NCBI GenBank assembly: GCA_022340585.1
Contig: JAJDNS010000024.1
Location: 1-64,000 of the forward strand
DNA: 64,000 nt
Reading direction: 5' to 3'
Source of the DNA: Acidobacteriota bacterium
GTDB taxonomy: Bacteria > Acidobacteriota > Vicinamibacteria > Fen-336
Position numbers and translations under genes: made by a program. This document shows positions 1 through 64,000 of the stretch, piece after piece (the stretch's first letter is position 1; each line of letters opens with the position of its first letter). Below the pieces are notes generated by a model that worked only from the letters and a program-made list of their open reading frames with translations, made no database searches and was not told the origin of the DNA.

Positions 1-72
1 CAGCAGCAGCAGGAACAGTCGTACGACGACGTTCAGGGGGCCGGCGGGGCGAGAGGAAACCGAAGACGTCAT
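1..72 (-). CDS. N-terminus of a truncated gene (hydrophobic start MTSSVSSRPAGPLNVVVRLFLLLL), probable membrane or secreted protein
   Basis: ATG on the minus strand at 72-70, open to the window edge, hydrophobic N-terminus. Confidence 0.45.
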   Translation of the reverse strand, partial: MTSSVSSRPAGPLNVVVRLFLLLL

Positions 73-140
73 GGCGAGTAAACCGCAGATTACGGTTCTG
101 GGCCGCACAAGTCAAGGGATTTCATGGCTCCTGGCCAGCC

Positions 141-950
141 ATGACCGGCCCCGATGGCTTCCATGAGCGGGGCCGACCCCTGTGCGGCCCGCCCGGGCGC
201 CATCGCCCACCTCGACTGATCGGCCACCGACCGGCGTCGTCGAGGCTCAGCCCCGAGGGGGCCCCGCGCGGAGACCCGATGGGGTCGCGTCGGTGTGCTA
301 GTAGGCTCCCGCGACGGGGAGGCTCTTCGGTGGTGGGCCTGGCGAGACACCGGCGACAGAATCGGTCAGCGCCCGCGGGGCTGACTGGAGGGGCGCTCTT
401 CGGGGCCCTGTTCCTCGTCGCCCCCGCGCCGGCGTCTTCGCAATCGGTAACGGCTGAGGGACCGGGGATCCTCGTCATCGAGAGCGGCGAGTCCTCCCGG
501 CCCGCGGCCCACGCCTACCTGGGGGCGTTCCGTCGGACGCTCGCGTCCGAGCTCGGGACGTCGGTGCCCGTGTACGTGGAAGCACCGGAGAGGAACATCC
601 CCCCCCGAGAGGGCAGCACCCGGACGCTGGGCCCCATTGCCACCCTGCTCGCCCCGATCGGGGGGATGGTCCTCCAGTTCGCGGTGAGCCGCACCCGTGA
701 GTTCAAGGCCGACGCCACCGGCGCGGAGATATCGGGCAGGCCCCTGGCCCTGGCCAGCGCGCTCCAGAAGCTCAAGGCGTCGGCCCGCCGCGTGCCGATG
801 ATGATCCCGCCTTCGGTCGGAGCGGTGGTCCAGGTCGACCCCCTCCCCGCCCTCGGCGGAGGCGTCGCCAAGCTGTTTTCCACACACCCGGCCACCGCCG
901 CGCGGATGGAGCGGCTTCAGCAGATCGCGACGAAGATGGACAAGGGCTGA
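141..950 (+). pseudogene. Chimeric remnant: signal peptide plus short ABC-substrate-binding-like segment joined to the C-terminal part of an M48/HtpX-type protease; catalytic HEXXH absent
   Basis: C-terminal half reads SRTREFKADATGAEISGRPLALASALQKL...LFSTHPATAARMERLQ, typical of the HtpX C-terminus; no HEXXH in the ORF. Confidence 0.6.
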
Positions 951-986
951 AGCCTCCGTGGACGGCCCGGCCCAGGGGAGAATCGA

Positions 987-1781
987 ATGAGGAGCTATCG
1001 AATGAGTGAAGTGCAGACCACGCTGGGAGGGGTCCTCGGTGTCGCCCTCGCGGCCTCGCTGTTGGTGGCGCCGGCCACGGCCACGGCCCAGTCGGTGATC
1101 TCGGGAGAGGCGTCCTATCGGGAGCGGATCGCGCTGCCCCCCGAGGCCGTCTTCGAGGCGATCCTCGAGGACGTATCACGCATGGACGTGTCCGCCACGA
1201 CCCTGGGAACGGTGCGCGTCGAAGGGGCGAAGACCCCCATCCGCTTCGAGATCCCCTACGACCCCGCCAAGATCGACGAGCGCATGAGCTACTCGGTGCG
1301 GGGAAGGATCCTCGTGGGCGACCGTCTCATGTTCACGACCGACCAGGTCTACCCGGTCCTGACCCGGGGCGCGGGCACCGAGGTGGAGCTGCTGCTGGTG
1401 CGCGTCCGCGGTCCGCGTCCCGCGGCCGCGGCTCCGCTCCAGGGCACGCGCTGGAAGCTCGTTCGCGTCGGCGACCTGGTCATCGAGGTCTCCGACCCGG
1501 AGCGCCAGCCCCACCTGATCCTGCAGGCCGAGCCCGCACAGCTCGGCGGCTACGGCGGCTGCAACCGTCTCTCCGGCGGGTACGAGCTCGAGGGCGACCG
1601 ACTCCGCTTCGGCGCGCTGGCCACCACCATGAGGGCCTGCGTCGACGGCATGGACATCGAGGCTGCCTTCCACGCCGCCCTGGAGAAGGTGCGCAGCTTC
1701 ACCATTGAAGGGCAGCGGCTCGACCTGCTCGACGGGGCGGGGACGGCGGTGGCCCATCTCGAGGCGAGCCTGGCCCCGTGA
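987..1781 (+). CDS. Secreted META/HslJ-domain protein
   Basis: Signal peptide; LQGTRWKLVRVGD...GGYGGCNRLSGGYELEGDRLRFGALATTMRAC is META-domain-like. Confidence 0.8.
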   Translation: MRSYRMSEVQTTLGGVLGVALAASLLVAPATATAQSVISGEASYRERIALPPEAVFEAILEDVSRMDVSATTLGTVRVEGAKTPIRFEIPYDPAKIDERMSYSVRGRILVGDRLMFTTDQVYPVLTRGAGTEVELLLVRVRGPRPAAAAPLQGTRWKLVRVGDLVIEVSDPERQPHLILQAEPAQLGGYGGCNRLSGGYELEGDRLRFGALATTMRACVDGMDIEAAFHAALEKVRSFTIEGQRLDLLDGAGTAVAHLEASLAP

Positions 1782-2395
1782 CCTCGCGGCCGGATCCACA
1801 CCCGGGCCGCGACACGCCGGTGGGTCGCGGGCGCGCGCGCCTCGCCACCGCCGTCCTCGCCATTCTCGGGGTGGCCGGCCCGCTGAGCGCGCTGGTCTGG
1901 AGCTCCCTCGATGGGGAGGACCGCATGGAGACCGTGACCTGGGCCGGAGTCGTCTCGTCGACCGGCGGCTCACCGACACGGCTGACGCTGACCCTCTTCC
2001 CGGATTCCACGTACCGCCTGCATCGGACTCCCCTCGGAGCCCGCCATGGCCAGGCCCCCGAGGCCTACGAGCTCGGTCGATGGAGGCTCGACGGTGACCG
2101 ATTCGTGCTCCGCTCCGGGTCAAAGCAGACCCGTGAGCTCCATCTCGTGGACGCGACCACGCCGACGCGGCCAAGTCCAACGAGTGCTTCACGGGCCGGC
2201 GCTTCCCCGTGACCCAGGGCCTCCTCGAGCCGACGGCGGGGCGATTACGGGGTAGCGATCGAGCACTCGAGGGCGCTCTCGAAGCCCCTCCTCAGTCGGG
2301 GTGCACCGATGAAACGAGAAGGGCTTCGACGGTCTCTGGCGGTCCGCCAGGACCCGCCGGCCCTGTACGAGGTCGCCCCCGGGAAGATCCTCTAA
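1778..2395 (+). pseudogene. NlpE-like lipoprotein/envelope protein, reading frame broken around 2160-2260
   Basis: Frame 2 gives WAGVVSSTGGSPTRLTLTLFPDSTYRLH...YELGRWRLDGDRFVL then stops at 2212; frame 1 carries NECFTGRRFPVTQ; frame 2 resumes GDYGVAIEHSRALSKPLL...YEVAPGKIL and stops at 2395. Confidence 0.5.
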
Positions 2396-2553
2396 CTGCG
2401 CGGCGTCATTCTGGTCCACCGGGACCCATGGGAGTCGACGGCCCGCGGATCCCGGGAGTCTCTTCCTGTGTCCAGGTGGGCAGGCGTGCCTTGGACGGCC
2501 GCAGTCACTGGGGTGGGCTGTGCCGTACCCCGGGCTACAATGTCGCCACGGAC

Positions 2554-3030
2554 ATGAAGGGATCGGAGTTCGACGAAACCGACTTCTTTCGCGCAATACA
2601 GAACAGCGGGGCGCGCGCGCTTCTGATCGGCCGACGGGCCCTTGTTGCGCTCGGCATCCCCGTGCTCACCGCCGACTACGACTTCTGGATCCACATCGAC
2701 GACATCGTCCGATTCAACGAAGCTGTCGAGCCCATGGAACTCATGCCGACCCGGGCACCCGAGGATGCTCGGGCTCGAGGTCGGTACGTACTCGAGAACG
2801 ACGAGCGGGTCGATGTACTCGTTGCGCGATGGGTTCCCACGACGGACGGGGTGCGCGTGGCCTTCCACGAGTTGTGGGAACGCCGGAGCCTGCTCACCGT
2901 CGGGCCCGATGTCGAGGTCGCCGTCCCCGCTCTCGAGGACCTGATCCTCACCAAGAGGTTCGCCAGCCGGCCGAAGGATCTCGAAGACATCCGGCTGCTC
3001 GAGGCCCTGCGCTCGGAGGAGCAGGAGTGA
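2554..3030 (+). CDS. Nucleotidyltransferase-fold protein (AbiEii/MNT-like)
   Basis: ATG at 2554 within ORF 2209-3030; LLIGRRALVALGIPVLTADYDFWIHIDD resembles the minimal nucleotidyltransferase core. Confidence 0.7.
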   Translation: MKGSEFDETDFFRAIQNSGARALLIGRRALVALGIPVLTADYDFWIHIDDIVRFNEAVEPMELMPTRAPEDARARGRYVLENDERVDVLVARWVPTTDGVRVAFHELWERRSLLTVGPDVEVAVPALEDLILTKRFASRPKDLEDIRLLEALRSEEQE

Positions 3031-3263
3031 GGCGCATCCGACCCGCTTCCCGGACCGCCCGCAAGCGCCTGTCGGCCCTGGCCGAGCGCGAGCTGACCGC
3101 CGGCGAGGTGCGCCAGGCGCTCGCCACCCCCCTCAGCGACGCGGAGCGTGACGAAAGCCTGTCGTTGATCCGTTGGTTTCGACGCCGGTATCCCACGCCC
3201 GGCGAGCGCCTTGCGTACGTGCGGCGGGCCTACCGGCGCTGGTCGGCGGCCGAGGGAGAGTAG
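3027..3263 (+). CDS. Small basic hypothetical protein, translationally coupled to the upstream nucleotidyltransferase
   Basis: GTG start overlaps the upstream stop (GTGA); translation VRRIRPASRTARKRLSALAERELTAGEVRQAL... Confidence 0.65.
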   Translation: MRRIRPASRTARKRLSALAERELTAGEVRQALATPLSDAERDESLSLIRWFRRRYPTPGERLAYVRRAYRRWSAAEGE

Positions 3264-3264
3264 C

Positions 3265-4938
3265 TCAGTCCGTCACCGCGCCCTTGGCAGCGCTGCCGAC
3301 GAGCTTCGCGTACTTGGCGAGGACGCCCCGGGTGTAGCGCGGGGGGGGCGGGCTCCAGGCGGCTCGCCGCTTCTCGAGCTCGGCGTCGTCTACGTCCATG
3401 TGGAGGAGCCGCTGGTCGGCGTCGATGGTGATGGTGTCGCCCTCCTGCACCAGGGCGATCCCGCCGCCTACCGCGGCCTCCGGGGCCACGTGGCCGACCA
3501 CCATCCCGTGGGTGGCCCCCGAGAAGCGGCCGTCGGTGATGAGCCCCACCGAGCCGCCGAGGCCGGCTCCCACGAGGGCCGACGTGGGCGACAGCATCTC
3601 CCGCATCCCGGGGCCCCCCTTGGGTCCCTCGTAGCGGATGACCATCACGTCGCCGGCTTTGATCCTTCCGTCGAAGATCGCCTTGATGGCGTCCTCCTCG
3701 CAGTCGAAGACCCGGGCGGGGCCGGTGATCTTCGCGCTCTTGAGACCGGTGATCTTGGCCACCCCGCCCTCGGTGGCGAGGTTTCCCCTCAGGATGGCCA
3801 GGTGGCCCTGGGCGTACATGGGGTTCGACCAGGGCCGGATCACCTCCTGGTCGATCGGAGGCTCCTCAGGAACGTCGGCGAGAACCTCGGCGATGGTCTT
3901 CCCGGTGATCGTGAGGGCGTCGCCGTGGACGAGCCCGTGGGCCAGCAAGATCTTCATGACCTGGGGCACGCCACCCGCGGCGTGGTAGTCGGTGGTCACG
4001 AAACGGCCCGACGGGCTGAGATCGCACAGCACCGGCACGCGGCCCCGGATCGTCTCGAAGTCCTCGATCGCGAGCGGCACCTCGGCGGCGTGGGCGATGG
4101 CGAGGAGGTGCAGCACCGCGTTGGTGGATCCTCCTTCGGCCATGACCACGGCGATGGCGTTCTCGAATGCCTGGCGGGTGAGGATCTGGCGGGCGGTGCG
4201 CCCGGCCTGGATCGCCTCGGCCAGGACCCGGGCCGACGCCTCGGTGTTCTCCGCCTTCTCCCGGTCGATGGCGGACATCGTGGACGAGCCGGGCAGGCTC
4301 ATCCCCATGGCCTCGATGGCCGAGGACATGGTGTTGGCGGTGAACATCCCCCCGCAGGCTCCGGCACCCGGGCAGGCCTTCTTCTCGATGGCGATCAGCT
4401 CCTCGCGGGGCATCTTGCCCGCGATGTGCTGACCCAGCGCCTCGAAGACGCTCACGATGGTCAGGTCGCGACCGTTGTGGTGGCCGGGCTTGATGGTCCC
4501 GCCGTAGACGAACAGCGCGGGGATGTCCAGGCGGGCGAAGGCCATGAGGGCCCCGGGCATGTTCTTGTCGCAGGCTCCCAGGGCCAGGACCCCGTCCATC
4601 GCCTGGGAGTTGCAGACGGCCTCGATGGAGTCGGCGATGATCTCCCGGGACGCGAGGGAGAACTTCATGCCCTCGGTGCCCATGGAGATGCCGTCGCTCA
4701 CGGTGATGGTTCCGAACAGCTCGGGCATGACCCCGGCCGCGCGCAGGGCCGCGTCGGCCTTCTCCGCGAGGTCCCCGAGCCCCATGTTGCACGGGGTCAC
4801 CGTGCTGTGGCCACTGGCCAGCCCCACCAGGGGCTTGTCGAAGTCCCCGTCCTGGAAGCCCATGGCCCTCAGCATGGAGCGGTTGGGGGCCCGGCGGTCG
4901 CCGGCGGTGGTGACACTGCTGCGGCGCTCGGTGGTCAT
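3265..4938 (-). CDS. ilvD: Dihydroxy-acid dehydratase
   Basis: [39 protein letters not shown]...[11 protein letters not shown]...[30 protein letters not shown]...[22 protein letters not shown]. Confidence 0.97.
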
Positions 4939-5005
4939 GTTCTCCTCCTCGTGAAGCGGGGTCATCATACCGCCGCCCGTGCCGGAATCGGGCGGCTCGT
5001 AGTCT

Positions 5006-6106
5006 TCAGTCGAGGGAGGCCGCCGGCGGCGGCGCCGAGCCCGTCTTCCTGGCCGGCACACCGCGGGGGTGACAGTCCTGGCACGACACGCTGTGGACGT
5101 TGTGCGGGCTCTCGAGGGAACGGAAGGTGGTGTCCATCTTCTCCACGTCGATGCCGCAGTTCGACAGCCGGGGGTGGCACCCGGCGCACGAGGGGCGGGT
5201 CTCCATGGCATGGCGCCCATGACACGCGAGGCAGCTCAGGCCCTCGTGGACGCCGGTGGGGGTCCGATCGTCTCCAGAGAACACCTGGAACTCCGCGAAT
5301 CCCGCCCGCGGCGCGTGGCACTGGTAGCAGAGGGCCTGCCGCTGGTCCGGGCTGATCTGGACCGGACGGTCGCCTTCCATCATCCGGGGAAGCGGCAGCT
5401 GTCCCACCGGCACCGGCTCCCCTCCCCGGCGGTCGAAGAACGCGAGGGAGGGCGTGAGGATTTGCTCTTCGGCGGCCCGAAGCTCCATCCGCTTCTCTCG
5501 CGAGGGCACCGGGTCACCCGGGGTGTGGATGCCGTGACAGGTGAGGCAGGGAATGGCCGGCTCGTCGTGCATCACCGCGTCGAGGAGCTGCCAGGGGCCC
5601 TCGCGGTCGAGGGGGTTCACGAGTTGTCGGATCCCGCCGTCGTAGTGCATGCCGTGGCAGCGCAGGCAGTCGTCCATGAGCTGCTGGTTGGTGTTGTGGT
5701 CCTTGTCGAGGAAGATCCGCGAGTAGGTCACCCCGTGGGGTCCGCTCCGCCAGTCGGCGTGCTGCTGGGCGTGGCATGCCCCGCAGCGCGCGACGATCGC
5801 CGCCACGTCGGGTTGCTCGAGCTGGATCTGCTCCGGGACCACTCCTGCGCGGTGGAGCCGCATCCGGCTGAAGTTCTTGAGGTGCATCCGGACGCTGGCG
5901 GTGAACGAGCTGCCGTGGCACTCGGCGCAGGAGACGTTGCGGTGAGAGGACCAGGCCCAGTCGTTGGCCATGGGGCGGATCTCGTGGCAGCGCACGCACC
6001 CCGAGCCGTCGGCACCGCCGTAGTACCCATTCATCCCGGCCATGGTGGCCACTCCGGCCACGACCAGGACGACCGCGAGGAGGAGAACGCGACGCAGTGT
6101 CTTCAT
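5006..6106 (-). CDS. Secreted/membrane-anchored multiheme c-type cytochrome with nine CXXCH motifs
   Basis: CVRCH, CAECH, CGACH, CLRCH, CLTCH, CYQCH, CLACH, CAGCH, CQDCH; N-terminal hydrophobic anchor. Confidence 0.95.
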
Positions 6107-6116
6107 GGCATCCCCC

Positions 6117-7778
6117 TCAGCGGAGCCCGCCGCCCTGCCACTCCTTCACCAGGTGCTCTCCCGCCCGGAAGGCCAGGGCCATGATAGTGAGGACGGGGTT
6201 GAAGCCGCCGTTGGTGACGTGGACGCTGGCGTCGACCACGAAGACGTTGTCCACGTCGTGGATCCGGTTGTGCGAGTCGACGACCGAGGTCTGGGGGTCG
6301 TCGCCCATGCGGCAGGTGCCGGCCTGGTGCTGGTGGCCGGAGAGACCCTGACCCGCCCGGCGCTCCTCGACGAGATCCGCTCCCGCCTCCCTCAGCCACT
6401 CGGCGGCCCGTCCGGCCTGGTGGTTGCCGATGTCGAGAGTGTGGGGGTGCTTCCCGCCCGAGAGCCGGAGCACCGGCAGCCCCCAGTAGTCCTTCACCGC
6501 CGGATCGAGCTGCACCCGGGCATCCCAGACCGGGATCTCCTGGGTGGGGCCCCGCACTCCGATGTTGTGCTGGTAGTAGCGCCGCATGGCGTCCTTGTGG
6601 GCCCTGCCCCAGCGGGGGGTGTCCCGGGGAAGGTCGTCGATGAACTGGATGGGCAGGCGGATGAACTCGTTGGCCAGCATTCCCCCGCCGGCCAGGCCCT
6701 CGTTGCCATGGTTGTAGTCGCAGGCCGCGATGCAGGCTCCGGGGCCGACGTCGTCGTAGCAGTCGACCTCCTTGGGGAAGTACCCCGTGGCCCCGGTGTA
6801 GGTGTGCCCCTGGAGGTTGCGGCCCACCCAGTCGTGGCGATTCCCGAGGCCCTCGGGGAAGAGCTTGCTCTTCGACATGAGCAGCAGGCGTGCCGACTCG
6901 GTGGCCCCGCAGGAGACCACCACGAAGTCCGCGGGCTGCTCCTGGAGCCGGTCATTCTCGTCGAAGAAGGCCACCCCCGTGGCCTTGCCCTGGTCGTTGA
7001 CCAGAACCTCCTTGACCACGCACCGGGCGCGCAGGAGGCAGTTGCGGGTGGCCAGGGCCCGGGGGATGACCGTGTTCTGGGTCCCGTTCTTGGCCTCGGT
7101 CTCGCACCCGAACCCCACGCACCAGCGGATGCGCATGCAGGCGGACCGCCCGTTGTAGGGCACCGAGTTGATGAGGAGGGGCAGGTCGAAGGGGTGCAGG
7201 CCCAGCCTCTCGGCGGCGGGCTTGAGGATCTCGTACTCCCGCGACTTCGGCACCATGGGGGGCATGGGGAGGGGCTTTCTCCGCGGTCCCTGGAAGATGT
7301 TCGGGGCCACGTCCCCGGACACGCCGATCTCGTACTCGGCCTTCTCGTAGTAGGGCTCGAGGTCGTCGTAGGAAAGGGGCCAGTCCTCGAGGGTGCTGCC
7401 CTCGATGGCCCCGTAGAGCGAGCGCATCCGGAAGTCCTGGGGCATGAAACGCCAGGCCTGGGCGCCGTAGCAGGCGGTTCCCCCGCCCACGCAGCCGGCG
7501 TTGGGGCTGTACCGGTGGTCACTCGGGTAGACGATGTGCTCGGTGCCGTCGAGGTCGACGAAGACCCGGGGGTTCCTCTCCTCGTCGGGCCCATAGGCGA
7601 CTCCCAGGGAGAAGTTGCGCTGGTTGACGAGGTCGTCCTTGCGTTCGTCGGAGGCCGAGTGCCAACGGCCCCGCTCGAAGAGGACGACATTGAGGCCGGC
7701 CTCGGCGAGCTGGCACGCCACGACTCCCCCGCCCGCCCCGGAGCCCACCACGACCGCGTTGACCTTCGGGAGTGCCAT
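6117..7778 (-). CDS. GMC-family FAD oxidoreductase
   Basis: MALPKVNAVVVGSGAGGGVVACQLAEAGLNVVLFERG (Rossmann) and C-terminal HQAGTCRMGDDPQTSVVDSHNRIHDVDNVFVVDASVHVTNGGFNP. Confidence 0.95.
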   Translation of the reverse strand: MALPKVNAVVVGSGAGGGVVACQLAEAGLNVVLFERGRWHSASDERKDDLVNQRNFSLGVAYGPDEERNPRVFVDLDGTEHIVYPSDHRYSPNAGCVGGGTACYGAQAWRFMPQDFRMRSLYGAIEGSTLEDWPLSYDDLEPYYEKAEYEIGVSGDVAPNIFQGPRRKPLPMPPMVPKSREYEILKPAAERLGLHPFDLPLLINSVPYNGRSACMRIRWCVGFGCETEAKNGTQNTVIPRALATRNCLLRARCVVKEVLVNDQGKATGVAFFDENDRLQEQPADFVVVSCGATESARLLLMSKSKLFPEGLGNRHDWVGRNLQGHTYTGATGYFPKEVDCYDDVGPGACIAACDYNHGNEGLAGGGMLANEFIRLPIQFIDDLPRDTPRWGRAHKDAMRRYYQHNIGVRGPTQEIPVWDARVQLDPAVKDYWGLPVLRLSGGKHPHTLDIGNHQAGRAAEWLREAGADLVEERRAGQGLSGHQHQAGTCRMGDDPQTSVVDSHNRIHDVDNVFVVDASVHVTNGGFNPVLTIMALAFRAGEHLVKEWQGGGLR

Positions 7779-7780
7779 GC

Positions 7781-8362
7781 CTACCCCTCCTTCGTCTTCG
7801 AGGTGGGAGTCGCCACGGGCACCTCGTGCAACCGCCCGCGGATGGGTGCGGGCGGGACGCCGAGCATGCGCCAGCTCACGTGCTGCCGGTTGCCGCCGTG
7901 ACGGGGGTCGCCGTAGAAGCCCATCATGGTGTAGCGGACGAGCCGACCGAAGAACGCCTGGGGGTCGAGCTCCCCCCAGACCGTGGCCGGGACCTGGCCG
8001 GCCTCCACATCCTGGAGGAGCGCACGCTGCTCCTCGAGGGGTAGCTCCGCGAAGGGCGCCCCCTTGCGCTGCTGGGCGGTGGCGTCGAGCGACCGCACGC
8101 CCTGCTGCCACGTCCCGAGCTGATCCTTCTCGCGGGTGGCGAGCTGGCGGTCGATGAAGACGACCACTCCGGCCTCCGTCGCCCCGGGGTCGTCGTCGGC
8201 GGGCACGATCTGCTCGCACGCGGCAGCCAGCGTCTCGGCCTCCGCGTTGGTGAGGGCCCGCCACCGTCCCTCGGGGGCGCTGCAGGCGACGGTGGCGGCG
8301 GCCGCGGCGGTGGCGCTGGTCTTCAGAAACCCGCGCCGGTCAACGGCATAGGGGTCGTCCAT
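7781..8362 (-). CDS. Gluconate 2-dehydrogenase subunit 3-like protein with Tat-type signal
   Basis: DRRGFLKTSATAAAAATVACS signal; ALTNAEAETLAAACEQIVPADDDPGATEAGVVVFIDRQL is typical of this family. Confidence 0.88.
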   Translation of the reverse strand: MDDPYAVDRRGFLKTSATAAAAATVACSAPEGRWRALTNAEAETLAAACEQIVPADDDPGATEAGVVVFIDRQLATREKDQLGTWQQGVRSLDATAQQRKGAPFAELPLEEQRALLQDVEAGQVPATVWGELDPQAFFGRLVRYTMMGFYGDPRHGGNRQHVSWRMLGVPPAPIRGRLHEVPVATPTSKTKEG

Positions 8363-8457
8363 GGGGGTCCCTCCGAAACAGGAGCACCATAGCGGCCAGG
8401 TCGCCCATCTTCAATGAACACAACGTCCCATCGGGCAGACACGACGCACCCGTCTGA

Positions 8458-8490
8458 GCCGTAGGGTCAATGGACACAGGGCCCTACGGC
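8458..8490. promoter_or_regulatory. 9-bp inverted repeat (GCCGTAGGG/CCCTACGGC) in the divergent intergenic region, possible operator
   Basis: Perfect arms 8458-8466 and 8482-8490 between the divergent genes starting at 8362(-) and 8524(+). Confidence 0.45.
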
Positions 8491-8523
8491 GTGGTGTGAT
8501 CGGTCGACCCAAAGGAGCCTTTC

Positions 8524-10827
8524 ATGAGCCACCGCCTCGCCGTCACGCTGTTCGCCGGGTTCGCCGTCCTCGCGGCCCCGACTCTCGCCCAGGGCTTCAC
8601 CTGCGGCGACACCCTGGTCGACGCTCGCGACGGGCAGAGCTATCCCACCGTGGCCATCGGGAGCCAGTGCTGGCTGGGGCGCAATCTGGACTTCGGGCAG
8701 CAGGTCGAGGGCGTCGTGCCCCGGGACGAGGCGGTCGTCGAGAAGACGTGCTACGGCAACGACCCCGAGAGCTGCCGCGTCTACGGTGGTCTCTACACCT
8801 GGGACGAGGCCGTACAGGGCGCGAGCGAGCCGGGGGCCCGGGGTGTCTGCCCGGCCGGCTGGCACGTCCCGACCCGCGCGGAGTGGGAGAGGCTCGCCGA
8901 TCACCTCGGCCCGGCCACCGCCGGGGAGAAGCTCAAGGCCCGCGAGGACCACGAGCCGCCGTACGACGGGACCGACGCGGTGGGCTTCACGGCCCTGCCC
9001 GGCGGATCGGGTTTTCGCGGGTCGTTCGGCCGCCAGGGCCACTGGGCGCTCTTCTGGGCGTCGACCCCGGTGAACGCAGAGCGGGCGGCCTCGGTCCAGC
9101 TCGACCGCTTCTGGAACAAGGCCCCCGAGCGGTATCGCAAGATCGTCTTCGACGACTTCTACCTGAAGGAGAACGCCTTCTCGGTCCGGTGCGTGCAGGA
9201 CGCCACGTCGTCGAGAGAAGGGGGAGACCAGCACGCGACACGAGTCCTCCTCGACCCGAGCCCGCGCCCTGCCGACCGGGGCGCGGCGGCCCCCGCGAGC
9301 CGCCCCAACATCCTCTGCATCACCTGCGAAGACATCTCCGCCCGGCTCGGGAGCTACGGGGACACCGTGGCCCTCACCCCCGTCCTCGACCGCCTGGCCC
9401 GCGAGGGCGTGCGCTTCACTCGCATGTTCTCCGTCAGCGGCGTGTGCGCGCCGAGCCGATCCGCCCTCATCACCGGGATGTATCCCTCGGGCATCGGCAC
9501 CAACCACATGCGGGTGAGCCACAAGGGAGTTCCCGGGATCCAGCCCTACGAGGCCGTTCCCCCGCCCTACGTGCGTCCCTACACCGAGTACCTCCGGGCC
9601 GCCGGGTACTACACGACCAACAACTCCAAGACGGACTACCAGTTCCACTCCCCCATCACCGCCTGGGACGAGAACGGCCGCGAGGCCCACTGGAAGAACC
9701 GTCCCGCGGGCATGCCCTTCTTCTCCATCTTCAACTCCACCACCACCCACGAGTCGCAGGTCTGGGACCGAACGAACGACCCGGTGGTGATCCCTCCCGA
9801 GCGCGTGCTCCTCCCCCCCTACTATCCAGACACGCTGAAGGTCCGCTGGGACGTCGCGAGGGTCTACAGCAACATCGCGATCATGGACCGCGAGGTGGGC
9901 GAGCTGCTGGACGAGCTCGACGAGGCGGGTCTCGCCGAGGACACCATCGTCATCTGGTACTCGGACCACGGCGGCCCGTTGCCCCGCCAGAAGCGGCTGG
10001 TCCTCGACTCGGGCCTGCACGTCCCGTTCATCATGCGCTTCCCGGGCGGTGAGCACGCCGGGACGGTGGACGACGAGCTGGCCAGCTTCGTCGACATTCC
10101 CGCCACCATCCTGTCCCTGGCCGGGGTGCAGGTCCCCGAGTACATGCAGGGCCGCCCGTTCTGGGGCGAGCAGAAGGCCCCGCCGCGAGAGTACATCTAC
10201 GCGGCTCGGGACCGCCTGGACGCCCAGTACGACGCGACCCGAGCGGTGCGGGACAAGCGCTTCGAGTACATCCGGAACTTCAAGCCCGAGGTCTCGGCCT
10301 ACCTGGACGTCCAGTACCGCACCCAGATGGGGATCATGCAGGAGCTGCTTCGCCTGCGCGACGAGGGGAAGCTGGACCCGGTCCAGGCCCGCTGGTTCCG
10401 CCAGCCGAAGGAGAAGGAAGAGCTCTACGACACGGTGGCCGACCCGTACGAGGTCCACGATCTCGCCCGCGACCCCGCCTGGGCGGGCGAGGTCGAGCGG
10501 ATGAGCCGCGCGCTCGAGGAATGGATGGCGCGGATTGGCGACGACCCGCTGCGGCCGGAGAAGGATCTAGTCGAGTCGATGTGGCCGGGCGGTGTGCAGC
10601 CGAAGACCGCGGCCCCCGCGTTCTCATGGCGCGACGGCAGGGTCGAGATCGAGTGCCCGACGGAGGGCGCGGCCATCGCCTACCAGATCGACGGCCGCGG
10701 CCACGGACCGGAGCACTGGTTCCTCTACACCGCCCCCTTCGACGCGCCCCCTGGCAGCGCCGTCACCGCCACCGCCATCCGCGTCGGCTACACCCAGAGC
10801 GGCACCGTGGAGTTCACGGTGCCTTGA
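8524..10827 (+). CDS. Secreted sulfatase with N-terminal FISUMP-like domain and C-terminal chitobiase/hexosaminidase-C-like beta domain
   Basis: FTCGDTLVDARDGQSYPTVAIGSQCWLGRNL...GVCPAGWHVPTRAEWERL (FISUMP); SGVCAPSRSALITGMYPS (sulfatase CxPSR); C-terminal EGAAIAYQID...YTAPFDAPPGSAVTATAIRVGYTQS. Confidence 0.9.
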   Translation: MSHRLAVTLFAGFAVLAAPTLAQGFTCGDTLVDARDGQSYPTVAIGSQCWLGRNLDFGQQVEGVVPRDEAVVEKTCYGNDPESCRVYGGLYTWDEAVQGASEPGARGVCPAGWHVPTRAEWERLADHLGPATAGEKLKAREDHEPPYDGTDAVGFTALPGGSGFRGSFGRQGHWALFWASTPVNAERAASVQLDRFWNKAPERYRKIVFDDFYLKENAFSVRCVQDATSSREGGDQHATRVLLDPSPRPADRGAAAPASRPNILCITCEDISARLGSYGDTVALTPVLDRLAREGVRFTRMFSVSGVCAPSRSALITGMYPSGIGTNHMRVSHKGVPGIQPYEAVPPPYVRPYTEYLRAAGYYTTNNSKTDYQFHSPITAWDENGREAHWKNRPAGMPFFSIFNSTTTHESQVWDRTNDPVVIPPERVLLPPYYPDTLKVRWDVARVYSNIAIMDREVGELLDELDEAGLAEDTIVIWYSDHGGPLPRQKRLVLDSGLHVPFIMRFPGGEHAGTVDDELASFVDIPATILSLAGVQVPEYMQGRPFWGEQKAPPREYIYAARDRLDAQYDATRAVRDKRFEYIRNFKPEVSAYLDVQYRTQMGIMQELLRLRDEGKLDPVQARWFRQPKEKEELYDTVADPYEVHDLARDPAWAGEVERMSRALEEWMARIGDDPLRPEKDLVESMWPGGVQPKTAAPAFSWRDGRVEIECPTEGAAIAYQIDGRGHGPEHWFLYTAPFDAPPGSAVTATAIRVGYTQSGTVEFTVP

Positions 10828-10832
10828 TTCTC

Positions 10833-10870
10833 ATTCCGAGTCCGCGTCGTGTGATCATCGGACTCGGAAT
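10833..10870 (+). terminator. Intrinsic-terminator-like hairpin downstream of the sulfatase
   Basis: ATTCCGAGTCCG (10833-10844)/CGGACTCGGAAT (10859-10870), 12-bp perfect stem, followed by TTTCC. Confidence 0.75.
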
Positions 10871-11003
10871 TTTCCGTTCCCTGGGGCGGCACTCCCCACT
10901 CCGCCGCCACTCTGCAACCTTCCCTGCCGCGGCCTTGCTCGAGCTCCACCTCCTCGAGCGAAGCCCCGGTCGAGGCTCTCTCTGATGGCTGCTCCAGTGG
11001 CCC

Positions 11004-13010
11004 TCAGTCCTCACCCGGAGGCGGCTCGCGGACGACACGCTGTGGGAAGCCGGGCCGGATGCCCGCCTCGTCGAAGGCCTTCTTGATCCGGCGGAGGAGC
11101 TCTCGCCGGATCGGGAACATCCGCTCGGGCTGGGTCTTCAGCAGAAGCTTGATGATCACTCCGGACTCGGTGAACTTGTCCACACCGAGCATCTGGGGCT
11201 CGTCGACGATCTCCTCGGACCACTCCGGGTCCGCCTTGAGGCCCCGGGCCACATCGAGAAGCAAGGCCATCACCAGGTCCACGTCCTGCTCCGGGCCCAC
11301 CGGGATCTCGACAAGGGCTCGGGCCCAGTCGTAGGTGCGGTTGGTGAGCGAGCCGATCTGGCCGTTGGGGATGAAGTGGACCCGTCCCTCGAGGTCCCGC
11401 AGCATGGTGACGCGCATGTTCACACGCTCGACCGTCCCGGTGATGCTCCCGATGGTGACCAGGTCGCCCAGCTCGTACTGATCCTCCAGGAGCATCATGA
11501 AGCCGGTGAAATAGTCCCGCATCAGGTTCTGGGCGCCGAAGGCGATGGCCACGCCCAGGATGGCGGCGCCGCCGAGGACGGTCTTGACGTCGATCCCCGC
11601 CTCCTGCAGGACCAGAAGGACGCAAGCGGCCAAGATCAACGTCGTGGCCAGGCTCTGGAAGCTGAGGGCGAGGGTGTCCGCCCGGTTGACCGCGCTGGAG
11701 CGCACCTTGCGGCTCTTCGTCACGACGGCACGGGCGATCCGGCGCAGGGAGAAGCGGATCAGGAGGAGCACGAGGCCGGCGAGAAGCAATACGGCCAGAA
11801 CGCGGGGGCCGCGCTCGAGAGCCCACCGGCTCAAGTTGCCCGGGTAGAGCGGGCTCTCGAGCCAGACCAGCCGCCTCCGGGCCGCCTCGGCCTCCCGACG
11901 CCTCTCCTCGACGACCTCGGCGATACGCTCCTGCTCCCCCGTCGCGTACCCGAGACGCTCCTCCAGAGACGCGAGGTCGACGCGGCGGTGCGAGACCCCG
12001 TCGCTGACGCGCTGCCACTCGGCCTTGAGACGCTCGATCTGCGCGTCGAGCCCGGACAGCTCCGCGTCACCGGCGCCGGCCCCCATGCGGGCCTCGCGCC
12101 ACTCCTCCCGCTCGCGCATGAAGCCGGCCAGGTTCTCGAGAGCCTCTTCGTCGACCCGCAGGAGGGTCTGCTCCAGGCCGATCTGTACCTCGACCGCCTC
12201 CGTGCGCTTCACGAAGGTCACGAGCGCCTGCTCGGCAAGCCGCGCGGCACCGCTCTTCCTCTCCAGCTCCTGGCGGGCCGCGATCTGCTCCGTGGTCTCG
12301 GGAAGCAGGGGGCGGGACCGTCCGGCGGGCGACGCGGTCGGGATCTCGGACGGCAGGCCCGGCACCGGCGAGAAGGCCGGAGGCGGAGTGGACGGCGTGG
12401 CGGGCTGTGCGGGCGCCGCCCCCGCCTCCGCCTCGATCGTCCGGGAGCCACGGACGGCGGCGAGGGCCTGGCGATCCGTCTCGATCTTCTCCTGGAGAGA
12501 GTCGATCTGCCTCCGGAGGGCGCTCTCGGCTTCGAAGGTGAGAGTCGCGTGGCGGTTGTAGCGCTCGTACTCGTGCTCGAGCCTCGAGAGCTCGTCCCGC
12601 AGCGCGGATGCCTCCCCCGACGCCGGGTCCAGCCCTCCGAGCCGGCCCCGCATCTCATCCCGGGTGGCCTGGAAGTCGGCCATCCGCCCGGTGAGAAGGT
12701 CCAGGAAGGACCGCCGGCTCTCCAGGTCGGTCCGCAGCCTCTCCAGCTTCGCCTCGTCAGAGGTGACGACCTGCTGCATCCGCAGCAGGTGCTCGGCGTC
12801 CGAGAATTCCGCGGGTTCTGCCCCCCCGGGGGATCGCTCGTCAGCCGGGTTCGCGCGGCCGGGCGGCGGCGCCTCGGCCGCTTCGCGAGTGTCGGAGGGC
12901 GCGCTTTCCTGCGCTGGAGCCGGGGTGGACCCCACGGCCAGGGCGCCCACCAGAAGGAGCACGGACACCAGGAGGGGCCGCAGGGAATCAACTCTCATGG
13001 CAAACCGCAT
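11004..13010 (-). CDS. Large MscS-family mechanosensitive channel with periplasmic coiled-coil N-terminus
   Basis: AILGVAIAFGAQNLMRDYFTGFMMLLEDQYELGDLVTIGSITGTVERVNMRVTMLRDLEGRVHFIPNGQI; signal peptide and long coiled coil upstream; start could be 13022 or 12998. Confidence 0.93.
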   Translation of the reverse strand: MRFAMRVDSLRPLLVSVLLLVGALAVGSTPAPAQESAPSDTREAAEAPPPGRANPADERSPGGAEPAEFSDAEHLLRMQQVVTSDEAKLERLRTDLESRRSFLDLLTGRMADFQATRDEMRGRLGGLDPASGEASALRDELSRLEHEYERYNRHATLTFEAESALRRQIDSLQEKIETDRQALAAVRGSRTIEAEAGAAPAQPATPSTPPPAFSPVPGLPSEIPTASPAGRSRPLLPETTEQIAARQELERKSGAARLAEQALVTFVKRTEAVEVQIGLEQTLLRVDEEALENLAGFMREREEWREARMGAGAGDAELSGLDAQIERLKAEWQRVSDGVSHRRVDLASLEERLGYATGEQERIAEVVEERRREAEAARRRLVWLESPLYPGNLSRWALERGPRVLAVLLLAGLVLLLIRFSLRRIARAVVTKSRKVRSSAVNRADTLALSFQSLATTLILAACVLLVLQEAGIDVKTVLGGAAILGVAIAFGAQNLMRDYFTGFMMLLEDQYELGDLVTIGSITGTVERVNMRVTMLRDLEGRVHFIPNGQIGSLTNRTYDWARALVEIPVGPEQDVDLVMALLLDVARGLKADPEWSEEIVDEPQMLGVDKFTESGVIIKLLLKTQPERMFPIRRELLRRIKKAFDEAGIRPGFPQRVVREPPPGED

Positions 13011-13063
13011 CTTACTCGTCATGACCTGCCGTGACGAGAGTGGCCCGGCCCTCGCCCCTCGGC

Positions 13064-14149
13064 CTAGCGGGATTCCTCCGTCAGGCGGTGGACGATGATG
13101 GGGACGGCGGGGGGAATGCGCTCGTTCTTCGCCATGAAGTTTCGGATCATCGTCAGATGGGTCCCGTCGACGGTCTGGTGATCGACCCCCGGGATCCGGG
13201 TGGACTCGACGGAAACAAGGCCGTCTCCCAGCCCATGGGTCAAGGAAATCAGGGTGGCCGCCAGCTCGTTGAGTCGCCTCGTCTGGTCGACGTTTGCGTC
13301 CTCGCGCAGGCCATCGATCCACTGCTCGATCTGACCTTCGGTCCAGGGGCTGACCACGCCGGCGATGATCAGCATGTCCACCCCCTCCGGGTTTGGCCGG
13401 CTGTTCAGCTCGTTCAGGAAGCGGCTGTCGGGTAGCAAGTCGATCTTGGCTTCGCCGGCTCCGTCGAGGATCCCGCTCAGCCAGCTCGCCTCGCCCTTCG
13501 TCAGCCGGGCCAGCTGGTCGCGCGGCTCGGCCAGCCCCCGAAAGCGGGCCAGCGGCGATCCGTGATTCGGTGTTCCGACCATGACGAGGGTGGCCACCTC
13601 GGGGACGTCCCCCTCCCGTACCGACGTGGGGTAACCGGTCACGGGATTGGTCAACATCTCGCGAGCGACCAGCCCCCCCATGCTGTGGCCCACGAGGGAG
13701 ATGCGCTCGACGCCGCGGCGCCGGAGCCCCTCGAGCTCCTCGAAGAGGAGCGCGGCCGACTCGGCCACCGGCTGGTCGTTCGGATACCGCATCAGCCACA
13801 CGTCAAAGCCCTGTGCCTGCAGCTCCGGCGCGAGGCTGCGCCACACCTTCCCGGGGTCGTCGAGACCGTGGATCAGGACGACCGTCCCCCGCGACGCCAC
13901 CCCTCCGGGCGGGGCGGGCCGATCCGGATCGAAGGGAACCAGACCGAAGCCTCGGGAAAACGCCGACGCCTCCTCCGGAAACTTCTCCTTCACGGTCTCC
14001 CGCAGCTGGGTGCGCAGCTCCTTCTCTTCTTCCCGATAGGTGTCGGTGAGGAAGAACCACAGACCGCCGAGGAGTGCCACCAGCCCGACCACCCACGGCC
14101 CGCGGCGGCGCCGGGTGCTCGTCCCGTCATCGGTCGGCTGTGAGCTCAT
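13064..14149 (-). CDS. Alpha/beta hydrolase (lipase/esterase-like)
   Basis: GTVVLIHGLDDPGKVWRSLAPEL...ISLVGHSMGGLVAREML...VGTPNHGSPLA; GHSMGG nucleophile elbow; N-terminal TM helix. Confidence 0.9.
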   Translation of the reverse strand: MSSQPTDDGTSTRRRRGPWVVGLVALLGGLWFFLTDTYREEEKELRTQLRETVKEKFPEEASAFSRGFGLVPFDPDRPAPPGGVASRGTVVLIHGLDDPGKVWRSLAPELQAQGFDVWLMRYPNDQPVAESAALLFEELEGLRRRGVERISLVGHSMGGLVAREMLTNPVTGYPTSVREGDVPEVATLVMVGTPNHGSPLARFRGLAEPRDQLARLTKGEASWLSGILDGAGEAKIDLLPDSRFLNELNSRPNPEGVDMLIIAGVVSPWTEGQIEQWIDGLREDANVDQTRRLNELAATLISLTHGLGDGLVSVESTRIPGVDHQTVDGTHLTMIRNFMAKNERIPPAVPIIVHRLTEESR

Positions 14150-14238
14150 CGGTCGGCCTCCTTCCCTCCCACGATCATTGCCTCGATGAAGCCGACGACC
14201 TGACCATGGCGTCCTTCCCCATAGCAGACGTGACCGGG

Positions 14239-16235
14239 CTAGAAGCCTCCCAGCTGCCAGGTCGCGTAGGCCCGGAGGTGGGTGAGGCGCCGGTCGACGT
14301 CGAGGAAGGCGCTGCTGAAGCGGCTGGACTGCTTCCACAGCTCGCCCTCGATGCCCGGACCCAGGCCCGCGAAGAGGGCACGTGAAGGCGCCCGCCCAGG
14401 AGCTGGACCTGGTGGTCGGTGGCGCCGCCGATGGTCGCGGTGTCGTTGATCACGTGGATCCACTGATACCGGTAGTAGGCCTCCAGGCGGGGAACGTTTC
14501 GGGTGACCAGCCGCGCCTCGGCAAAGGCACCGAGACCGGGTCCGTAGTCGTGTCGGCGTCCTTCGGGTGTGACCGTCGTCTCGGCCGCGGGCTGCAGATC
14601 CGGCGCGACCACGCCCTGGACGGTGCCGAGGACATCGCCACGCAGAACGAGACGGGTGGAGTCCGAGAAGGCCACCCGGCAGGCGAGGGAGACGCCGAAG
14701 CTCTGGGCGCCGAACTCGAAGGACCGATCGTTGAAGTAGTCGGAGTGCTGGGTCAGCGCGAAGGCTCCCCGCCCCGGGTCGCCCAGGGACCAGGAGGCGA
14801 GATCGCCCCGGACCACCATCGCGCACACGGGCTCGAGCCGATCGACGAGGTTGAGCTGGAAGCGAGCGTCGAACGAGTCGAACGGCCGGCGCCGCTCGTT
14901 GTCGATCACGCTGGTGTACCGGACGGTCAGGTCGGCGAAGGGGTCGGTCTCGACGTCTTCGCTCGACGACGGCCCCGGGTCCACGCGTCGCGCTCCCAGC
15001 GCGAAGAGTGCCCCCAGCTGCGGCGGTCGCCAGTCGAACGGTTCGGCAGGGTTCGGGGCCCGGAGTCGGCTGGGGGACACCACCCGGTTGACCCCGCGCA
15101 CGGGATCCATCAGGAGGACCCCCGCCTCGCGCAGGGCGCGGGTCACGCCGCGGTCGCGGTTGTCGAGGACCACCGACGCCACCCGGTGCAGCGCCTCGCC
15201 CACCGCCACTCCCCCGAGCGCCGTCGACACCAGGTCGTTGAGCGACATCTGCTGGACCTCGCCGCAGCACTCCCAAAGCAGGCTGCCGGTGGCGGCGAAG
15301 GCCACCGAGGGCCAGAAGCCGAGGCCGTTCGAGCGGCCGGTGCTGAAGTAGCTGGCGCCGTTCCAGGGGTGATACAGGTGATTGGTGTCGAACTTGTTCC
15401 CGTCGTAGCCGAAGCCGCGCTTCAGGTTCGTCCACCACGTCTGGGGGCTGACCTGGGCCCACCGTGCGTCCCGGACGTACTCGTTGTCCACCGACCCGAG
15501 CGTCAGCACCACGAGGAGCTCCCCGGCGGCGAGCCCGAAGTCGGGGGTGACGCCCCAGGGCTCGGTTGCGGGCAGGGTGAAGGCCGTCCCTGGCGTGGGG
15601 GCGCGTCCGGGTCGCCACGTGAGGCCGGCGCGGGCACTCCAGGTGGTCCCCGAGGAGACGGGGGCGCTCCCCTCGCCCCCGAACGCGGCGTCTTCGAAGG
15701 CGTTCCGGGTCAGGGCCAGGGAAAGGTCCAGGCTGAGAAACTCGCGGAGGGGGACCTCGACCCCGGGCACGAGGGACAGGCTCCACCCGTTGACCGCGCC
15801 TCCCGTCCTCTCAGGCTCCACGAACGGCCGCACGCGCAGGGAGCCCACCCGGGCCAGGATATAGGAGCGGACGGCCGCCCGTCGCGCTGCTGTCCAGCCG
15901 ACGAAGCCATGGAACGGGCTGACCGACCACTTCTCGTAGGCTCCAGCGCGTGTGCTCTCGTAGCCGGAGAGCTCGGTCCCGACCCCGAAGCGGAACGCCC
16001 CGGCCTCCACGAAGAAGGCGAAATCCCATGTCCATCCCGCGTCGAGAAAGGAGCCGAAGTCCCCGCCGGCGCCACCGTATCCGATGGTTCCGCTGAAGCC
16101 GATCGGGACGCCCGAGGAGGCCTGAGCCCCGGGCGGGGCCTGGGCCTGGGCGGACGGGGCGGTCAACGTCAGGACGGGGGTGGCCACCGCTAGCGTCGGG
16201 CCCCGCGGAGCTGAAGAGCGCTCGGCACTTCTCAA
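14239..16235 (-). pseudogene. DUF3943-type outer-membrane protein with an apparent 1-nt frameshift near 14378
   Basis: Main frame (ORF 14175-16445) carries QTWWTNLKRGFGYDGNKFDTNHLYHPWNGASYFSTGRSNGLGFW; the natural C-terminus ALFAGLGPGIEGELWKQSSRFSSAFLDVDRRLTHLRAYATWQLGGF* lies in the frame ending at 14239; TTG start overlapping the upstream stop (TTGA) is likely. Confidence 0.65.
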
Positions 16236-17185
16236 AAGACCTGCGACTCGTCGATGACGCCCTCGGCCTTGAACCACCACTTGGGCTGGTACTTCACGTA
16301 GACGGGCACGCCCTTCCACTCGCCCTCGGTGCCCACGACCAGGGTGAAACGCTCGGTGGTCTTCCGCTTGGGGTTGTTGCTCTCGAAGTCGATCCGCACC
16401 AGGTTCTCGTACTGGCGGTCCCCGTACGTCTTCGACTCCTCCCACTTCGTCTTGCGCAGCCTCAGCTCGTAGGCCAGGGCGTTGAAGTTGAAGCGGGTCG
16501 TGACCTCGTTCAGGAGCTCCCGGGGCTCGTGGTTGGCGGCGTCCACCACCCGATCCACCAGGTCGGCGACCGCGAAGAGGAACCCGGGGTGCGTCCCCGG
16601 GGGCATCGAGGCCTCGTTGACTCTGGGTGGACTCTGGGGCGGCGTCCCAACGAGACGCAGCAGCTCCCCGACGTCGTGGTAGGTGTAGTCGTCCTGCACC
16701 AGCCAGACGGTGTTCTCGGCCCGGGCCCGATCGTCCGCGATCTCGGTCTGGATGACCTTGAAGACGTACTCGCCCTCGAAGCCCACGTTGGCCTGGGCTT
16801 CCTCGACCGACTTCTCCTCGGTCCTGCGCATGAGGCCGATCTGGGTGGCCCCGTCACCGCGCAGCTCCTCCCGCACGAAGCCCCAGCGATTGATCCTCCG
16901 GGGGGCCCGGGTGGGGTCGGAGCCGAGGAGGAACTCGTACCCCCGACGGCCGTCGTCGCCCCGGCGCCAGACGATTCGGGCGCCCCCCACGTCGGAGTCG
17001 CCGATCCAGAAGAGGAGCGGGCGGATCGCCGCCGACATCCGGTATCGGCACTCCTTGAAGACCGGCGGAGAATCGAGGGCGGCGGAGGGACCCGCGAGGT
17101 CGTTGGCCCGCGCCTCCGGCGCCCCGGAGAGGCCGATGACGGCGGCGAGAATGACCGGGACGTGGCGGCTCAGAGGTCTCCGCAT
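16232..17185 (-). CDS. Secreted hypothetical protein
   Basis: ATG at 17185; signal peptide MRRPLSRHVPVILAAVIGLSGAPEARA; long conserved-looking ORF with coupled downstream gene. Confidence 0.75.
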   Translation of the reverse strand: MRRPLSRHVPVILAAVIGLSGAPEARANDLAGPSAALDSPPVFKECRYRMSAAIRPLLFWIGDSDVGGARIVWRRGDDGRRGYEFLLGSDPTRAPRRINRWGFVREELRGDGATQIGLMRRTEEKSVEEAQANVGFEGEYVFKVIQTEIADDRARAENTVWLVQDDYTYHDVGELLRLVGTPPQSPPRVNEASMPPGTHPGFLFAVADLVDRVVDAANHEPRELLNEVTTRFNFNALAYELRLRKTKWEESKTYGDRQYENLVRIDFESNNPKRKTTERFTLVVGTEGEWKGVPVYVKYQPKWWFKAEGVIDESQVF

Positions 17186-17318
17186 GGTCGAAGCGGCCAT
17201 CCTAACACGGGTGGTTCGGGCTGCCAGAAGTGACAGTCGTCCACCGGCCGAACGTGGGGTATAGTCCGCCTCGACCGGCCGCGGGCCTGGCCCCACGGCC
17301 TCACTTTCCGGAGGAGAA

Positions 17319-18035
17319 ATGTCACTATTCACTTGCTGCTTCTGGTGGCTTGTCCTCGGTGCGCTCATCGGATGGCTTCTTTCGTGGCTGTTCAACAAGC
17401 TGTTCGGCCGCAGCGACGTCCAGGAGATCACCCCGGCAGCCCAGGCGGGTGCCGCGGTCGACGACCTGGTGGTCATCGAGGGCATCGGTCCCAAGATCGC
17501 TGCCCTGTTGCGCGAGAACGGCATCAGTACGTACGAGAAGCTCGCCGCAACCGACGTGAAGACGATCTGGACGATCCTCGGGCGGGGCGGTCCCCGCTTC
17601 AAGCTGGCCAACAACCCCGGCACCTGGCCGGAGCAGGCCGCCTTCTGTGTGCGCGGCGACTGGGATGGCCTCAAGAGGTGGCAGGACGAGCTCTACGCGG
17701 GCCTGACGGTCGTCCACGAGGTTCCCGAGGGGGTGGAGATCAACCTCGACGCGGCGCGGGCCGCCGGCTTCGAGCTGAAGGCGGCGGATGACCTCGAGGT
17801 CATCGAGGGCATCGGCCCCAAGATCTCCGCGCTGCTCCGTGAGCACGGCGTTGCCACCTTCGCCCGCCTGGCCGCGGCCCAGCCGTCGGACATCCGGGCC
17901 ATCCTCGACCTGGGCGGTCAGAACTACCGGATCGCCGAGCCCGCGACCTGGCCGGAGCAGGCGGGCTACTGCGTCCGCAACGACTGGGAGGGCCTCAAGG
18001 AGCTCCAGGACCGGCTGACCGCCGGCCGGGAGTGA
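17319..18035 (+). CDS. Membrane-anchored protein with two tandem helix-hairpin-helix repeats
   Basis: Repeats DDLVVIEGIGPKIAALLRENGISTYEKLAAT...TWPEQAAFCVRGDWDGLKRWQDEL and DDLEVIEGIGPKISALLREHGVATFARLAAA...TWPEQAGYCVRNDWEGLKELQDRL; N-terminal TM. Confidence 0.9.
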   Translation: MSLFTCCFWWLVLGALIGWLLSWLFNKLFGRSDVQEITPAAQAGAAVDDLVVIEGIGPKIAALLRENGISTYEKLAATDVKTIWTILGRGGPRFKLANNPGTWPEQAAFCVRGDWDGLKRWQDELYAGLTVVHEVPEGVEINLDAARAAGFELKAADDLEVIEGIGPKISALLREHGVATFARLAAAQPSDIRAILDLGGQNYRIAEPATWPEQAGYCVRNDWEGLKELQDRLTAGRE

Positions 18036-18044
18036 GGGGGCACG

Positions 18045-18629
18045 ATGCAGCTCATCAACGGCCGAACCCCTGAGCAGTGGCGCGCCTACGATCGCTGGAA
18101 GCTGATCGTGGCGGTCGTCCTCGCCCTGCTCCTTCTGGTGCTGTGGCTCGCGGACCGGGGACCCGGCCGGGCCGCAGCGTGCTGCGCCCTTCCCGGAGCC
18201 GAGACCGCGGCGGTGGCCCCGCCTCCGCCCGTGGCTCCGCCGGCGACGCCACCTCCCGCCGAGGCCCCGGCGGTGGCGGAGACGCCGCCGGGTCCCGACT
18301 GCCCGGAGACGATCGACGCCAAGGTGATGTTCGCGTCGAACAGCTCGGCCCTCGCTGCGTCAGAGCGCGACGAGCTGGGTGAGCTCGTGCCCTGCATGGC
18401 CGAGGGTCGCTTCGAGATCGACGGACACGCCGACAGCAGCGGGACGGACGTGATCAACATCCCGCTGGCCGAGGCGCGGGCGCAGTCGGTGGTCGACTAC
18501 CTCGTCGAGCGCGGCGTCGACGCGGCGCGTCTCACCTCCCGGGGGCACGGGTCGAGCCAGCCCCTGGTCGACAACGCGACGCCCGAGGGTCGCGCGCAGA
18601 ACCGGCGGACGGAGATTCGCGAGCAGTAG
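18045..18629 (+). CDS. OmpA-family peptidoglycan-binding protein
   Basis: N-terminal TM, Pro/Ala linker, then VMFASNSSALAASERDEL...FEIDGHADSSGTDVINIPLAEARAQSVVDYLVERGVDAARLTSRGHGSSQPLVDNATPEGRAQNRRTEI. Confidence 0.93.
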   Translation: MQLINGRTPEQWRAYDRWKLIVAVVLALLLLVLWLADRGPGRAAACCALPGAETAAVAPPPPVAPPATPPPAEAPAVAETPPGPDCPETIDAKVMFASNSSALAASERDELGELVPCMAEGRFEIDGHADSSGTDVINIPLAEARAQSVVDYLVERGVDAARLTSRGHGSSQPLVDNATPEGRAQNRRTEIREQ

Positions 18630-18664
18630 ACGCCGTCGCCGCGTGTTCGCACTGCCTCGTCCGT

Positions 18665-18691
18665 CCTGCCCGGCCCCAACTGCCGGGCAGG
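18665..18691 (+). terminator. GC-rich hairpin downstream of the OmpA-family gene
   Basis: CCTGCCCGGC (18665-18674)/GCCGGGCAGG (18682-18691), 10-bp stem, 7-nt loop, no U tract. Confidence 0.5.
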
Positions 18692-18793
18692 GCGTCATGT
18701 GGAGGGAGGGAGAGCTCGTTCGTTCCCCGCTTGTCGAACCCTGAGCCCCCGGGAGATCGAGGCCCCAGCGTCGAGCAGATTCCGGCTGTGACC

Positions 18794-19208
18794 TCATCCG
18801 ACAGAGGGGAGGACGTACCCCACCATCATCTCGTGGGGGCGGAGATACGCGGGCTGCCAGTAGGACCCGCCGGTGAAGAGCACCACCATTGTCTCCCCCG
18901 TTCAGGTCCTGGAGCTGGGGGAGGAAGTCGAAGACCCCCCTGCCGTGGCGGACGATCAGGATGCTGTGGACCCGGTGCCCGGGTCGAGCCTGGAGCTCGT
19001 TCATGAGGCGTTCCAGGGGCGCCGGGTCCATGCCGACGCTCCCCAGAGACGCCGTCTCCCACCCGTCGGCCACCTGCTCGGGGACCCGGTAGACCCACTG
19101 GACCGGGGACGCGGTCGGCGGGGCGGTCTCCGAGCCGGACTCGCCGCCACAGCCCGAGGCCAGCAGCCCGAGCGCGAGCGGCAGTCCGAGCCGGTCGAAA
19201 CCGTCCAT
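18794..19208 (-). pseudogene. Serine hydrolase (beta-lactamase/PBP-like) remnant, internally deleted and frameshifted
   Basis: N-terminus MDGFDRLGLPLALGLLASGCGG...WETASLGSVGMDPAPLERLMNELQARPGHRVHSILIVRHGR; C-terminus in another frame MVVLFTGGSYWQPAYLRPHEMMVGYVLPSVG*. Confidence 0.65.
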
Positions 19209-19209
19209 G

Positions 19210-19878
19210 TCAGAAACGATACGCCACACCGGCGGTGAAGCTGAGGATGTTGAAGCCGAAGTCCGCAGAGTCGTCGTCGGCCGGGACACCAAGCTGCCGG
19301 AGCTCGATGTCGCCAGGAATGTACCGCACCCCGAGGGAGGCGCCCCAGGGGGAGTCCTCGCCGAGGGAGAGGTCCAGTCCCGCCCGAGCCGACCACGTCA
19401 CGTAGCTCTCCCCTTCCACATTGAGCCGCTCGATTCCCAGGATGTCGAAGCTCAGACCGCCCGGGCTCACCCCGGCGACGCCCACTCCGGCGTAGAGATC
19501 GACGATCGGGCTGCTCGGGGTCAGGTGGGCGAGGACATCGCCCGTGAACACGACCGTGGTCAGGCCGTCGGACAGGGAGAGGGCGCCGAGCTGGGGGATG
19601 TCGGCGCTCAGCGTGATCTCCGGGCTGGCCGCCGTGATCCCGGCGTCGATCCCCACGAACCGGTGGAACTGGTACTCGACGCTCCCGCCGCCACCGAAGC
19701 CGCGTCCGGCCTCGATGAGGATGACGTCGCCGTCGCCGTTCACCGTCGTCTCGCTGGTGTCGGGGGCGAGCAGGGCCCCGAAGCCCCGCACCCGCCACCC
19801 GGGCTCGCGGGCGTCGACGGGCGCGGCCGCCAGGCCGAGCAGAAGGGCCAGTCCCGGCAGAATGCTTGCGTACCTCAT
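19210..19878 (-). CDS. Outer-membrane beta-barrel protein
   Basis: Signal peptide MRYASILPGLALLLGLAAAPVDA; alternating beta pattern; C-terminal aromatic ...FTAGVAYRF. Confidence 0.82.
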   Translation of the reverse strand: MRYASILPGLALLLGLAAAPVDAREPGWRVRGFGALLAPDTSETTVNGDGDVILIEAGRGFGGGGSVEYQFHRFVGIDAGITAASPEITLSADIPQLGALSLSDGLTTVVFTGDVLAHLTPSSPIVDLYAGVGVAGVSPGGLSFDILGIERLNVEGESYVTWSARAGLDLSLGEDSPWGASLGVRYIPGDIELRQLGVPADDDSADFGFNILSFTAGVAYRF

Positions 19879-19970
19879 GAGTCCTCCGATCCGTTGCGTC
19901 GATCTCGCCCCCACACCTGGTACCGCGGATTCGGTGGGAGAAACGCGCAATCCCACGACGGGGACTTAGA

Positions 19971-20588
19971 ATGGCTGGGGGGGGACCCGCGATGGCGGGC
20001 GAGCCGGAGATCGACGTCACGGAGGTCGTCCGCGAGCTGGGCCGGGAGGGGGCGGATCGCCCGGCCCGTGCCGAGACGCTCTTTCCCGTCGTCTACGACG
20101 AGCTGCGACGCCTCGCCCGGAGCTACATGAGCCGCGAGCCGGCGGGCCACACGCTGCAGCCCACCGCCCTGGTCCACGAGGCCTACCTCAAGCTGGTGGA
20201 CCAGACTCGCGCCGACTGGAAGGGCAAGACCCACTTCTTCGCCGTGGGAGCCCGGGTGATGCGGCGCCTCCTGGTCGACCACGCCCGGCAGCGCGGAGCC
20301 GAGAAGCGCGGGGCGGGGTGGCAGCACGTGACCCTGTCCGGGGCCGTCGGGAGCGACCCCGGCGAGAGGCTCGCCCCGGAGCGGCTCCTCGACCTGAATG
20401 CGGCCCTGGAGCGCCTCGCCGGGCTCGACGAGCGCGAGGCCCGGGTGGTCACCCTTCGGTACTTCGGGGGGCTCACTGTCGAGCAGGTCGCCGAGGTCCT
20501 CGGCGTCTCCCGGCGCACCGTCGACAACGACTGGCGCCACGCCCAGGCGTGGCTGAGGCACGAGCTCTCCGACGGGGCGAACGAGTGA
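19971..20588 (+). CDS. ECF-type RNA polymerase sigma factor
   Basis: FPVVYDELRRLARSYMSREPAGHTLQPTALVHEAYLKLVDQ...REARVVTLRYFGGLTVEQVAEVLGVSRRTVDNDWRHAQAWLRHEL. Confidence 0.95.
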   Translation: MAGGGPAMAGEPEIDVTEVVRELGREGADRPARAETLFPVVYDELRRLARSYMSREPAGHTLQPTALVHEAYLKLVDQTRADWKGKTHFFAVGARVMRRLLVDHARQRGAEKRGAGWQHVTLSGAVGSDPGERLAPERLLDLNAALERLAGLDEREARVVTLRYFGGLTVEQVAEVLGVSRRTVDNDWRHAQAWLRHELSDGANE

Positions 20589-23221
20589 GCACCCCCGAGC
20601 GTCACGCGCGGGTGAAGGAGATCTTCCTGGCAACGTGCGAGCTGGCCCCGGAGAACCTGGCGACGGCCCTCGACCAGGCCTGCGACGGCGACGAGGACCT
20701 GCGGCGCGAGGTCGAAGCCCTGCTGGCCCTCGACGAGAAGACGACCCACGACGCCCGGATGGGACCGGCGCCCTCCACCCTCATCGGCCCCTTCCGCCTC
20801 CTGCAGAAGCTCGGCGAGGGGGGCATGGGCGAGGTGTGGGAGGCCGAGCAGCAGGAGCCGGTGCGGCGCCGGGTGGCGCTCAAGCTCGTCAAGTGGGGGA
20901 TGGACACGAAGGAGGTGCTGGCCCGCTTCGAGTCCGAGCGCCAGGCCCTGGTCCTGATGAGCCACCCCAACATCGCCCGGGCCTTCGAGGCCGGAGCGTC
21001 GGGCGAGGGACGCCCGTTCTTCGCCATGGAGTACGTGAAGGGCCTCCCCATCACGACCTACTGCGACGCCCAGCGCCTCGACACCCGGCGGCGCCTGGAG
21101 CTGATCCGTCAGGTCTGCGATGGGGTGCAGCACGCCCACCAGAAGGGCGTGATCCACCGGGACATCAAGCCCTCGAACATACTGGTGGCTGTCGCGGACG
21201 GGCGGCCCGTGCCGAAGATCATCGACTTCGGGGTCGCCAAGGCCACCTCGCAGCGACTGACCGAGCGCACCTTCTTCACCGAGCTCGGCCAGTGGATCGG
21301 GACGCCCGAGTACATGAGCCCCGAGCAGGCCGACCTCACCGGCCTCGACGTCGACACCCGGTCGGATGTCTACTCCCTGGGCGTCGTTCTGTACGAGCTC
21401 CTGGCCGGGGCCCAGCCTTTCGACTCGGAGGAGCTGCGGAGCGGCGGCTTCGACGAGATGCGCCGCCGCATCCGCGAGGACGAGCCGCCCCGCCCCAGCA
21501 CCCGGGTCTCGAGCCTCGGCGCGGGGTCACAGATGGCGGCCGAGAGACGCCGCACCGATCGGCACGGGCTGGTGCGGACCCTGCGCGGGGATCTGGACTG
21601 GATCGTCATGAAGGCCCTGGAGAAGGACCGCACCCGGCGGTACGCCTCGCCCTCCGAGCTGGCCGCGGACTTGGGACGCCACCTCCGCGACGAGGCGGTC
21701 GAGGCGAGCCCTCCCCGCACCTCGTACCGGGTGCGCAAGTTCGTGAGCCGACACCGGGCCGGGGTCGCCGCCGGCGCCCTGGTCCTGTTCGCCCTCGTGG
21801 CGGGGGTGGTGGGGACCACGGTGGGGCTGGTGCGGGCCCAGCGCGAGGCGCAGTCCGCGCACCAGGTCGCGGGCCTCCTGGCCTCGATGCTCGGCGACGT
21901 CGACCCCACGGGCCAGCTCGGGGCGCTGTCGTCGCCGACCACGATGCTCGACCGCGGGGCGGAGCGGATCGAGTCCGAGCTGGGCGACCAGCCCATCGTC
22001 CAGGCCCAGCTCCTCCACGTTCTCGGCGAGGCCTACCGCAACCTCGGCCGATACGATGACGCACGACGCGCGCTGCTGGCCTCCGGACGCCTGCGGCGGG
22101 AGCACCTGGGGCCCGATCACCGCAGCGTCGGCGACCACCTGCTCGCCCTCGGGTGGCTCGAGTACCTCGCGGGCGATGTCCGGCGGGGCCACGATCTTCT
22201 CCAGCAGGGCGTCTCGATCTACGAGCGGACCCTCGGCGTCGACCACCCCCAGGTGGCCCGCGCCCTGGGGCTGCTGGGCACGGCCCGGTGGCGCGTCGGA
22301 GACTTCGCCGGGTCGAGCCAGGCGTTCGAGCGCTCGCTCGAGATCTGCCAGCTCAACGGCCTCGAAGACGACCAGGCGGTCGCGCACGCGCTTCACGGCC
22401 AGGGGATCCGGCTGATGGAGCAGGAGGATCCCGTGGCCGCTCGTCCCCTGCTCGAGCGGGCCCTCGCCCTGAGGGAGAGCGGACTCGGCCCGGATCACAC
22501 CGCCACTGGAGGAGTCCTCCTCGACCTCGGGCGCATCCCTCTCCTGGCCGGCCGCCTCGACGAGGCGCGAGCCCTCTTCCAGCGGGCGCTCGACATTCAG
22601 GAGCGGGCCTTCGGCCCTTCTCACCCCGCGCTGGCGATGCCCCTCACCGAGCTGGCGATCGTGGATCGCCGGCAGGGAAAGGCCGACCGGGCCCGAGAGA
22701 AGTTCGAGAGGGCCATCGCCATCACCGAGGGGGTGCAGGGCCCGGATCATCCCGACCTGGTGTGGATGCTGCTTCCGTACGCGCGACATCTGCGGCTGAC
22801 CGGCGAGATCGACGAGGGGCTCGAGATGCTCGAGCGAGCGCGGGCGATCGCGGAGCGCTCCTTCGGGACCGTCCACCTCGAGACGGCCCGTGTCATCGAG
22901 GGCTTCGGGTACCACTACTACGGCCTGAAGGACTTCGACACGGCCTTGCGCTACTTCGACCGGGCCCGGGAGATCCGGGAGCAGCTCTTCGGGGCGGGCC
23001 ACCGGGCCCTCGGCTGGAACAGCTACGACCGCGCGTGCATCCTGGCCCTCATGGGCGACCCACCGGCGGCCATCGAATCGCTTCGCCAGGCGCTGGCGGT
23101 GGGCTGGGCGAGCGACCGCATCTTCTCGGACCACGACCTCGACTCCCTGCGGGGGGACCCCGACTTCGAGGTACTCGTCGACGAGGTTCGGGGAAGGCTC
23201 GTACTCGCGACGTCCGGCTAG
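20585..23221 (+). CDS. Hanks-type Ser/Thr protein kinase with TM and C-terminal TPR array
   Basis: GTG start overlapping the sigma-factor stop (GTGA); LGEGGMGEVWEAEQ, VIHRDIKPSNILV, IIDFGVAKA, GTPEYMSPEQA; tandem TPRs after the TM. Confidence 0.96.
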   Translation: MSTPERHARVKEIFLATCELAPENLATALDQACDGDEDLRREVEALLALDEKTTHDARMGPAPSTLIGPFRLLQKLGEGGMGEVWEAEQQEPVRRRVALKLVKWGMDTKEVLARFESERQALVLMSHPNIARAFEAGASGEGRPFFAMEYVKGLPITTYCDAQRLDTRRRLELIRQVCDGVQHAHQKGVIHRDIKPSNILVAVADGRPVPKIIDFGVAKATSQRLTERTFFTELGQWIGTPEYMSPEQADLTGLDVDTRSDVYSLGVVLYELLAGAQPFDSEELRSGGFDEMRRRIREDEPPRPSTRVSSLGAGSQMAAERRRTDRHGLVRTLRGDLDWIVMKALEKDRTRRYASPSELAADLGRHLRDEAVEASPPRTSYRVRKFVSRHRAGVAAGALVLFALVAGVVGTTVGLVRAQREAQSAHQVAGLLASMLGDVDPTGQLGALSSPTTMLDRGAERIESELGDQPIVQAQLLHVLGEAYRNLGRYDDARRALLASGRLRREHLGPDHRSVGDHLLALGWLEYLAGDVRRGHDLLQQGVSIYERTLGVDHPQVARALGLLGTARWRVGDFAGSSQAFERSLEICQLNGLEDDQAVAHALHGQGIRLMEQEDPVAARPLLERALALRESGLGPDHTATGGVLLDLGRIPLLAGRLDEARALFQRALDIQERAFGPSHPALAMPLTELAIVDRRQGKADRAREKFERAIAITEGVQGPDHPDLVWMLLPYARHLRLTGEIDEGLEMLERARAIAERSFGTVHLETARVIEGFGYHYYGLKDFDTALRYFDRAREIREQLFGAGHRALGWNSYDRACILALMGDPPAAIESLRQALAVGWASDRIFSDHDLDSLRGDPDFEVLVDEVRGRLVLATSG

Positions 23222-23248
23222 AGGCCCCACGCGCTAGACTGATCGGCG

Positions 23249-23983
23249 ATGAAGCTCGCGCCAGTGGCCCTGTGCGCCGCGACCGGACTCGTCCTCACCG
23301 CCTGTGGCGCCCGGATGCCCCCGCCGCCGCCGCCCGCGCCGGGGGACGCGCTGCCCCCAATGGGGTTCAGCATTCAGGTGGGGGCCTTCCGGGATTCCGA
23401 CAACGCGGTGCGCCTGAGCGAGGTCCTCCGGGACCGCGGAGTCGAGGCGTTTCACTTCGTCGCACGCGATGGCCTTCACAAGGTGCGCTTTGGCAGCTTC
23501 CCGAGCCGGGCGCTCGCCGAGCAACGTGCGGAAGCCCTCCGGCGGGAACGAGTCATCGACCGCTACTACGTCGTGCGCCCGGACCCGGGCCACACTCGTG
23601 CCGGCGACCTGCGGCACCAGGTCGTCGATTCGGCCATGGGCTTTCTGGGATCACCCTACCGCTGGGGCGGCCCCTCGGCGGAGGCCGGGTTCGACTGCAG
23701 CGGCCTGACGATGACAGCCTATCGCCTCAACGGCCTGGAGCTGCCCCGAACCTCTGCGGCGCAATTCCGGGCGGGCCGCTCCGTGCCGCGAGGCTCGCTC
23801 AAGGAGGCGGACCTCGTCTTCTTCGGGACCGGGCGCACCGGGCGCGTGTCCCACGTCGGGCTCTACATCGGCGAGGGGCGATTCATCCACGCGCCCAGCA
23901 GCGGCAAGGTCGTCCGCATCGACGAGCTCTCCGAGAGCTACTACGAGCGACACTTCCTGGGCGCACGCACGTACGTGCGATAG
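23249..23983 (+). CDS. SPOR-NlpC/P60 lipoprotein (cell-wall endopeptidase)
   Basis: Lipobox-like LVLTACG; SPOR-like GFSIQVGAFRDSDNAVRLSEVL; NlpC/P60 GSPYRWGGPSAEAGFDCSGLTMTAY...VSHVGLYIGEGRFIHAP. Confidence 0.92.
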   Translation: MKLAPVALCAATGLVLTACGARMPPPPPPAPGDALPPMGFSIQVGAFRDSDNAVRLSEVLRDRGVEAFHFVARDGLHKVRFGSFPSRALAEQRAEALRRERVIDRYYVVRPDPGHTRAGDLRHQVVDSAMGFLGSPYRWGGPSAEAGFDCSGLTMTAYRLNGLELPRTSAAQFRAGRSVPRGSLKEADLVFFGTGRTGRVSHVGLYIGEGRFIHAPSSGKVVRIDELSESYYERHFLGARTYVR

Positions 23984-23996
23984 GGACCGACGCGGC

Positions 23997-24025
23997 CCTC
24001 GCCCCCACGCGGGGTGGGGGCGAGG
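23997..24025. terminator. GC-rich hairpin between convergent genes
   Basis: CCTCGCCCCCA (23997-24007)/TGGGGGCGAGG (24015-24025), 11-bp perfect stem, 7-nt loop. Confidence 0.6.
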
Positions 24026-24075
24026 CGTGCGCGGCCGTAGGCCGCAGCGGGCCTCCGGCGAGGCCTTGTCCTCTC

Positions 24076-24624
24076 CTAAGGATTGATCGTGATCTGAACG
24101 GCCTCGGTCCACGTGACGTCGAGGCGGTCGCCGACCTTGATCTTCTTCGCCAGCTCGGAATTCTGGAGGCGCCGGCTGTACTTGTAACCGTGGGGTCCCT
24201 CGTACGTGGCCACGTTGTTCTCACGATCGATGGCGGTGACGGTCACCGTCATCTTGCGCTGGGTGGCGACGGTCCCACCGGGGCTGGCGGCGCCCGAGGG
24301 GGTGGCCCCCACCTCCGCGGTGTCCACGGCCGGCTCACCGGGATCCTTCAGCCGGGCGGTGACGTTGTCGTAGTAGCGGAGCTGGAGCGTGTCGCCGACC
24401 TTGATCTCGGAGAAGCGCTTGGCCCCCTGCGGGATGGAGATGCTGTCGAACTCGCCGTCTTCCATCTTCAGGGTGAGCACGCGGTTGGTGTGGTCGATCG
24501 CCTCGACCGTCCCCTTGACCGTCACCATGTCGCCGGGGATCTCTGTCTGCTGGGCCAGGGCCGGGAGGGCCACGGCCAGCGTCAGGGCGGCGGCCGCCGC
24601 CGTGAATACGTTCTTCAGGCTCAT
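24076..24624 (-). CDS. Secreted hypothetical protein with repeated small beta-barrel-like segments
   Basis: Signal peptide MSLKNVFTAAAAALTLAVALPALA; segments VKGTVEAIDHTNRVLTLKMEDGE and VTVTAIDRENNVATYEGPHG. Confidence 0.78.
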   Translation of the reverse strand: MSLKNVFTAAAAALTLAVALPALAQQTEIPGDMVTVKGTVEAIDHTNRVLTLKMEDGEFDSISIPQGAKRFSEIKVGDTLQLRYYDNVTARLKDPGEPAVDTAEVGATPSGAASPGGTVATQRKMTVTVTAIDRENNVATYEGPHGYKYSRRLQNSELAKKIKVGDRLDVTWTEAVQITINP

Positions 24625-24812
24625 CTTCTCTCCTCAGATTGCGTTGTGGAACTCGCTTCTTCAGCGGGTCGTCGCACCCGGAGTCCACCGGGTCGCGCTC
24701 GCGATCATAGCCGGAATTCGGGCAAGGAACGCTCACCTGTCATTTTTGCCAGCTCTCGATCCGTCGGCCTCTCGCGCCCCGGGAAGCCTGGGCGCTCTGT
24801 CCGGCGCTCGCG

Positions 24813-24841
24813 TTGACACGGAATCTCGCCGGTCATAGCAT
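24813..24841 (+). promoter_or_regulatory. Sigma70-like promoter for tRNA-Leu
   Basis: TTGACA (24813-24818), 17-nt spacer, TAGCAT (24836-24841), about 30 nt upstream of the tRNA. Confidence 0.6.
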
Positions 24842-24870
24842 TGGGAGTTCAGTCGTTCCCCGCCCCCCGT

Positions 24871-24955
24871 GCCGGAGTGGTGGAATTGGCAGACACGCAC
24901 GCTTGAGGGGCGTGTGGAGCGATCCGTGCGGGTTCGAGTCCCGCCTCCGGCACCA
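24871..24955 (+). tRNA. tRNA-Leu, anticodon GAG (24905-24907), CCA encoded
   Basis: GCCGGAG...CTCCGGC acceptor stem, GGTTCGAGTCCC T-arm, anticodon loop TTGAGGG, 3' ACCA, class II-like length. Confidence 0.95.
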
Positions 24956-24962
24956 CCTGATC

Positions 24963-25002
24963 GTTCTGAGTCGCCCATCGTATGAGCCCGGCGACTCAGA
25001 AC
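24963..25002. terminator. 13-bp perfect hairpin between tRNA-Leu and the convergent membrane-protein gene, overlapping that gene's stop codon
   Basis: GTTCTGAGTCGCC (24963-24975)/GGCGACTCAGAAC (24990-25002), 14-nt loop. Confidence 0.65.
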
Positions 25003-27716
25003 CTCGTCAACGTGGAGTCCCCCAGGGCTCCTTCCGCCCTCACTCTTCCTTTCTCCGTCCCCCCACTCCTCCGTCCCCGCTCCTCCCTCCCCCACTCTTC
25101 CGTCCCCTCCCCCACCAGTGCGGCCAGCCCCAGCAGCACGATCGGCACGCCCACCGCGTCTGGCGATAGTCTCGGGGCCAGGGCGACCCACGCCAGGGCC
25201 GCCAGCCCGGCGAGGGCGAGGGGCGGCGCTTCCCTCCGGCGCAGGAGGGCCAGTGTCACCAGGGCCGCGGCGAGCGGCGCCAGGGCGGCGAGGCCCCGCG
25301 CGGCGGTCGAGTCTTCGACGCCCCAGTACGCCATGACGCTGAACACCCCGACGCCCGCGCCCGGAGACGGAGGCGTGAGGAGCCGCCCGGCGAACGCCGG
25401 GAGGTCCAGAAGCGCCACCGGCAGCACGATCAGGCCGTACGCGAGGGCGCCCGCGCGCAGTGCCGGACGCCACGCTCGGGGCCGGCCCTCCAGCGCCAGC
25501 AGCAGGAGGGGGGCGAGGAGGGCCGCCTGGTGGTCGAGAGCCAACGCCACCCCGGCCAGCAGCCCCGCCGACCCCGCGTGCCCCGCACGCGCGAGCGCCC
25601 AGGCGCCCAGGAGCGCACACAGAGCCAACGCCATCGGCGCTCCGAGGACGGTGCCGAGTGCGAGGGGAGGCAGGAGGAAGGCGAGCCCGAGCACGCTGGG
25701 CTCCCTCTCGCCCTCCGTCCGGCTCACGGCGAGGACACCCAGCACCGCGAGAGCGAAGAGCGCCCACAGCCGGACGTCGCGGCGGTCGACGAGCCGTCCC
25801 AGGGTGGCGAGGATCGAAGGGCCCGGGGGCATGTTCGGTTCATCGGGGAGGATCTCGACCGGTGGCTCCAGCCGGAAGCTGGTCGCGTAGACCTCTCGTC
25901 CCCGTGGGGTGTCCTCCGGGGGTGGAGTGTAGGGGCTGCGGCCGGCGACGAGGCGCTTGGCGTCGCCCGCCGACTGGACCACCGCCGGGTCCTGGGCCCG
26001 GATGAGGCCAGTGCGATCGCCCACCCGCACCACGACCAGAAGGGGCACCGCCACCACGAGCACTGCGGCCAGGGCAACGACGGTGAGACGGAGGCGACGA
26101 CCGGCCCCGGTCATCGCCACCGTCAGCCAGGTGATGGCGAGACCTCCGGCGGTGGCGCTGAAGAGCAGCCCCAGCGCGTCCTGGGTGAGTGCGGGTCCGG
26201 CCCGAGGCGCGAGGGCGGCGGCGAGGCCGCCGAAGCGCGCGGGGAGACCCGCGGCCACGGCCTGGTCCCACGTCGTCCGGAAGACCTGGTGCTCGGCGAT
26301 CTCGACGGCGAGCCCGAACAGGAGGAGCGGCACGAGGGCAAGGTCGGCTCGCAGACGACGCGCGAGGACACCCACCGGCAGCAGAACCGCCGCGGGGATG
26401 AGGTAGTTGGGGTGGACGACGCGCGAGAAGTAGACCGCGGCCACGAGGGCCACGCTCCCGGTGACGAGGGCGGTCTCGGCGCCGCCCTCCCGCATCTGCC
26501 GGTGGACGAGGAGGAGCCCCAGGGGGATGAGGAAGGCGTAGAACGCCGAGAACGAGACGTGGTCGCTCAGGCTCTCCACGAACCCGAAGTAGATCAGGTA
26601 GTTGGCGAAGCCGAACCCCGGGGTGCCCCCAAGGGGGTAGTTGTCACCGCGCAGACCCACGTTGTAGGTGACGATGTCGGCCCAGAAGGCCTCGAAGTCG
26701 ATGGCAGCCACCGGTACGACAATCGTCAGGAAGACGACCGTGGCCGCCGCGAGCGGCCCGACGAGCCGCTTCCAGGTGGCCGGCGCCAGCAGGTCGCGCC
26801 AGCCCCGAGCTCCGCTCACCGCGATGAGCAGGAAGGGGGCAAAGGGCCAGGCAAGCTGCTTGGTGGCGCAGGCGAGGCCGAGAACCGCGCCGGTGAGGAC
26901 GAGCCTTCCCTGCCGCGCCGCGAGGACCGCGGCGAGGATCAGCGCCACGAAGACCAGGTCGTTGGCCCCGAAGATCTGGTGCCAGTAGACGAGGGGGTTG
27001 AGGGCCGCGAGCCCCGCCGCCGCGAGGCGGGCGTCGTCGGCCCGGGGGAGCCTGGCCGTCAGCACGACGACGAGGGCGTAGAAGAGCAGCGTGACGAAGC
27101 GCGGGTCGAAGAACCCGAACACGGCCCTGCTCGCCAGGTAGAACGGCATCATGACGAGGTGCGTCCCGGGGAGGTAGGCGTGGTGGTGCAGGATGGGGTT
27201 GCCACCGTACTCCTCCCAGAAGGCGGAGACGCGAGCCTGTCGCGCCAGCATGGTCCCGGAGTAGTCGGCCGCGTAGGGGCTCTCCCCGGCGAGAAGCACG
27301 TCGAGGGCGAGGGGCAGCTGGACGACACCCCCGTCCTGGCCGTACGGCCGGTCGGTGGCGACGCCCATTCCCACGAGGGCAGCGCTGGGGAGCACGACGA
27401 GGAGAAGCGCGGCCACGACCAACACCCCCGCGCGGGTGGCCGCCCGGGCTCCGAAGATGGCCAACCCGCCGTAGGCGAGGGCGAGCAGAGTGGCACACCC
27501 GGCAAGGAGGAGGGCCACCGGGTCGCGGTCGAGTGACCCCGAAGGGTCGGGAAGCAGCGGGCCGAGCCAGGCCGCCGCCGCTTCGAGGCGAGGGTCGTGA
27601 AAGAGCCGCCAGGCCAGGACCCGAAGAGGGTCGAACAGCGAGAGGTCACGCGCGACGAGAAGAAGGAGACCGGGGATGACCGCCGCGTCGAGGGGGAAAC
27701 GTCGGGGCGTGCTCAG
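24996..27716 (-). CDS. Large polytopic membrane protein, glycosyltransferase/mannosyltransferase-like (GT87/DUF2029-like)
   Basis: Many TM helices; [17 protein letters not shown]...[18 protein letters not shown]...[16 protein letters not shown]; start uncertain. Confidence 0.72.
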
Positions 27717-27925
27717 ACCTCGTCGTCCGACACTTCGACCGGCACCGGTGCCCCGCAGGAGCACACGAGGCTCCGCACCTTCCACTCGATCTTGAGGAGC
27801 CGCCCGCAGGCCGGACAGCCGATGTAGCGACCGGCCTCGAAGCTCTTGACGATGCGGCCCCCACCGACAGGGCGATTCCCGGTCGCCGGGTTCCGCCGCC
27901 GCGGCCATCGATTCAGCAGCGCCAC
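27713..27925 (-). CDS. Small zinc-ribbon protein
   Basis: GCPACGRLLKIEWKVRSLVCSCGAPVPVEV: paired CxxC/CxC motifs. Confidence 0.6.
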   Translation of the reverse strand: MALLNRWPRRRNPATGNRPVGGGRIVKSFEAGRYIGCPACGRLLKIEWKVRSLVCSCGAPVPVEVSDDEV

Positions 27926-27972
27926 GCTCGCGAGCTTACGCCCCGCCTTGGAGGGCGGTCAAGCGAGCGGGC

Positions 27973-29178
27973 TCACAGCGCGCGCAGGGCCCGGTGGCGT
28001 ACGAGCAGGAGAGCCGCCAGGGCCACGAGGAGGGCCGAGTAGACGGCGAGGACCGGGGGGGCACCGGCGTTGCGGACGAAGACACCGGCGACCAGGCTGC
28101 CGAGAGGCATCCCTCCCCGGAAGGCGAGCCCGTAGATGGAGAGAACGCGACCCCGGAGCTCCTCGGGTGCGTATTCCTGGACGAGGGAGCTGAGGGTGGA
28201 CATCGCGGCGGTGACCGTGAACCCGGACCCGACGAGAAGGGCCATCGAGACCCACTGCCACCGGGAGAGGACGGCCCCGATCGTCACCAGGCCGAACACC
28301 ACGAGGTACACGAGGGTGAGCCGGCCCCGCCCCGACGCGGTCCCACGGTGGGCGGTGGTGAGCGCCCCCACGATCGCCCCGACGCCCATGCTCGTGAGGA
28401 GGAGGCTGTAGCCGGAGGCACCGGTCCCCAGGACGTCGCCGGCGATGGTCGGCAGGAAGGTGACGAGGGGGAAGCTGAGGAAGCTCGTCGCAGCGGCGAG
28501 CAGCGCGAAGGTCCTCAGGAGCGGCGTCTCGGCGACGTGGCGGATTCCGGTCCGGAGGCCTTCGCGCAGGTTCTCCCCGGTCGTCGCGACCACCGGGAAC
28601 CGGATGAACCACAGGACCAGGATCACCACGACGAAGGAGCCCGCGTTGGCCACGAAGCAGGCCCCGGTCCCCGCGTGGGCCAGCAGCAGTCCGGCGATGA
28701 CCGGACCAATGGCCCGCGAGGTGTTGAACTGGAGTGAGTTGAGGGCGACGGCGTTGGGGATGTGCTCGCGCGGGACCAGGCTGGGGAGCACGGCCTGATA
28801 GGTGGGAGCCGACTGGGACTGGGTGAGACCGGAGAGGAACGCGACGACCAGGATCGCCACGATCCCGAGATGACCGAGGTAGAAGAGAACGGCGAGGGCG
28901 CCCGCCAGCAGCATCTGGACGACCTGCGAGGTCAGGAGGATACGCCGGCGGTCGACCCGGTCCGCCACCGCCCCCCCCACGAGCATGAGAGCGAGCAGGG
29001 GCACGTCCTGGGCGAAACGGCGCAGACCCAGGTAGAACGGGTCGCCGGTCTGGACGTGGATCAGCCAGGACAGGGCCACGTCCTGGACCCAGGTCCCGAT
29101 GCTCGAAAGGAAGGCCCCGATCCACAGGAGGCGGAAGCTCCGGTGCTCGAACGCCGCGAGAAAGCCCGGCGGCTTCAT
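27973..29178 (-). CDS. MFS transporter (MFS_3/EntS-like)
   Basis: FEHRSFRLLWIGAFLSSIGTWVQDVALSWLIHVQTG...GGAVADRVDRRRILLTSQ; about 12 hydrophobic segments. Confidence 0.93.
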   Translation of the reverse strand: MKPPGFLAAFEHRSFRLLWIGAFLSSIGTWVQDVALSWLIHVQTGDPFYLGLRRFAQDVPLLALMLVGGAVADRVDRRRILLTSQVVQMLLAGALAVLFYLGHLGIVAILVVAFLSGLTQSQSAPTYQAVLPSLVPREHIPNAVALNSLQFNTSRAIGPVIAGLLLAHAGTGACFVANAGSFVVVILVLWFIRFPVVATTGENLREGLRTGIRHVAETPLLRTFALLAAATSFLSFPLVTFLPTIAGDVLGTGASGYSLLLTSMGVGAIVGALTTAHRGTASGRGRLTLVYLVVFGLVTIGAVLSRWQWVSMALLVGSGFTVTAAMSTLSSLVQEYAPEELRGRVLSIYGLAFRGGMPLGSLVAGVFVRNAGAPPVLAVYSALLVALAALLLVRHRALRAL

Positions 29179-29193
29179 CTATATACTGCGGCG

Positions 29194-29481
29194 GTGAGCT
29201 TCCCGTGCCCCGGCTGCGACGCACCGATCGCCGGGCGTCCCGACCGCCTCCTTCTCCGCTGCGGCGCCTGCGGGGCCCGGCTGCGCAGCCGCGCCGTGGA
29301 AACGAGCGCCTCCTCCCCTCTCTTCGAGGTCCAGGTCACGGGCCGACCGGAGACGCTCCGGCGGGTCGAGATCCCCTGGGACGAGGCGGAGCGGCGCCGT
29401 CTCTCCTCGTGGTTGCTCGTGGCCTCGGTCGTGACCGTCGCCCTCGTCCTGGTCCTCTTCGTGCTCGCCCGGATGCTCTGA
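29194..29481 (+). CDS. Small zinc-ribbon protein with C-terminal TM helix
   Basis: GTG at 29194; FPCPGCDAPIAGRPDRLLLRCGACGARL then LLVASVVTVALVLVLFVLARML*. Confidence 0.7.
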   Translation: MSFPCPGCDAPIAGRPDRLLLRCGACGARLRSRAVETSASSPLFEVQVTGRPETLRRVEIPWDEAERRRLSSWLLVASVVTVALVLVLFVLARML

Positions 29482-29511
29482 CGCTCGGAACGAGAACGAG
29501 CGGAATGGGTG

Positions 29512-29619
29512 CTAGGGATTCTTCCCGCCCTTTCGCGCCGCCGCCGCCTTCCGGCGCTGCTTGCGCGCCTTCTTGCGGCGGTGCCGACGGCGGCGGATCT
29601 CTCTCGCTCTCTCGATCAT
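29512..29619 (-). CDS. 35-aa highly basic protein MIERAREIRRRRHRRKKARKQRRKAAAARKGGKNP
   Basis: ATG overlaps the upstream stop as ATGA; not in the supplied ORF track because of length; weak resemblance to AURKAIP1/COX24-type basic peptides. Confidence 0.5.
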   Translation of the reverse strand: MIERAREIRRRRHRRKKARKQRRKAAAARKGGKNP

Positions 29620-30794
29620 CCGTCCCTCTTCTTGCTGGAGTTCTTGCCGTTCCCGGTCGGGGACACGGCTTCCTTCTTCGCCTCGGCCACACGCGTCCGG
29701 ATGATGCGCAGGTAGGCCCGGGGGATCTTCTGCATGTGGGCCATGAGCTGGCCCAGGTCGGCACGTCCCGCCCCTCGTGCTCCGCTGTCACCCCAGATGA
29801 GGTTCACCATGCGCCCCCGGACCGCGACCGGCAGGAGGGCGGCAGTGGTCCCGGGCTTCTTGCCGATGGCCGCGAGGAACTTCAGGTTCGTCTCCTCCGA
29901 GCCGGGCCGACCCACGAAGACCGTACGGTTGCGGGTCACGCCCTGGAAGACCGAGGGGAGGTCCAGGGGAATGCGCAGGGCGGCGGCGCGGGCCCGGTCC
30001 ATCTTCTCTCCGGCCCCGTCCCACCCGATGAGCCAGGGCTCGCGCACGATGAAGAACACCACGCGCTTGAAGTAGCACAGCCCGAGGCTCAGGACGGCCG
30101 CCACCACCTCGTCGCGAGTGGTGGCGGTTTCGATCGCGGCCGCCGCCTCGTCGGGGTCCTTCTTCCGCGGGGGAGGCGCGGGCGGGGCCTCGTCGCCGTG
30201 GGTGTCGGTGAACCGCCAGCGATCGTCGATCCCGAAGTGCTCGCGGAGCATCCGGACCATCCGGAACTCCGGGACGACGAGGGGGCGGACGATGTAGCCG
30301 AGGGAGTAGCCCACGCGGGCGACGGCCTCGTGGTCGCCAGGATCGACCATCCCCAGGAAGAGGGTCTGGCCGCGCAGCTTCCAGGGAATGACCTTGAAAC
30401 GGGTGACCAGCTTGTGGGGGACGAGGGTGATCGCCTCGGGGTTGAAGGCGTCGGGGTCAGCCGCCGGGACCCCGTACGCGCGCGTCAGGGCTTCCGACAG
30501 GCGCTCCTCGGTGATGAAGCCCAGCTCGTGGAGGCTCGTCCCCAGCCGCCCGCCGTAGAGCACCTGGTGCTGGATGGCCTCCTGGAGCTGCGCGTCGCTG
30601 ATGACCCCGCGGTCACGAAGGATCCGTCCCAGGATCGACAGAGGTCCACCTCCTCGAGAGCGCCGTATTCTAGCCCGGATTGCCCATGAGGCCGTCCGCC
30701 GTGGCGCCGCGCCGCCCTCGCGGCCGTCGGCCTCTGGACCAGCTTTGACTCCCGAGCTATCATTCGCCGGTCCCGCGTCCATGCCCGAGCCCAT
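29616..30794 (-). CDS. MshEN/GspE-N domain protein with C-terminal GAF-like region, no ATPase domain
   Basis: LGRILRDRGVISDAQLQEAIQHQVLYGGRLGTSLHELGFITEERLSEALTRAYGVPAADPDAF; real start probably downstream of 30794. Confidence 0.8.
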   Translation of the reverse strand: MGSGMDAGPANDSSGVKAGPEADGREGGAAPRRTASWAIRARIRRSRGGGPLSILGRILRDRGVISDAQLQEAIQHQVLYGGRLGTSLHELGFITEERLSEALTRAYGVPAADPDAFNPEAITLVPHKLVTRFKVIPWKLRGQTLFLGMVDPGDHEAVARVGYSLGYIVRPLVVPEFRMVRMLREHFGIDDRWRFTDTHGDEAPPAPPPRKKDPDEAAAAIETATTRDEVVAAVLSLGLCYFKRVVFFIVREPWLIGWDGAGEKMDRARAAALRIPLDLPSVFQGVTRNRTVFVGRPGSEETNLKFLAAIGKKPGTTAALLPVAVRGRMVNLIWGDSGARGAGRADLGQLMAHMQKIPRAYLRIIRTRVAEAKKEAVSPTGNGKNSSKKRDG

Positions 30795-32022
30795 CGCCCC
30801 CTACTACGAGCGGTTGCCCGATCTCGACCGCGAGTTGACCGAACGTGGCAGCCTGGGACTGCTCGTCCTCGACGCGTCCCTTCTTCGCAGCATCGAAGAC
30901 CGCTACGGGCTTCAGGCCTACGAGGAGGTCCGGCAGCGGATGCTCACCATCATCGAGGACGCACGGGGGAAGGACTACCGGGCGGGAGACATCCTGTGCC
31001 TCGAGCGGCCGAGGGGGCTGCGATTCCTCTTTCTTCTCGAGCGCAAGAGGCGGCGGAACGTCCCGCTGTCGGTGGCCGATCTCCGAGCGGCCCGAGCGCG
31101 AGTCATGTCGTCACTGGTGCCCAGCATCGCCCGGGCGGCGTTTCCCTACATCAAGCCCGGAGACCGCTGCGATCGCCCCGAGGTGGGCCACGGGCTCGCG
31201 GTCTTCAACCCCCTCCTGCATCCGGCTCGTATGGTGGAGCGCGCCTTCGAGGACGCGCTCGCTCAGGCCGCGCACCAGCGCCGCTCCGACGAGCTGCTGG
31301 TCCTGGAGCGGCTCCAGGACGTGCTCCTGCGTGAGCGAGTCGTGACCGCATACCAGCGTATCTTCCGGATGAAGGACGACACGATCCTGGGGGCCGAGGC
31401 CCTCTCGCGGGGCCCCCGGGGCTCCGGGCTCGACACCGCTGACGCCCTGTTCGGGGCCGCCAGAAGCCACGGCCTCGAGGTGGAGCTGGACCGGCTCTGC
31501 CGTCGCCGGGCATTGCTCGCCTCGGTCGGACGCGTCCCCTCGAGCGCGAAGATCTTCGTCAACACCCTGCCCGCCACCATGAGGGATCCCCAGTTCCGGG
31601 GGAAGGCCCTCATCGATTTCCTCGACCGTGCCCAGGTCTCTCCCGACCGTATCGTCATCGAGATCACCGAGAAGCTGATGATCGAGAACTACGCGCTCTT
31701 CCGGGAGACGATGGCCGATTTCACCCAGCTGGGGATGTCCTTCGCGGTCGACGACGTGGGAGCCGGCTACTCGGGGCTCGAGTCGATCCACAAGCTCAAG
31801 CCGAGCTACATCAAGATCGATATGGGCCTGGTTCAGGACGTCCACGTCAGCACCGTCAATCGGGCAATGGCCAAGGCCATCATCACCCTCGGACACAGGA
31901 TCGGGGCCGAGGTGATCGCGGAGGGCATCCAGAGCGAGGAGGAGCTGCAGGTCCTTCGCGCCCTCGGGGTCGACTTCGGCCAGGGCTACCACCTCGCCCG
32001 TCCCGACACCGACCAGGGATAG
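30781..32022 (+). CDS. EAL-domain protein with degenerate GGDEF-like N-terminus
   Basis: LGAEALSRG, KIFVNTLP, IVIEITEK, DDVGAGYSGLESI, YIKIDMGLV, EVIAEGIQSEEEL, FGQGYHLARP; no GG[DE]EF. Confidence 0.9.
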   Translation: MPEPIAPYYERLPDLDRELTERGSLGLLVLDASLLRSIEDRYGLQAYEEVRQRMLTIIEDARGKDYRAGDILCLERPRGLRFLFLLERKRRRNVPLSVADLRAARARVMSSLVPSIARAAFPYIKPGDRCDRPEVGHGLAVFNPLLHPARMVERAFEDALAQAAHQRRSDELLVLERLQDVLLRERVVTAYQRIFRMKDDTILGAEALSRGPRGSGLDTADALFGAARSHGLEVELDRLCRRRALLASVGRVPSSAKIFVNTLPATMRDPQFRGKALIDFLDRAQVSPDRIVIEITEKLMIENYALFRETMADFTQLGMSFAVDDVGAGYSGLESIHKLKPSYIKIDMGLVQDVHVSTVNRAMAKAIITLGHRIGAEVIAEGIQSEEELQVLRALGVDFGQGYHLARPDTDQG

Positions 32023-32035
32023 GAGAGCCGGGGGC

Positions 32036-32365
32036 CTACTCCTCCGGGCGCCCTCCGGGAGCGGGCTCGGACAGGTGAAAGCGGCACTTCGCCCGGGCGA
32101 ACCGGACCTCGTCGCCGTCGGCGAGGTCCCGATAGTGCACGATCTCGCCGTTGACGCGGGTGTAGTTGGTGGAGTCGAGGTCGACCACGACCCAGGCGTC
32201 ATCGCGCCACTCGATGCGAGCATGCCGTCGGGAGACGAGGGGTTCGTCGATCAGGATGGGCGCGTCCTCCCGGCCCACCACCAGGGCGTCCTGGTCGAGG
32301 GGGAACTCGACCCGCTCCCCGTCCGGGCGCTCCCAGACGAGACGGGCGGCCGCAGGGGAGGTCAC
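32036..32365 (-). CDS. FHA-domain protein
   Basis: GTG at 32365 overlapping the upstream stop; ALVVGREDAPILIDEPLVSRRHARIEWRDDAWVVVDLDSTNYTRVNGE. Confidence 0.9.
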   Translation of the reverse strand: MTSPAAARLVWERPDGERVEFPLDQDALVVGREDAPILIDEPLVSRRHARIEWRDDAWVVVDLDSTNYTRVNGEIVHYRDLADGDEVRFARAKCRFHLSEPAPGGRPEE

Positions 32366-34581
32366 CGCCCCGCCCGCCGGGACGCCAGCGGGGCCACCGC
32401 CGGGCCGTCGTTGTCGATGAGCGTGGCGCCCGGCGCCGCCGCCGCCGCGCGGTAGGCATCGGCGGCCTGGGGGGCGTAGCCGAGCCGCTCCAGAGCCACC
32501 CCGAGGTAGTAGAGCGAGGTGCCCCGCGACAGACCGGGACGCTCCGGAAGCTCGGCCTTGGCCTTCTGCAGCGAGTCGTGGGCGCCGGCGAAGTCCCCGA
32601 AGTGCATGGCACACAGGGCCAGGTTGAGTCGGGCGTAGGCCGCCTGCTCGGTGCCCGGGTAGCCGTCCACCACTCCGCGGAGGTCCACCATCGCCCGGTT
32701 GTAGAGCAGCTGCGGGTCGAACAGCGGGATCTCCCGCACGGTCGCGCCGAGGACCAGCTCGGCGGTGCGTCCGCCGCTGGCTCCCTTCACCTGCAGCGCG
32801 AGGGGATCCTGGGGTTTCTTCCCGGCCACCGCGGCGAGGATGTCGGCGGTCCACTCCACCCGCTTCCCGTCGACCGTCTGGACGAGATCGCCCGGCTCGA
32901 GACCCGCGGTGGCGGCGGGACTCCCGGCGACGACCCTCAGAACGGGAGCGCCTTCGAAGAGGAGGGTGTCCACGGTGATGAGACCGCTCCAGGTGCGCTC
33001 GCTCGTGAACCGTCGGTCCAGCTTCTCCAGGGCGTCCAGATACGAGGCCGACTCCCCGAACACCACGTCCATGCCCTCGGCGGTGGTGCTCCCGGCGGCG
33101 AGCAGGTAGAGCCGGGCACTGCGCTGCAGGCGCTCCTCGGGCAGGAGGCCCACGACGAACCCCTGGACCTCGAGGGCCGCGGCCAGGCGATCGCTCACCC
33201 GGCGCACGAGGTCGGGCTCGCTTCCGAAGTTCGGCAGGAGCCCGGCGCGAGTCGTCTCCTCGAGGTCGAGAACGCGGTCGACCGCCTCCCGAGGAGCGCG
33301 GATCAGGTTGACCGAGGTGAGCTGGGAGAGGTTCTCGAAGATCTTCTTCTCCGCCTCCTGGCGATGCCTCTCTCCGGACGCGGATTCCGCCTCGACCCCG
33401 AGGAAGGCCAGGGTCGGGCGGATCGGACAGTCGAGGCTGATGGCCTCGTCCTTCGGGAGGACGAGCTCCCGAATGAACTTCCCGGCTGCGTGCTTGACCT
33501 CCACCCGCACGTCCCCCGAGCAGATCCCGTCGACTTGGGAGGGGGTGACGCCGCGGGCCTCCCCGTTGATGTAGATCCGCGCACCCGGGGGGTCGGAGGA
33601 CAGCTGCAGCGAGCCCACCGAGTCCTCGAGCCGAACGGGCTCGAGGTTGTAGTCCTGCGCGGTCGGAGTCTCGAGGGTACGGCGCAACGTCTCATAGCAC
33701 TCGCGGCGGAACTCGATGGTGTGGCTCCCGAGGGAGAGGTTCGGGATCTCGATCCGCGCCGAGGAGCGTGCGGGGTCGAGGCCGAAGCCGCGGGCCCGGT
33801 CGTACTGGTCGGGGGCGAGGCCACCCGAGGTCGTCACGCGCAGATCGCCGTCGATCCAGACCTCGACGTCGGGGGGCTGGGTGACGATGAAGATGCTGGC
33901 GCGCACCCGCTCGAGCGTCGCCTCGTGGGTCTCGGTGGCCCGGGCGGCAATGCTGAGGGGGAAGCTCTCGGTGCGGTAGCCATCCTTGGCGACCTCGACG
34001 GTGTACTCCCCGGCCAGGACCTCGAGGGGAAAGAAGGGGGTGATCCCGAGATCAACGGGGGGACCGTTGGTCCCGATCAGCGTGACGCGGGCGCCGGCCG
34101 GATCCGATGAGACCGCGAGGTAGCCGACGAGCGCCTTCTTCACCGAGTCGAACAGCCCCACGATCTTGGGTGAAACCTGCTCCTTGGACATGACGTGGTC
34201 GGGCTTGAGGAGGATGATGCGCCGGAAGTTCTCGGACGCCTTCTCCTGGAGACCGATCGTGTAGTAGGCGCGCCCCCGGTACTCATACGCCTGGACGAGC
34301 ATGTCGCGCGCAGACGCCGGGAGCGTTGGAGCCGGGAGGCCCTCGAGGCGCGAGACGACGTCGTCGAAGCTGACGATGGAGCGGCTCTGCTGGGGCCCGT
34401 TGAACTCGGCGATGGCCCGGGCCAGCACCTCCTGAGCCGCCTGGATCTCCAGATGGACCGCTTCCGGCACCTCGGGGGCGGCCACCGGCTCCTGCCCCGG
34501 GGCCGAGGCCGCGACGAGAAGCAGGGCGGCGAGGGCGAGGGTTGGTCTAGCCGTTCGCGCTGTCACGTCCATCCTCCTCAT
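32362..34581 (-). CDS. Secreted multi-PEGA, PDZ-like and TPR protein
   Basis: Signal peptide; PEGA-like GYLAVSSDPAGARVTLIG..., SIFIVTQPPDVEVWIDGDLR, GSLQLSSDPPGARIYINGEARGVTP; PDZ-like APVLRVVAGSPAATAGLEPGDLVQTVDGKRV; C-terminal TPR. Confidence 0.85.
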   Translation of the reverse strand: MRRMDVTARTARPTLALAALLLVAASAPGQEPVAAPEVPEAVHLEIQAAQEVLARAIAEFNGPQQSRSIVSFDDVVSRLEGLPAPTLPASARDMLVQAYEYRGRAYYTIGLQEKASENFRRIILLKPDHVMSKEQVSPKIVGLFDSVKKALVGYLAVSSDPAGARVTLIGTNGPPVDLGITPFFPLEVLAGEYTVEVAKDGYRTESFPLSIAARATETHEATLERVRASIFIVTQPPDVEVWIDGDLRVTTSGGLAPDQYDRARGFGLDPARSSARIEIPNLSLGSHTIEFRRECYETLRRTLETPTAQDYNLEPVRLEDSVGSLQLSSDPPGARIYINGEARGVTPSQVDGICSGDVRVEVKHAAGKFIRELVLPKDEAISLDCPIRPTLAFLGVEAESASGERHRQEAEKKIFENLSQLTSVNLIRAPREAVDRVLDLEETTRAGLLPNFGSEPDLVRRVSDRLAAALEVQGFVVGLLPEERLQRSARLYLLAAGSTTAEGMDVVFGESASYLDALEKLDRRFTSERTWSGLITVDTLLFEGAPVLRVVAGSPAATAGLEPGDLVQTVDGKRVEWTADILAAVAGKKPQDPLALQVKGASGGRTAELVLGATVREIPLFDPQLLYNRAMVDLRGVVDGYPGTEQAAYARLNLALCAMHFGDFAGAHDSLQKAKAELPERPGLSRGTSLYYLGVALERLGYAPQAADAYRAAAAAPGATLIDNDGPAVAPLASRRAGR

Positions 34582-36059
34582 CGATAGCGAAGAACCCGGT
34601 CCGAGCCGTCGTCGTAGACGAGCACTGCCCCCGTGGCATCGAGGGTGATCGCCGTGGGCTTCTTCATCTCCGGCCCCGTGATCTTGAAGAACGGTTGGCC
34701 CTGCGGGTCGAAGACGAGGACGCCTTCGTCCTCGTCCGCAACGTAGACATTTCGGAAGGGATCGACGGCGATGTCGCTGGGCTTCCGGAGCCCGCTCGGC
34801 CCGATGGTGCGCAAGGTGCGTCCGCCCTCGTCGCAGATGGCCACCATCTTCTCCTTTCCGTCGAGGAGGTAGATCCCGCGTTCACCGTCGACGACGATGC
34901 GCGTCACCTCACTCTCCCGGGCAGCGCCCTGGAAGAAGGGCCCCAGCAGCTCTCCGGCAACGCCGAACCGGAAGACGGTGTCGTTCTTCTCGTCCGACAC
35001 GAGGATCGAGCCACCGGGCGCGACCGCGGCGGCGCGAATCTTCTCGAGCGGCTTCCGCTCCTCGCCCTGCTTCTCGGGGGGGAAGAAGAAGGTCCGAATG
35101 TCCCGGAGGCCGATACGCACCGCGGACTCGGCCGCGAACACCACCCGGCCATCCGGAGCCAGGGACAGGGTGCGCGGCTCCTGGCCGGCGAGGCTCTCCC
35201 CCATCTTGCCTGATGGGTCGAACGCCACCGCGCTCTTCGTCTTCTTCGAGGCGATCCACAGACGACGGTCCGGGGTCACGAGGAGGGCTTGCACGTCCTT
35301 GAGGACGTTGCCGCCGGCGACGGAGAAGCCGGAGTCGAGAGTGAAGACTGGCCGGGCGGTGGCATGAAGGCGGTAGAGCGCAGTGATCCTCTCCAGGGCT
35401 CTCTCCGCCCAGGGGCTCTCGGGAAAGCGATTGCGGACCTGCTGGAACTCCTCCATGGCAATTCGGGGCTTCCCCTGGAGGGCGAGCACGTGCCCGGCCT
35501 CGAACTGCGCTCGCGGCGCGGCATCGCTGGCCGGGTACTCCAGGGCAACGCGACGGTTCAGGGCCACCGCGTCGTCGTAGCGGCCGGCCCGGCGGTCGAC
35601 GAGGGCCGAGGCCTGGAGAGAGCGGGGCACCCAGGGGCTCTGGGGATAAAGCGTCTCTACGCGGGCGAACTGGGCGAGGGCGTCGTCGAGGTCTCCCGGT
35701 GTCCGTGCCCCTTCGAGGGTCAGGAGGCCGAGGTAGTGGTAGGCGCCGGGGGCGGCGTCGCTCTGCGCGTGCTCCCGCGAGACCTGCTCGAAGGCCTCGC
35801 GGGCGCCCTTCTCGTCGCCTTCCACCTCCATCCGGTAGCGGCCGATCTCGAGCCAGGCCTGGCCGACGGCGTCGGTCCCGGCGAAGCTGCTGATGACGAT
35901 GTTGAAGTTGTCGAGGGCCTGCTTGAGCTTGCCTTGTTCGCGGTAGGCGCGGCCGTCCTCGAGAAGGCGCTGGGCCTGCTCCTCCGCGCCCTCCTGCGCG
36001 ATCGCGGACGGAGCCAGGGCGAGAAGCGGAGCGAGAAGAAGAAGCAGACGTGGCGACAC
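34578..36059 (-). CDS. Secreted TPR plus NHL-repeat beta-propeller-like protein
   Basis: Signal peptide; TPRs; repeats ...LRKPSDIAVDPFRNVYVADEDEGVLVFDPQGQ, MKKPTAITLDATGAVLVYDDGSDRVLRY. Confidence 0.85.
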   Translation of the reverse strand: MSPRLLLLLAPLLALAPSAIAQEGAEEQAQRLLEDGRAYREQGKLKQALDNFNIVISSFAGTDAVGQAWLEIGRYRMEVEGDEKGAREAFEQVSREHAQSDAAPGAYHYLGLLTLEGARTPGDLDDALAQFARVETLYPQSPWVPRSLQASALVDRRAGRYDDAVALNRRVALEYPASDAAPRAQFEAGHVLALQGKPRIAMEEFQQVRNRFPESPWAERALERITALYRLHATARPVFTLDSGFSVAGGNVLKDVQALLVTPDRRLWIASKKTKSAVAFDPSGKMGESLAGQEPRTLSLAPDGRVVFAAESAVRIGLRDIRTFFFPPEKQGEERKPLEKIRAAAVAPGGSILVSDEKNDTVFRFGVAGELLGPFFQGAARESEVTRIVVDGERGIYLLDGKEKMVAICDEGGRTLRTIGPSGLRKPSDIAVDPFRNVYVADEDEGVLVFDPQGQPFFKITGPEMKKPTAITLDATGAVLVYDDGSDRVLRYR

Positions 36060-36062
36060 AGG

Positions 36063-38174
36063 CTAGTCCTTTCGTCCGGTGACGTAGGCGGAGCGGCCGG
36101 CGACGACCTCGACCGCCTGTTGGCTCGTGACGCCGTCCGGCCACCGGAACGTCACGGTGTGGTGCCCTGCCGCCAGCGCGCGCTCGAGAATCGGTGGATA
36201 GTCCTTGGAGGTCCCGTCGATGAGAACCTCGCAGTTGTCCGGCAGGGCCCGGATGTTGATCTCGCCGACCCCCGGGGCCTCGATCGAGGCCAGTCCCCCG
36301 GCCGGAACCGACACCGGCACGTCGGTCCGCAGGAGGAGACGAGACGAGGCGAGAGTGATGACCTGCCGTCCGCTGGGCAGCTCGACCCGGGGAGAGGTCA
36401 CCCCCCGGACGAGGGCCTTCCCCTGCCAGAGAACGTCCACGGGGTAGGAGGAGGCGACGGCGACGTGGCCGGGGGGGGGTACCAGGTCGAGGCGGGCCTC
36501 GATCACCTCGGGCGTCTCACCGGCGGCCACCGTGACCTCTCCGGGAACGTGACCGTCGAGGGCAAAGCCGAGGACGTGCTCCCGCTGGGGATCGAGGGCG
36601 ATCTCCAGGGGCGTCACCCCGGCCACCCGACCGCCGTCGAGGGTCACGGTGGCCCCCGCCGGGTCCGTCCGTACCGGGGTCACGGCGACGGCGGACTGCA
36701 GCGTGACCGACACCGTCTGCGAGGCAGGGAGCGGAAGGTGAACGGTCCGGGTCTCGTCCCGGTGGCCGGCCTTGCGGAAGGTGAGCTCCACCTGCTCGGG
36801 GACCGGCGACGGGAGAACCAGGACCCCGTTCGTCGTGACCCCGGAGTCGGCGCCGTCGATGAGGACCGCCGCGCCCAGCGGTTGCGACCGCACCGGGACG
36901 CGCGCCTCCGCCGGGACCGGCGGGCCCTGACCACCGCGCAGCAGCGAGAAGCCGAAGCCGGCGGCGAGGACGATGACGCCGGCGAGCACCCAGAGCAGGC
37001 CCCGGCGCGGAGGCGATGGCGGTGGGTCCGGCTCGGAGACGGCAATCGTGGGCTGCAGGTCGGTCGGTGGCTCCAGGCGGGTGGGCGCCGCCTGGAAGGT
37101 GGCGTCGAGCTCCGGGAAGTCGACCGCCCCCTGGGTGGGTGTGCGGAGCATGCGCTCCCGCTCACGCCGAGCCGTCCGCAGCTCGCGATGGGCGTCGAGC
37201 AGGTAGGGATTCTTCGACACGAGAGTGCGGAGCTGGGCGATGGCGTCGTCGACCTTGCCGCTCCGGATCTTGCGCCGGGCGGTGGCGAGGGCCTCCATGG
37301 CCGTCGGATCGGGCGCGGGGACGGTGCTCTTTCGGATTTCGTCGAGCTCTCTCTGGAGATCGTCGGCCAGCTCGGACGCCCCCTGGTAGCGCTGCTCCCG
37401 ATCCTTGGCCAGCGCCCGCCCGACGATCGCCTCGAGGCGGGGCCCCGCCTCCCCGAGAGGGGAGAGGTCGAGGGGCGGCGGCGGCTCGCTGACGATCTTG
37501 TAGAGGACCTGGGTGGGGTTCTCGCCCTGGAAGGGTCTCTGGCCGCTCAGGAGCTGATAGAGGATGACCCCCACCGAGAAGACGTCGGTTCGCCCGTCGA
37601 GCTTCTTGCCCCGCACCTGCTCCGGGCTCATGTAGTGGACGGTGCCTACCATGACGCCGGTCTTCGTCAGCTGGGTGCCCTCCAGCTTGGCGATGCCGAA
37701 GTCCATGATCCTGACCGTCCCGTCGTCGAGGAGCCGGATATTGGCGGGCTTGATGTCGCGGTGGAAGACGTGCCTCTCGTGGGCGTAGGCGAGCCCGCGA
37801 CACACCTGGATCGCGATGTCGAGCTTCTCGGCCAGGAGCATCTCCTCTCCCGACCGCAGGAGCTCCTCGAGGTCCAGGCCCGGGAGGAGCTCCATGGCGA
37901 TGAACTTGACCCCCCGATCTTCGCCCAGCTCGTAGACGATGACGATGTTGGGGTGCTGCAGGCGAGCCGCGGCCCGGGCCTCGACCTCGAACCTTCGGCG
38001 ACCGTCCTCGTCGACGAGTCCCTCGGAGATGAGGGTCTTGATGGCCGCCTTGCGGTCCAGGGCCTCGTCGAGGCCCTCGTAGACCACGCCCATGCCCCCG
38101 CGACCGAGGCGGCCGGTGATCACGTAGCGCCCGATCCGTCGGCGGGCAACCCTTTCCGCCGCCTCCGGCTGCAT
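36063..38174 (-). CDS. Hanks-type Ser/Thr protein kinase with TM and extracytoplasmic PEGA domains
   Basis: LGRGGMGVVYEGLDEALDRKAAIKT, HVFHRDIKPANIRL, IMDFGIAKL, GTVHYMSPEQV; TM GLLWVLAGVIVLAAGFGFSLL; PEGA-like repeats. Confidence 0.96.
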   Translation of the reverse strand: MQPEAAERVARRRIGRYVITGRLGRGGMGVVYEGLDEALDRKAAIKTLISEGLVDEDGRRRFEVEARAAARLQHPNIVIVYELGEDRGVKFIAMELLPGLDLEELLRSGEEMLLAEKLDIAIQVCRGLAYAHERHVFHRDIKPANIRLLDDGTVRIMDFGIAKLEGTQLTKTGVMVGTVHYMSPEQVRGKKLDGRTDVFSVGVILYQLLSGQRPFQGENPTQVLYKIVSEPPPPLDLSPLGEAGPRLEAIVGRALAKDREQRYQGASELADDLQRELDEIRKSTVPAPDPTAMEALATARRKIRSGKVDDAIAQLRTLVSKNPYLLDAHRELRTARRERERMLRTPTQGAVDFPELDATFQAAPTRLEPPTDLQPTIAVSEPDPPPSPPRRGLLWVLAGVIVLAAGFGFSLLRGGQGPPVPAEARVPVRSQPLGAAVLIDGADSGVTTNGVLVLPSPVPEQVELTFRKAGHRDETRTVHLPLPASQTVSVTLQSAVAVTPVRTDPAGATVTLDGGRVAGVTPLEIALDPQREHVLGFALDGHVPGEVTVAAGETPEVIEARLDLVPPPGHVAVASSYPVDVLWQGKALVRGVTSPRVELPSGRQVITLASSRLLLRTDVPVSVPAGGLASIEAPGVGEINIRALPDNCEVLIDGTSKDYPPILERALAAGHHTVTFRWPDGVTSQQAVEVVAGRSAYVTGRKD

Positions 38175-38176
38175 GA

Positions 38177-38950
38177 TCAGCCCTCGTACTTGAGGAGGAC
38201 GACGGTGATGTTGTCCTCGCCACCCCGGTCGTTCGCCTCGTCGACGAGCTCCCTCGCGGCCCTGGCGATGTCCCCTTCGGCGCCGCCGAGGATCGCGGCG
38301 ATGTCCTCGTCGGGAATCATCGTGGTGAGCCCATCGGAGCAGACGAGCAGGACGTCGCCGGGGGCCATGGTGAGCGACTGGACGTCGACCAGGAGATCGG
38401 CACGCCCCCCGAGGGCCCGGGTGACCACGTTGCGGAGGGGGTGGCTGCGCGCCTGCTCCGGGGAGATGACCCCGGTCTGGATCTGCTCGTTGACCCAGGA
38501 GTGGTCGCTGGTAAGGAGCGTCATCTCCCCCTCGCACCAGCGATAGATGCGGCTGTCCCCGACGTGGGCGAGGTTGGCCACGTCACCGTCGACGAGGATG
38601 GCGGCGACGGTTGTGGCCATGCCCTCGAGCTCGGCGCTCTCACGAGTCGCCTCGAGGACCTTGCCGTTCGCGTGACGGATGGCGGTCTTGAGACGATTGC
38701 CGTCATAGGAGATGGTCTCGTCGAGACCGAAGGGCCAGGTGATCTCCTCGTTGCCAGACGTGAGAGTGACGAACTCCTCGATGGCCTCCACCGCGATCTT
38801 CGACGCGACCTCGCCCGCGGCGTGCCCGCCCATGCCGTCGGCGACCACGTACAGGTTCAGCTCACGATTGACGGTGTGGGCGTCCTCGTTGCCCTTGCGC
38901 TTGCGCCCCACGTCGGTCAGGGCCTCAACGGAGATCTTCGAGGCACTCAT
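38177..38950 (-). CDS. PP2C-family Ser/Thr protein phosphatase
   Basis: TDVGRKRKGNEDAHTVN...LYVVADGMGGHAAGEVAS...ANLAHVGDSRIYRW...LLVCSDGLTTMI...EANDRGGEDNITVVLL. Confidence 0.97.
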   Translation of the reverse strand: MSASKISVEALTDVGRKRKGNEDAHTVNRELNLYVVADGMGGHAAGEVASKIAVEAIEEFVTLTSGNEEITWPFGLDETISYDGNRLKTAIRHANGKVLEATRESAELEGMATTVAAILVDGDVANLAHVGDSRIYRWCEGEMTLLTSDHSWVNEQIQTGVISPEQARSHPLRNVVTRALGGRADLLVDVQSLTMAPGDVLLVCSDGLTTMIPDEDIAAILGGAEGDIARAARELVDEANDRGGEDNITVVLLKYEG

Positions 38951-39552
38951 GAGCGGGGCCCTCCGATCTCGGTAACGGCGGCGGTGACACGGGGGTTGCC
39001 GGGCCCGAGACGCTTTGCCGCCTCGAGGCTCCTCTGGGCCCTCAGGCTGAGCCCCTGTCGGTGGAGCAGGATGGCGAGGTCGGCGAGGACCGCGGCATCC
39101 CGCGGGGCGAGCTTGGCCGCACGGTCGAGCTCCTGGATCGCCTCGCGGGCGGCGGCGGGGTCGCGGCTCAGGGCCCGTCCCAGCGCGGCGTGGTACTCGG
39201 CGGTCTCGGGTGCGTGGTGCACCGCAGTGCGCAGCAGGGTCACCGCCTCATCGAAGGCTCCCCTCCCGAGGAGCGTGGACGATCGCTCGAAGGCATCGCG
39301 GGCGATCTCTTCGGGAGTGGTCGGCCGGGGTCGGCCCCGGGTCTCGTCGTACTCGCGACGGCTGCGCTCGTTGCAGAGTGTGTTGAACGCAGTGGTCAGG
39401 TCCTGGAAGACCACGCCAGCGGCGTCCTTCTCCGGGCCCTCGGAGAACCGATCCGGGTGCTTCTCGCGAGCCAGCCGGAGATAGGCCTTGCGGATCTCCC
39501 CCGTGGAGGCGGTGGGGGCAACGCCGAGAAGCTCGTAGTAGTCGGCCACCAT
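38947..39552 (-). CDS. DnaJ-domain protein with TPR-like C-terminus
   Basis: ADYYELLGVAPTASTGEIRKAYLRLAREKHPDRF (HPD motif). Confidence 0.92.
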   Translation of the reverse strand: MVADYYELLGVAPTASTGEIRKAYLRLAREKHPDRFSEGPEKDAAGVVFQDLTTAFNTLCNERSRREYDETRGRPRPTTPEEIARDAFERSSTLLGRGAFDEAVTLLRTAVHHAPETAEYHAALGRALSRDPAAAREAIQELDRAAKLAPRDAAVLADLAILLHRQGLSLRAQRSLEAAKRLGPGNPRVTAAVTEIGGPRS

Positions 39553-39558
39553 CGCCCC

Positions 39559-40617
39559 CTAGCGCCCCGGCGTCCGGACGAACTTCTGGGCCTGCTTGCG
39601 GACCGCCTCCGGCACGTTGCGGTCGACGGTCAGCCCCTTCATGTCACGCGGGTTCATGCGCGACACGAGCCCGATGGAGACCGCGATCGGGGTCCGCGGG
39701 TTCTTGACCAGGTTGGAGATGACCTGGTAGCGCTTCGTCCACTCCCGGTGTTTCCCGATCTTGCGCAGCACGTCGTCGGAGACGTTCTTCATCGCCGAGA
39801 TCGCCTCGACCTCCGCCTCGGTGAGCTGCGGGCTGCCGAGGACCGCAGAGGCCACGAGGCGGTTGGGGTCGCGGATCAGGATCGATCTCTCCTCGCGTGA
39901 GCCCTTGATGGCGGTGATGATCTTCTCGGCAACGTTCAGGCGATAGATCTTCTGGACCGCGGTGACCTTCTCGGCCTGGTCACGCTCCTCCTCCGACAGG
40001 TAGTGGACCATCGCCTCGTCTTCGGAAACGGGGGCGACGGGCTCCGGCTCCGGTTCGGGTTCCGGCTCCGGAGCGGGAGCGGGCTCGGGCGCCGGAGCGG
40101 GCTCGGGCGTGGCCCCGATCTTGAAGGTCTCGCGAAGCTCGTTCAGCCTACGGCGCTGGTCGTTGTTCAGATGGGGGTTGGTCTCGAGCGCCTCGAGGAG
40201 CGAAGTGCGACGGAGGAGCCGGACCTGGTTGATGACCACCAGCTCCGCGAGATCGGAGGGCAGGGTCGGAGCCAGCGCCTCGATGGTCTCGTCCGCAGTG
40301 GAGGTGTTCTGCAGTGCCGCCTCGCGCAGCGCGGGCTCCTCGCGATACGTCACCACCCACGTGAGCACCGCCCCCGGAGTGGAGCGATCCTTCGCAATGG
40401 GAAGGCACTCGTCGACCGGGAGGGCGGTGAGCGAATCGGCGGCCGCCCTGCGCACCCCCTCGTCGGGGTCGCGAACGAGGTCGCTCCACAGCTCGACGAG
40501 GTCGGCGGGAGCCAGGGGCAGGAGGCCCTGGGCGGCCATCAGCCGCAGCTCCCGATCGGTCCCGCCACGGCGAAACTGCTCAACGAGGGGGTTGGTGGCC
40601 CGCGCCTCCGCCATCAA
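39559..40617 (-). CDS. HEAT-repeat-like protein with PAPE-rich linker
   Basis: Alpha-helical repeats LVRDPDEGVRRAAADSLTALP; PEPAPAPEPAPAPEPEPEPEPEP linker; C-terminal AMKNVSDDVLRKIGKHREWTKRYQVISNLVKNPRTP. Confidence 0.8.
   Translation of the reverse strand: MMAEARATNPLVEQFRRGGTDRELRLMAAQGLLPLAPADLVELWSDLVRDPDEGVRRAAADSLTALPVDECLPIAKDRSTPGAVLTWVVTYREEPALREAALQNTSTADETIEALAPTLPSDLAELVVINQVRLLRRTSLLEALETNPHLNNDQRRRLNELRETFKIGATPEPAPAPEPAPAPEPEPEPEPEPVAPVSEDEAMVHYLSEEERDQAEKVTAVQKIYRLNVAEKIITAIKGSREERSILIRDPNRLVASAVLGSPQLTEAEVEAISAMKNVSDDVLRKIGKHREWTKRYQVISNLVKNPRTPIAVSIGLVSRMNPRDMKGLTVDRNVPEAVRKQAQKFVRTPGR
40030..40110. repeat. Low-complexity direct repeat encoding the (PAPE)n linker
   Basis: GAGCGGGCTCGGGCGCCGGAGCGGGCTCGGGCG and neighbouring GGCTCCGGNTCCGG units. 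Confidence 0.7.
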
Positions 40618-40622
40618 GCGAC

Positions 40623-41411
40623 CTAGCCGCTCTGCCCGTCGGGGGATACCCCGCCCTCGGTGTCCACGAGGGCGGGGAGGCTCTGACGGGTGATCACGAT
40701 GTTCTTGCGCACCTCCCCGCGGGCCCCGAGAGGAAGTGCGGGCTGGTCGTTCACTCGGATTGCGAGCCCTCCGGCGTTCCCGACGGAGAGAACGATCTCG
40801 CCCCGTGCTTCCAGGGTCTCCGACTCGCCCTCCGCCAGCACGCGGTTGATCACGGTCTCACCGTCCGCTCGGACCTCGACCCAGCAGCTCTGCTCGGCGG
40901 TCATGGTCAGGACCAGAGTGTCGCGCGCCAGCTGCTGGGCCGGCGCGCTCACGGGCGGAGGGTAGACCCGGTCCGTGGGAAGAACGGTCGGCGTCGCCGC
41001 CACGGGTGCCGGTGTCGCAGTCTCGGCGGCTCGCTTCTCCCCCTCCTCGGGGGGCCGACGGAGCACGAGGAAGGCGGCCACCAGAGCCACCGCAGCGAGG
41101 AACAGTGCACCCGGGGAGAGCCAGGAACGAGAGCCCGCCGACGCGGAGCTGGTCTGGTTCCCCTGGGGCTCGGGCTGCTGGCCGTGGTGCGCCAGAAAGT
41201 CGGCCACCGCCCGGTCGGGGTCGAGCCCGACGAAGGTCGCGTACTGCCTCACGAAAGAGCGCGGGAAGAGCCCACCGGGCAGCACGTCCACTCGATCGTT
41301 CTCCAGGGCTTCGAGGAACCGCATGGCGATCTTGGTGTTGTCGGAGATTTCGCGCAGGCTGACGCCCCTCAACTCGCGCTCTCTCCGAAGGTCTTCGCCG
41401 AACGAACCCAT
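40623..41411 (-). CDS. RodZ-like protein (HTH_25, TM, DUF4115-like)
   Basis: MGSFGEDLRRERELRGVSLREISDNTKIAMRFLEALENDRVDVLPGGLFPRSFVRQYATFVGLDP; TM; C-terminal SCWVEVRADGETVINRVLAEGESETLEARGEIVLSVGNAGGLAIRVND. Confidence 0.9.
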   Translation of the reverse strand: MGSFGEDLRRERELRGVSLREISDNTKIAMRFLEALENDRVDVLPGGLFPRSFVRQYATFVGLDPDRAVADFLAHHGQQPEPQGNQTSSASAGSRSWLSPGALFLAAVALVAAFLVLRRPPEEGEKRAAETATPAPVAATPTVLPTDRVYPPPVSAPAQQLARDTLVLTMTAEQSCWVEVRADGETVINRVLAEGESETLEARGEIVLSVGNAGGLAIRVNDQPALPLGARGEVRKNIVITRQSLPALVDTEGGVSPDGQSG

Positions 41412-41462
41412 TGGCTCCCCGCCCTGATGACCCGACACGAATACCCAGACTGCAGCGCGCGG

Positions 41463-41492
41463 ATTTTAGTGCGCGGCGGCGAGGGCTGTCAA
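41463..41492 (-). promoter_or_regulatory. Sigma70-like promoter for the RodZ-to-FHA gene block
   Basis: Minus strand TTGACA (41492-41487), 18-nt spacer, TAAAAT (41468-41463), about 50 nt upstream of the ATG at 41411. Confidence 0.6.
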
Positions 41493-41498
41493 GGGTAT

Positions 41499-42284
41499 CT
41501 AGTTGAGCCGTCGAGAATTGGGGAGCCCGTCACGCTCTCCCCTCTCCAGGACGGCGCGGGCGGCGGCACGCACGAGGGGTCGCAGCTCGCGCGCATCGGC
41601 GACCCGCTGCAGATCGCGGGGGACGAGGGAGCTGATCTGCAGGAGGGCGACCGGCTGCGGGGTCCGCGGCTGAAGCACGAGGGCGAGACGAACGGCGTAG
41701 CTGGCCGACCACCGGGACGAGGAGGCGCAGGCTTCGAGGAGGGGGCGAGGCACGTCCTCACGGCGCACAACGGTGACGAGATCCTCCTCCCGCAGGCGTG
41801 GGTTCGGCAGGGCCGCCTCGATGACGCGAGGTTCGTCGTCCAGCAGCAGGCGGGTCAGGACGGGCGCCGTGGCGAGGCGGGAGAGGGTGATCCGGTCGCC
41901 GAGGCGCAGGTCTCGGAGCACCTCGCCCAGCAGGGCCTCGGCCCGGAGACGGACGGCGGCCGCGACCCAGGGGGCAGCCGCCACGTCCGCGAGCTCGCGC
42001 CACGACAGCTGGGCGAGGAGTCGCAGGGACAGGCCGCGGGACGCTCGCGGGCTCAGGACCACCCGGGCGAGCACGCGGGGGCGCTCCGACCAGGGCGCGG
42101 TGGCAGCGAGAATCTCGAGGAAGTTGGGGGGCAACGCGCGACGGAGGACGGCGACCAGCACCTGCTCGTCGATCGGCTCCCGGAGCAGCTCCCGCAGCCG
42201 CACGCCGTCACCCCCGGCCCGCAGCAGGGCGGCGTGGAGGGCGTCCACTGCCGCCTCGGCCGCGCCGCCACCCGCTCCCGTCAT
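41499..42284 (-). CDS. HEAT-repeat-like hypothetical protein
   Basis: Long alpha-helical ORF in the same strand series: RLATAPVLTRLLLDDEPRVIEAALPNPRLREEDLVTVV. Confidence 0.7.
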   Translation of the reverse strand: MTGAGGGAAEAAVDALHAALLRAGGDGVRLRELLREPIDEQVLVAVLRRALPPNFLEILAATAPWSERPRVLARVVLSPRASRGLSLRLLAQLSWRELADVAAAPWVAAAVRLRAEALLGEVLRDLRLGDRITLSRLATAPVLTRLLLDDEPRVIEAALPNPRLREEDLVTVVRREDVPRPLLEACASSSRWSASYAVRLALVLQPRTPQPVALLQISSLVPRDLQRVADARELRPLVRAAARAVLERGERDGLPNSRRLN

Positions 42285-42297
42285 TCCCCCTGTCGCC

Positions 42298-42549
42298 TCA
42301 GCGGCGACGCGCCATCTCGCCGAGATGCGCCCGGACGTCGTGGAGCGCGATGAGGATGTTGATGATCCCGAGCCCGCTCACCGCCCCCCTGGTGAAGGCG
42401 TTGAGGAGAATCCCGCGCAGGGCCGGATGAGGCTGAAGGAGCCAGTTCGAGTCCCACAGCGACGTCCAGGGGGCGACGAGAAGCACGAGTCCCACGAGCA
42501 GGGAGCTCAGGATCGACAGCAGGTGAGCCAAAAAACTGCCGGTTCTCAG
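42298..42549 (-). CDS. Small membrane protein with two hydrophobic segments
   Basis: In-frame segment FLAHLLSILSSLLVGLVLLVAPWTSLW...GAVSGLGIINILIALHDV; probable CTG or TTG start. Confidence 0.5.
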   Translation of the reverse strand: MRTGSFLAHLLSILSSLLVGLVLLVAPWTSLWDSNWLLQPHPALRGILLNAFTRGAVSGLGIINILIALHDVRAHLGEMARRR

Positions 42550-45500
42550 GCGCCGGAGAGCTGACGGACCTTCTCCGCCACGTCGCGGAAGCTGGCGTCC
42601 TGGCCGTAGAGCTCGGTGAAGATCTCGAGTGCCCGGTCGGTCTCGCCCGCGGCCTCGTGGGCGTCGCCCAGGTCGTAGCGGAGGCCCATGTACTCCTCCT
42701 CGGTGCGGCCCTGGGCCTGGAGGCCCTTCTCCAGCCACTTCACCGCGAGCTTGGGCATGCCCTTCTCGGTGAAGCAGATCCCGAGCATGCTCGCACACTC
42801 GAGCAGGCGGCTCTCGTCCTTCGCCGCGAGCTGGAACTCGGCCACGGCCTCGTCCACGAGCCCCATCTCCTTGTAGGCGATCCCGAGGTTGTAGCGGGTC
42901 TCGTAGTCCTCCTTGCCGAGCTGCTTGTCGACGCCCTTCTGGAACTCCTTGAAGAGGTCGGTGAGGGCCTGGTCTCCGAGGTCTGTGCCTTCGACCGCCT
43001 CCTCCTGAGCCACCGCCGGCTGCGCCCCGAACAGGCCACCCAGCTCGCTGGCGAGATCGAAGCCCCCTTCCCGCTCGCCGGCCGACGCGTCCGGGGCCGT
43101 CGTCGGCCCCGGGTCGTCGAGAGACAGGCCCGAGGGCACGGGTTCGGCGGGCGTGAACTCGAGGAACCCCTCCCCGAGCTGGAGTGGCTCGTCGGGGGCG
43201 GTCCCGCCGGCCGGCGCCGGGGATTCGGTGGGCGGGACCACCGGCTGAACCGGCGCCGTCTGGTAGTCGGCCGCCGGGCTCTCGAGGAACAGCGCACCGG
43301 CCTGCCCGGGAGCCTCGAGTCCCAGCTCCGCCAGCTTCCCCCGGAAGGCGGGGTGCTCGGTGTAGCGGCCACCCAGCTCGGCCAGGGCCTCCTGGGCATC
43401 CTCCACGAAGCCCAGGGACACGAACTGCTCGACTTCGGAGAGCACGCGCTGGAGGTCCTCGGGCACGTCGGAGACCGGTGCCGCCGCCGGGACGGCCTGG
43501 GGTACGAGCCCACCGGTCTGGTCGGCCCCCGGGGGGGACGGGGCCTCCGGCACCTCCAGCTCACCCAGGTCGAAATCCTCCTCCGCCGGCACCGGCTCAA
43601 CGGGCGGCGAAGGCTCGTCGTCGATGAAGGCGCCCTCGATCTCGCCGCTGACCGCGGCCAGGTCCTCGTCGCCGAACAGCGGCTCATCGGCCGCTTCGGC
43701 GGGTTCCTTGGGGGAGTCCTCGGGGATCTCGACGAGCTCGAGCTCCGGGGTCTCGACCTCGGCCCCGGGGGCATCGACGTCCACCGCGATGTCGAGCTCC
43801 TCCGCCTCGTCCACGGCGGTCCCCGGAGTGGGGGCGGCGGTCGCTTCGACCGGAAGCTCAGGCTCAGGGGGCGCCGCCGCGATGGGCGATTCGCCGGGCC
43901 CCTCCTCGAGGTCGAGAGACACCTCGGCCACCGGCTCGGACTCGAGAGCCGGCGCCTCGGGGAGGGAGACCTCGGGTTCCGGCGCCGGGGCCTCGACCGG
44001 GGGCGCCCCTGCCTCGGGAGCGACCGCTTCGGCGGCGCTCGCCTCGGCCTCCGCCGCCCCCGCCTCGTCTCCCGTCAAGCGGAGGACCTGGGCCAGGGCC
44101 CGCAGGTGCGTCGCCACCTTCTCGAGCTCGTCTCGCTCCCGGTGCAGATCGATCAGCTCGCGGCGGGCGTCGAGATTGTCGGGAAAGCGGTTCAGGGCCG
44201 CCTCGAACTGATCGCGGGCCTTGTCGGTGAGGCCGTACTTGCGGAAGACGCGTCCCTCGGAGAGGTGCTCGTCGACGAACTCCTGGTCCTCCGGACTGAG
44301 GGGACCCGACAGCTCGATGGTCCCCTCGGACGGCCCTCCCGCCGCCGCGGGCGTGCCACCGGGCGGGGTGACGTCGGGCGGCGCCTGGGGGACTCCGGCC
44401 GGCAACGGGGCCGGCTCCACTCCCTGCTTGCGGATCCAGTCGAGCTTGGAGCGGTGTTGCTCGTTGTGGGGCTCGAGCTGGACGAGAAGCTCTAGAACCG
44501 ACGCGGCCTGCCCCATCTCCTCGTCACGCAGGTAGGCCTCGACCATCTGCGAGTACGTCTGGATCACCATCGCTTCGTTGCGCGACTGACGGTAGAGCTC
44601 GACGAGCTTCCCGAGCGCCGGTATGTGGGGGGGATCCAGCTGGGCGATCGGCTGGAGAAGGGAGACCGCCCGGTCGATCTCGCGGCGCGCGACCAGACGC
44701 TCCAGGGAGGGCAGGAACTGCTCGTAGGCCTCGTCGGGACGACCGGTGGCGAGAAACACCCGGCCCAGAAGCATCTTGGCGTCTTGGTCCTCGCCGTCGC
44801 GGGCGAGCAATGCCTCGAGGGCCTCGCGCGCGTCGTCGAGGCGCCCCACCCCGAGGTAGGTCTCGGCGGTGCGCAACGCAACCTCGCGATCGTCGGGCGC
44901 ACCCTTGCGCGCTTCCTCGAGATAGGGCAGAGCGGTGGCGAAGTCCTTCTGGACGAGGTGAACCCGCGCGACCTCGGTCAGCAGGCGCGGGCTGCGCTTG
45001 CCGACCTTGAGGCCCTTCTCGAGGAGCTGCAGCGCCTCCTGGCGGTGCCCCTTCTTCACGAGCTCGTCGGCGAGGGCCAGGTACTCGCCCGCCGCCTTCT
45101 CCTGCTGACCCTCGCGGGCGTAGAGCTCGGCCAGGCGGATGCGCACCTTCATGTCGGAGGGATCGAGCTCCGCCATGCGGCGCAGCACCTCTCCCGCCTC
45201 CTTGTGGCGTCCTCGCTTCACGCACTCGTCGAAGGCCTCCCCGAGCATGGTCTTGGCCTCGGCGGTGAGGCCCTGCTTCGCGTAGAGATCGCCGAGGTGG
45301 AGGTGGGCGTCGAACAGCGCGGGGTCGTTCTTGAGGACCTTCTTCCAGCAGGCGATGGCCTTGAGGTAGAAGCCGTCCTTGGCGTAGAAATCCGCCACCT
45401 TCGCGTACTGCTCGTTGGCGGCCTTGGTGTTGTTCAGCTTCTCGTAGAGGAAGCCGATCTGGTTGAGGGTATTGGCGTCGCGAGGGTTCTCCTGGACGAT

Positions 45501-45593
45501 CTGCCGGAGCAGCTCGATCGCCTTCTCGTAGCGGCCGGCGTTCGTCTCCTTGGCCGCGTCCTGCTTGAGCTTGAGTGGGTTGATCCTCGCCAC
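42546..45593 (-). CDS. Giant TPR protein (1015 aa) with long acidic/proline-rich central linker
   Basis: MARINPLKLKQDAAKETNAGRYEKAIELLRQIVQENPRDANTLNQIGFLYEKLNN...; TPRs at both ends. Confidence 0.92.
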   Translation of the reverse strand: MARINPLKLKQDAAKETNAGRYEKAIELLRQIVQENPRDANTLNQIGFLYEKLNNTKAANEQYAKVADFYAKDGFYLKAIACWKKVLKNDPALFDAHLHLGDLYAKQGLTAEAKTMLGEAFDECVKRGRHKEAGEVLRRMAELDPSDMKVRIRLAELYAREGQQEKAAGEYLALADELVKKGHRQEALQLLEKGLKVGKRSPRLLTEVARVHLVQKDFATALPYLEEARKGAPDDREVALRTAETYLGVGRLDDAREALEALLARDGEDQDAKMLLGRVFLATGRPDEAYEQFLPSLERLVARREIDRAVSLLQPIAQLDPPHIPALGKLVELYRQSRNEAMVIQTYSQMVEAYLRDEEMGQAASVLELLVQLEPHNEQHRSKLDWIRKQGVEPAPLPAGVPQAPPDVTPPGGTPAAAGGPSEGTIELSGPLSPEDQEFVDEHLSEGRVFRKYGLTDKARDQFEAALNRFPDNLDARRELIDLHRERDELEKVATHLRALAQVLRLTGDEAGAAEAEASAAEAVAPEAGAPPVEAPAPEPEVSLPEAPALESEPVAEVSLDLEEGPGESPIAAAPPEPELPVEATAAPTPGTAVDEAEELDIAVDVDAPGAEVETPELELVEIPEDSPKEPAEAADEPLFGDEDLAAVSGEIEGAFIDDEPSPPVEPVPAEEDFDLGELEVPEAPSPPGADQTGGLVPQAVPAAAPVSDVPEDLQRVLSEVEQFVSLGFVEDAQEALAELGGRYTEHPAFRGKLAELGLEAPGQAGALFLESPAADYQTAPVQPVVPPTESPAPAGGTAPDEPLQLGEGFLEFTPAEPVPSGLSLDDPGPTTAPDASAGEREGGFDLASELGGLFGAQPAVAQEEAVEGTDLGDQALTDLFKEFQKGVDKQLGKEDYETRYNLGIAYKEMGLVDEAVAEFQLAAKDESRLLECASMLGICFTEKGMPKLAVKWLEKGLQAQGRTEEEYMGLRYDLGDAHEAAGETDRALEIFTELYGQDASFRDVAEKVRQLSGA

Positions 45594-45608
45594 GCTAGCC
45601 CCACCACC

Positions 45609-46274
45609 TCATGCGAACAGCCATCGCTGCGTGCCCTGGAACGTCCGGCGGTGGATCACCGAGGGACCGCGCCGCCGGAGGGCGTCGCGATGGTCCTCGC
45701 TAGCGTAGCCCATGTTGTGGGCGAGACCGTAGCCCGGGTGCTGGCGATCCAGCTCGCACATGACCGCGTCGCGGGCCACCTTGGCCACGATCGAGGCGGC
45801 GGCGATGGAGACGGAGAGAGCGTCGCCCTTGACGATGGCGCGCTGCGCCAGCTCGAGCCCGGGAATGGTGAGGGCGTCGACGAGGAGTGCGTCGGGGGGA
45901 TCGGTGAGGCCCTCGACGGCGCGTCTCATGGCGAGGAGGCTGGCCTGCAGGATGTTCAGGCGGTCGATCTCCTCCGGCTCGGCCCGACCGAGCGCCCAGT
46001 CCCGGGCGTGCTCTCGGACCCGCTCGTCCAGCCTCTCACGCTGCCGGCGGGTGAGGCGCTTCGAGTCGTCGAGGCCCTCGGTGTCGAAGCCCTCTCCCAG
46101 CACGACTGCGGCCGCGACCACGGGACCGCAGAGGGCCCCGCGGCCCACCTCGTCGACACCGGCAACGGCCGCATGGCCCTCGGCCCGAGCCTCTTCCTCG
46201 AATTGCGTGCCGCAATGGAGCTCGACTCCCCGGTGAACCTCCGGCCGCCGAACTCGACCCGACGCCCGCGTCAT
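45609..46274 (-). CDS. rnhB: Ribonuclease HII
   Basis: AVAGVDEVGRGALCGPVVAAAVVLGEGFDTEGLDDSKRLTRRQRERL...SIAAASIVAKVARDAVM...YGLAHNMGY. Confidence 0.97.
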   Translation of the reverse strand: MTRASGRVRRPEVHRGVELHCGTQFEEEARAEGHAAVAGVDEVGRGALCGPVVAAAVVLGEGFDTEGLDDSKRLTRRQRERLDERVREHARDWALGRAEPEEIDRLNILQASLLAMRRAVEGLTDPPDALLVDALTIPGLELAQRAIVKGDALSVSIAAASIVAKVARDAVMCELDRQHPGYGLAHNMGYASEDHRDALRRRGPSVIHRRTFQGTQRWLFA

Positions 46275-46318
46275 CGCCGTCCGTGCTCCTCCCTGAGCCC
46301 CGCGAGGCCCGACGCTGA

Positions 46319-46723
46319 TCAGGCCTTCTGCACCCGAGTGTCCGTCCTCCGCTCCCGCATCCGTCCGGCCTTGCCCTTCCGCTCGCGCAGGAAGTAGAGC
46401 TTGGCGCGACGCACGTGAGCGTGCTTGACCACCTGGATCTTGTCGATGGTCGGTGCCTGCAAGGGGAATATCCGCTCCACCCCCTGCCCGGAAGAGACCT
46501 TGCGGACGGTGACGGTGGCGCGTGTCCCGCTGCCGCGCAGGGCGATCACCACGCCCTCGAAGACCTGGACGCGCTCGCGCACTGTCTCCTTGGGCTTGCC
46601 CTTGATCTCCTCCTTGACGCTGGTCTCCTTGACCTTCACGTGCACGCGCACGGTGTCGCCGGGGGTGAGCCGCGGCAGCTTCTTCTTCAGGTCTGCCGCT
46701 TCGGTGGTCTGGATGGCGTTCAT
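46319..46723 (-). CDS. rplS: 50S ribosomal protein L19
   Basis: LTPGDTVRVHVKVKE...RVQVFEGVVIALRGSGTRATVTVRKVSSGQGVERIFPLQAPTIDKIQVVKHAHVRRAKLYFLRERKGKAGRMRE. Confidence 0.98.
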   Translation of the reverse strand: MNAIQTTEAADLKKKLPRLTPGDTVRVHVKVKETSVKEEIKGKPKETVRERVQVFEGVVIALRGSGTRATVTVRKVSSGQGVERIFPLQAPTIDKIQVVKHAHVRRAKLYFLRERKGKAGRMRERRTDTRVQKA

Positions 46724-46735
46724 CTTCTTTTCGTC

Positions 46736-47524
46736 CTATTTGTGTAGTACTGCAATCGTTTTGTCCAGCGTTCGGGGATCGTCGGTCTGGCCTTCTGCGT
46801 CGATCTCACGGAGCAGCCGCTCATCTTCCGCGGTGAGCCGGGCGGCGTCGAGCAGGTCCGGGCGCCGCTCGCGCGTGGCTCGGAGGGCCTCCCTCTGTCG
46901 CCAGCGCCGGATGCGGCCGTGGTCACCCGAGAGCAGGATCTCGGGGACGCCGTGACCGCGGGCGGTCGCGGGCCGCGTGTAGTGCGGCCAGTCCAGGAGT
47001 CCGGTCTGGAAGGAGTCGCTCTCCGCCGAACCTTCGTCGCCGAGGGCACCGGGGAGCAGTCGCACCGTGGCCTCCACCACCGCCAGCGCCGCGACCTCGC
47101 CACCGGTCAGCACGAAATCGCCGAGGCTCAGCTCCTCGGTGGCAAGGAACTCGGCCACTCTCTCGTCGATGCCCTCGTAGCGCCCGCACAGGAGCATGAG
47201 CCGATCGACCCGTGCGAAGCGACCGGCCGTCCGCTGATCGAAGGGGCGCCCGCGGGGAGTCAGCAGGGCCACCACGTCGCCTTCGCCCTTCCCGTCGGGC
47301 CAGATGGACTCGAAGGCCCGGAAGAACGGCTCGGCCTTCATGACCATCCCCGGACCTCCGCCAAAGGGGGCATCATCGACCGTCCGGTGCCGGTCGTCCG
47401 AGAAGTCACGGAGGTCGTGGACCCGGATATCGACGTGGCCGGCCACCCGGGCGCGATTGACGATCCCGTCGCCCAGCGGGCCCTCGACCATGCCCGGGAA
47501 GATCGTCACGAGGTCAATCCGCAC
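46736..47524 (-). CDS. trmD: tRNA (guanine-N1)-methyltransferase
   Basis: MRIDLVTIFPGMVEGPLGDGIVNRARVAGHVDIRVHDLRDFSDDRHRTVDDAPFGGGPGMVMKAEP...LSLGDFVLTGGEVAALAVVEATVRLLPG. Confidence 0.98.
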   Translation of the reverse strand: MRIDLVTIFPGMVEGPLGDGIVNRARVAGHVDIRVHDLRDFSDDRHRTVDDAPFGGGPGMVMKAEPFFRAFESIWPDGKGEGDVVALLTPRGRPFDQRTAGRFARVDRLMLLCGRYEGIDERVAEFLATEELSLGDFVLTGGEVAALAVVEATVRLLPGALGDEGSAESDSFQTGLLDWPHYTRPATARGHGVPEILLSGDHGRIRRWRQREALRATRERRPDLLDAARLTAEDERLLREIDAEGQTDDPRTLDKTIAVLHK

Positions 47525-48038
47525 TGGCGTACTCCGGCCTCTCGATCACGATCCGTGCCCCGGCGAGGTCCACCTGCTTCACGAAGTCGGTGGCCAGGGG
47601 CACGAGGGTCTCGCCCTCGGGACCTCGCACCACCAGAATCGGGGCGCCGGCCCCGGTCTCCATCAGGTCCTCGACGACCCCCACGAGGGCGCCGTCGCCG
47701 TCCGCCACCGTCAGGCCCTTGAGCTGGTGGTGGTAGAAGGAGCCCTCGGGCAGCGCCGCCAGCTCTTCCTCGGCGATCCCCAGGTCACAGCCACGCAGGC
47801 GCTCTGCGTCGTCGATCGAGTCCACGCCCTCGAGCTTGAGCACGTGACGGCCCTTGTGGGGCCAGCTCGACGTCACCCGGACCTCTCGGGCCTGGTCGTT
47901 GGGGCCAACCACGAAGGCCCGGCGGAGCGACTGGAAGCGGTCGGGGCGGTCGGACAGCGGGTGCACGAGAACCTCGCCGCGGCGGCCCTGAGGCTTGACC
48001 ACGCGTCCAATGACCACCAGGTCGTCGGTCTCCGCCAT
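47514..48038 (-). CDS. rimM: Ribosome maturation factor RimM
   Basis: LVVIGRVVKPQGRRGEVLVHPLSDRPDRF...LKGLTVADGDGALVGVVEDLMETGAGAPILVV; position between trmD and KH/rpsP. Confidence 0.95.
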   Translation of the reverse strand: MAETDDLVVIGRVVKPQGRRGEVLVHPLSDRPDRFQSLRRAFVVGPNDQAREVRVTSSWPHKGRHVLKLEGVDSIDDAERLRGCDLGIAEEELAALPEGSFYHHQLKGLTVADGDGALVGVVEDLMETGAGAPILVVRGPEGETLVPLATDFVKQVDLAGARIVIERPEYASAD

Positions 48039-48268
48039 CAGTCGACGATCTCCAGCTGACAGGAGCGGTCGTGCTTGCCGGCCACCGCCGCCAGGACGGT
48101 GCGCAGCGCCCGGGCCGTCCGCCCCTCCCGGCCAATCACCCGGCCGCGGTCCTCCGGATCCACGCTCAGCTCGATGACGAGCCGGCCGTGAGCGTGCCGC
48201 TCGCGCACGTGAACCCGGTCCGGTCTCCGGACGAGACCGCGGGCGAGCGTCGAAACGATCTCTCGCAC
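48038..48268 (-). CDS. khpA: KH-domain RNA-binding protein
   Basis: VIELSVDPEDRGRVIGREGRTARALRTVLAAVAGKH; GTG start at 48268; between rpsP and rimM. Confidence 0.9.
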   Translation of the reverse strand: MREIVSTLARGLVRRPDRVHVRERHAHGRLVIELSVDPEDRGRVIGREGRTARALRTVLAAVAGKHDRSCQLEIVD

Positions 48269-48269
48269 G

Positions 48270-48521
48270 TTACTCGGCCGGGCTGGCTTCGGCGCTTCGC
48301 TTGAGCAGACTGCGCACGGTGTCGGAGGGCCGCGCACCCTTGTCCAACCAGTGCTTCGCCCGCTCGGTGTCGATCTTCACGACCGCCGGGTCCGGGCGCG
48401 GGTCGTAGTGCCCGAGCACCTCGACGAACCGCCCGTCCCGGGTCGACCGCGAGTCGGCCACCACCACTCGGTAGTAGGGTCGCTTCGCCGCCCCCGTACG
48501 CCTCAACCTGATGGAAAGCAT
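48270..48521 (-). CDS. rpsP: 30S ribosomal protein S16
   Basis: [75 protein letters not shown]. Confidence 0.98.
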
Positions 48522-48584
48522 TACTCTCGTCGTCCTTGCGTCAACTCGCGGCACGGGGTGCGCGCCGCTACGGTTCAGTGTTTC

Positions 48585-49928
48585 CTAGCGCAGCTGGGGC
48601 ATCCGGGCCGCCAGGCGCTTCATCGCCTTCGAGCCGGACCCCAGCCCCTTCATGAGCTTCCTGGTCTGCGCGAACTGTCGCAGCAGCCGGTTCACGTCCT
48701 GCACGGTGTTGCCGCTGCCCCGGGCGATCCGCTTGCGTCGGCTCCCGTTGATCACGGAAGGCTCCCGGCGTTCCCGCGGGGTCATCGAGTCGATGATGGC
48801 GATGGTGCGCCGTATCTCGCCCTCGCCGCGGTCGACGTCCACGCCCTTGAGCGAGCCCATCCCCGGCATCATGGACAGGACCTGGTCGAGAGGGCCCATC
48901 TTCCGCAGCTGCTTCATCTGGTCCCGGTAGTCCTCGAGGGAGAACTCGGACCGCCGGATCTTCCGGGCGAGCTCCTCGGCCTTCTCTTGCTCGACCGTCT
49001 CCTCGGCCCGGGCGATGAGTCCCAGCACGTCGCCCATCCCGAGGATGCGAGACACCATGCGGGCGGGCTCGAATGGCTCGAAGGCCTCCACCTTCTCGCC
49101 CAGCCCGGCGAACTTGATCGGGCGTCCGGTGACCGCCGTCGCCGACAGCGCCGCCCCTCCCCGGGAGTCGCCGTCCAGCTTGGTCAGCACGATCCCGGTG
49201 ATGCCGATCCTTCGATGGAACTCGTCCGCGCTGCGCACGGCGTCCTGACCGGTGAGGGCGTCGGCGACGTAGAGGACCTCGCTGGGCTCGGCAGCGGCCT
49301 GGAGCTCGGCGAGCTCGGCCATGAGCGCCTCGTCGATGTGGAGTCGGCCGGCGGTGTCGACGAGCACGAAGTCGTGCCCGACCGCCACCGCTTCGGCGAG
49401 GGCCGAGCGCAGGATGGCCAGCGGCGCGGTCTCGTCGGGGTGATGGACCTTGAGCCCAGCCCGCGTGGCGACCGTCTTCAGCTGCTCGCGGGCCGCCGGA
49501 CGGTACACGTCGGTCGAGACGAGCACGGGATGGCTGCCCCGCCCGGCCAGCCATCGGCCGAGCTTGGCGGTGGTGGTGGTCTTGCCCGAACCCTGGAGCC
49601 CGGTGATCAGCACGACCGACGGGGGACGCTTCGCCGTCTCGATCCCGGGGACGTCCCCTCCCCCGAGCAGAGACACCATCTCGTCGCGCACGATCCTCAG
49701 GACCGCCTGGTCGGGGTTCAGGCTCTTGAGAATCTCCTGCCCGGTGGCCCTGCTCCGGACTCGCTCGACCAGCTCCTTGACGACCTTGAAGTGCACGTCG
49801 GCCTCGAGCAGCGCGAGGCGGATCTCGCGGAGCGCAGCGTCGATCTGGGCCTCGGACAGGACTCCCTGGCCGCGCAGCGACCGGAAGACACCTTGAAGCC
49901 TTTCGCTCAGCGACTCGAACAAGGACAC
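48585..49928 (-). CDS. ffh: Signal recognition particle protein Ffh
   Basis: SLFESLSERLQGVFRSLRGQGVLSEAQIDAALREIRLALLEADV...LITGLQGSGKTTTTAKLG...DTAGRLHIDEALMAEL; M domain RIARGSGNTVQDVNRLL. Confidence 0.98.
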   Translation of the reverse strand: MSLFESLSERLQGVFRSLRGQGVLSEAQIDAALREIRLALLEADVHFKVVKELVERVRSRATGQEILKSLNPDQAVLRIVRDEMVSLLGGGDVPGIETAKRPPSVVLITGLQGSGKTTTTAKLGRWLAGRGSHPVLVSTDVYRPAAREQLKTVATRAGLKVHHPDETAPLAILRSALAEAVAVGHDFVLVDTAGRLHIDEALMAELAELQAAAEPSEVLYVADALTGQDAVRSADEFHRRIGITGIVLTKLDGDSRGGAALSATAVTGRPIKFAGLGEKVEAFEPFEPARMVSRILGMGDVLGLIARAEETVEQEKAEELARKIRRSEFSLEDYRDQMKQLRKMGPLDQVLSMMPGMGSLKGVDVDRGEGEIRRTIAIIDSMTPRERREPSVINGSRRKRIARGSGNTVQDVNRLLRQFAQTRKLMKGLGSGSKAMKRLAARMPQLR

Positions 49929-50058
49929 GCCACCCCGGTCGCCGACACACACCACTCCGCTCGCGCGGCGGGTTGGGCCCACGGGCGACCGTACAGGCAC
50001 GGGCCAACCCAAAGCAATAGACCATCTTATGTGGCGTCCCGGGTGCTGTCAAACAACG

Positions 50059-50128
50059 GGGGTCAGGTCGTGAATGTTGAATCTCCCCGGCCCTGGCCGT
50101 CCGAATTCAACATTCACGACCTGACCCC
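50059..50128. repeat. Palindromic element, 24-bp perfect inverted repeat with 22-nt centre
   Basis: GGGGTCAGGTCGTGAATGTTGAAT (50059-50082)/ATTCAACATTCACGACCTGACCCC (50105-50128). Confidence 0.92.
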
Positions 50129-50129
50129 T

Positions 50130-51338
50130 CTAGACGCTCCGCAGGAGGTGCCCCAGCTTGTCCTTCTTGGTCCGCAGGTAGCGCTCGTTCGCCTCGGAGG
50201 GCGAGATCTCGATGGGCACCCGCTCGGTGATGCTCAGGCCGTAGCCCTCGAGCCCGACGAACTTGCGGGGGTTGTTGCTGAGCAGGCGGAGCCTCTTCAC
50301 CCCCAGCTCGACCAGGATCTGGGCGCCGATCCCGTAGTCCCGCTGGTCGGCCTTGAATCCGAGCTCCTCGTTGGCCTCCACCGTGTCGCGACCCCGGTCC
50401 TGCAGCTCGTAGGCCATGATCTTGTGGACGAGGCCGATTCCCCGGCCCTCCTGGCGCAGGTAGAGCAGCACTCCACGCCCCTCGGCCGCGATCCGCTCGA
50501 GGGCCGTGTGGAGCTGGGCACCGCAGTCGCAACGAGTGGAGGAGAAGATGTCCCCGGTCAGGCACTGGGAGTGGACCCGGACCAGCACCGGCTCCCCCGA
50601 ACGGACGTCGCCCATGACCAGGGCCACGTGGTGCTCGCCGTCGATCATGCTCTCGAAGGCATGGACCCGGAAGGGACCGTAGTCGGTGGGCAGGCTCGCC
50701 TCGGCGATCTTGCGGACGAGGCGCTCGTGCTCCATCCGGTAGTGGATGAGGTCCCGGATGGTGACCAGCCGGATCCCGTGCTCCTGGCAGAACGGCTCGA
50801 GGTGGCGGACCCGGGCCATGGTGCCGTCCTCGTTCATGACCTCGCAGATCACCCCGGCCGGGTAGAGGCCGGCGAGGCGGGCCAGGTCCACCGCCGCCTC
50901 GGTCTGTCCCGCCCGCTGGAGGACTCCCCCCGCCACCGCCCGGAGCGGAAACATGTGCCCGGGGCGAGCCAGGTCCTCGGGGCCCGCCTTCGGGTCGATG
51001 GCGGTGAGGACGGTCTGGGCCCGGTCGGCGGCGGAGATGCCGGTTGTTGTTCCACGCTTGGCCTCGATGGGGACGCAGAAGGCGGTGCCGAACCGGGCGG
51101 AGTTCTGCTCGTCCTGGACCATGAGGGGAAGCCGAAGCTCGTCGAGCCGCTCGCCGGTCATGGGGAGACAGATGAGCCCACGCCCGTAGCGAGCCATGAA
51201 GTTGATGATGTCGGGGGAGACCTTCTCGGCGGCGATGGTGAGATCGCCCTCGTTCTCGCGGTCCTCGTCGTCGACGACGACGACCATCTTGCCCGCCTTG
51301 ATGTCCTCGAGCGCGTCGGGGATGGAGCTGAACGGCAT
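50130..51338 (-). CDS. ribBA: Bifunctional 3,4-dihydroxy-2-butanone-4-phosphate synthase/GTP cyclohydrolase II
   Basis: [31 protein letters not shown]...[61 protein letters not shown]. Confidence 0.98.
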
Positions 51339-51364
51339 CTTGGGATCCCTCTCCAGGTGCGAAC

Positions 51365-51964
51365 CTAGAGGCCGCGGGCGGCGAGGAGCCGCTCCACGTA
51401 CTTTGCGATGACGTCCGCCTCGAGGTTCACGAGCGTGCCCGGGCCTGCGTCTCGCAGGTTCGTTACCTCCAGAGTATACGGGATCAGGGCGACGGAGAAC
51501 GCGGAGTGACGGATGTCGTAGACGGTCAGCGAGATGCCGTCCACCGAGATCGAGCCCTTCTCGACCAAGAACCGATCGAGCTCCGGCGGGACCTCGATAC
51601 GGATCTCGGCCGACTCGCCGAGCGAGTTCATCTCCTTGACCGTCCCGATGCCATCGACATGGCCCTGGACGACGTGGCCGTCGAAGCGACCGTCGGCCTT
51701 CATCGGGCGCTCGAGGTTGATTCTCTTCCCCGGGCGGAGCCGCTCGTCGAAACGGGTGCGCCGCAGGGTTTCCTCGGTCAGCTCGACGGTGAAGCCCCCG
51801 GGGTCGGCGTCGACCGCGGTGAGGCAGCAGCCGTTGACGGCGATGCTGCCCCCGAGGGGCAGTCCCTCGAAGAGCCCGCCGACGTCCACCCTCACCACCA
51901 GCACGTCCCCGCGCCTCTCGGCGGTGCGTACGGTGCCGACACCTTCCACGATTCCAGTGAACAT
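51365..51964 (-). CDS. ribE: Riboflavin synthase alpha subunit
   Basis: [20 protein letters not shown]...[33 protein letters not shown]...[14 protein letters not shown]. Confidence 0.97.
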
Positions 51965-51974
51965 GATTCCTACC

Positions 51975-53108
51975 TCAATGAAGCGACGATCGGCGCGAGC
52001 TCGGAGGCGACTCGGGCTTCCAGAGCTCGAACCGGGGCGGCCAGGGCCAGGGAAACGGCGGCTCGGGGGGGACCGGCCGCAGTCGGAGCGCATCGCCGAT
52101 CTCTCGCGGGTCCGGCCCGCCGAAGGCGGGACGGCTGCCCCGGCCGCCGAGCAGGAGCGGAGCCCGGAACAGGGCCACCTGGTCGACGAGCCGCGCGGAG
52201 AGGAAGGAGCCCAGGACCTCCGAGCCCCCCTCTACCATGACGCTCGTCGTGCCGCGCGCCCCGAGCGCCTCGAGGGCCTTCCCGAGAGACACCCGCCCGG
52301 CGAGCGCGGGAACCTCCAGCACCTCCACTCCCGCCCCCTCGAGGGAGCGGCGACGGGCCGGGGAGGGGCGGCTCGTCAGCACGAGCACCGGCGATCGGCC
52401 ACCCGCGGTGCGCGCGAGGCGGCTCGCGGGAGGCAGCCGCAGTCCCGTGTCCAGGACCACGCGCGTGAAGGGACGTCGGGTACGAGGCGAGGGCAGTAGG
52501 AGGGGGTCGTCGGCGAGAACCGTACCAACGCCCACGAGAACCGCGTCGTGGAGCCTCCGGAGCCAGCGTGCCTGCCGTCTCTGCGCCGGGCTCGTGATCC
52601 ATCTCGAGTGGCCGGAGGCGGTGGCAATGCGCCCATCGAGGGTGTGCGCCGCCTTCAGCAGCACGAACGGACGGCGCTCCCGGACGGAGGTCAGGAAACG
52701 CTCGTTGAGTCGCACCGCCTCGGCGGCGAGGATCCCGGTGCTCACCGTCGCCCCGCCTCGCCGGACGAGCGCCAGCCCCCGGCCGGACACCAGCGGATTG
52801 GGGTCGCGCAGGGCGACCACCACCCGAGCCACCCCCGAGTCCCGCACCAGGGGCGCGCAGGGCGGCGTGCGCCCCTGGTGGGCACAGGGCTCGAGGGTCA
52901 CGTAGAGAGTGCTCCCGCGAGCGCGCCGGCCGGCCTCGGCGAGCGCTCCCACCTCCGCGTGAGGTCCCCCGGCCCGCGCGTGGAAACCCTCCCCGACCAC
53001 GCGACCGCCCTTCACCACCACGCATCCGACGGCCGGGTTCGGGTTCACCTCTCCCAGGCCCCGTGCGGCGAGCTCCAGTGCTCGCCGCATGAACCGCTCG
53101 TCGCTCAC
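51975..53108 (-). CDS. ribD: Bifunctional riboflavin deaminase/reductase RibD
   Basis: RFMRRALELAARGLGEVNPNPAVGCVVVKGGRVVGEGFHARAGGPHAEVGAL...LYVTLEPCAHQGRTPPC; reductase part VMVEGGSEVLGSFLSARLVDQV. Confidence 0.97.
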   Translation of the reverse strand: MSDERFMRRALELAARGLGEVNPNPAVGCVVVKGGRVVGEGFHARAGGPHAEVGALAEAGRRARGSTLYVTLEPCAHQGRTPPCAPLVRDSGVARVVVALRDPNPLVSGRGLALVRRGGATVSTGILAAEAVRLNERFLTSVRERRPFVLLKAAHTLDGRIATASGHSRWITSPAQRRQARWLRRLHDAVLVGVGTVLADDPLLLPSPRTRRPFTRVVLDTGLRLPPASRLARTAGGRSPVLVLTSRPSPARRRSLEGAGVEVLEVPALAGRVSLGKALEALGARGTTSVMVEGGSEVLGSFLSARLVDQVALFRAPLLLGGRGSRPAFGGPDPREIGDALRLRPVPPEPPFPWPWPPRFELWKPESPPSSRRSSLH

Positions 53109-54019
53109 TCCTCCCCCACCAGGCTGGTGGCGAAGGCGTCGGCGTCGAAGGGCAGCAGGTCCTCCACCGTCTCTCCCACACCCACGTAGCGGATCGGTAC
53201 CCCGAGGTCCCGGACCACCGCCACCGCCACCCCGCCGCGAGCGGTGCCGTCGAGCTTGGTGAGAACCAGCCCGCTCACGCCGCCGGCCCTGGCGAACTCC
53301 CGACCCTGGGTGAGACCGTTGCTGCCCACCGTGGCGTCGAGCACGAGCAGGGTCTCGTGAGGCGCTCCGGGCACCTCGCGATCGGCCACCCGGGCCATCT
53401 TCGCGAGCTCGGCCATGAGATTCGAGCGGGTGTGGAGCCGGCCGGCGGTGTCGACGAGAACGGCGTCATGCCCCCGGGCGCTGGCCGCTCGGAGCGCGTC
53501 GGTGAGGACGGCCGAGGGATCGGCCCCCTCCGCCCCACGGTGGAAGTCGGCCTTCGCCCGCTCCGCCCACGCCTCCAGCTGCTCGGCGGCCGCGGCCCGG
53601 AAGGTGTCGGCCGCGCACACGAGGACCCTCCGCCCACGTTCGCCCCAGGCCGCGGCCAGCTTTCCGATCGTCGTCGTCTTCCCGGCGCCGTTGACGCCCA
53701 CCACGAACACCACCCACGGCCGGGAGGAGAATGGCTCGACACCATCCGGGCGCTCGAGAGCCCTCCGGATCTCCTGGCGCAGGGCGCTGCGCATCGCGGG
53801 CAGCCCTCCCGAGGCGATCTCGCCGCTCCGGGCCTCGAGGACCACCATTGCCTCCTGCACCGCCGGCACCCCCATGTCGGCGGCGAGCAGAGCCTCCTCG
53901 ACGGCCTCGAGGGCGGCGGCGTCGAGGGGGCGGCGCCCCCGGACGAGGTCCTCGAGGGGCGTCGTCAGGATCTCGCGCGTCCGGGAGAGGCCCCCGCGCA
54001 GGCGATCGGCGAGGGCCAC
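53105..54019 (-). CDS. ftsY: Signal recognition particle receptor FtsY, compact NG-only form
   Basis: VVGVNGAGKTTTIGKLAAAWGERGRRVLVCAADTFRAAAAEQLEAWAERAKADF...DTAGRLHTRSNLMAELAKMARV...RYVGVGETVEDLLPFDADAFA. Confidence 0.98.
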   Translation of the reverse strand: MALADRLRGGLSRTREILTTPLEDLVRGRRPLDAAALEAVEEALLAADMGVPAVQEAMVVLEARSGEIASGGLPAMRSALRQEIRRALERPDGVEPFSSRPWVVFVVGVNGAGKTTTIGKLAAAWGERGRRVLVCAADTFRAAAAEQLEAWAERAKADFHRGAEGADPSAVLTDALRAASARGHDAVLVDTAGRLHTRSNLMAELAKMARVADREVPGAPHETLLVLDATVGSNGLTQGREFARAGGVSGLVLTKLDGTARGGVAVAVVRDLGVPIRYVGVGETVEDLLPFDADAFATSLVGEE

Positions 54020-54372
54020 TAGATCTCCGCGTCGAGGACCAGCCTCGCGTCCTGCGCGCTCCGGACCCCGGCGGCCACGAAGGCATCGGCATCGAGGAAC
54101 ACCGCGAGGTAGTACCCGTCCTTGAGGGGACAGATCACCACGCTCCCGTTCTCGTACCGCCAGACGAGGTGGTCGATGGGGCCTGCCCCGTGCCGGCTCG
54201 CTGCTCGCAGGGCCATTCCCAGGGTGATGCCCGAGTAGGCTCCGATGAGCCGCTCCCGCTCCGCGAGATCCCCGGCGCCGACGACGAGCTCGCCCTGCGA
54301 GTCCAGCAGGAGAGCCGCCCGGGCGCCGGCCACCCGGGAGCGCAAGGCTTCGAGAATGCGAAGGTAGGGCAT
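54019..54372 (-). CDS. Roadblock/LC7-like small protein
   Basis: RILEALRSRVAGARAALLLDSQGELVVGAGDL...YENGSVVICPLKDGYYLAVFLDADAFVAAGVRSAQDARLVL. Confidence 0.7.
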   Translation of the reverse strand: MPYLRILEALRSRVAGARAALLLDSQGELVVGAGDLAERERLIGAYSGITLGMALRAASRHGAGPIDHLVWRYENGSVVICPLKDGYYLAVFLDADAFVAAGVRSAQDARLVLDAEI

Positions 54373-54381
54373 CGTTGGTTC

Positions 54382-55161
54382 TCAGTGAGGCAGGGACTGG
54401 AGCTGCTGGGCCGCGGCCTGGCCCACCGGCCCCGAGGGGTCCTTCCTCATGGCCTCCTCGAGAGACGAACGCGCCTCGGCGAAGCGCCCGGCCTTGAAGT
54501 AGGCCTGGCCGACGGCGAGGTACAGCCCGGGGGCCGGGGCCGCCTCGACGCCGCTCTCGAGCAGGATCACCGCTTCGTCGAGCCGATCGGTGGCCATGAG
54601 CGCGGCGGCCAGACCCAGGTAGGGATCGGGGTAGGCCGGGGCTCGGCCGATGGCAGTGCGGAACCAGTTGATGGCTTCCGGGTAGTTCTTCTCGTCGAGG
54701 TAGGCCTGACCGAGGTTCCGGGCGGAGACCTCGGGGGTGGGGTTGGTGGCGTCGGCGTAGGCCGTGAGGAACTCTCTCTTCCCCTCCTCTCGATTACCGG
54801 CCAGGATGAGGGCGGTGCCGAGGTCGTTCCTCACGTCCACGTAGTACGGGTTCAGCTCCAGGGCTTCCCGAAACTGCTTGATCGCATCCTTGAAGTCGCC
54901 CCGCCCCGCGTAGGCCTGGCCGAGCCCCTTGCGGAAGTACGGGTTCTTCGAGTCGGACTTGACCGCGCGCTCGAACTCCTTGACGGCCATGTCGACTCGC
55001 CCCTCCCGGAGATGGATCAGTCCGGAGTTGAAGTGCGACTCTCCTTCCGGCGAGCCCTGCGCGAGCGCCACGGCAGGCCGCACGAGCGCCACCGCAGACG
55101 GCACGAGCAGTACGGGGATCAAGAGGATTGCGGCACGGAAGCACTTGGTCATGTCTCTCAC
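54382..55161 (-). CDS. Secreted TPR protein
   Basis: Signal peptide; VDMAVKEFERAVKSDSKNPYFRKGLGQAYAGRGDFKDAIKQFREALELNPYYVDVRNDLGTALILAGN. Confidence 0.9.
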   Translation of the reverse strand: MRDMTKCFRAAILLIPVLLVPSAVALVRPAVALAQGSPEGESHFNSGLIHLREGRVDMAVKEFERAVKSDSKNPYFRKGLGQAYAGRGDFKDAIKQFREALELNPYYVDVRNDLGTALILAGNREEGKREFLTAYADATNPTPEVSARNLGQAYLDEKNYPEAINWFRTAIGRAPAYPDPYLGLAAALMATDRLDEAVILLESGVEAAPAPGLYLAVGQAYFKAGRFAEARSSLEEAMRKDPSGPVGQAAAQQLQSLPH

Positions 55162-55189
55162 ACCGGGGCGAACGGCCCGTGGGCCGTGT

Positions 55190-56983
55190 TCACGCCGCTG
55201 GCTCGCCTCCCATCAGTATGTCTATCTCGAACTGGCGCGAGGCGGTGGACGCCTTCCGCGCCTTGGCCGGCGTGACGTCTCCAGCCGCGAAGGCGAGCTC
55301 GAAGGCGTCGACGCACTCGGGATCGAACTTCTTTCCAGCCAGGAACTTGAGGCGTGCGACGGCGGCTTCGAAGGTCATGGCCTTCGAGTACGGGCGATCG
55401 GTGGTCATGGCGTCGAAGGCGTCGGCCACGCACACGATGCGGCCCAGCCGGGGAATCTCATCGCCCTTGAGCCCGTCCGGGTAGCCGCTGCCGTCGATGT
55501 TCTCGTGGTGCATGAGCCCGGCTCCCGCCTTCTCCTTGAGGAGCGGGACCGCGGCGAGGATGTGCAGCCCCTTGGTCGGATGCTGCTTCATGATCTCGTA
55601 CTCGTCGTCGGTGAGGGCGGCGGCCTTGCGGAGGATCTTGTCCTCGATCCCGATCTTGCCCACGTCGTGGATGATCCCCGAGAGGTGGACCTTCTCCACC
55701 TCCTCCGGTGGCATCCCGAGGTGCTTGGCCACACAGGCGGAGTAGTAGGCCACGCGCTCGGAGTGGCCCCGGGTGTACGGGTCCTTCTCGTCGATGGCGT
55801 TGGCCAGCATGCGGATGGAGCCCATGAAGAGCTCCTTGTTCTCCTGGGCCGCCCTCTTGATCTCCTGGATCGCCTTCTGGATCTCTTCCCCCATCTGGTT
55901 GAAGGCGTCGGCGAGGACCCCGACCTCGTTCTCGCTGCGGATGGAGACGCGGGTGCCGTAGTCCCCGCCGGCCAGCCGGCGGGCTCCGTCGGCGAGCTTC
56001 CGGATGGGCCGACTGATCTGCCCGGCGAAGAGCACCCCGAGGACCACGGCGAGGGCGGTGACGACGGCCACCAGGAGGATCGCGTCCCGACGGAGCTTGT
56101 CGGCCGCGTAGTAGGCCTTGTCCTCCTCCACCTGGACGATGACGCCCCAGCCCGAGTTGTCGGGAACGCCGCGGTAGGTCCCGAGCATGTTTCGGGGGCC
56201 GCCCTCCGCGGGTACCGCGAAGGGTACGGTCGCTCCCGTGAGCCGCTGCGACTCGAGGAAGAAGCGCACGATGTCGTAGCGTTCGGACATGTCCGCCGCC
56301 AGGGGCATCTCCGCGTTGGAGTGGGCGATGAGGCGGCCGCGGTTGTCCACGACGTAGACGTCCAGGAGTCCCTGCTCGCCGCTCTCCGCCGTCATCAGGC
56401 GAATGCGCTGGAGGCTGGCCACGGCCAGGACGACACCCTGGACCACTCCCCCCGCGGAGACCGGCTCCTCGAGGACGAGCACCGGCTCCTGCAGCGAGGT
56501 GGAGACGACCGGCACCGAGACCATGGGCGTGCCGTGCTGCCCCCTCAGGAAGCCCTCCTCGAGGGTGCTCTGGACGGGCGGGTCCTGGAGGCGCCACCCC
56601 GACCAGGGCCCGATTCCGCTGACCGCATCCACCACGTTCACGTAGATGAAGCGCTCGTCGTCGACGTAGCGTTGAAGGGCCTCCTGGTCGCGTATCCGGG
56701 CCAGGCGCTCGGAGAAGGGGACCCGCTCGGCGTCGATCTCCAGGGTGCGGGCGACCACCGACACCTGGTCCCTCAGGCTCTGGACGTACATGGCCACCTG
56801 GGAGGAGAGACTGCGGGCCTTGTCCAGCTGCATCTGCTTCTGGTTGAGCTCGAGGCCCCGTCGGCTGTCGGAGACGAGCCGGTACGACGTCCACAACAAC
56901 GGCACCACACCGATGGCAAAGAGCAGGAGAAGGATCGAGAAGAGGATGCGGCCACGGCGGCGACGGGGGCCGGTGGCGGTCAT
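55190..56983 (-). CDS. Cache-like sensor, HAMP, HD-GYP protein (putative c-di-GMP phosphodiesterase)
   Basis: Two TM helices flanking a sensor; HAMP QISRPIRKLADGARRLAGGDYGTRV; HD-GYP HSERVAYYSACVAKHLG...IIHDVGKIGI...HHENIDGSGYPDGLKGDEIP. Confidence 0.95.
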   Translation of the reverse strand: MTATGPRRRRGRILFSILLLLFAIGVVPLLWTSYRLVSDSRRGLELNQKQMQLDKARSLSSQVAMYVQSLRDQVSVVARTLEIDAERVPFSERLARIRDQEALQRYVDDERFIYVNVVDAVSGIGPWSGWRLQDPPVQSTLEEGFLRGQHGTPMVSVPVVSTSLQEPVLVLEEPVSAGGVVQGVVLAVASLQRIRLMTAESGEQGLLDVYVVDNRGRLIAHSNAEMPLAADMSERYDIVRFFLESQRLTGATVPFAVPAEGGPRNMLGTYRGVPDNSGWGVIVQVEEDKAYYAADKLRRDAILLVAVVTALAVVLGVLFAGQISRPIRKLADGARRLAGGDYGTRVSIRSENEVGVLADAFNQMGEEIQKAIQEIKRAAQENKELFMGSIRMLANAIDEKDPYTRGHSERVAYYSACVAKHLGMPPEEVEKVHLSGIIHDVGKIGIEDKILRKAAALTDDEYEIMKQHPTKGLHILAAVPLLKEKAGAGLMHHENIDGSGYPDGLKGDEIPRLGRIVCVADAFDAMTTDRPYSKAMTFEAAVARLKFLAGKKFDPECVDAFELAFAAGDVTPAKARKASTASRQFEIDILMGGEPAA

Positions 56984-58653
56984 GGGCCCGAGGCCCCCCC
57001 GGGGGCCTCGGGTTCCCGGCGGGGGATCGTGTCGGGGTCGTTCGTGTCGGCGCTCCGGACCTCGTAGACGCGGACCTCCTTCTCCTTGCCCTTGAGGCTG
57101 AACGTGCCGAGGGGCTCGAGCTCGAACTCGTCGCCGACGCTCTCGCGGGTCTGCTCGCCGACGACCACCGAGCCGGGCCGGGCAACCCCGCTCTCGAGCC
57201 GGCTCGCGGTGTTGACGGTGTCACCGAGCACCGTGTACTCCATCTTGTTGACGCTGCCGATCTCGCCCGCCACCGCCTTGCCGGTGTTGATCCCGATCCG
57301 GACCAGGATCTCCGGACCTTCCGGACGCTCCGCGTTCCACTCCCCCACCCTCTCCTGCATCTCCAGGGCCGCGCGTATGGCGCGGGCAGCGTGGTCGGGC
57401 ATGTCGAGAGGGGCCCCGAAGACGGCCATGATGCCGTCACCCAGGTACTTGTCGAGGGTTCCCTCGTACTTGAAGATGACGTCGGTCATCCGGGACAGGT
57501 AGTCGTTGAGGAGAAGGGCCACCGCCGACGGGCTCATCCGCTCCGACAACGGCGTGAAGCCGGAGATGTCGGCGAACAGGACGGACACCTCCCGAACCTC
57601 CGGAGCCCCGAGGGCGGACTCCTGGGTATCGCTGGCGGCGAGGATTCGGTTCGTGACCTGGGGGGAAAGGAACCGGCCAAGCCTCTCGCGCTTCTTCTCC
57701 TCGGCCACGATCTGGAGGTTGAGGCGGGCCCTCTCCACCGCCACCGCCGCGTAGTTGGCCAGCGCGGTGAGCACGTCGAGGTCGTTCTCGGTGAAGCAGT
57801 TGGTGAGCATCGGAGAATCGACGTGGATGATCCCGATGACCTGGTCCTTGTTCCACAGCGGCGCGCACATGGCACTGCGAATCCCGTGGAACCGGATCGA
57901 GTCGCCAGCCCCGAACCGCGGGTCCACCATGGCGTCCGAGGTCAGGATCGCCACGCGATCCCTGGTCACGCGGTCGGCGATGGTCTTGGAGATCGTGATG
58001 CGGTCCTCGCCGCCGGACGGATCGCGGTGCTTCACCACCATGGGCACCAGCTGCTCGGATCCGGTCTCCGCCAGCATGAGAAACCCGCGGTCGGCGGGCA
58101 CGTGATCGAAGACGATGTCCATGACCCGGTGCAGGATCTCCTCCACCGGCCTCACCGCGATGAGGGTCTCCGCGACCTTGGTGAGGATCTTGAGGATCCG
58201 GTTGGACTTCTCGATCTCCTCGACGTCAACCGGCGGGATCTCCTGCTCGCCGGTAGGCTCCTTGGGGGTGGCTTCCTCGAGCAGGCGCGACAGCTCCCCG
58301 ACCGAGCGGATGATGGTCCCCGCCTCCTCGCTGAGCGGCTTGTCGTCGTCGAGGACCACCCGGCTCTGGAGGGCGTCGGTGAAGGTGATCTGGAACTTGC
58401 CGAGAAGGATGCGGTCTCCGTCGCGGAGCGAAGCGTCCATGACCTGAACGCCGTTGACCTGGGTGCCGTTCTTCGACTTGAGGTCGAAGATGCGCACGCC
58501 GGAGGGTTCGGCCACCACCTTGGCGTGCATGCGGGAGATCCCGAAGTCGCGAAGCACGATCTGGCACTCGGGGGAGCGGCCGATCACGACTTCCCCGGAG
58601 GCAAACGTGTACGTCTGGGGCGTGTCGCCGTCCTGGTAGATCAGCCGATACAT
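56980..58653 (-). CDS. FHA-GAF-class III nucleotide cyclase (predicted adenylate cyclase)
   Basis: FHA VVIGRSPECQIVLRDFGISRMHAKV; GAF; cyclase VSVLFADISGFTPLSERMSP...YLGDGIMAVFGAPLDMPDHAARAI...NKMEYTVLGDTVNTASRLES. Confidence 0.95.
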   Translation of the reverse strand: MYRLIYQDGDTPQTYTFASGEVVIGRSPECQIVLRDFGISRMHAKVVAEPSGVRIFDLKSKNGTQVNGVQVMDASLRDGDRILLGKFQITFTDALQSRVVLDDDKPLSEEAGTIIRSVGELSRLLEEATPKEPTGEQEIPPVDVEEIEKSNRILKILTKVAETLIAVRPVEEILHRVMDIVFDHVPADRGFLMLAETGSEQLVPMVVKHRDPSGGEDRITISKTIADRVTRDRVAILTSDAMVDPRFGAGDSIRFHGIRSAMCAPLWNKDQVIGIIHVDSPMLTNCFTENDLDVLTALANYAAVAVERARLNLQIVAEEKKRERLGRFLSPQVTNRILAASDTQESALGAPEVREVSVLFADISGFTPLSERMSPSAVALLLNDYLSRMTDVIFKYEGTLDKYLGDGIMAVFGAPLDMPDHAARAIRAALEMQERVGEWNAERPEGPEILVRIGINTGKAVAGEIGSVNKMEYTVLGDTVNTASRLESGVARPGSVVVGEQTRESVGDEFELEPLGTFSLKGKEKEVRVYEVRSADTNDPDTIPRREPEAPGGASGP

Positions 58654-58697
58654 CGCTCCTGGGCCGGGGGCAGACGAACCCCCTCAGGTCGAACAGT

Positions 58698-59678
58698 TTA
58701 CTCCCTTTTGAGGGATCGCAGCATGAGCTCCTCGAGGGCCTCGCGGGGCGCCTTGCCGTCGTACAAGACAGCTTTCATCTGCCCGGCGATCGGCATCTCG
58801 ATTCGCTCGCGCTCCGCCAGCGCGCAGGCGGCGCGCGTGGTCCGGACCCCTTCGGCCACGAGCCCGGCACTCGCGTCGGTGAGAGAGAGGCCACGGCCGA
58901 GGCCCTGACCCACCCGCCGGTTGCGCGAGAGGGACCCGGTGCACGTGAGTACCAGGTCTCCGAGCCCAGCGAGCCCGGCCAGGGTTTCCGGCCGCCCGCC
59001 GAGAGCCTCGGCCAAGCGGCTGATCTCGGCGAGCCCCCGGGTGATGAGCGCGGCCAGGGTGTTGTGGCCGTAGCCCAGACCGTCCACGATCCCGGCCGCG
59101 ATGGCGATGACGTTCTTCAGCGCTCCCGCGAGCTCGACCCCGATCACGTCCTCGCTCGAGTACACCCGGAAGGTCCGGGTAGACAGCGCGTGCTGGATCG
59201 ACTGCGCCACCGCGTGGTCGTGGGCCGCGGCCACGACCGCGGTGGGCAGGGCGCGGGCCACCTCGAGGGCGAAGGAAGGCCCGGAGAGCACGGCCACGGG
59301 GTGAGTGGGGGCCTCCTCGGCCGCGACCTCGCTCATGCGCCGGAGCGTGTCGATCTCGAGGCCCTTGGTGGCGGAGACGAGCGTGGCCCCGCCAGGGAGC
59401 AGAGGTGCCATCTCGCGGTAGATTCCCCGGCTGTACTCCGAGGGCACCACCACGAGGACCATCCTCGCGCCCTCGAGCGCCTCGCCGAGGTCGGAGGTCG
59501 CCGGCAGCCCACCAGGCAGCTCGACGCCGGGCAGGAAGGCGGGGTTCTCGTGCCGCTCGTTGATCGCGGCCGCGACCTCCGGCTCCCGGACCCACATCCG
59601 CACGGGCAGCCCGGCGCGGGCGCAGTGGCTCGCCAGAGCCGTCCCCCAGGCCCCGCCTCCGACGACGCTGACTCTCAC
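58698..59678 (-). CDS. gpsA: Glycerol-3-phosphate dehydrogenase [NAD(P)+]
   Basis: MRVSVVGGGAWGTALASHCARAGLPVRMWVREPEV...SATKGLEIDTLRRMSEV...AVLSGPSFALEVARALPTAVV...GALKNVIAIAAGIVDGLGYGHNTLAALITRG. Confidence 0.98.
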   Translation of the reverse strand: MRVSVVGGGAWGTALASHCARAGLPVRMWVREPEVAAAINERHENPAFLPGVELPGGLPATSDLGEALEGARMVLVVVPSEYSRGIYREMAPLLPGGATLVSATKGLEIDTLRRMSEVAAEEAPTHPVAVLSGPSFALEVARALPTAVVAAAHDHAVAQSIQHALSTRTFRVYSSEDVIGVELAGALKNVIAIAAGIVDGLGYGHNTLAALITRGLAEISRLAEALGGRPETLAGLAGLGDLVLTCTGSLSRNRRVGQGLGRGLSLTDASAGLVAEGVRTTRAACALAERERIEMPIAGQMKAVLYDGKAPREALEELMLRSLKRE

Positions 59679-59682
59679 CTCG

Positions 59683-60279
59683 TCACCTCCTGGGCTCTCC
59701 CGCCCGGCGTTCCTCTCCGGTCCACAGGCGATGGACGTTCGACCGGTGGCGCAGGACCACGAGGCCGGCGGTGAAGGCGCTCGCCCAGACCACCGGCCCC
59801 GGCCCCCCGAGCACGAGGGCGAAGGAGAAGAGGCTCACCGCGCCCACGATCGAGCTCAGCGACACGAAGCGCGTCGCGCCCAGCGTGAGCAGAAAGAGGA
59901 CCGTGGCGCCCAGCGCGGCCACCGGGGCGAGCGGCGCGAAGGCGCCGAACCCGGTCGCGACGCCCTTGCCCCCCTGAAAGCGGAGCCACACGGGGTACAT
60001 GTGGCCCACGACGGCGGCCACCGCCGCCAGCGCCCAGATGAGCTCCTGATCGGGAGCGAGGGTCACCGCGGTCAGCGAGGCGACGACGCCCTTCGCGGCG
60101 TCGAGAAGGAGGGCCAGGCCCCCGGCCCTCCGGCCGGCGCTGCGGAGCACGTTCGTCGCCCCCACGTTGCCGCTTCCCACTCGCCGGACGTCCTCGACCC
60201 CGAACGCCCGGGCCACGAGGAAGCTGAAGGGGATGGAGCCGACCAGGTACGAGGCAACGATCACGAGCACGGAGGGCAT
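59683..60279 (-). CDS. plsY: Acyl-phosphate glycerol-3-phosphate acyltransferase
   Basis: SYLVGSIPFSFLVARAFGVEDVRRVGSGNVGATNVLRSAG...VVGHMYPVWLRFQGGKGVATGFGAF. Confidence 0.97.
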   Translation of the reverse strand: MPSVLVIVASYLVGSIPFSFLVARAFGVEDVRRVGSGNVGATNVLRSAGRRAGGLALLLDAAKGVVASLTAVTLAPDQELIWALAAVAAVVGHMYPVWLRFQGGKGVATGFGAFAPLAPVAALGATVLFLLTLGATRFVSLSSIVGAVSLFSFALVLGGPGPVVWASAFTAGLVVLRHRSNVHRLWTGEERRAGEPRR

Positions 60280-60291
60280 TCTCGGCTCAGC

Positions 60292-60858
60292 CTACGCCGT
60301 GGCTCCGAGGGGGAACCGGGCGATGGCAGTGTACACCGCGCCCCCCGGCCGCAGCTCGCTGCGCACGAGGGCGAGAGTCTGCAGGGGGATGGGCCCGAGA
60401 TCGACGGGCGGCAGGGCGGGACGCGAGACGCGCTCGCGGAAGCGCGCGAGGGTGAGGTGGCCCCGGAAAGGCCTCTCCTCTCGGGGGAAGCCGACCGCCA
60501 CCGCGGCGCGCTCGCAGGCCGCCTGGAGCGAGAGGGCCGAGGGAGGAAGGCCGATCCCCAGCCAGAGCACACGGGGAGGCTTCCCCGGGCCCGGGAACGT
60601 GCCCAGCCCCGTGGCCCGGGCCTCCACCGGCTCGCAGCCGGAGGCAGCGGCGGCGAGGAGCGGAAGAAGCTCCTCGATCCTCTCCGGCGGGGTGTCCCCG
60701 AGGAAGCGGAGCGTCAGGTGCACGCCCTCGGGCCGGACCCAGCGGGCTCCCGGCGTGCGCGCACGCAGCGAGGCCATGAGCTTCCCGATCGCGTCCCGGA
60801 CCGCCGCGCCCAGCTCCAGCGCCACGAACGCCCGCACGTCGCCTGCCGGATCGGTCAC
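60292..60858 (-). CDS. thpR: RNA 2',3'-cyclic phosphodiesterase (2H family)
   Basis: VRAFVALELGAAVRDAIGKL...VRPEGVHLTLRFLGDTPPERI...PFRGHLTLARFRE: two HxTx motifs; GTGA overlap with the cinA stop. Confidence 0.94.
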   Translation of the reverse strand: MTDPAGDVRAFVALELGAAVRDAIGKLMASLRARTPGARWVRPEGVHLTLRFLGDTPPERIEELLPLLAAAASGCEPVEARATGLGTFPGPGKPPRVLWLGIGLPPSALSLQAACERAAVAVGFPREERPFRGHLTLARFRERVSRPALPPVDLGPIPLQTLALVRSELRPGGAVYTAIARFPLGATA

Positions 60859-62120
60859 AGCGGCCCGAGCCCCAGGAGAGCGCGGCGCAGGATCTCGAGG
60901 GCGATCTGCGTCGCCTGGAAGCGCACGCGGCCACGCCCCCCGGGGAAGAGAGCCCGGTGCACCCGGGTGCCGGAGTTGCTGTCCAGGGCGATGTACACCA
61001 GCCCGACCGGCTTGTCGTCGGTGCCGCCATCCGGGCCGGCGATTCCCGTGATGCCGATCCCGAGGCTCGTCCCGGCCACCCGGCGGACCCCGGCGGCCAT
61101 GGCCGCCGCGACCTCCTCGGACACCGCGCCCGCTCTCTCGAGCAGGCCGGGTTCCACCCCGATCTCGTCCACCTTGGACTGGTTCGAGTAGGTCACGAAC
61201 GAGCGGTCGAGGAAGCGGCTCGCGCCGGGCACGTCGGTGAGCCGCACGGAGAGCAGCCCGCCGGTGCACGACTCCGCGACAGCCAGCGTGAGGTCCCGCT
61301 CGACCAGAAGCTCCCCCACGACCGCCGGCAGCTCGCGGCCGTCCTCGCTGAAGATCCGGCCGGGCAGCCGCTCTCGCAGCCCGACGGCGAGGGACTCGAT
61401 CCTCTCCTCCGCCTCCTCGGGGCTCGCCCCCTCACCGACCAGATGCAGCTCGATCTGGCCCGGCGCGCCGAGGATGGTGGTGCGCGGGTTCTCGACGGAG
61501 CGATAGAGAGGGGCGACGAGCTCGTCCACCTGACTCTCGGGCATGGCGGCAATCCTGAGCACCCGCCGGCGGATCGCCCGGCCCCTCGCCTCGAGGGCGG
61601 GCAGAACGTGGGTCGCGAACAACGGCTTCATCTCGCCGGGTGGGCCCGGAAGAAGCACCAGGACCCGGCCCTCGTGCTCGATGCGCTGCCCGGGAGCGGT
61701 GCCCCGGGGATTGTCCAGCGCCACCGCGCCCTCGATGAGGTCGCCCTGCTTCTCGTTGACGCTCGGCATGGCGCGCCCGAAGCTCGCGAAGCGGGCCCGC
61801 AGGCTCTCCACGATGGCCGGGTCGCGAACCAGCCGGCGTCCGAGCGCCGCGGCGGCGGCCTCCCGGGTCAGGTCGTCGGCGGTGGGGCCGAGGCCCCCGG
61901 TGGTGATCACGAGGTCGGCACGACCGAGCGCCGCCCGCAGGACCGACTCGAGGAGCTCGGGGTCGTCGCCGACCGTATCCCTGACCGCGACCTCGACGCC
62001 CGCGTCCAACAGCCGCTCGGTGAGCCACAACGTGTTGGTGTCGGCGCGCAGCGGTCCCAGCAGCTCGCTGCCGACCGCCACCAGCTCGGCCCTCATCGCC
62101 GCCCGGGCGGAAGGTCTCAT
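60855..62120 (-). CDS. cinA: CinA family protein (competence/damage-inducible, NMN deamidase-type)
   Basis: AELVAVGSELLGPLRADTNTLWLTERLLDAGVEV...TTGGLGPTADDLTREAAA; C-terminal LAVAESCTGGLLSVRLTDVPGASRFLDRSFVTYSNQSK. Confidence 0.96.
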   Translation of the reverse strand: MRPSARAAMRAELVAVGSELLGPLRADTNTLWLTERLLDAGVEVAVRDTVGDDPELLESVLRAALGRADLVITTGGLGPTADDLTREAAAAALGRRLVRDPAIVESLRARFASFGRAMPSVNEKQGDLIEGAVALDNPRGTAPGQRIEHEGRVLVLLPGPPGEMKPLFATHVLPALEARGRAIRRRVLRIAAMPESQVDELVAPLYRSVENPRTTILGAPGQIELHLVGEGASPEEAEERIESLAVGLRERLPGRIFSEDGRELPAVVGELLVERDLTLAVAESCTGGLLSVRLTDVPGASRFLDRSFVTYSNQSKVDEIGVEPGLLERAGAVSEEVAAAMAAGVRRVAGTSLGIGITGIAGPDGGTDDKPVGLVYIALDSNSGTRVHRALFPGGRGRVRFQATQIALEILRRALLGLGPL

Positions 62121-62130
62121 TTACGACACC

Positions 62131-62598
62131 CTACGCCGCCGGCCAGACGAGGAGGATGACCCGCAACGCGAGGTGAGCGTATACGCCGGCCGCGATGTCG
62201 TCGGCCATGATGCCCCACCCGTCGGGGAGCCCCTCGAGGGCCCGGGCGGGCCAGGGCTTCACCACGTCCATCACCCGGAAGAGGGCGAAGCCCACCAGGG
62301 CGGTGGCGAGCCCGAAGGGCAGCCCCACGAGGGTGACCCACATGCCCACGATCTCGTCGACCACCGCCAGCCCCGGATCCTTCCGCCCGAGCTCGCGGGC
62401 CAGCCGTGTGGACGCGTACACCCCGAGCGCGAACACGACGGCGCAGGCCACGATCTGCCAGGGCCAGGGAAGCGACGCGAGGGGCCAGAAGAGCAGCAGC
62501 CCCACCGCCGAGCCGGCGGTGCCTGGAGCCACCGGCGAGTACCCTGCCCCGAACCCGGTGGCCAACAGGCGTGCGCCGGTGCCGAGCAGGCGAGACAT
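62131..62598 (-). CDS. pgpA: Phosphatidylglycerophosphatase A
   Basis: GTGARLLATGFGAGYSPVAPGTAGSAVGLLLFWPL...GRKDPGLAVVDEIVGMWVTLVGLP...RVMDVVKPWPARALEGLPDGWGIMADDIAAGVYAHL. Confidence 0.97.
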   Translation of the reverse strand: MSRLLGTGARLLATGFGAGYSPVAPGTAGSAVGLLLFWPLASLPWPWQIVACAVVFALGVYASTRLARELGRKDPGLAVVDEIVGMWVTLVGLPFGLATALVGFALFRVMDVVKPWPARALEGLPDGWGIMADDIAAGVYAHLALRVILLVWPAA

Positions 62599-62627
62599 GG
62601 AGTGGATGATAACAACGGAAGGCGGAA

Positions 62628-62699
62628 GGGGTCAGGTCTTGCATTTTGCATCCGGATACGCGACGGATGACCGGACGCGCGACGACAAGACCTGACCCC
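62628..62699. repeat. Palindromic element sharing GGGGTCAGGTC termini with the one at 50059-50128
   Basis: GGGGTCAGGTCTTG (62628-62641)/CAAGACCTGACCCC (62686-62699), 14-bp perfect outer arms, inner TCCGG...CCGGA. Confidence 0.9.
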
Positions 62700-62715
62700 G
62701 TTCTCTGGGTGACCG

Positions 62716-64000
62716 CTATCGCCGGCGCAGGCGGCCCTCGGGGTCACGGGGCACGACCCGGAGCGTTTCCGAGTGGCCGACGAAGACACGCCCGGGGCCA
62801 CCACCGGCGGGGCGGACGTGCTTGCGGCGGGTGGCGTGCACGTCCACCTTCGGCTGCCGGCGAGCCTCGCTGAAGAAGGCGGCCACCTCACCGGCCTCTC
62901 TCAGGTCGGCCGCGCCCGCCCGCCCCTCGTTGTCGCGCAGAATCACGTGCGACCCGGGAGCGTCCCGCGCGTGAAACCACAGGTCCTCCGGGCGGGCCAC
63001 CCGAAACGTCAGGTGCTGGTTCTCCCGGGCGTTGCGTCCCACCAGGATCGACAGCCCGCGGCTGGTGAGGTAGTGCGGCGGTCCCGCGGCGGCGGCCCCG
63101 GTCTTCTTCTCGCCGAGCGGGGCCACCGGCTCGAGAGTGTCGAGGTCGTGCCCATCCCGGGCCTCGAGCAGGCTCCCTTCGCGCTCCCGCTCCTCCTCGA
63201 GAGCCGAGACCGCCTCGCGCCGCCGCAGATCGATCTGCCGGCGCGCGCGCTCGGCGCGCCGCGCCCTCTGGAAGCGTCGCTCGGCGTTTTGAACCCCGCC
63301 CAGCTTCGGGTCCACCTGGAGGATCAGCTCTCGCCCGGGCTCGTGCGGGTCGGGGACGGTGACCTCGCTCGCCCCCGGCTCGAGACGCGTGGCGAGGGCG
63401 AGGAGCGCCTCGGCCTCACGCCGCAGGACCGTCTCGTCGGCGAGCCGAGCGAGGTCCCGGGCCAGGTTGACCCCGAGCTGCTCCAGGCGCAGGACCCGGC
63501 GGCGGACCGCCCTCAGCGCCGCGCGGCGACGACGCTCGAACCCCAGTCCCCGGCGGCGCGCCTCGAGGAACAGCTCGGCCGCGGCCGACCAGGAATCGAG
63601 GTGGAGAACGGTCCGGCCGGGGCGCTCGAGGGGAGCCGGGGCCAGGAGCACCGCGTCGGGTCCGGCGAGGTCGGCATCGTGCCACGAGCTCGGAGGCCCG
63701 GGGACGACGAGCGTCGGCCGGCTCCGCCGCAGCTGCTCGACGACCTCGGCGAACGACGCCGCCGAGCCGTCGAGCTCGGCGGCGAGAGTCGGCCCGAGTG
63801 CCGGACAGGCGGCGAGGACTGCGCGCCGGCGTGATCGGCCCGCCGCCTGGGCCGCGGCCACTGCGGATTCGAAGGCCTCGGGGGCAAGGCGATCGGGCTC
63901 GCGCTCGGGCGCCTCCGGCGGCAGCGGCCAGGCTTCGGGTCCGTCACCGAGCGTGGCCAGGGGCGCTCCCCCGACGACCAGCGTGAGGGCAGGCGCGGGG
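62716..64000 (-). CDS. NFACT family protein (Rqc2/FbpA-like), 5' end outside the window
   Basis: Coiled coil followed by HYLTSRGLSILVGRNARENQHLTFRVARPEDLWFHARDAPGSHVILRD (NFACT-R); frame stays open to the window edge. Confidence 0.92.
   Translation of the reverse strand, partial: PAPALTLVVGGAPLATLGDGPEAWPLPPEAPEREPDRLAPEAFESAVAAAQAAGRSRRRAVLAACPALGPTLAAELDGSAASFAEVVEQLRRSRPTLVVPGPPSSWHDADLAGPDAVLLAPAPLERPGRTVLHLDSWSAAAELFLEARRRGLGFERRRRAALRAVRRRVLRLEQLGVNLARDLARLADETVLRREAEALLALATRLEPGASEVTVPDPHEPGRELILQVDPKLGGVQNAERRFQRARRAERARRQIDLRRREAVSALEEEREREGSLLEARDGHDLDTLEPVAPLGEKKTGAAAAGPPHYLTSRGLSILVGRNARENQHLTFRVARPEDLWFHARDAPGSHVILRDNEGRAGAADLREAGEVAAFFSEARRQPKVDVHATRRKHVRPAGGGPGRVFVGHSETLRVVPRDPEGRLRRR

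Follow-up and report, generated by a model that had tools for sequence, protein, structure and literature searches.

The 70-bp palindrome behind ribBA is very probably a miniature, non-autonomous TIRtron element, the partner of HUH/Y1 transposases of the TIRYT class. It lies in the window, the 64,000-nt stretch of acidobacterial DNA that was analysed. This reading rests on a copy number and a frequency of pairing that both greatly exceed the controls, on the placement of the copies outside genes and near upstream stop codons, and on empty sites in a genome of the same genus. It also draws on the identical outer ends that flank a resident transposase gene and recur on both sides of many of its homologues, on inner arms that, in seven other genomes, correspond to the ends of the transposase resident there, and on the published motif of terminal inverted repeats (TIR). 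Y1 transposases flanked by GGGGWSAS inverted repeats have been described as TIRYTs or TIRtrons, and the corresponding TIR families are often dimers (Di Nocera et al. 2013, PMC3733652). Both ends of the window element, GGGGTCAG, fit GGGGWSAS.

The element reads GGGGTCAGGTCGTGAATGTTGAAT-(22 nt)-ATTCAACATTCACGACCTGACCCC, and both 24-bp arms are perfect (Table 1). ribBA runs on the minus strand from 51338 to its stop codon at 50132-50130, and a single base (50129) separates it from the palindrome. Reading the sequence confirmed what the preliminary description had reported here: a 24-bp palindrome without mismatches, a GC-rich apex of 22 nt, and a distance of one base from the ribBA stop. Folded as single-stranded DNA, the element reaches -31.7 kcal/mol, with a z score of about -11 relative to dinucleotide shuffles. 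Arms that pair without a mismatch over all 24 bp set the window copy apart in its family, where perfect pairing in most copies covers the outer 11 bp and little or nothing beyond; the family median of the folding z score is about -6, and 40 of the 52 listed elements are below -3. On its other side the window copy is followed by a promoter-like site of ffh, which is also readable in two other genomes (G001 and G006).

Table 1. Features of the window that concern the palindromic element and its neighbours
Feature	Position	Strand	Remark
70-bp palindromic element, class A arms	50059-50128	.	Sequence reading, pairing search, folding
Left copy of the conserved 11-bp end GGGGTCAGGTC	50059-50069	+	
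Right copy (inverted) of the 11-bp end	50118-50128	-	
Left variable inner arm GTGAATGTTGAAT	50070-50082	+	Right inverted copy at 50105-50117
22-nt apex, GC-rich	50083-50104	.	
ribBA coding sequence, 402 aa	50130-51338	-	Ends one base before the element
ffh, next gene in the same direction	48585-49955	-	Start codon as chosen by our gene caller
Promoter-like site TTGACA-17-TAAGAT facing ffh	50024-50052	-	6 bp beyond the element
Second family member, class C arms, imperfect	62628-62699	.	Absent from G001

The palindrome belongs to a dispersed family in its source genome (G000: 231 contigs totalling 6.26 Mb, with a listed completeness of 100% and contamination of 5.16%), whose members were counted by pattern searches and in fetched stretches. 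The exact 11-mer GGGGTCAGGTC occurs at 166 sites (86 forward, 80 reverse), and the reversed motif at 6 (2 and 4). Facing pairs of the 11-mer with 16-77 nt between them number 38, against 0 for the reversed control, which argues that the palindrome is not a product of chance. If the two ends together are allowed one mismatch, the fetched stretches hold at least 52 paired elements of 50-108 bp. The strict pattern of the window copy matches two copies only (C10 and C114), both of them within this family of more than 50. The differences lie in the inner arms: class A has the arm of the window copy, class B carries CCGAATGTTGCAT-like arms and class C TTGCATTTTGCAT-like arms, as in the second copy of the window, and other arm classes also exist. 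One of these, TGTTGAG/GTGAGAACAC, has identical 11-bp ends, measures 72-108 bp and shows conservation that continues outside the ends (TACGCT before, GGGGCTC after); it is found at L032, L046 and L047 (C92, C141) and on C66, C82, C96, C130 and C138. Elements of classes A and B are locally dense around a transposase gene on contig C139 (L029, L030). When the classes were sorted roughly by hand, the two arms of one element matched each other no better than class-shuffled arms within the genome, and we make no claim of covariation between them.

None of the 52 listed elements lies inside a gene predicted by a simple codon-usage caller written for this analysis (the annotation was not used as a check), in fetched DNA of which about 90% is coding. 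In 34 of the 52 cases the element overlaps the upstream stop codon or sits at most 20 bp from it. Relative to a baseline of gaps from the same loci rather than the whole genome, convergent gaps are enriched among element sites (p = 0.007), and within tandem gaps 22 of 26 elements are closer to the stop than to the following start (p = 0.0005). For nine predicted open reading frames, the stop codon falls within an element. The position of copies just past stop codons could reflect an insertion preference, selection against other sites, or both. One further locus (L151, G000:C118:3600-4786) has a gene, which we take to resemble a DUF389-type membrane protein, with an A-type end on one side and an inverted C139-type end on the other; its stop codon falls inside the terminal 11-mer. 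We considered this stretch as a cargo element and rejected it: G001 has, about 2 kb apart on a single contig, one piece that matches this gene and another that matches the gene after it, and it is simpler to read the two ends as independent of each other.

Occupancy was compared with G001, a genome of the same genus: its ribBA-ffh region can be aligned on either side of the element site at 84-87% and does not contain the 70 bp. Ten further sites, picked before G001 was seen, were compared with it. Six aligned on both sides (62628 of the window, C82, C137, C132, C19 and C38), and the element was absent from all of them. Hence, the seven comparable sites, both window copies included, are all unoccupied (7/7). 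In G001 little sequence separates the flanks at the ribBA site, at 62628, C82 and C137; at C132, C19 and C38 other sequence lies between them. At C132 the G000 frame stops within the element (ELFKGVRS*) and the G001 frame runs on to a stop of its own. The junctions of the two genomes differ by a few bases, and the exact target site is not readable from them. G001 carries one family element at another place. Judged from these alignments, the occupancy differences between the two genomes suggest that the elements move. The preliminary description had set two copies only, with constant occupancy among relatives, against its own proposal of a mobile element; what we found is 52 listed paired copies and empty sites at seven of seven comparable positions in G001.

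These results also bear on the idea that the palindrome is not mobile but arose where it stands behind ribBA, as a terminator or RNA element retained for its function. A strong hairpin that follows a stop codon and precedes the promoter-like site of the next gene is what one would look for in such an element, and so are the enrichment of convergent gaps and the enrichment of T at the first two bases past the element ends, which is seen across the family. Yet identical ends occur at more than 50 places, the element is absent within the genus, no intrinsic terminator (a GC-rich hairpin with a T-tract) was detected at 49800-50400, and a search of Rfam returned nothing near a family's gathering score. 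Given the dispersed copies and the empty sites, we regard an origin in place as extremely unlikely. A putative present role of the window element as terminator or mRNA stabiliser is plausible, and one effect of it might be insulation between ribBA and ffh.

Two Y1_Tnp genes were found in G000, on C139 and C6. The ends of the C6 transposase are GGGGTCAGATC. The C139 gene is flanked by GGGGTCAGGTCCCAAACGTAGCCT and its inverted copy, so that its inverted ends share with the window copy an identical outer 11 bp. Its product (293 aa, translated from L030:4014; aligned homologues begin at M18) matches Y1_Tnp at 7e-13, and H77, H79 and Y136, the HUH motif and catalytic tyrosine, are invariant across ten sequences. 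The C-terminal helix-turn-helix is weak (HTH_23 at 0.0014, below the cut-off), and among solved structures none matched the protein by sequence. The association of the ends with this kind of protein extends far beyond the genome: when one mismatch is allowed, GGGGTCAG occurs within 150 bp on both flanks in 48 of a set of 80 homologues that spans many phyla. The reversed motif gave 0 such cases, and 20 shuffled motifs a mean of 0.55; a first count, based on exact matches and wider flanks, had given 37 of 80. These observations support the earlier proposal that the palindrome is a REP-like mobile element of the non-autonomous kind, with a link to a Y1-type transposase whose gene lies at another place in the genome.

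The same proposal named the REP/RAYT class, and here the outcome is divided: mobility and the Y1 transposase stand, but the GTAG-tagged class does not, given the GGGGTCAG ends and the TIRYT-like C-terminal helix-turn-helix. With REP/REPIN elements of the classical, RAYT-mobilised type the window copy shares the inverted dimer, the placement at gene ends and the relationship to a Y1 transposase, and the C139 protein does match the REP_Tyr_transpos model at 3e-21. Its score of 75.8 bits is nevertheless below the cut-off of 80, GTAG is missing from the foot of the hairpin, and the single ends of the window copy form no hairpins of their own, the two arms pairing instead with each other. We therefore find a REP/REPIN identity very unlikely, and retain the TIRtron reading.

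The comparison of genomes across the phylum links palindromes and transposases more closely. The paired pattern was found in 10 of 297 genomes, G000 among them, and the control pattern in none (0/297). All nine other palindrome-bearing genomes have a transposase homologue at E <= 1e-29, against 0 of ten hand-picked genomes that are free of palindromes. The association is not strict, as G020, G031, G044, G046 and G050 have a good homologue without an exact palindrome; in G001, where a palindrome is present, a homologue was not found. In seven other genomes (six of the nine plus G058, those where the ends were readable), the inner arm of the palindromes matches the ends of the resident transposase at 11.1 of 13 positions and those of the other genomes at 4.4 of 13, and the resident pairing is the best of 5040 assignments. 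Arms and ends were entered by hand in this comparison, and for G287 the end used was that at L221 rather than one next to the transposase that neighbours its palindromes. The loci fetched from G119, G178 and G024 showed no such ends. It is close to an even question, tilting slightly to the negative, whether TIRYTs use a two-part code, in which the near-universal 11-bp tag GGGGTCAGGTC would be combined with an inner arm, about 13 nt long and quick to diverge, by which each miniature family would be paired with its own transposase. If they do, the palindromes would be natural substrates for TIRYT transposases. We know of no biochemical test of a transposase of this class to date.

Within G000 the inner arm of the C33 element matches the C139 ends at 12 of 13 positions. 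The class A arm of the window matches them at only 6 of 13, and a cognate transposase for class A was not found in the assembly, where the ends of neither C139 nor C6 match the window inner arm. The class A copies, that of the window included, may nonetheless have been moved in trans by the C139 transposase despite their differing inner arm. In favour of this, many A and B copies share their length and a GTCCTC/GAGGAC core, and in a few elements one end is of class A and the other of class B (e.g. C139:10635 and C74:15985). The low match of class A and the close match of palindromes to the resident inner arm in the seven other genomes speak against it, and we consider mobilisation by C139 possible but somewhat doubtful.

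Whichever transposase acts, movement of a TIRtron element of this kind would begin with the hairpin, which would bring both element ends together on single-stranded DNA. The transposase would cut at the ends through a tyrosine (Y136 in the 293-aa protein), and the excised piece would be joined elsewhere. The insertion site of the window copy would have been the short stretch that separates the ribBA stop from the ffh promoter. Copies would persist mainly just past stop codons, and if ribBA transcription is terminated here, this would be a side effect.

TIRtrons and TIRYTs are a known kind of system, of which the window family is a further member. What it adds is a miniature family of considerable size, a longer end motif that is seen in many phyla, and arm matching in seven further genomes, which together make concrete substrate pairs and allow a first biochemical test of TIRYTs. 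The elements also reach into gene ends, as the nine stop codons within them show. Literature searches for the exact end motif returned nothing relevant. TIRYTs were described from repeats flanking a few dozen genes (Di Nocera et al. 2013, PMC3733652), and most have been assigned to subclass 2.1 of TnpA_REP, in a study that saw no REP-like sequences adjacent to genes of this subclass (Quentin et al. 2018, PMC6006769). With the published TIRtrons our system shares a Y1 gene between GGGGWSAS inverted repeats and moderately abundant repeat families that are often dimers. It differs in the longer end motif GGGGTCAGGTC, in the arm-to-transposase match, here compared across genomes, and in that class A of the window is without a matching transposase in the assembly. 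The HUH and tyrosine motifs, the C-terminal helix-turn-helix and the terminal inverted repeats are shared with TnpA_REP subclass 2.1, as judged from these features, whereas palindromic copies are abundant in G000 and the published study reported no adjacent REP-like sequences. REP/REPIN/RAYT systems likewise have short inverted dimers, mainly outside genes and near Y1 transposases, but the GTAG tag is replaced here by another end motif. Finally, like the MITEs of ordinary insertion sequences, these are short non-autonomous copies with the ends of a full element, whereas the transposase is of the HUH/Y1 type and not of the DDE type.
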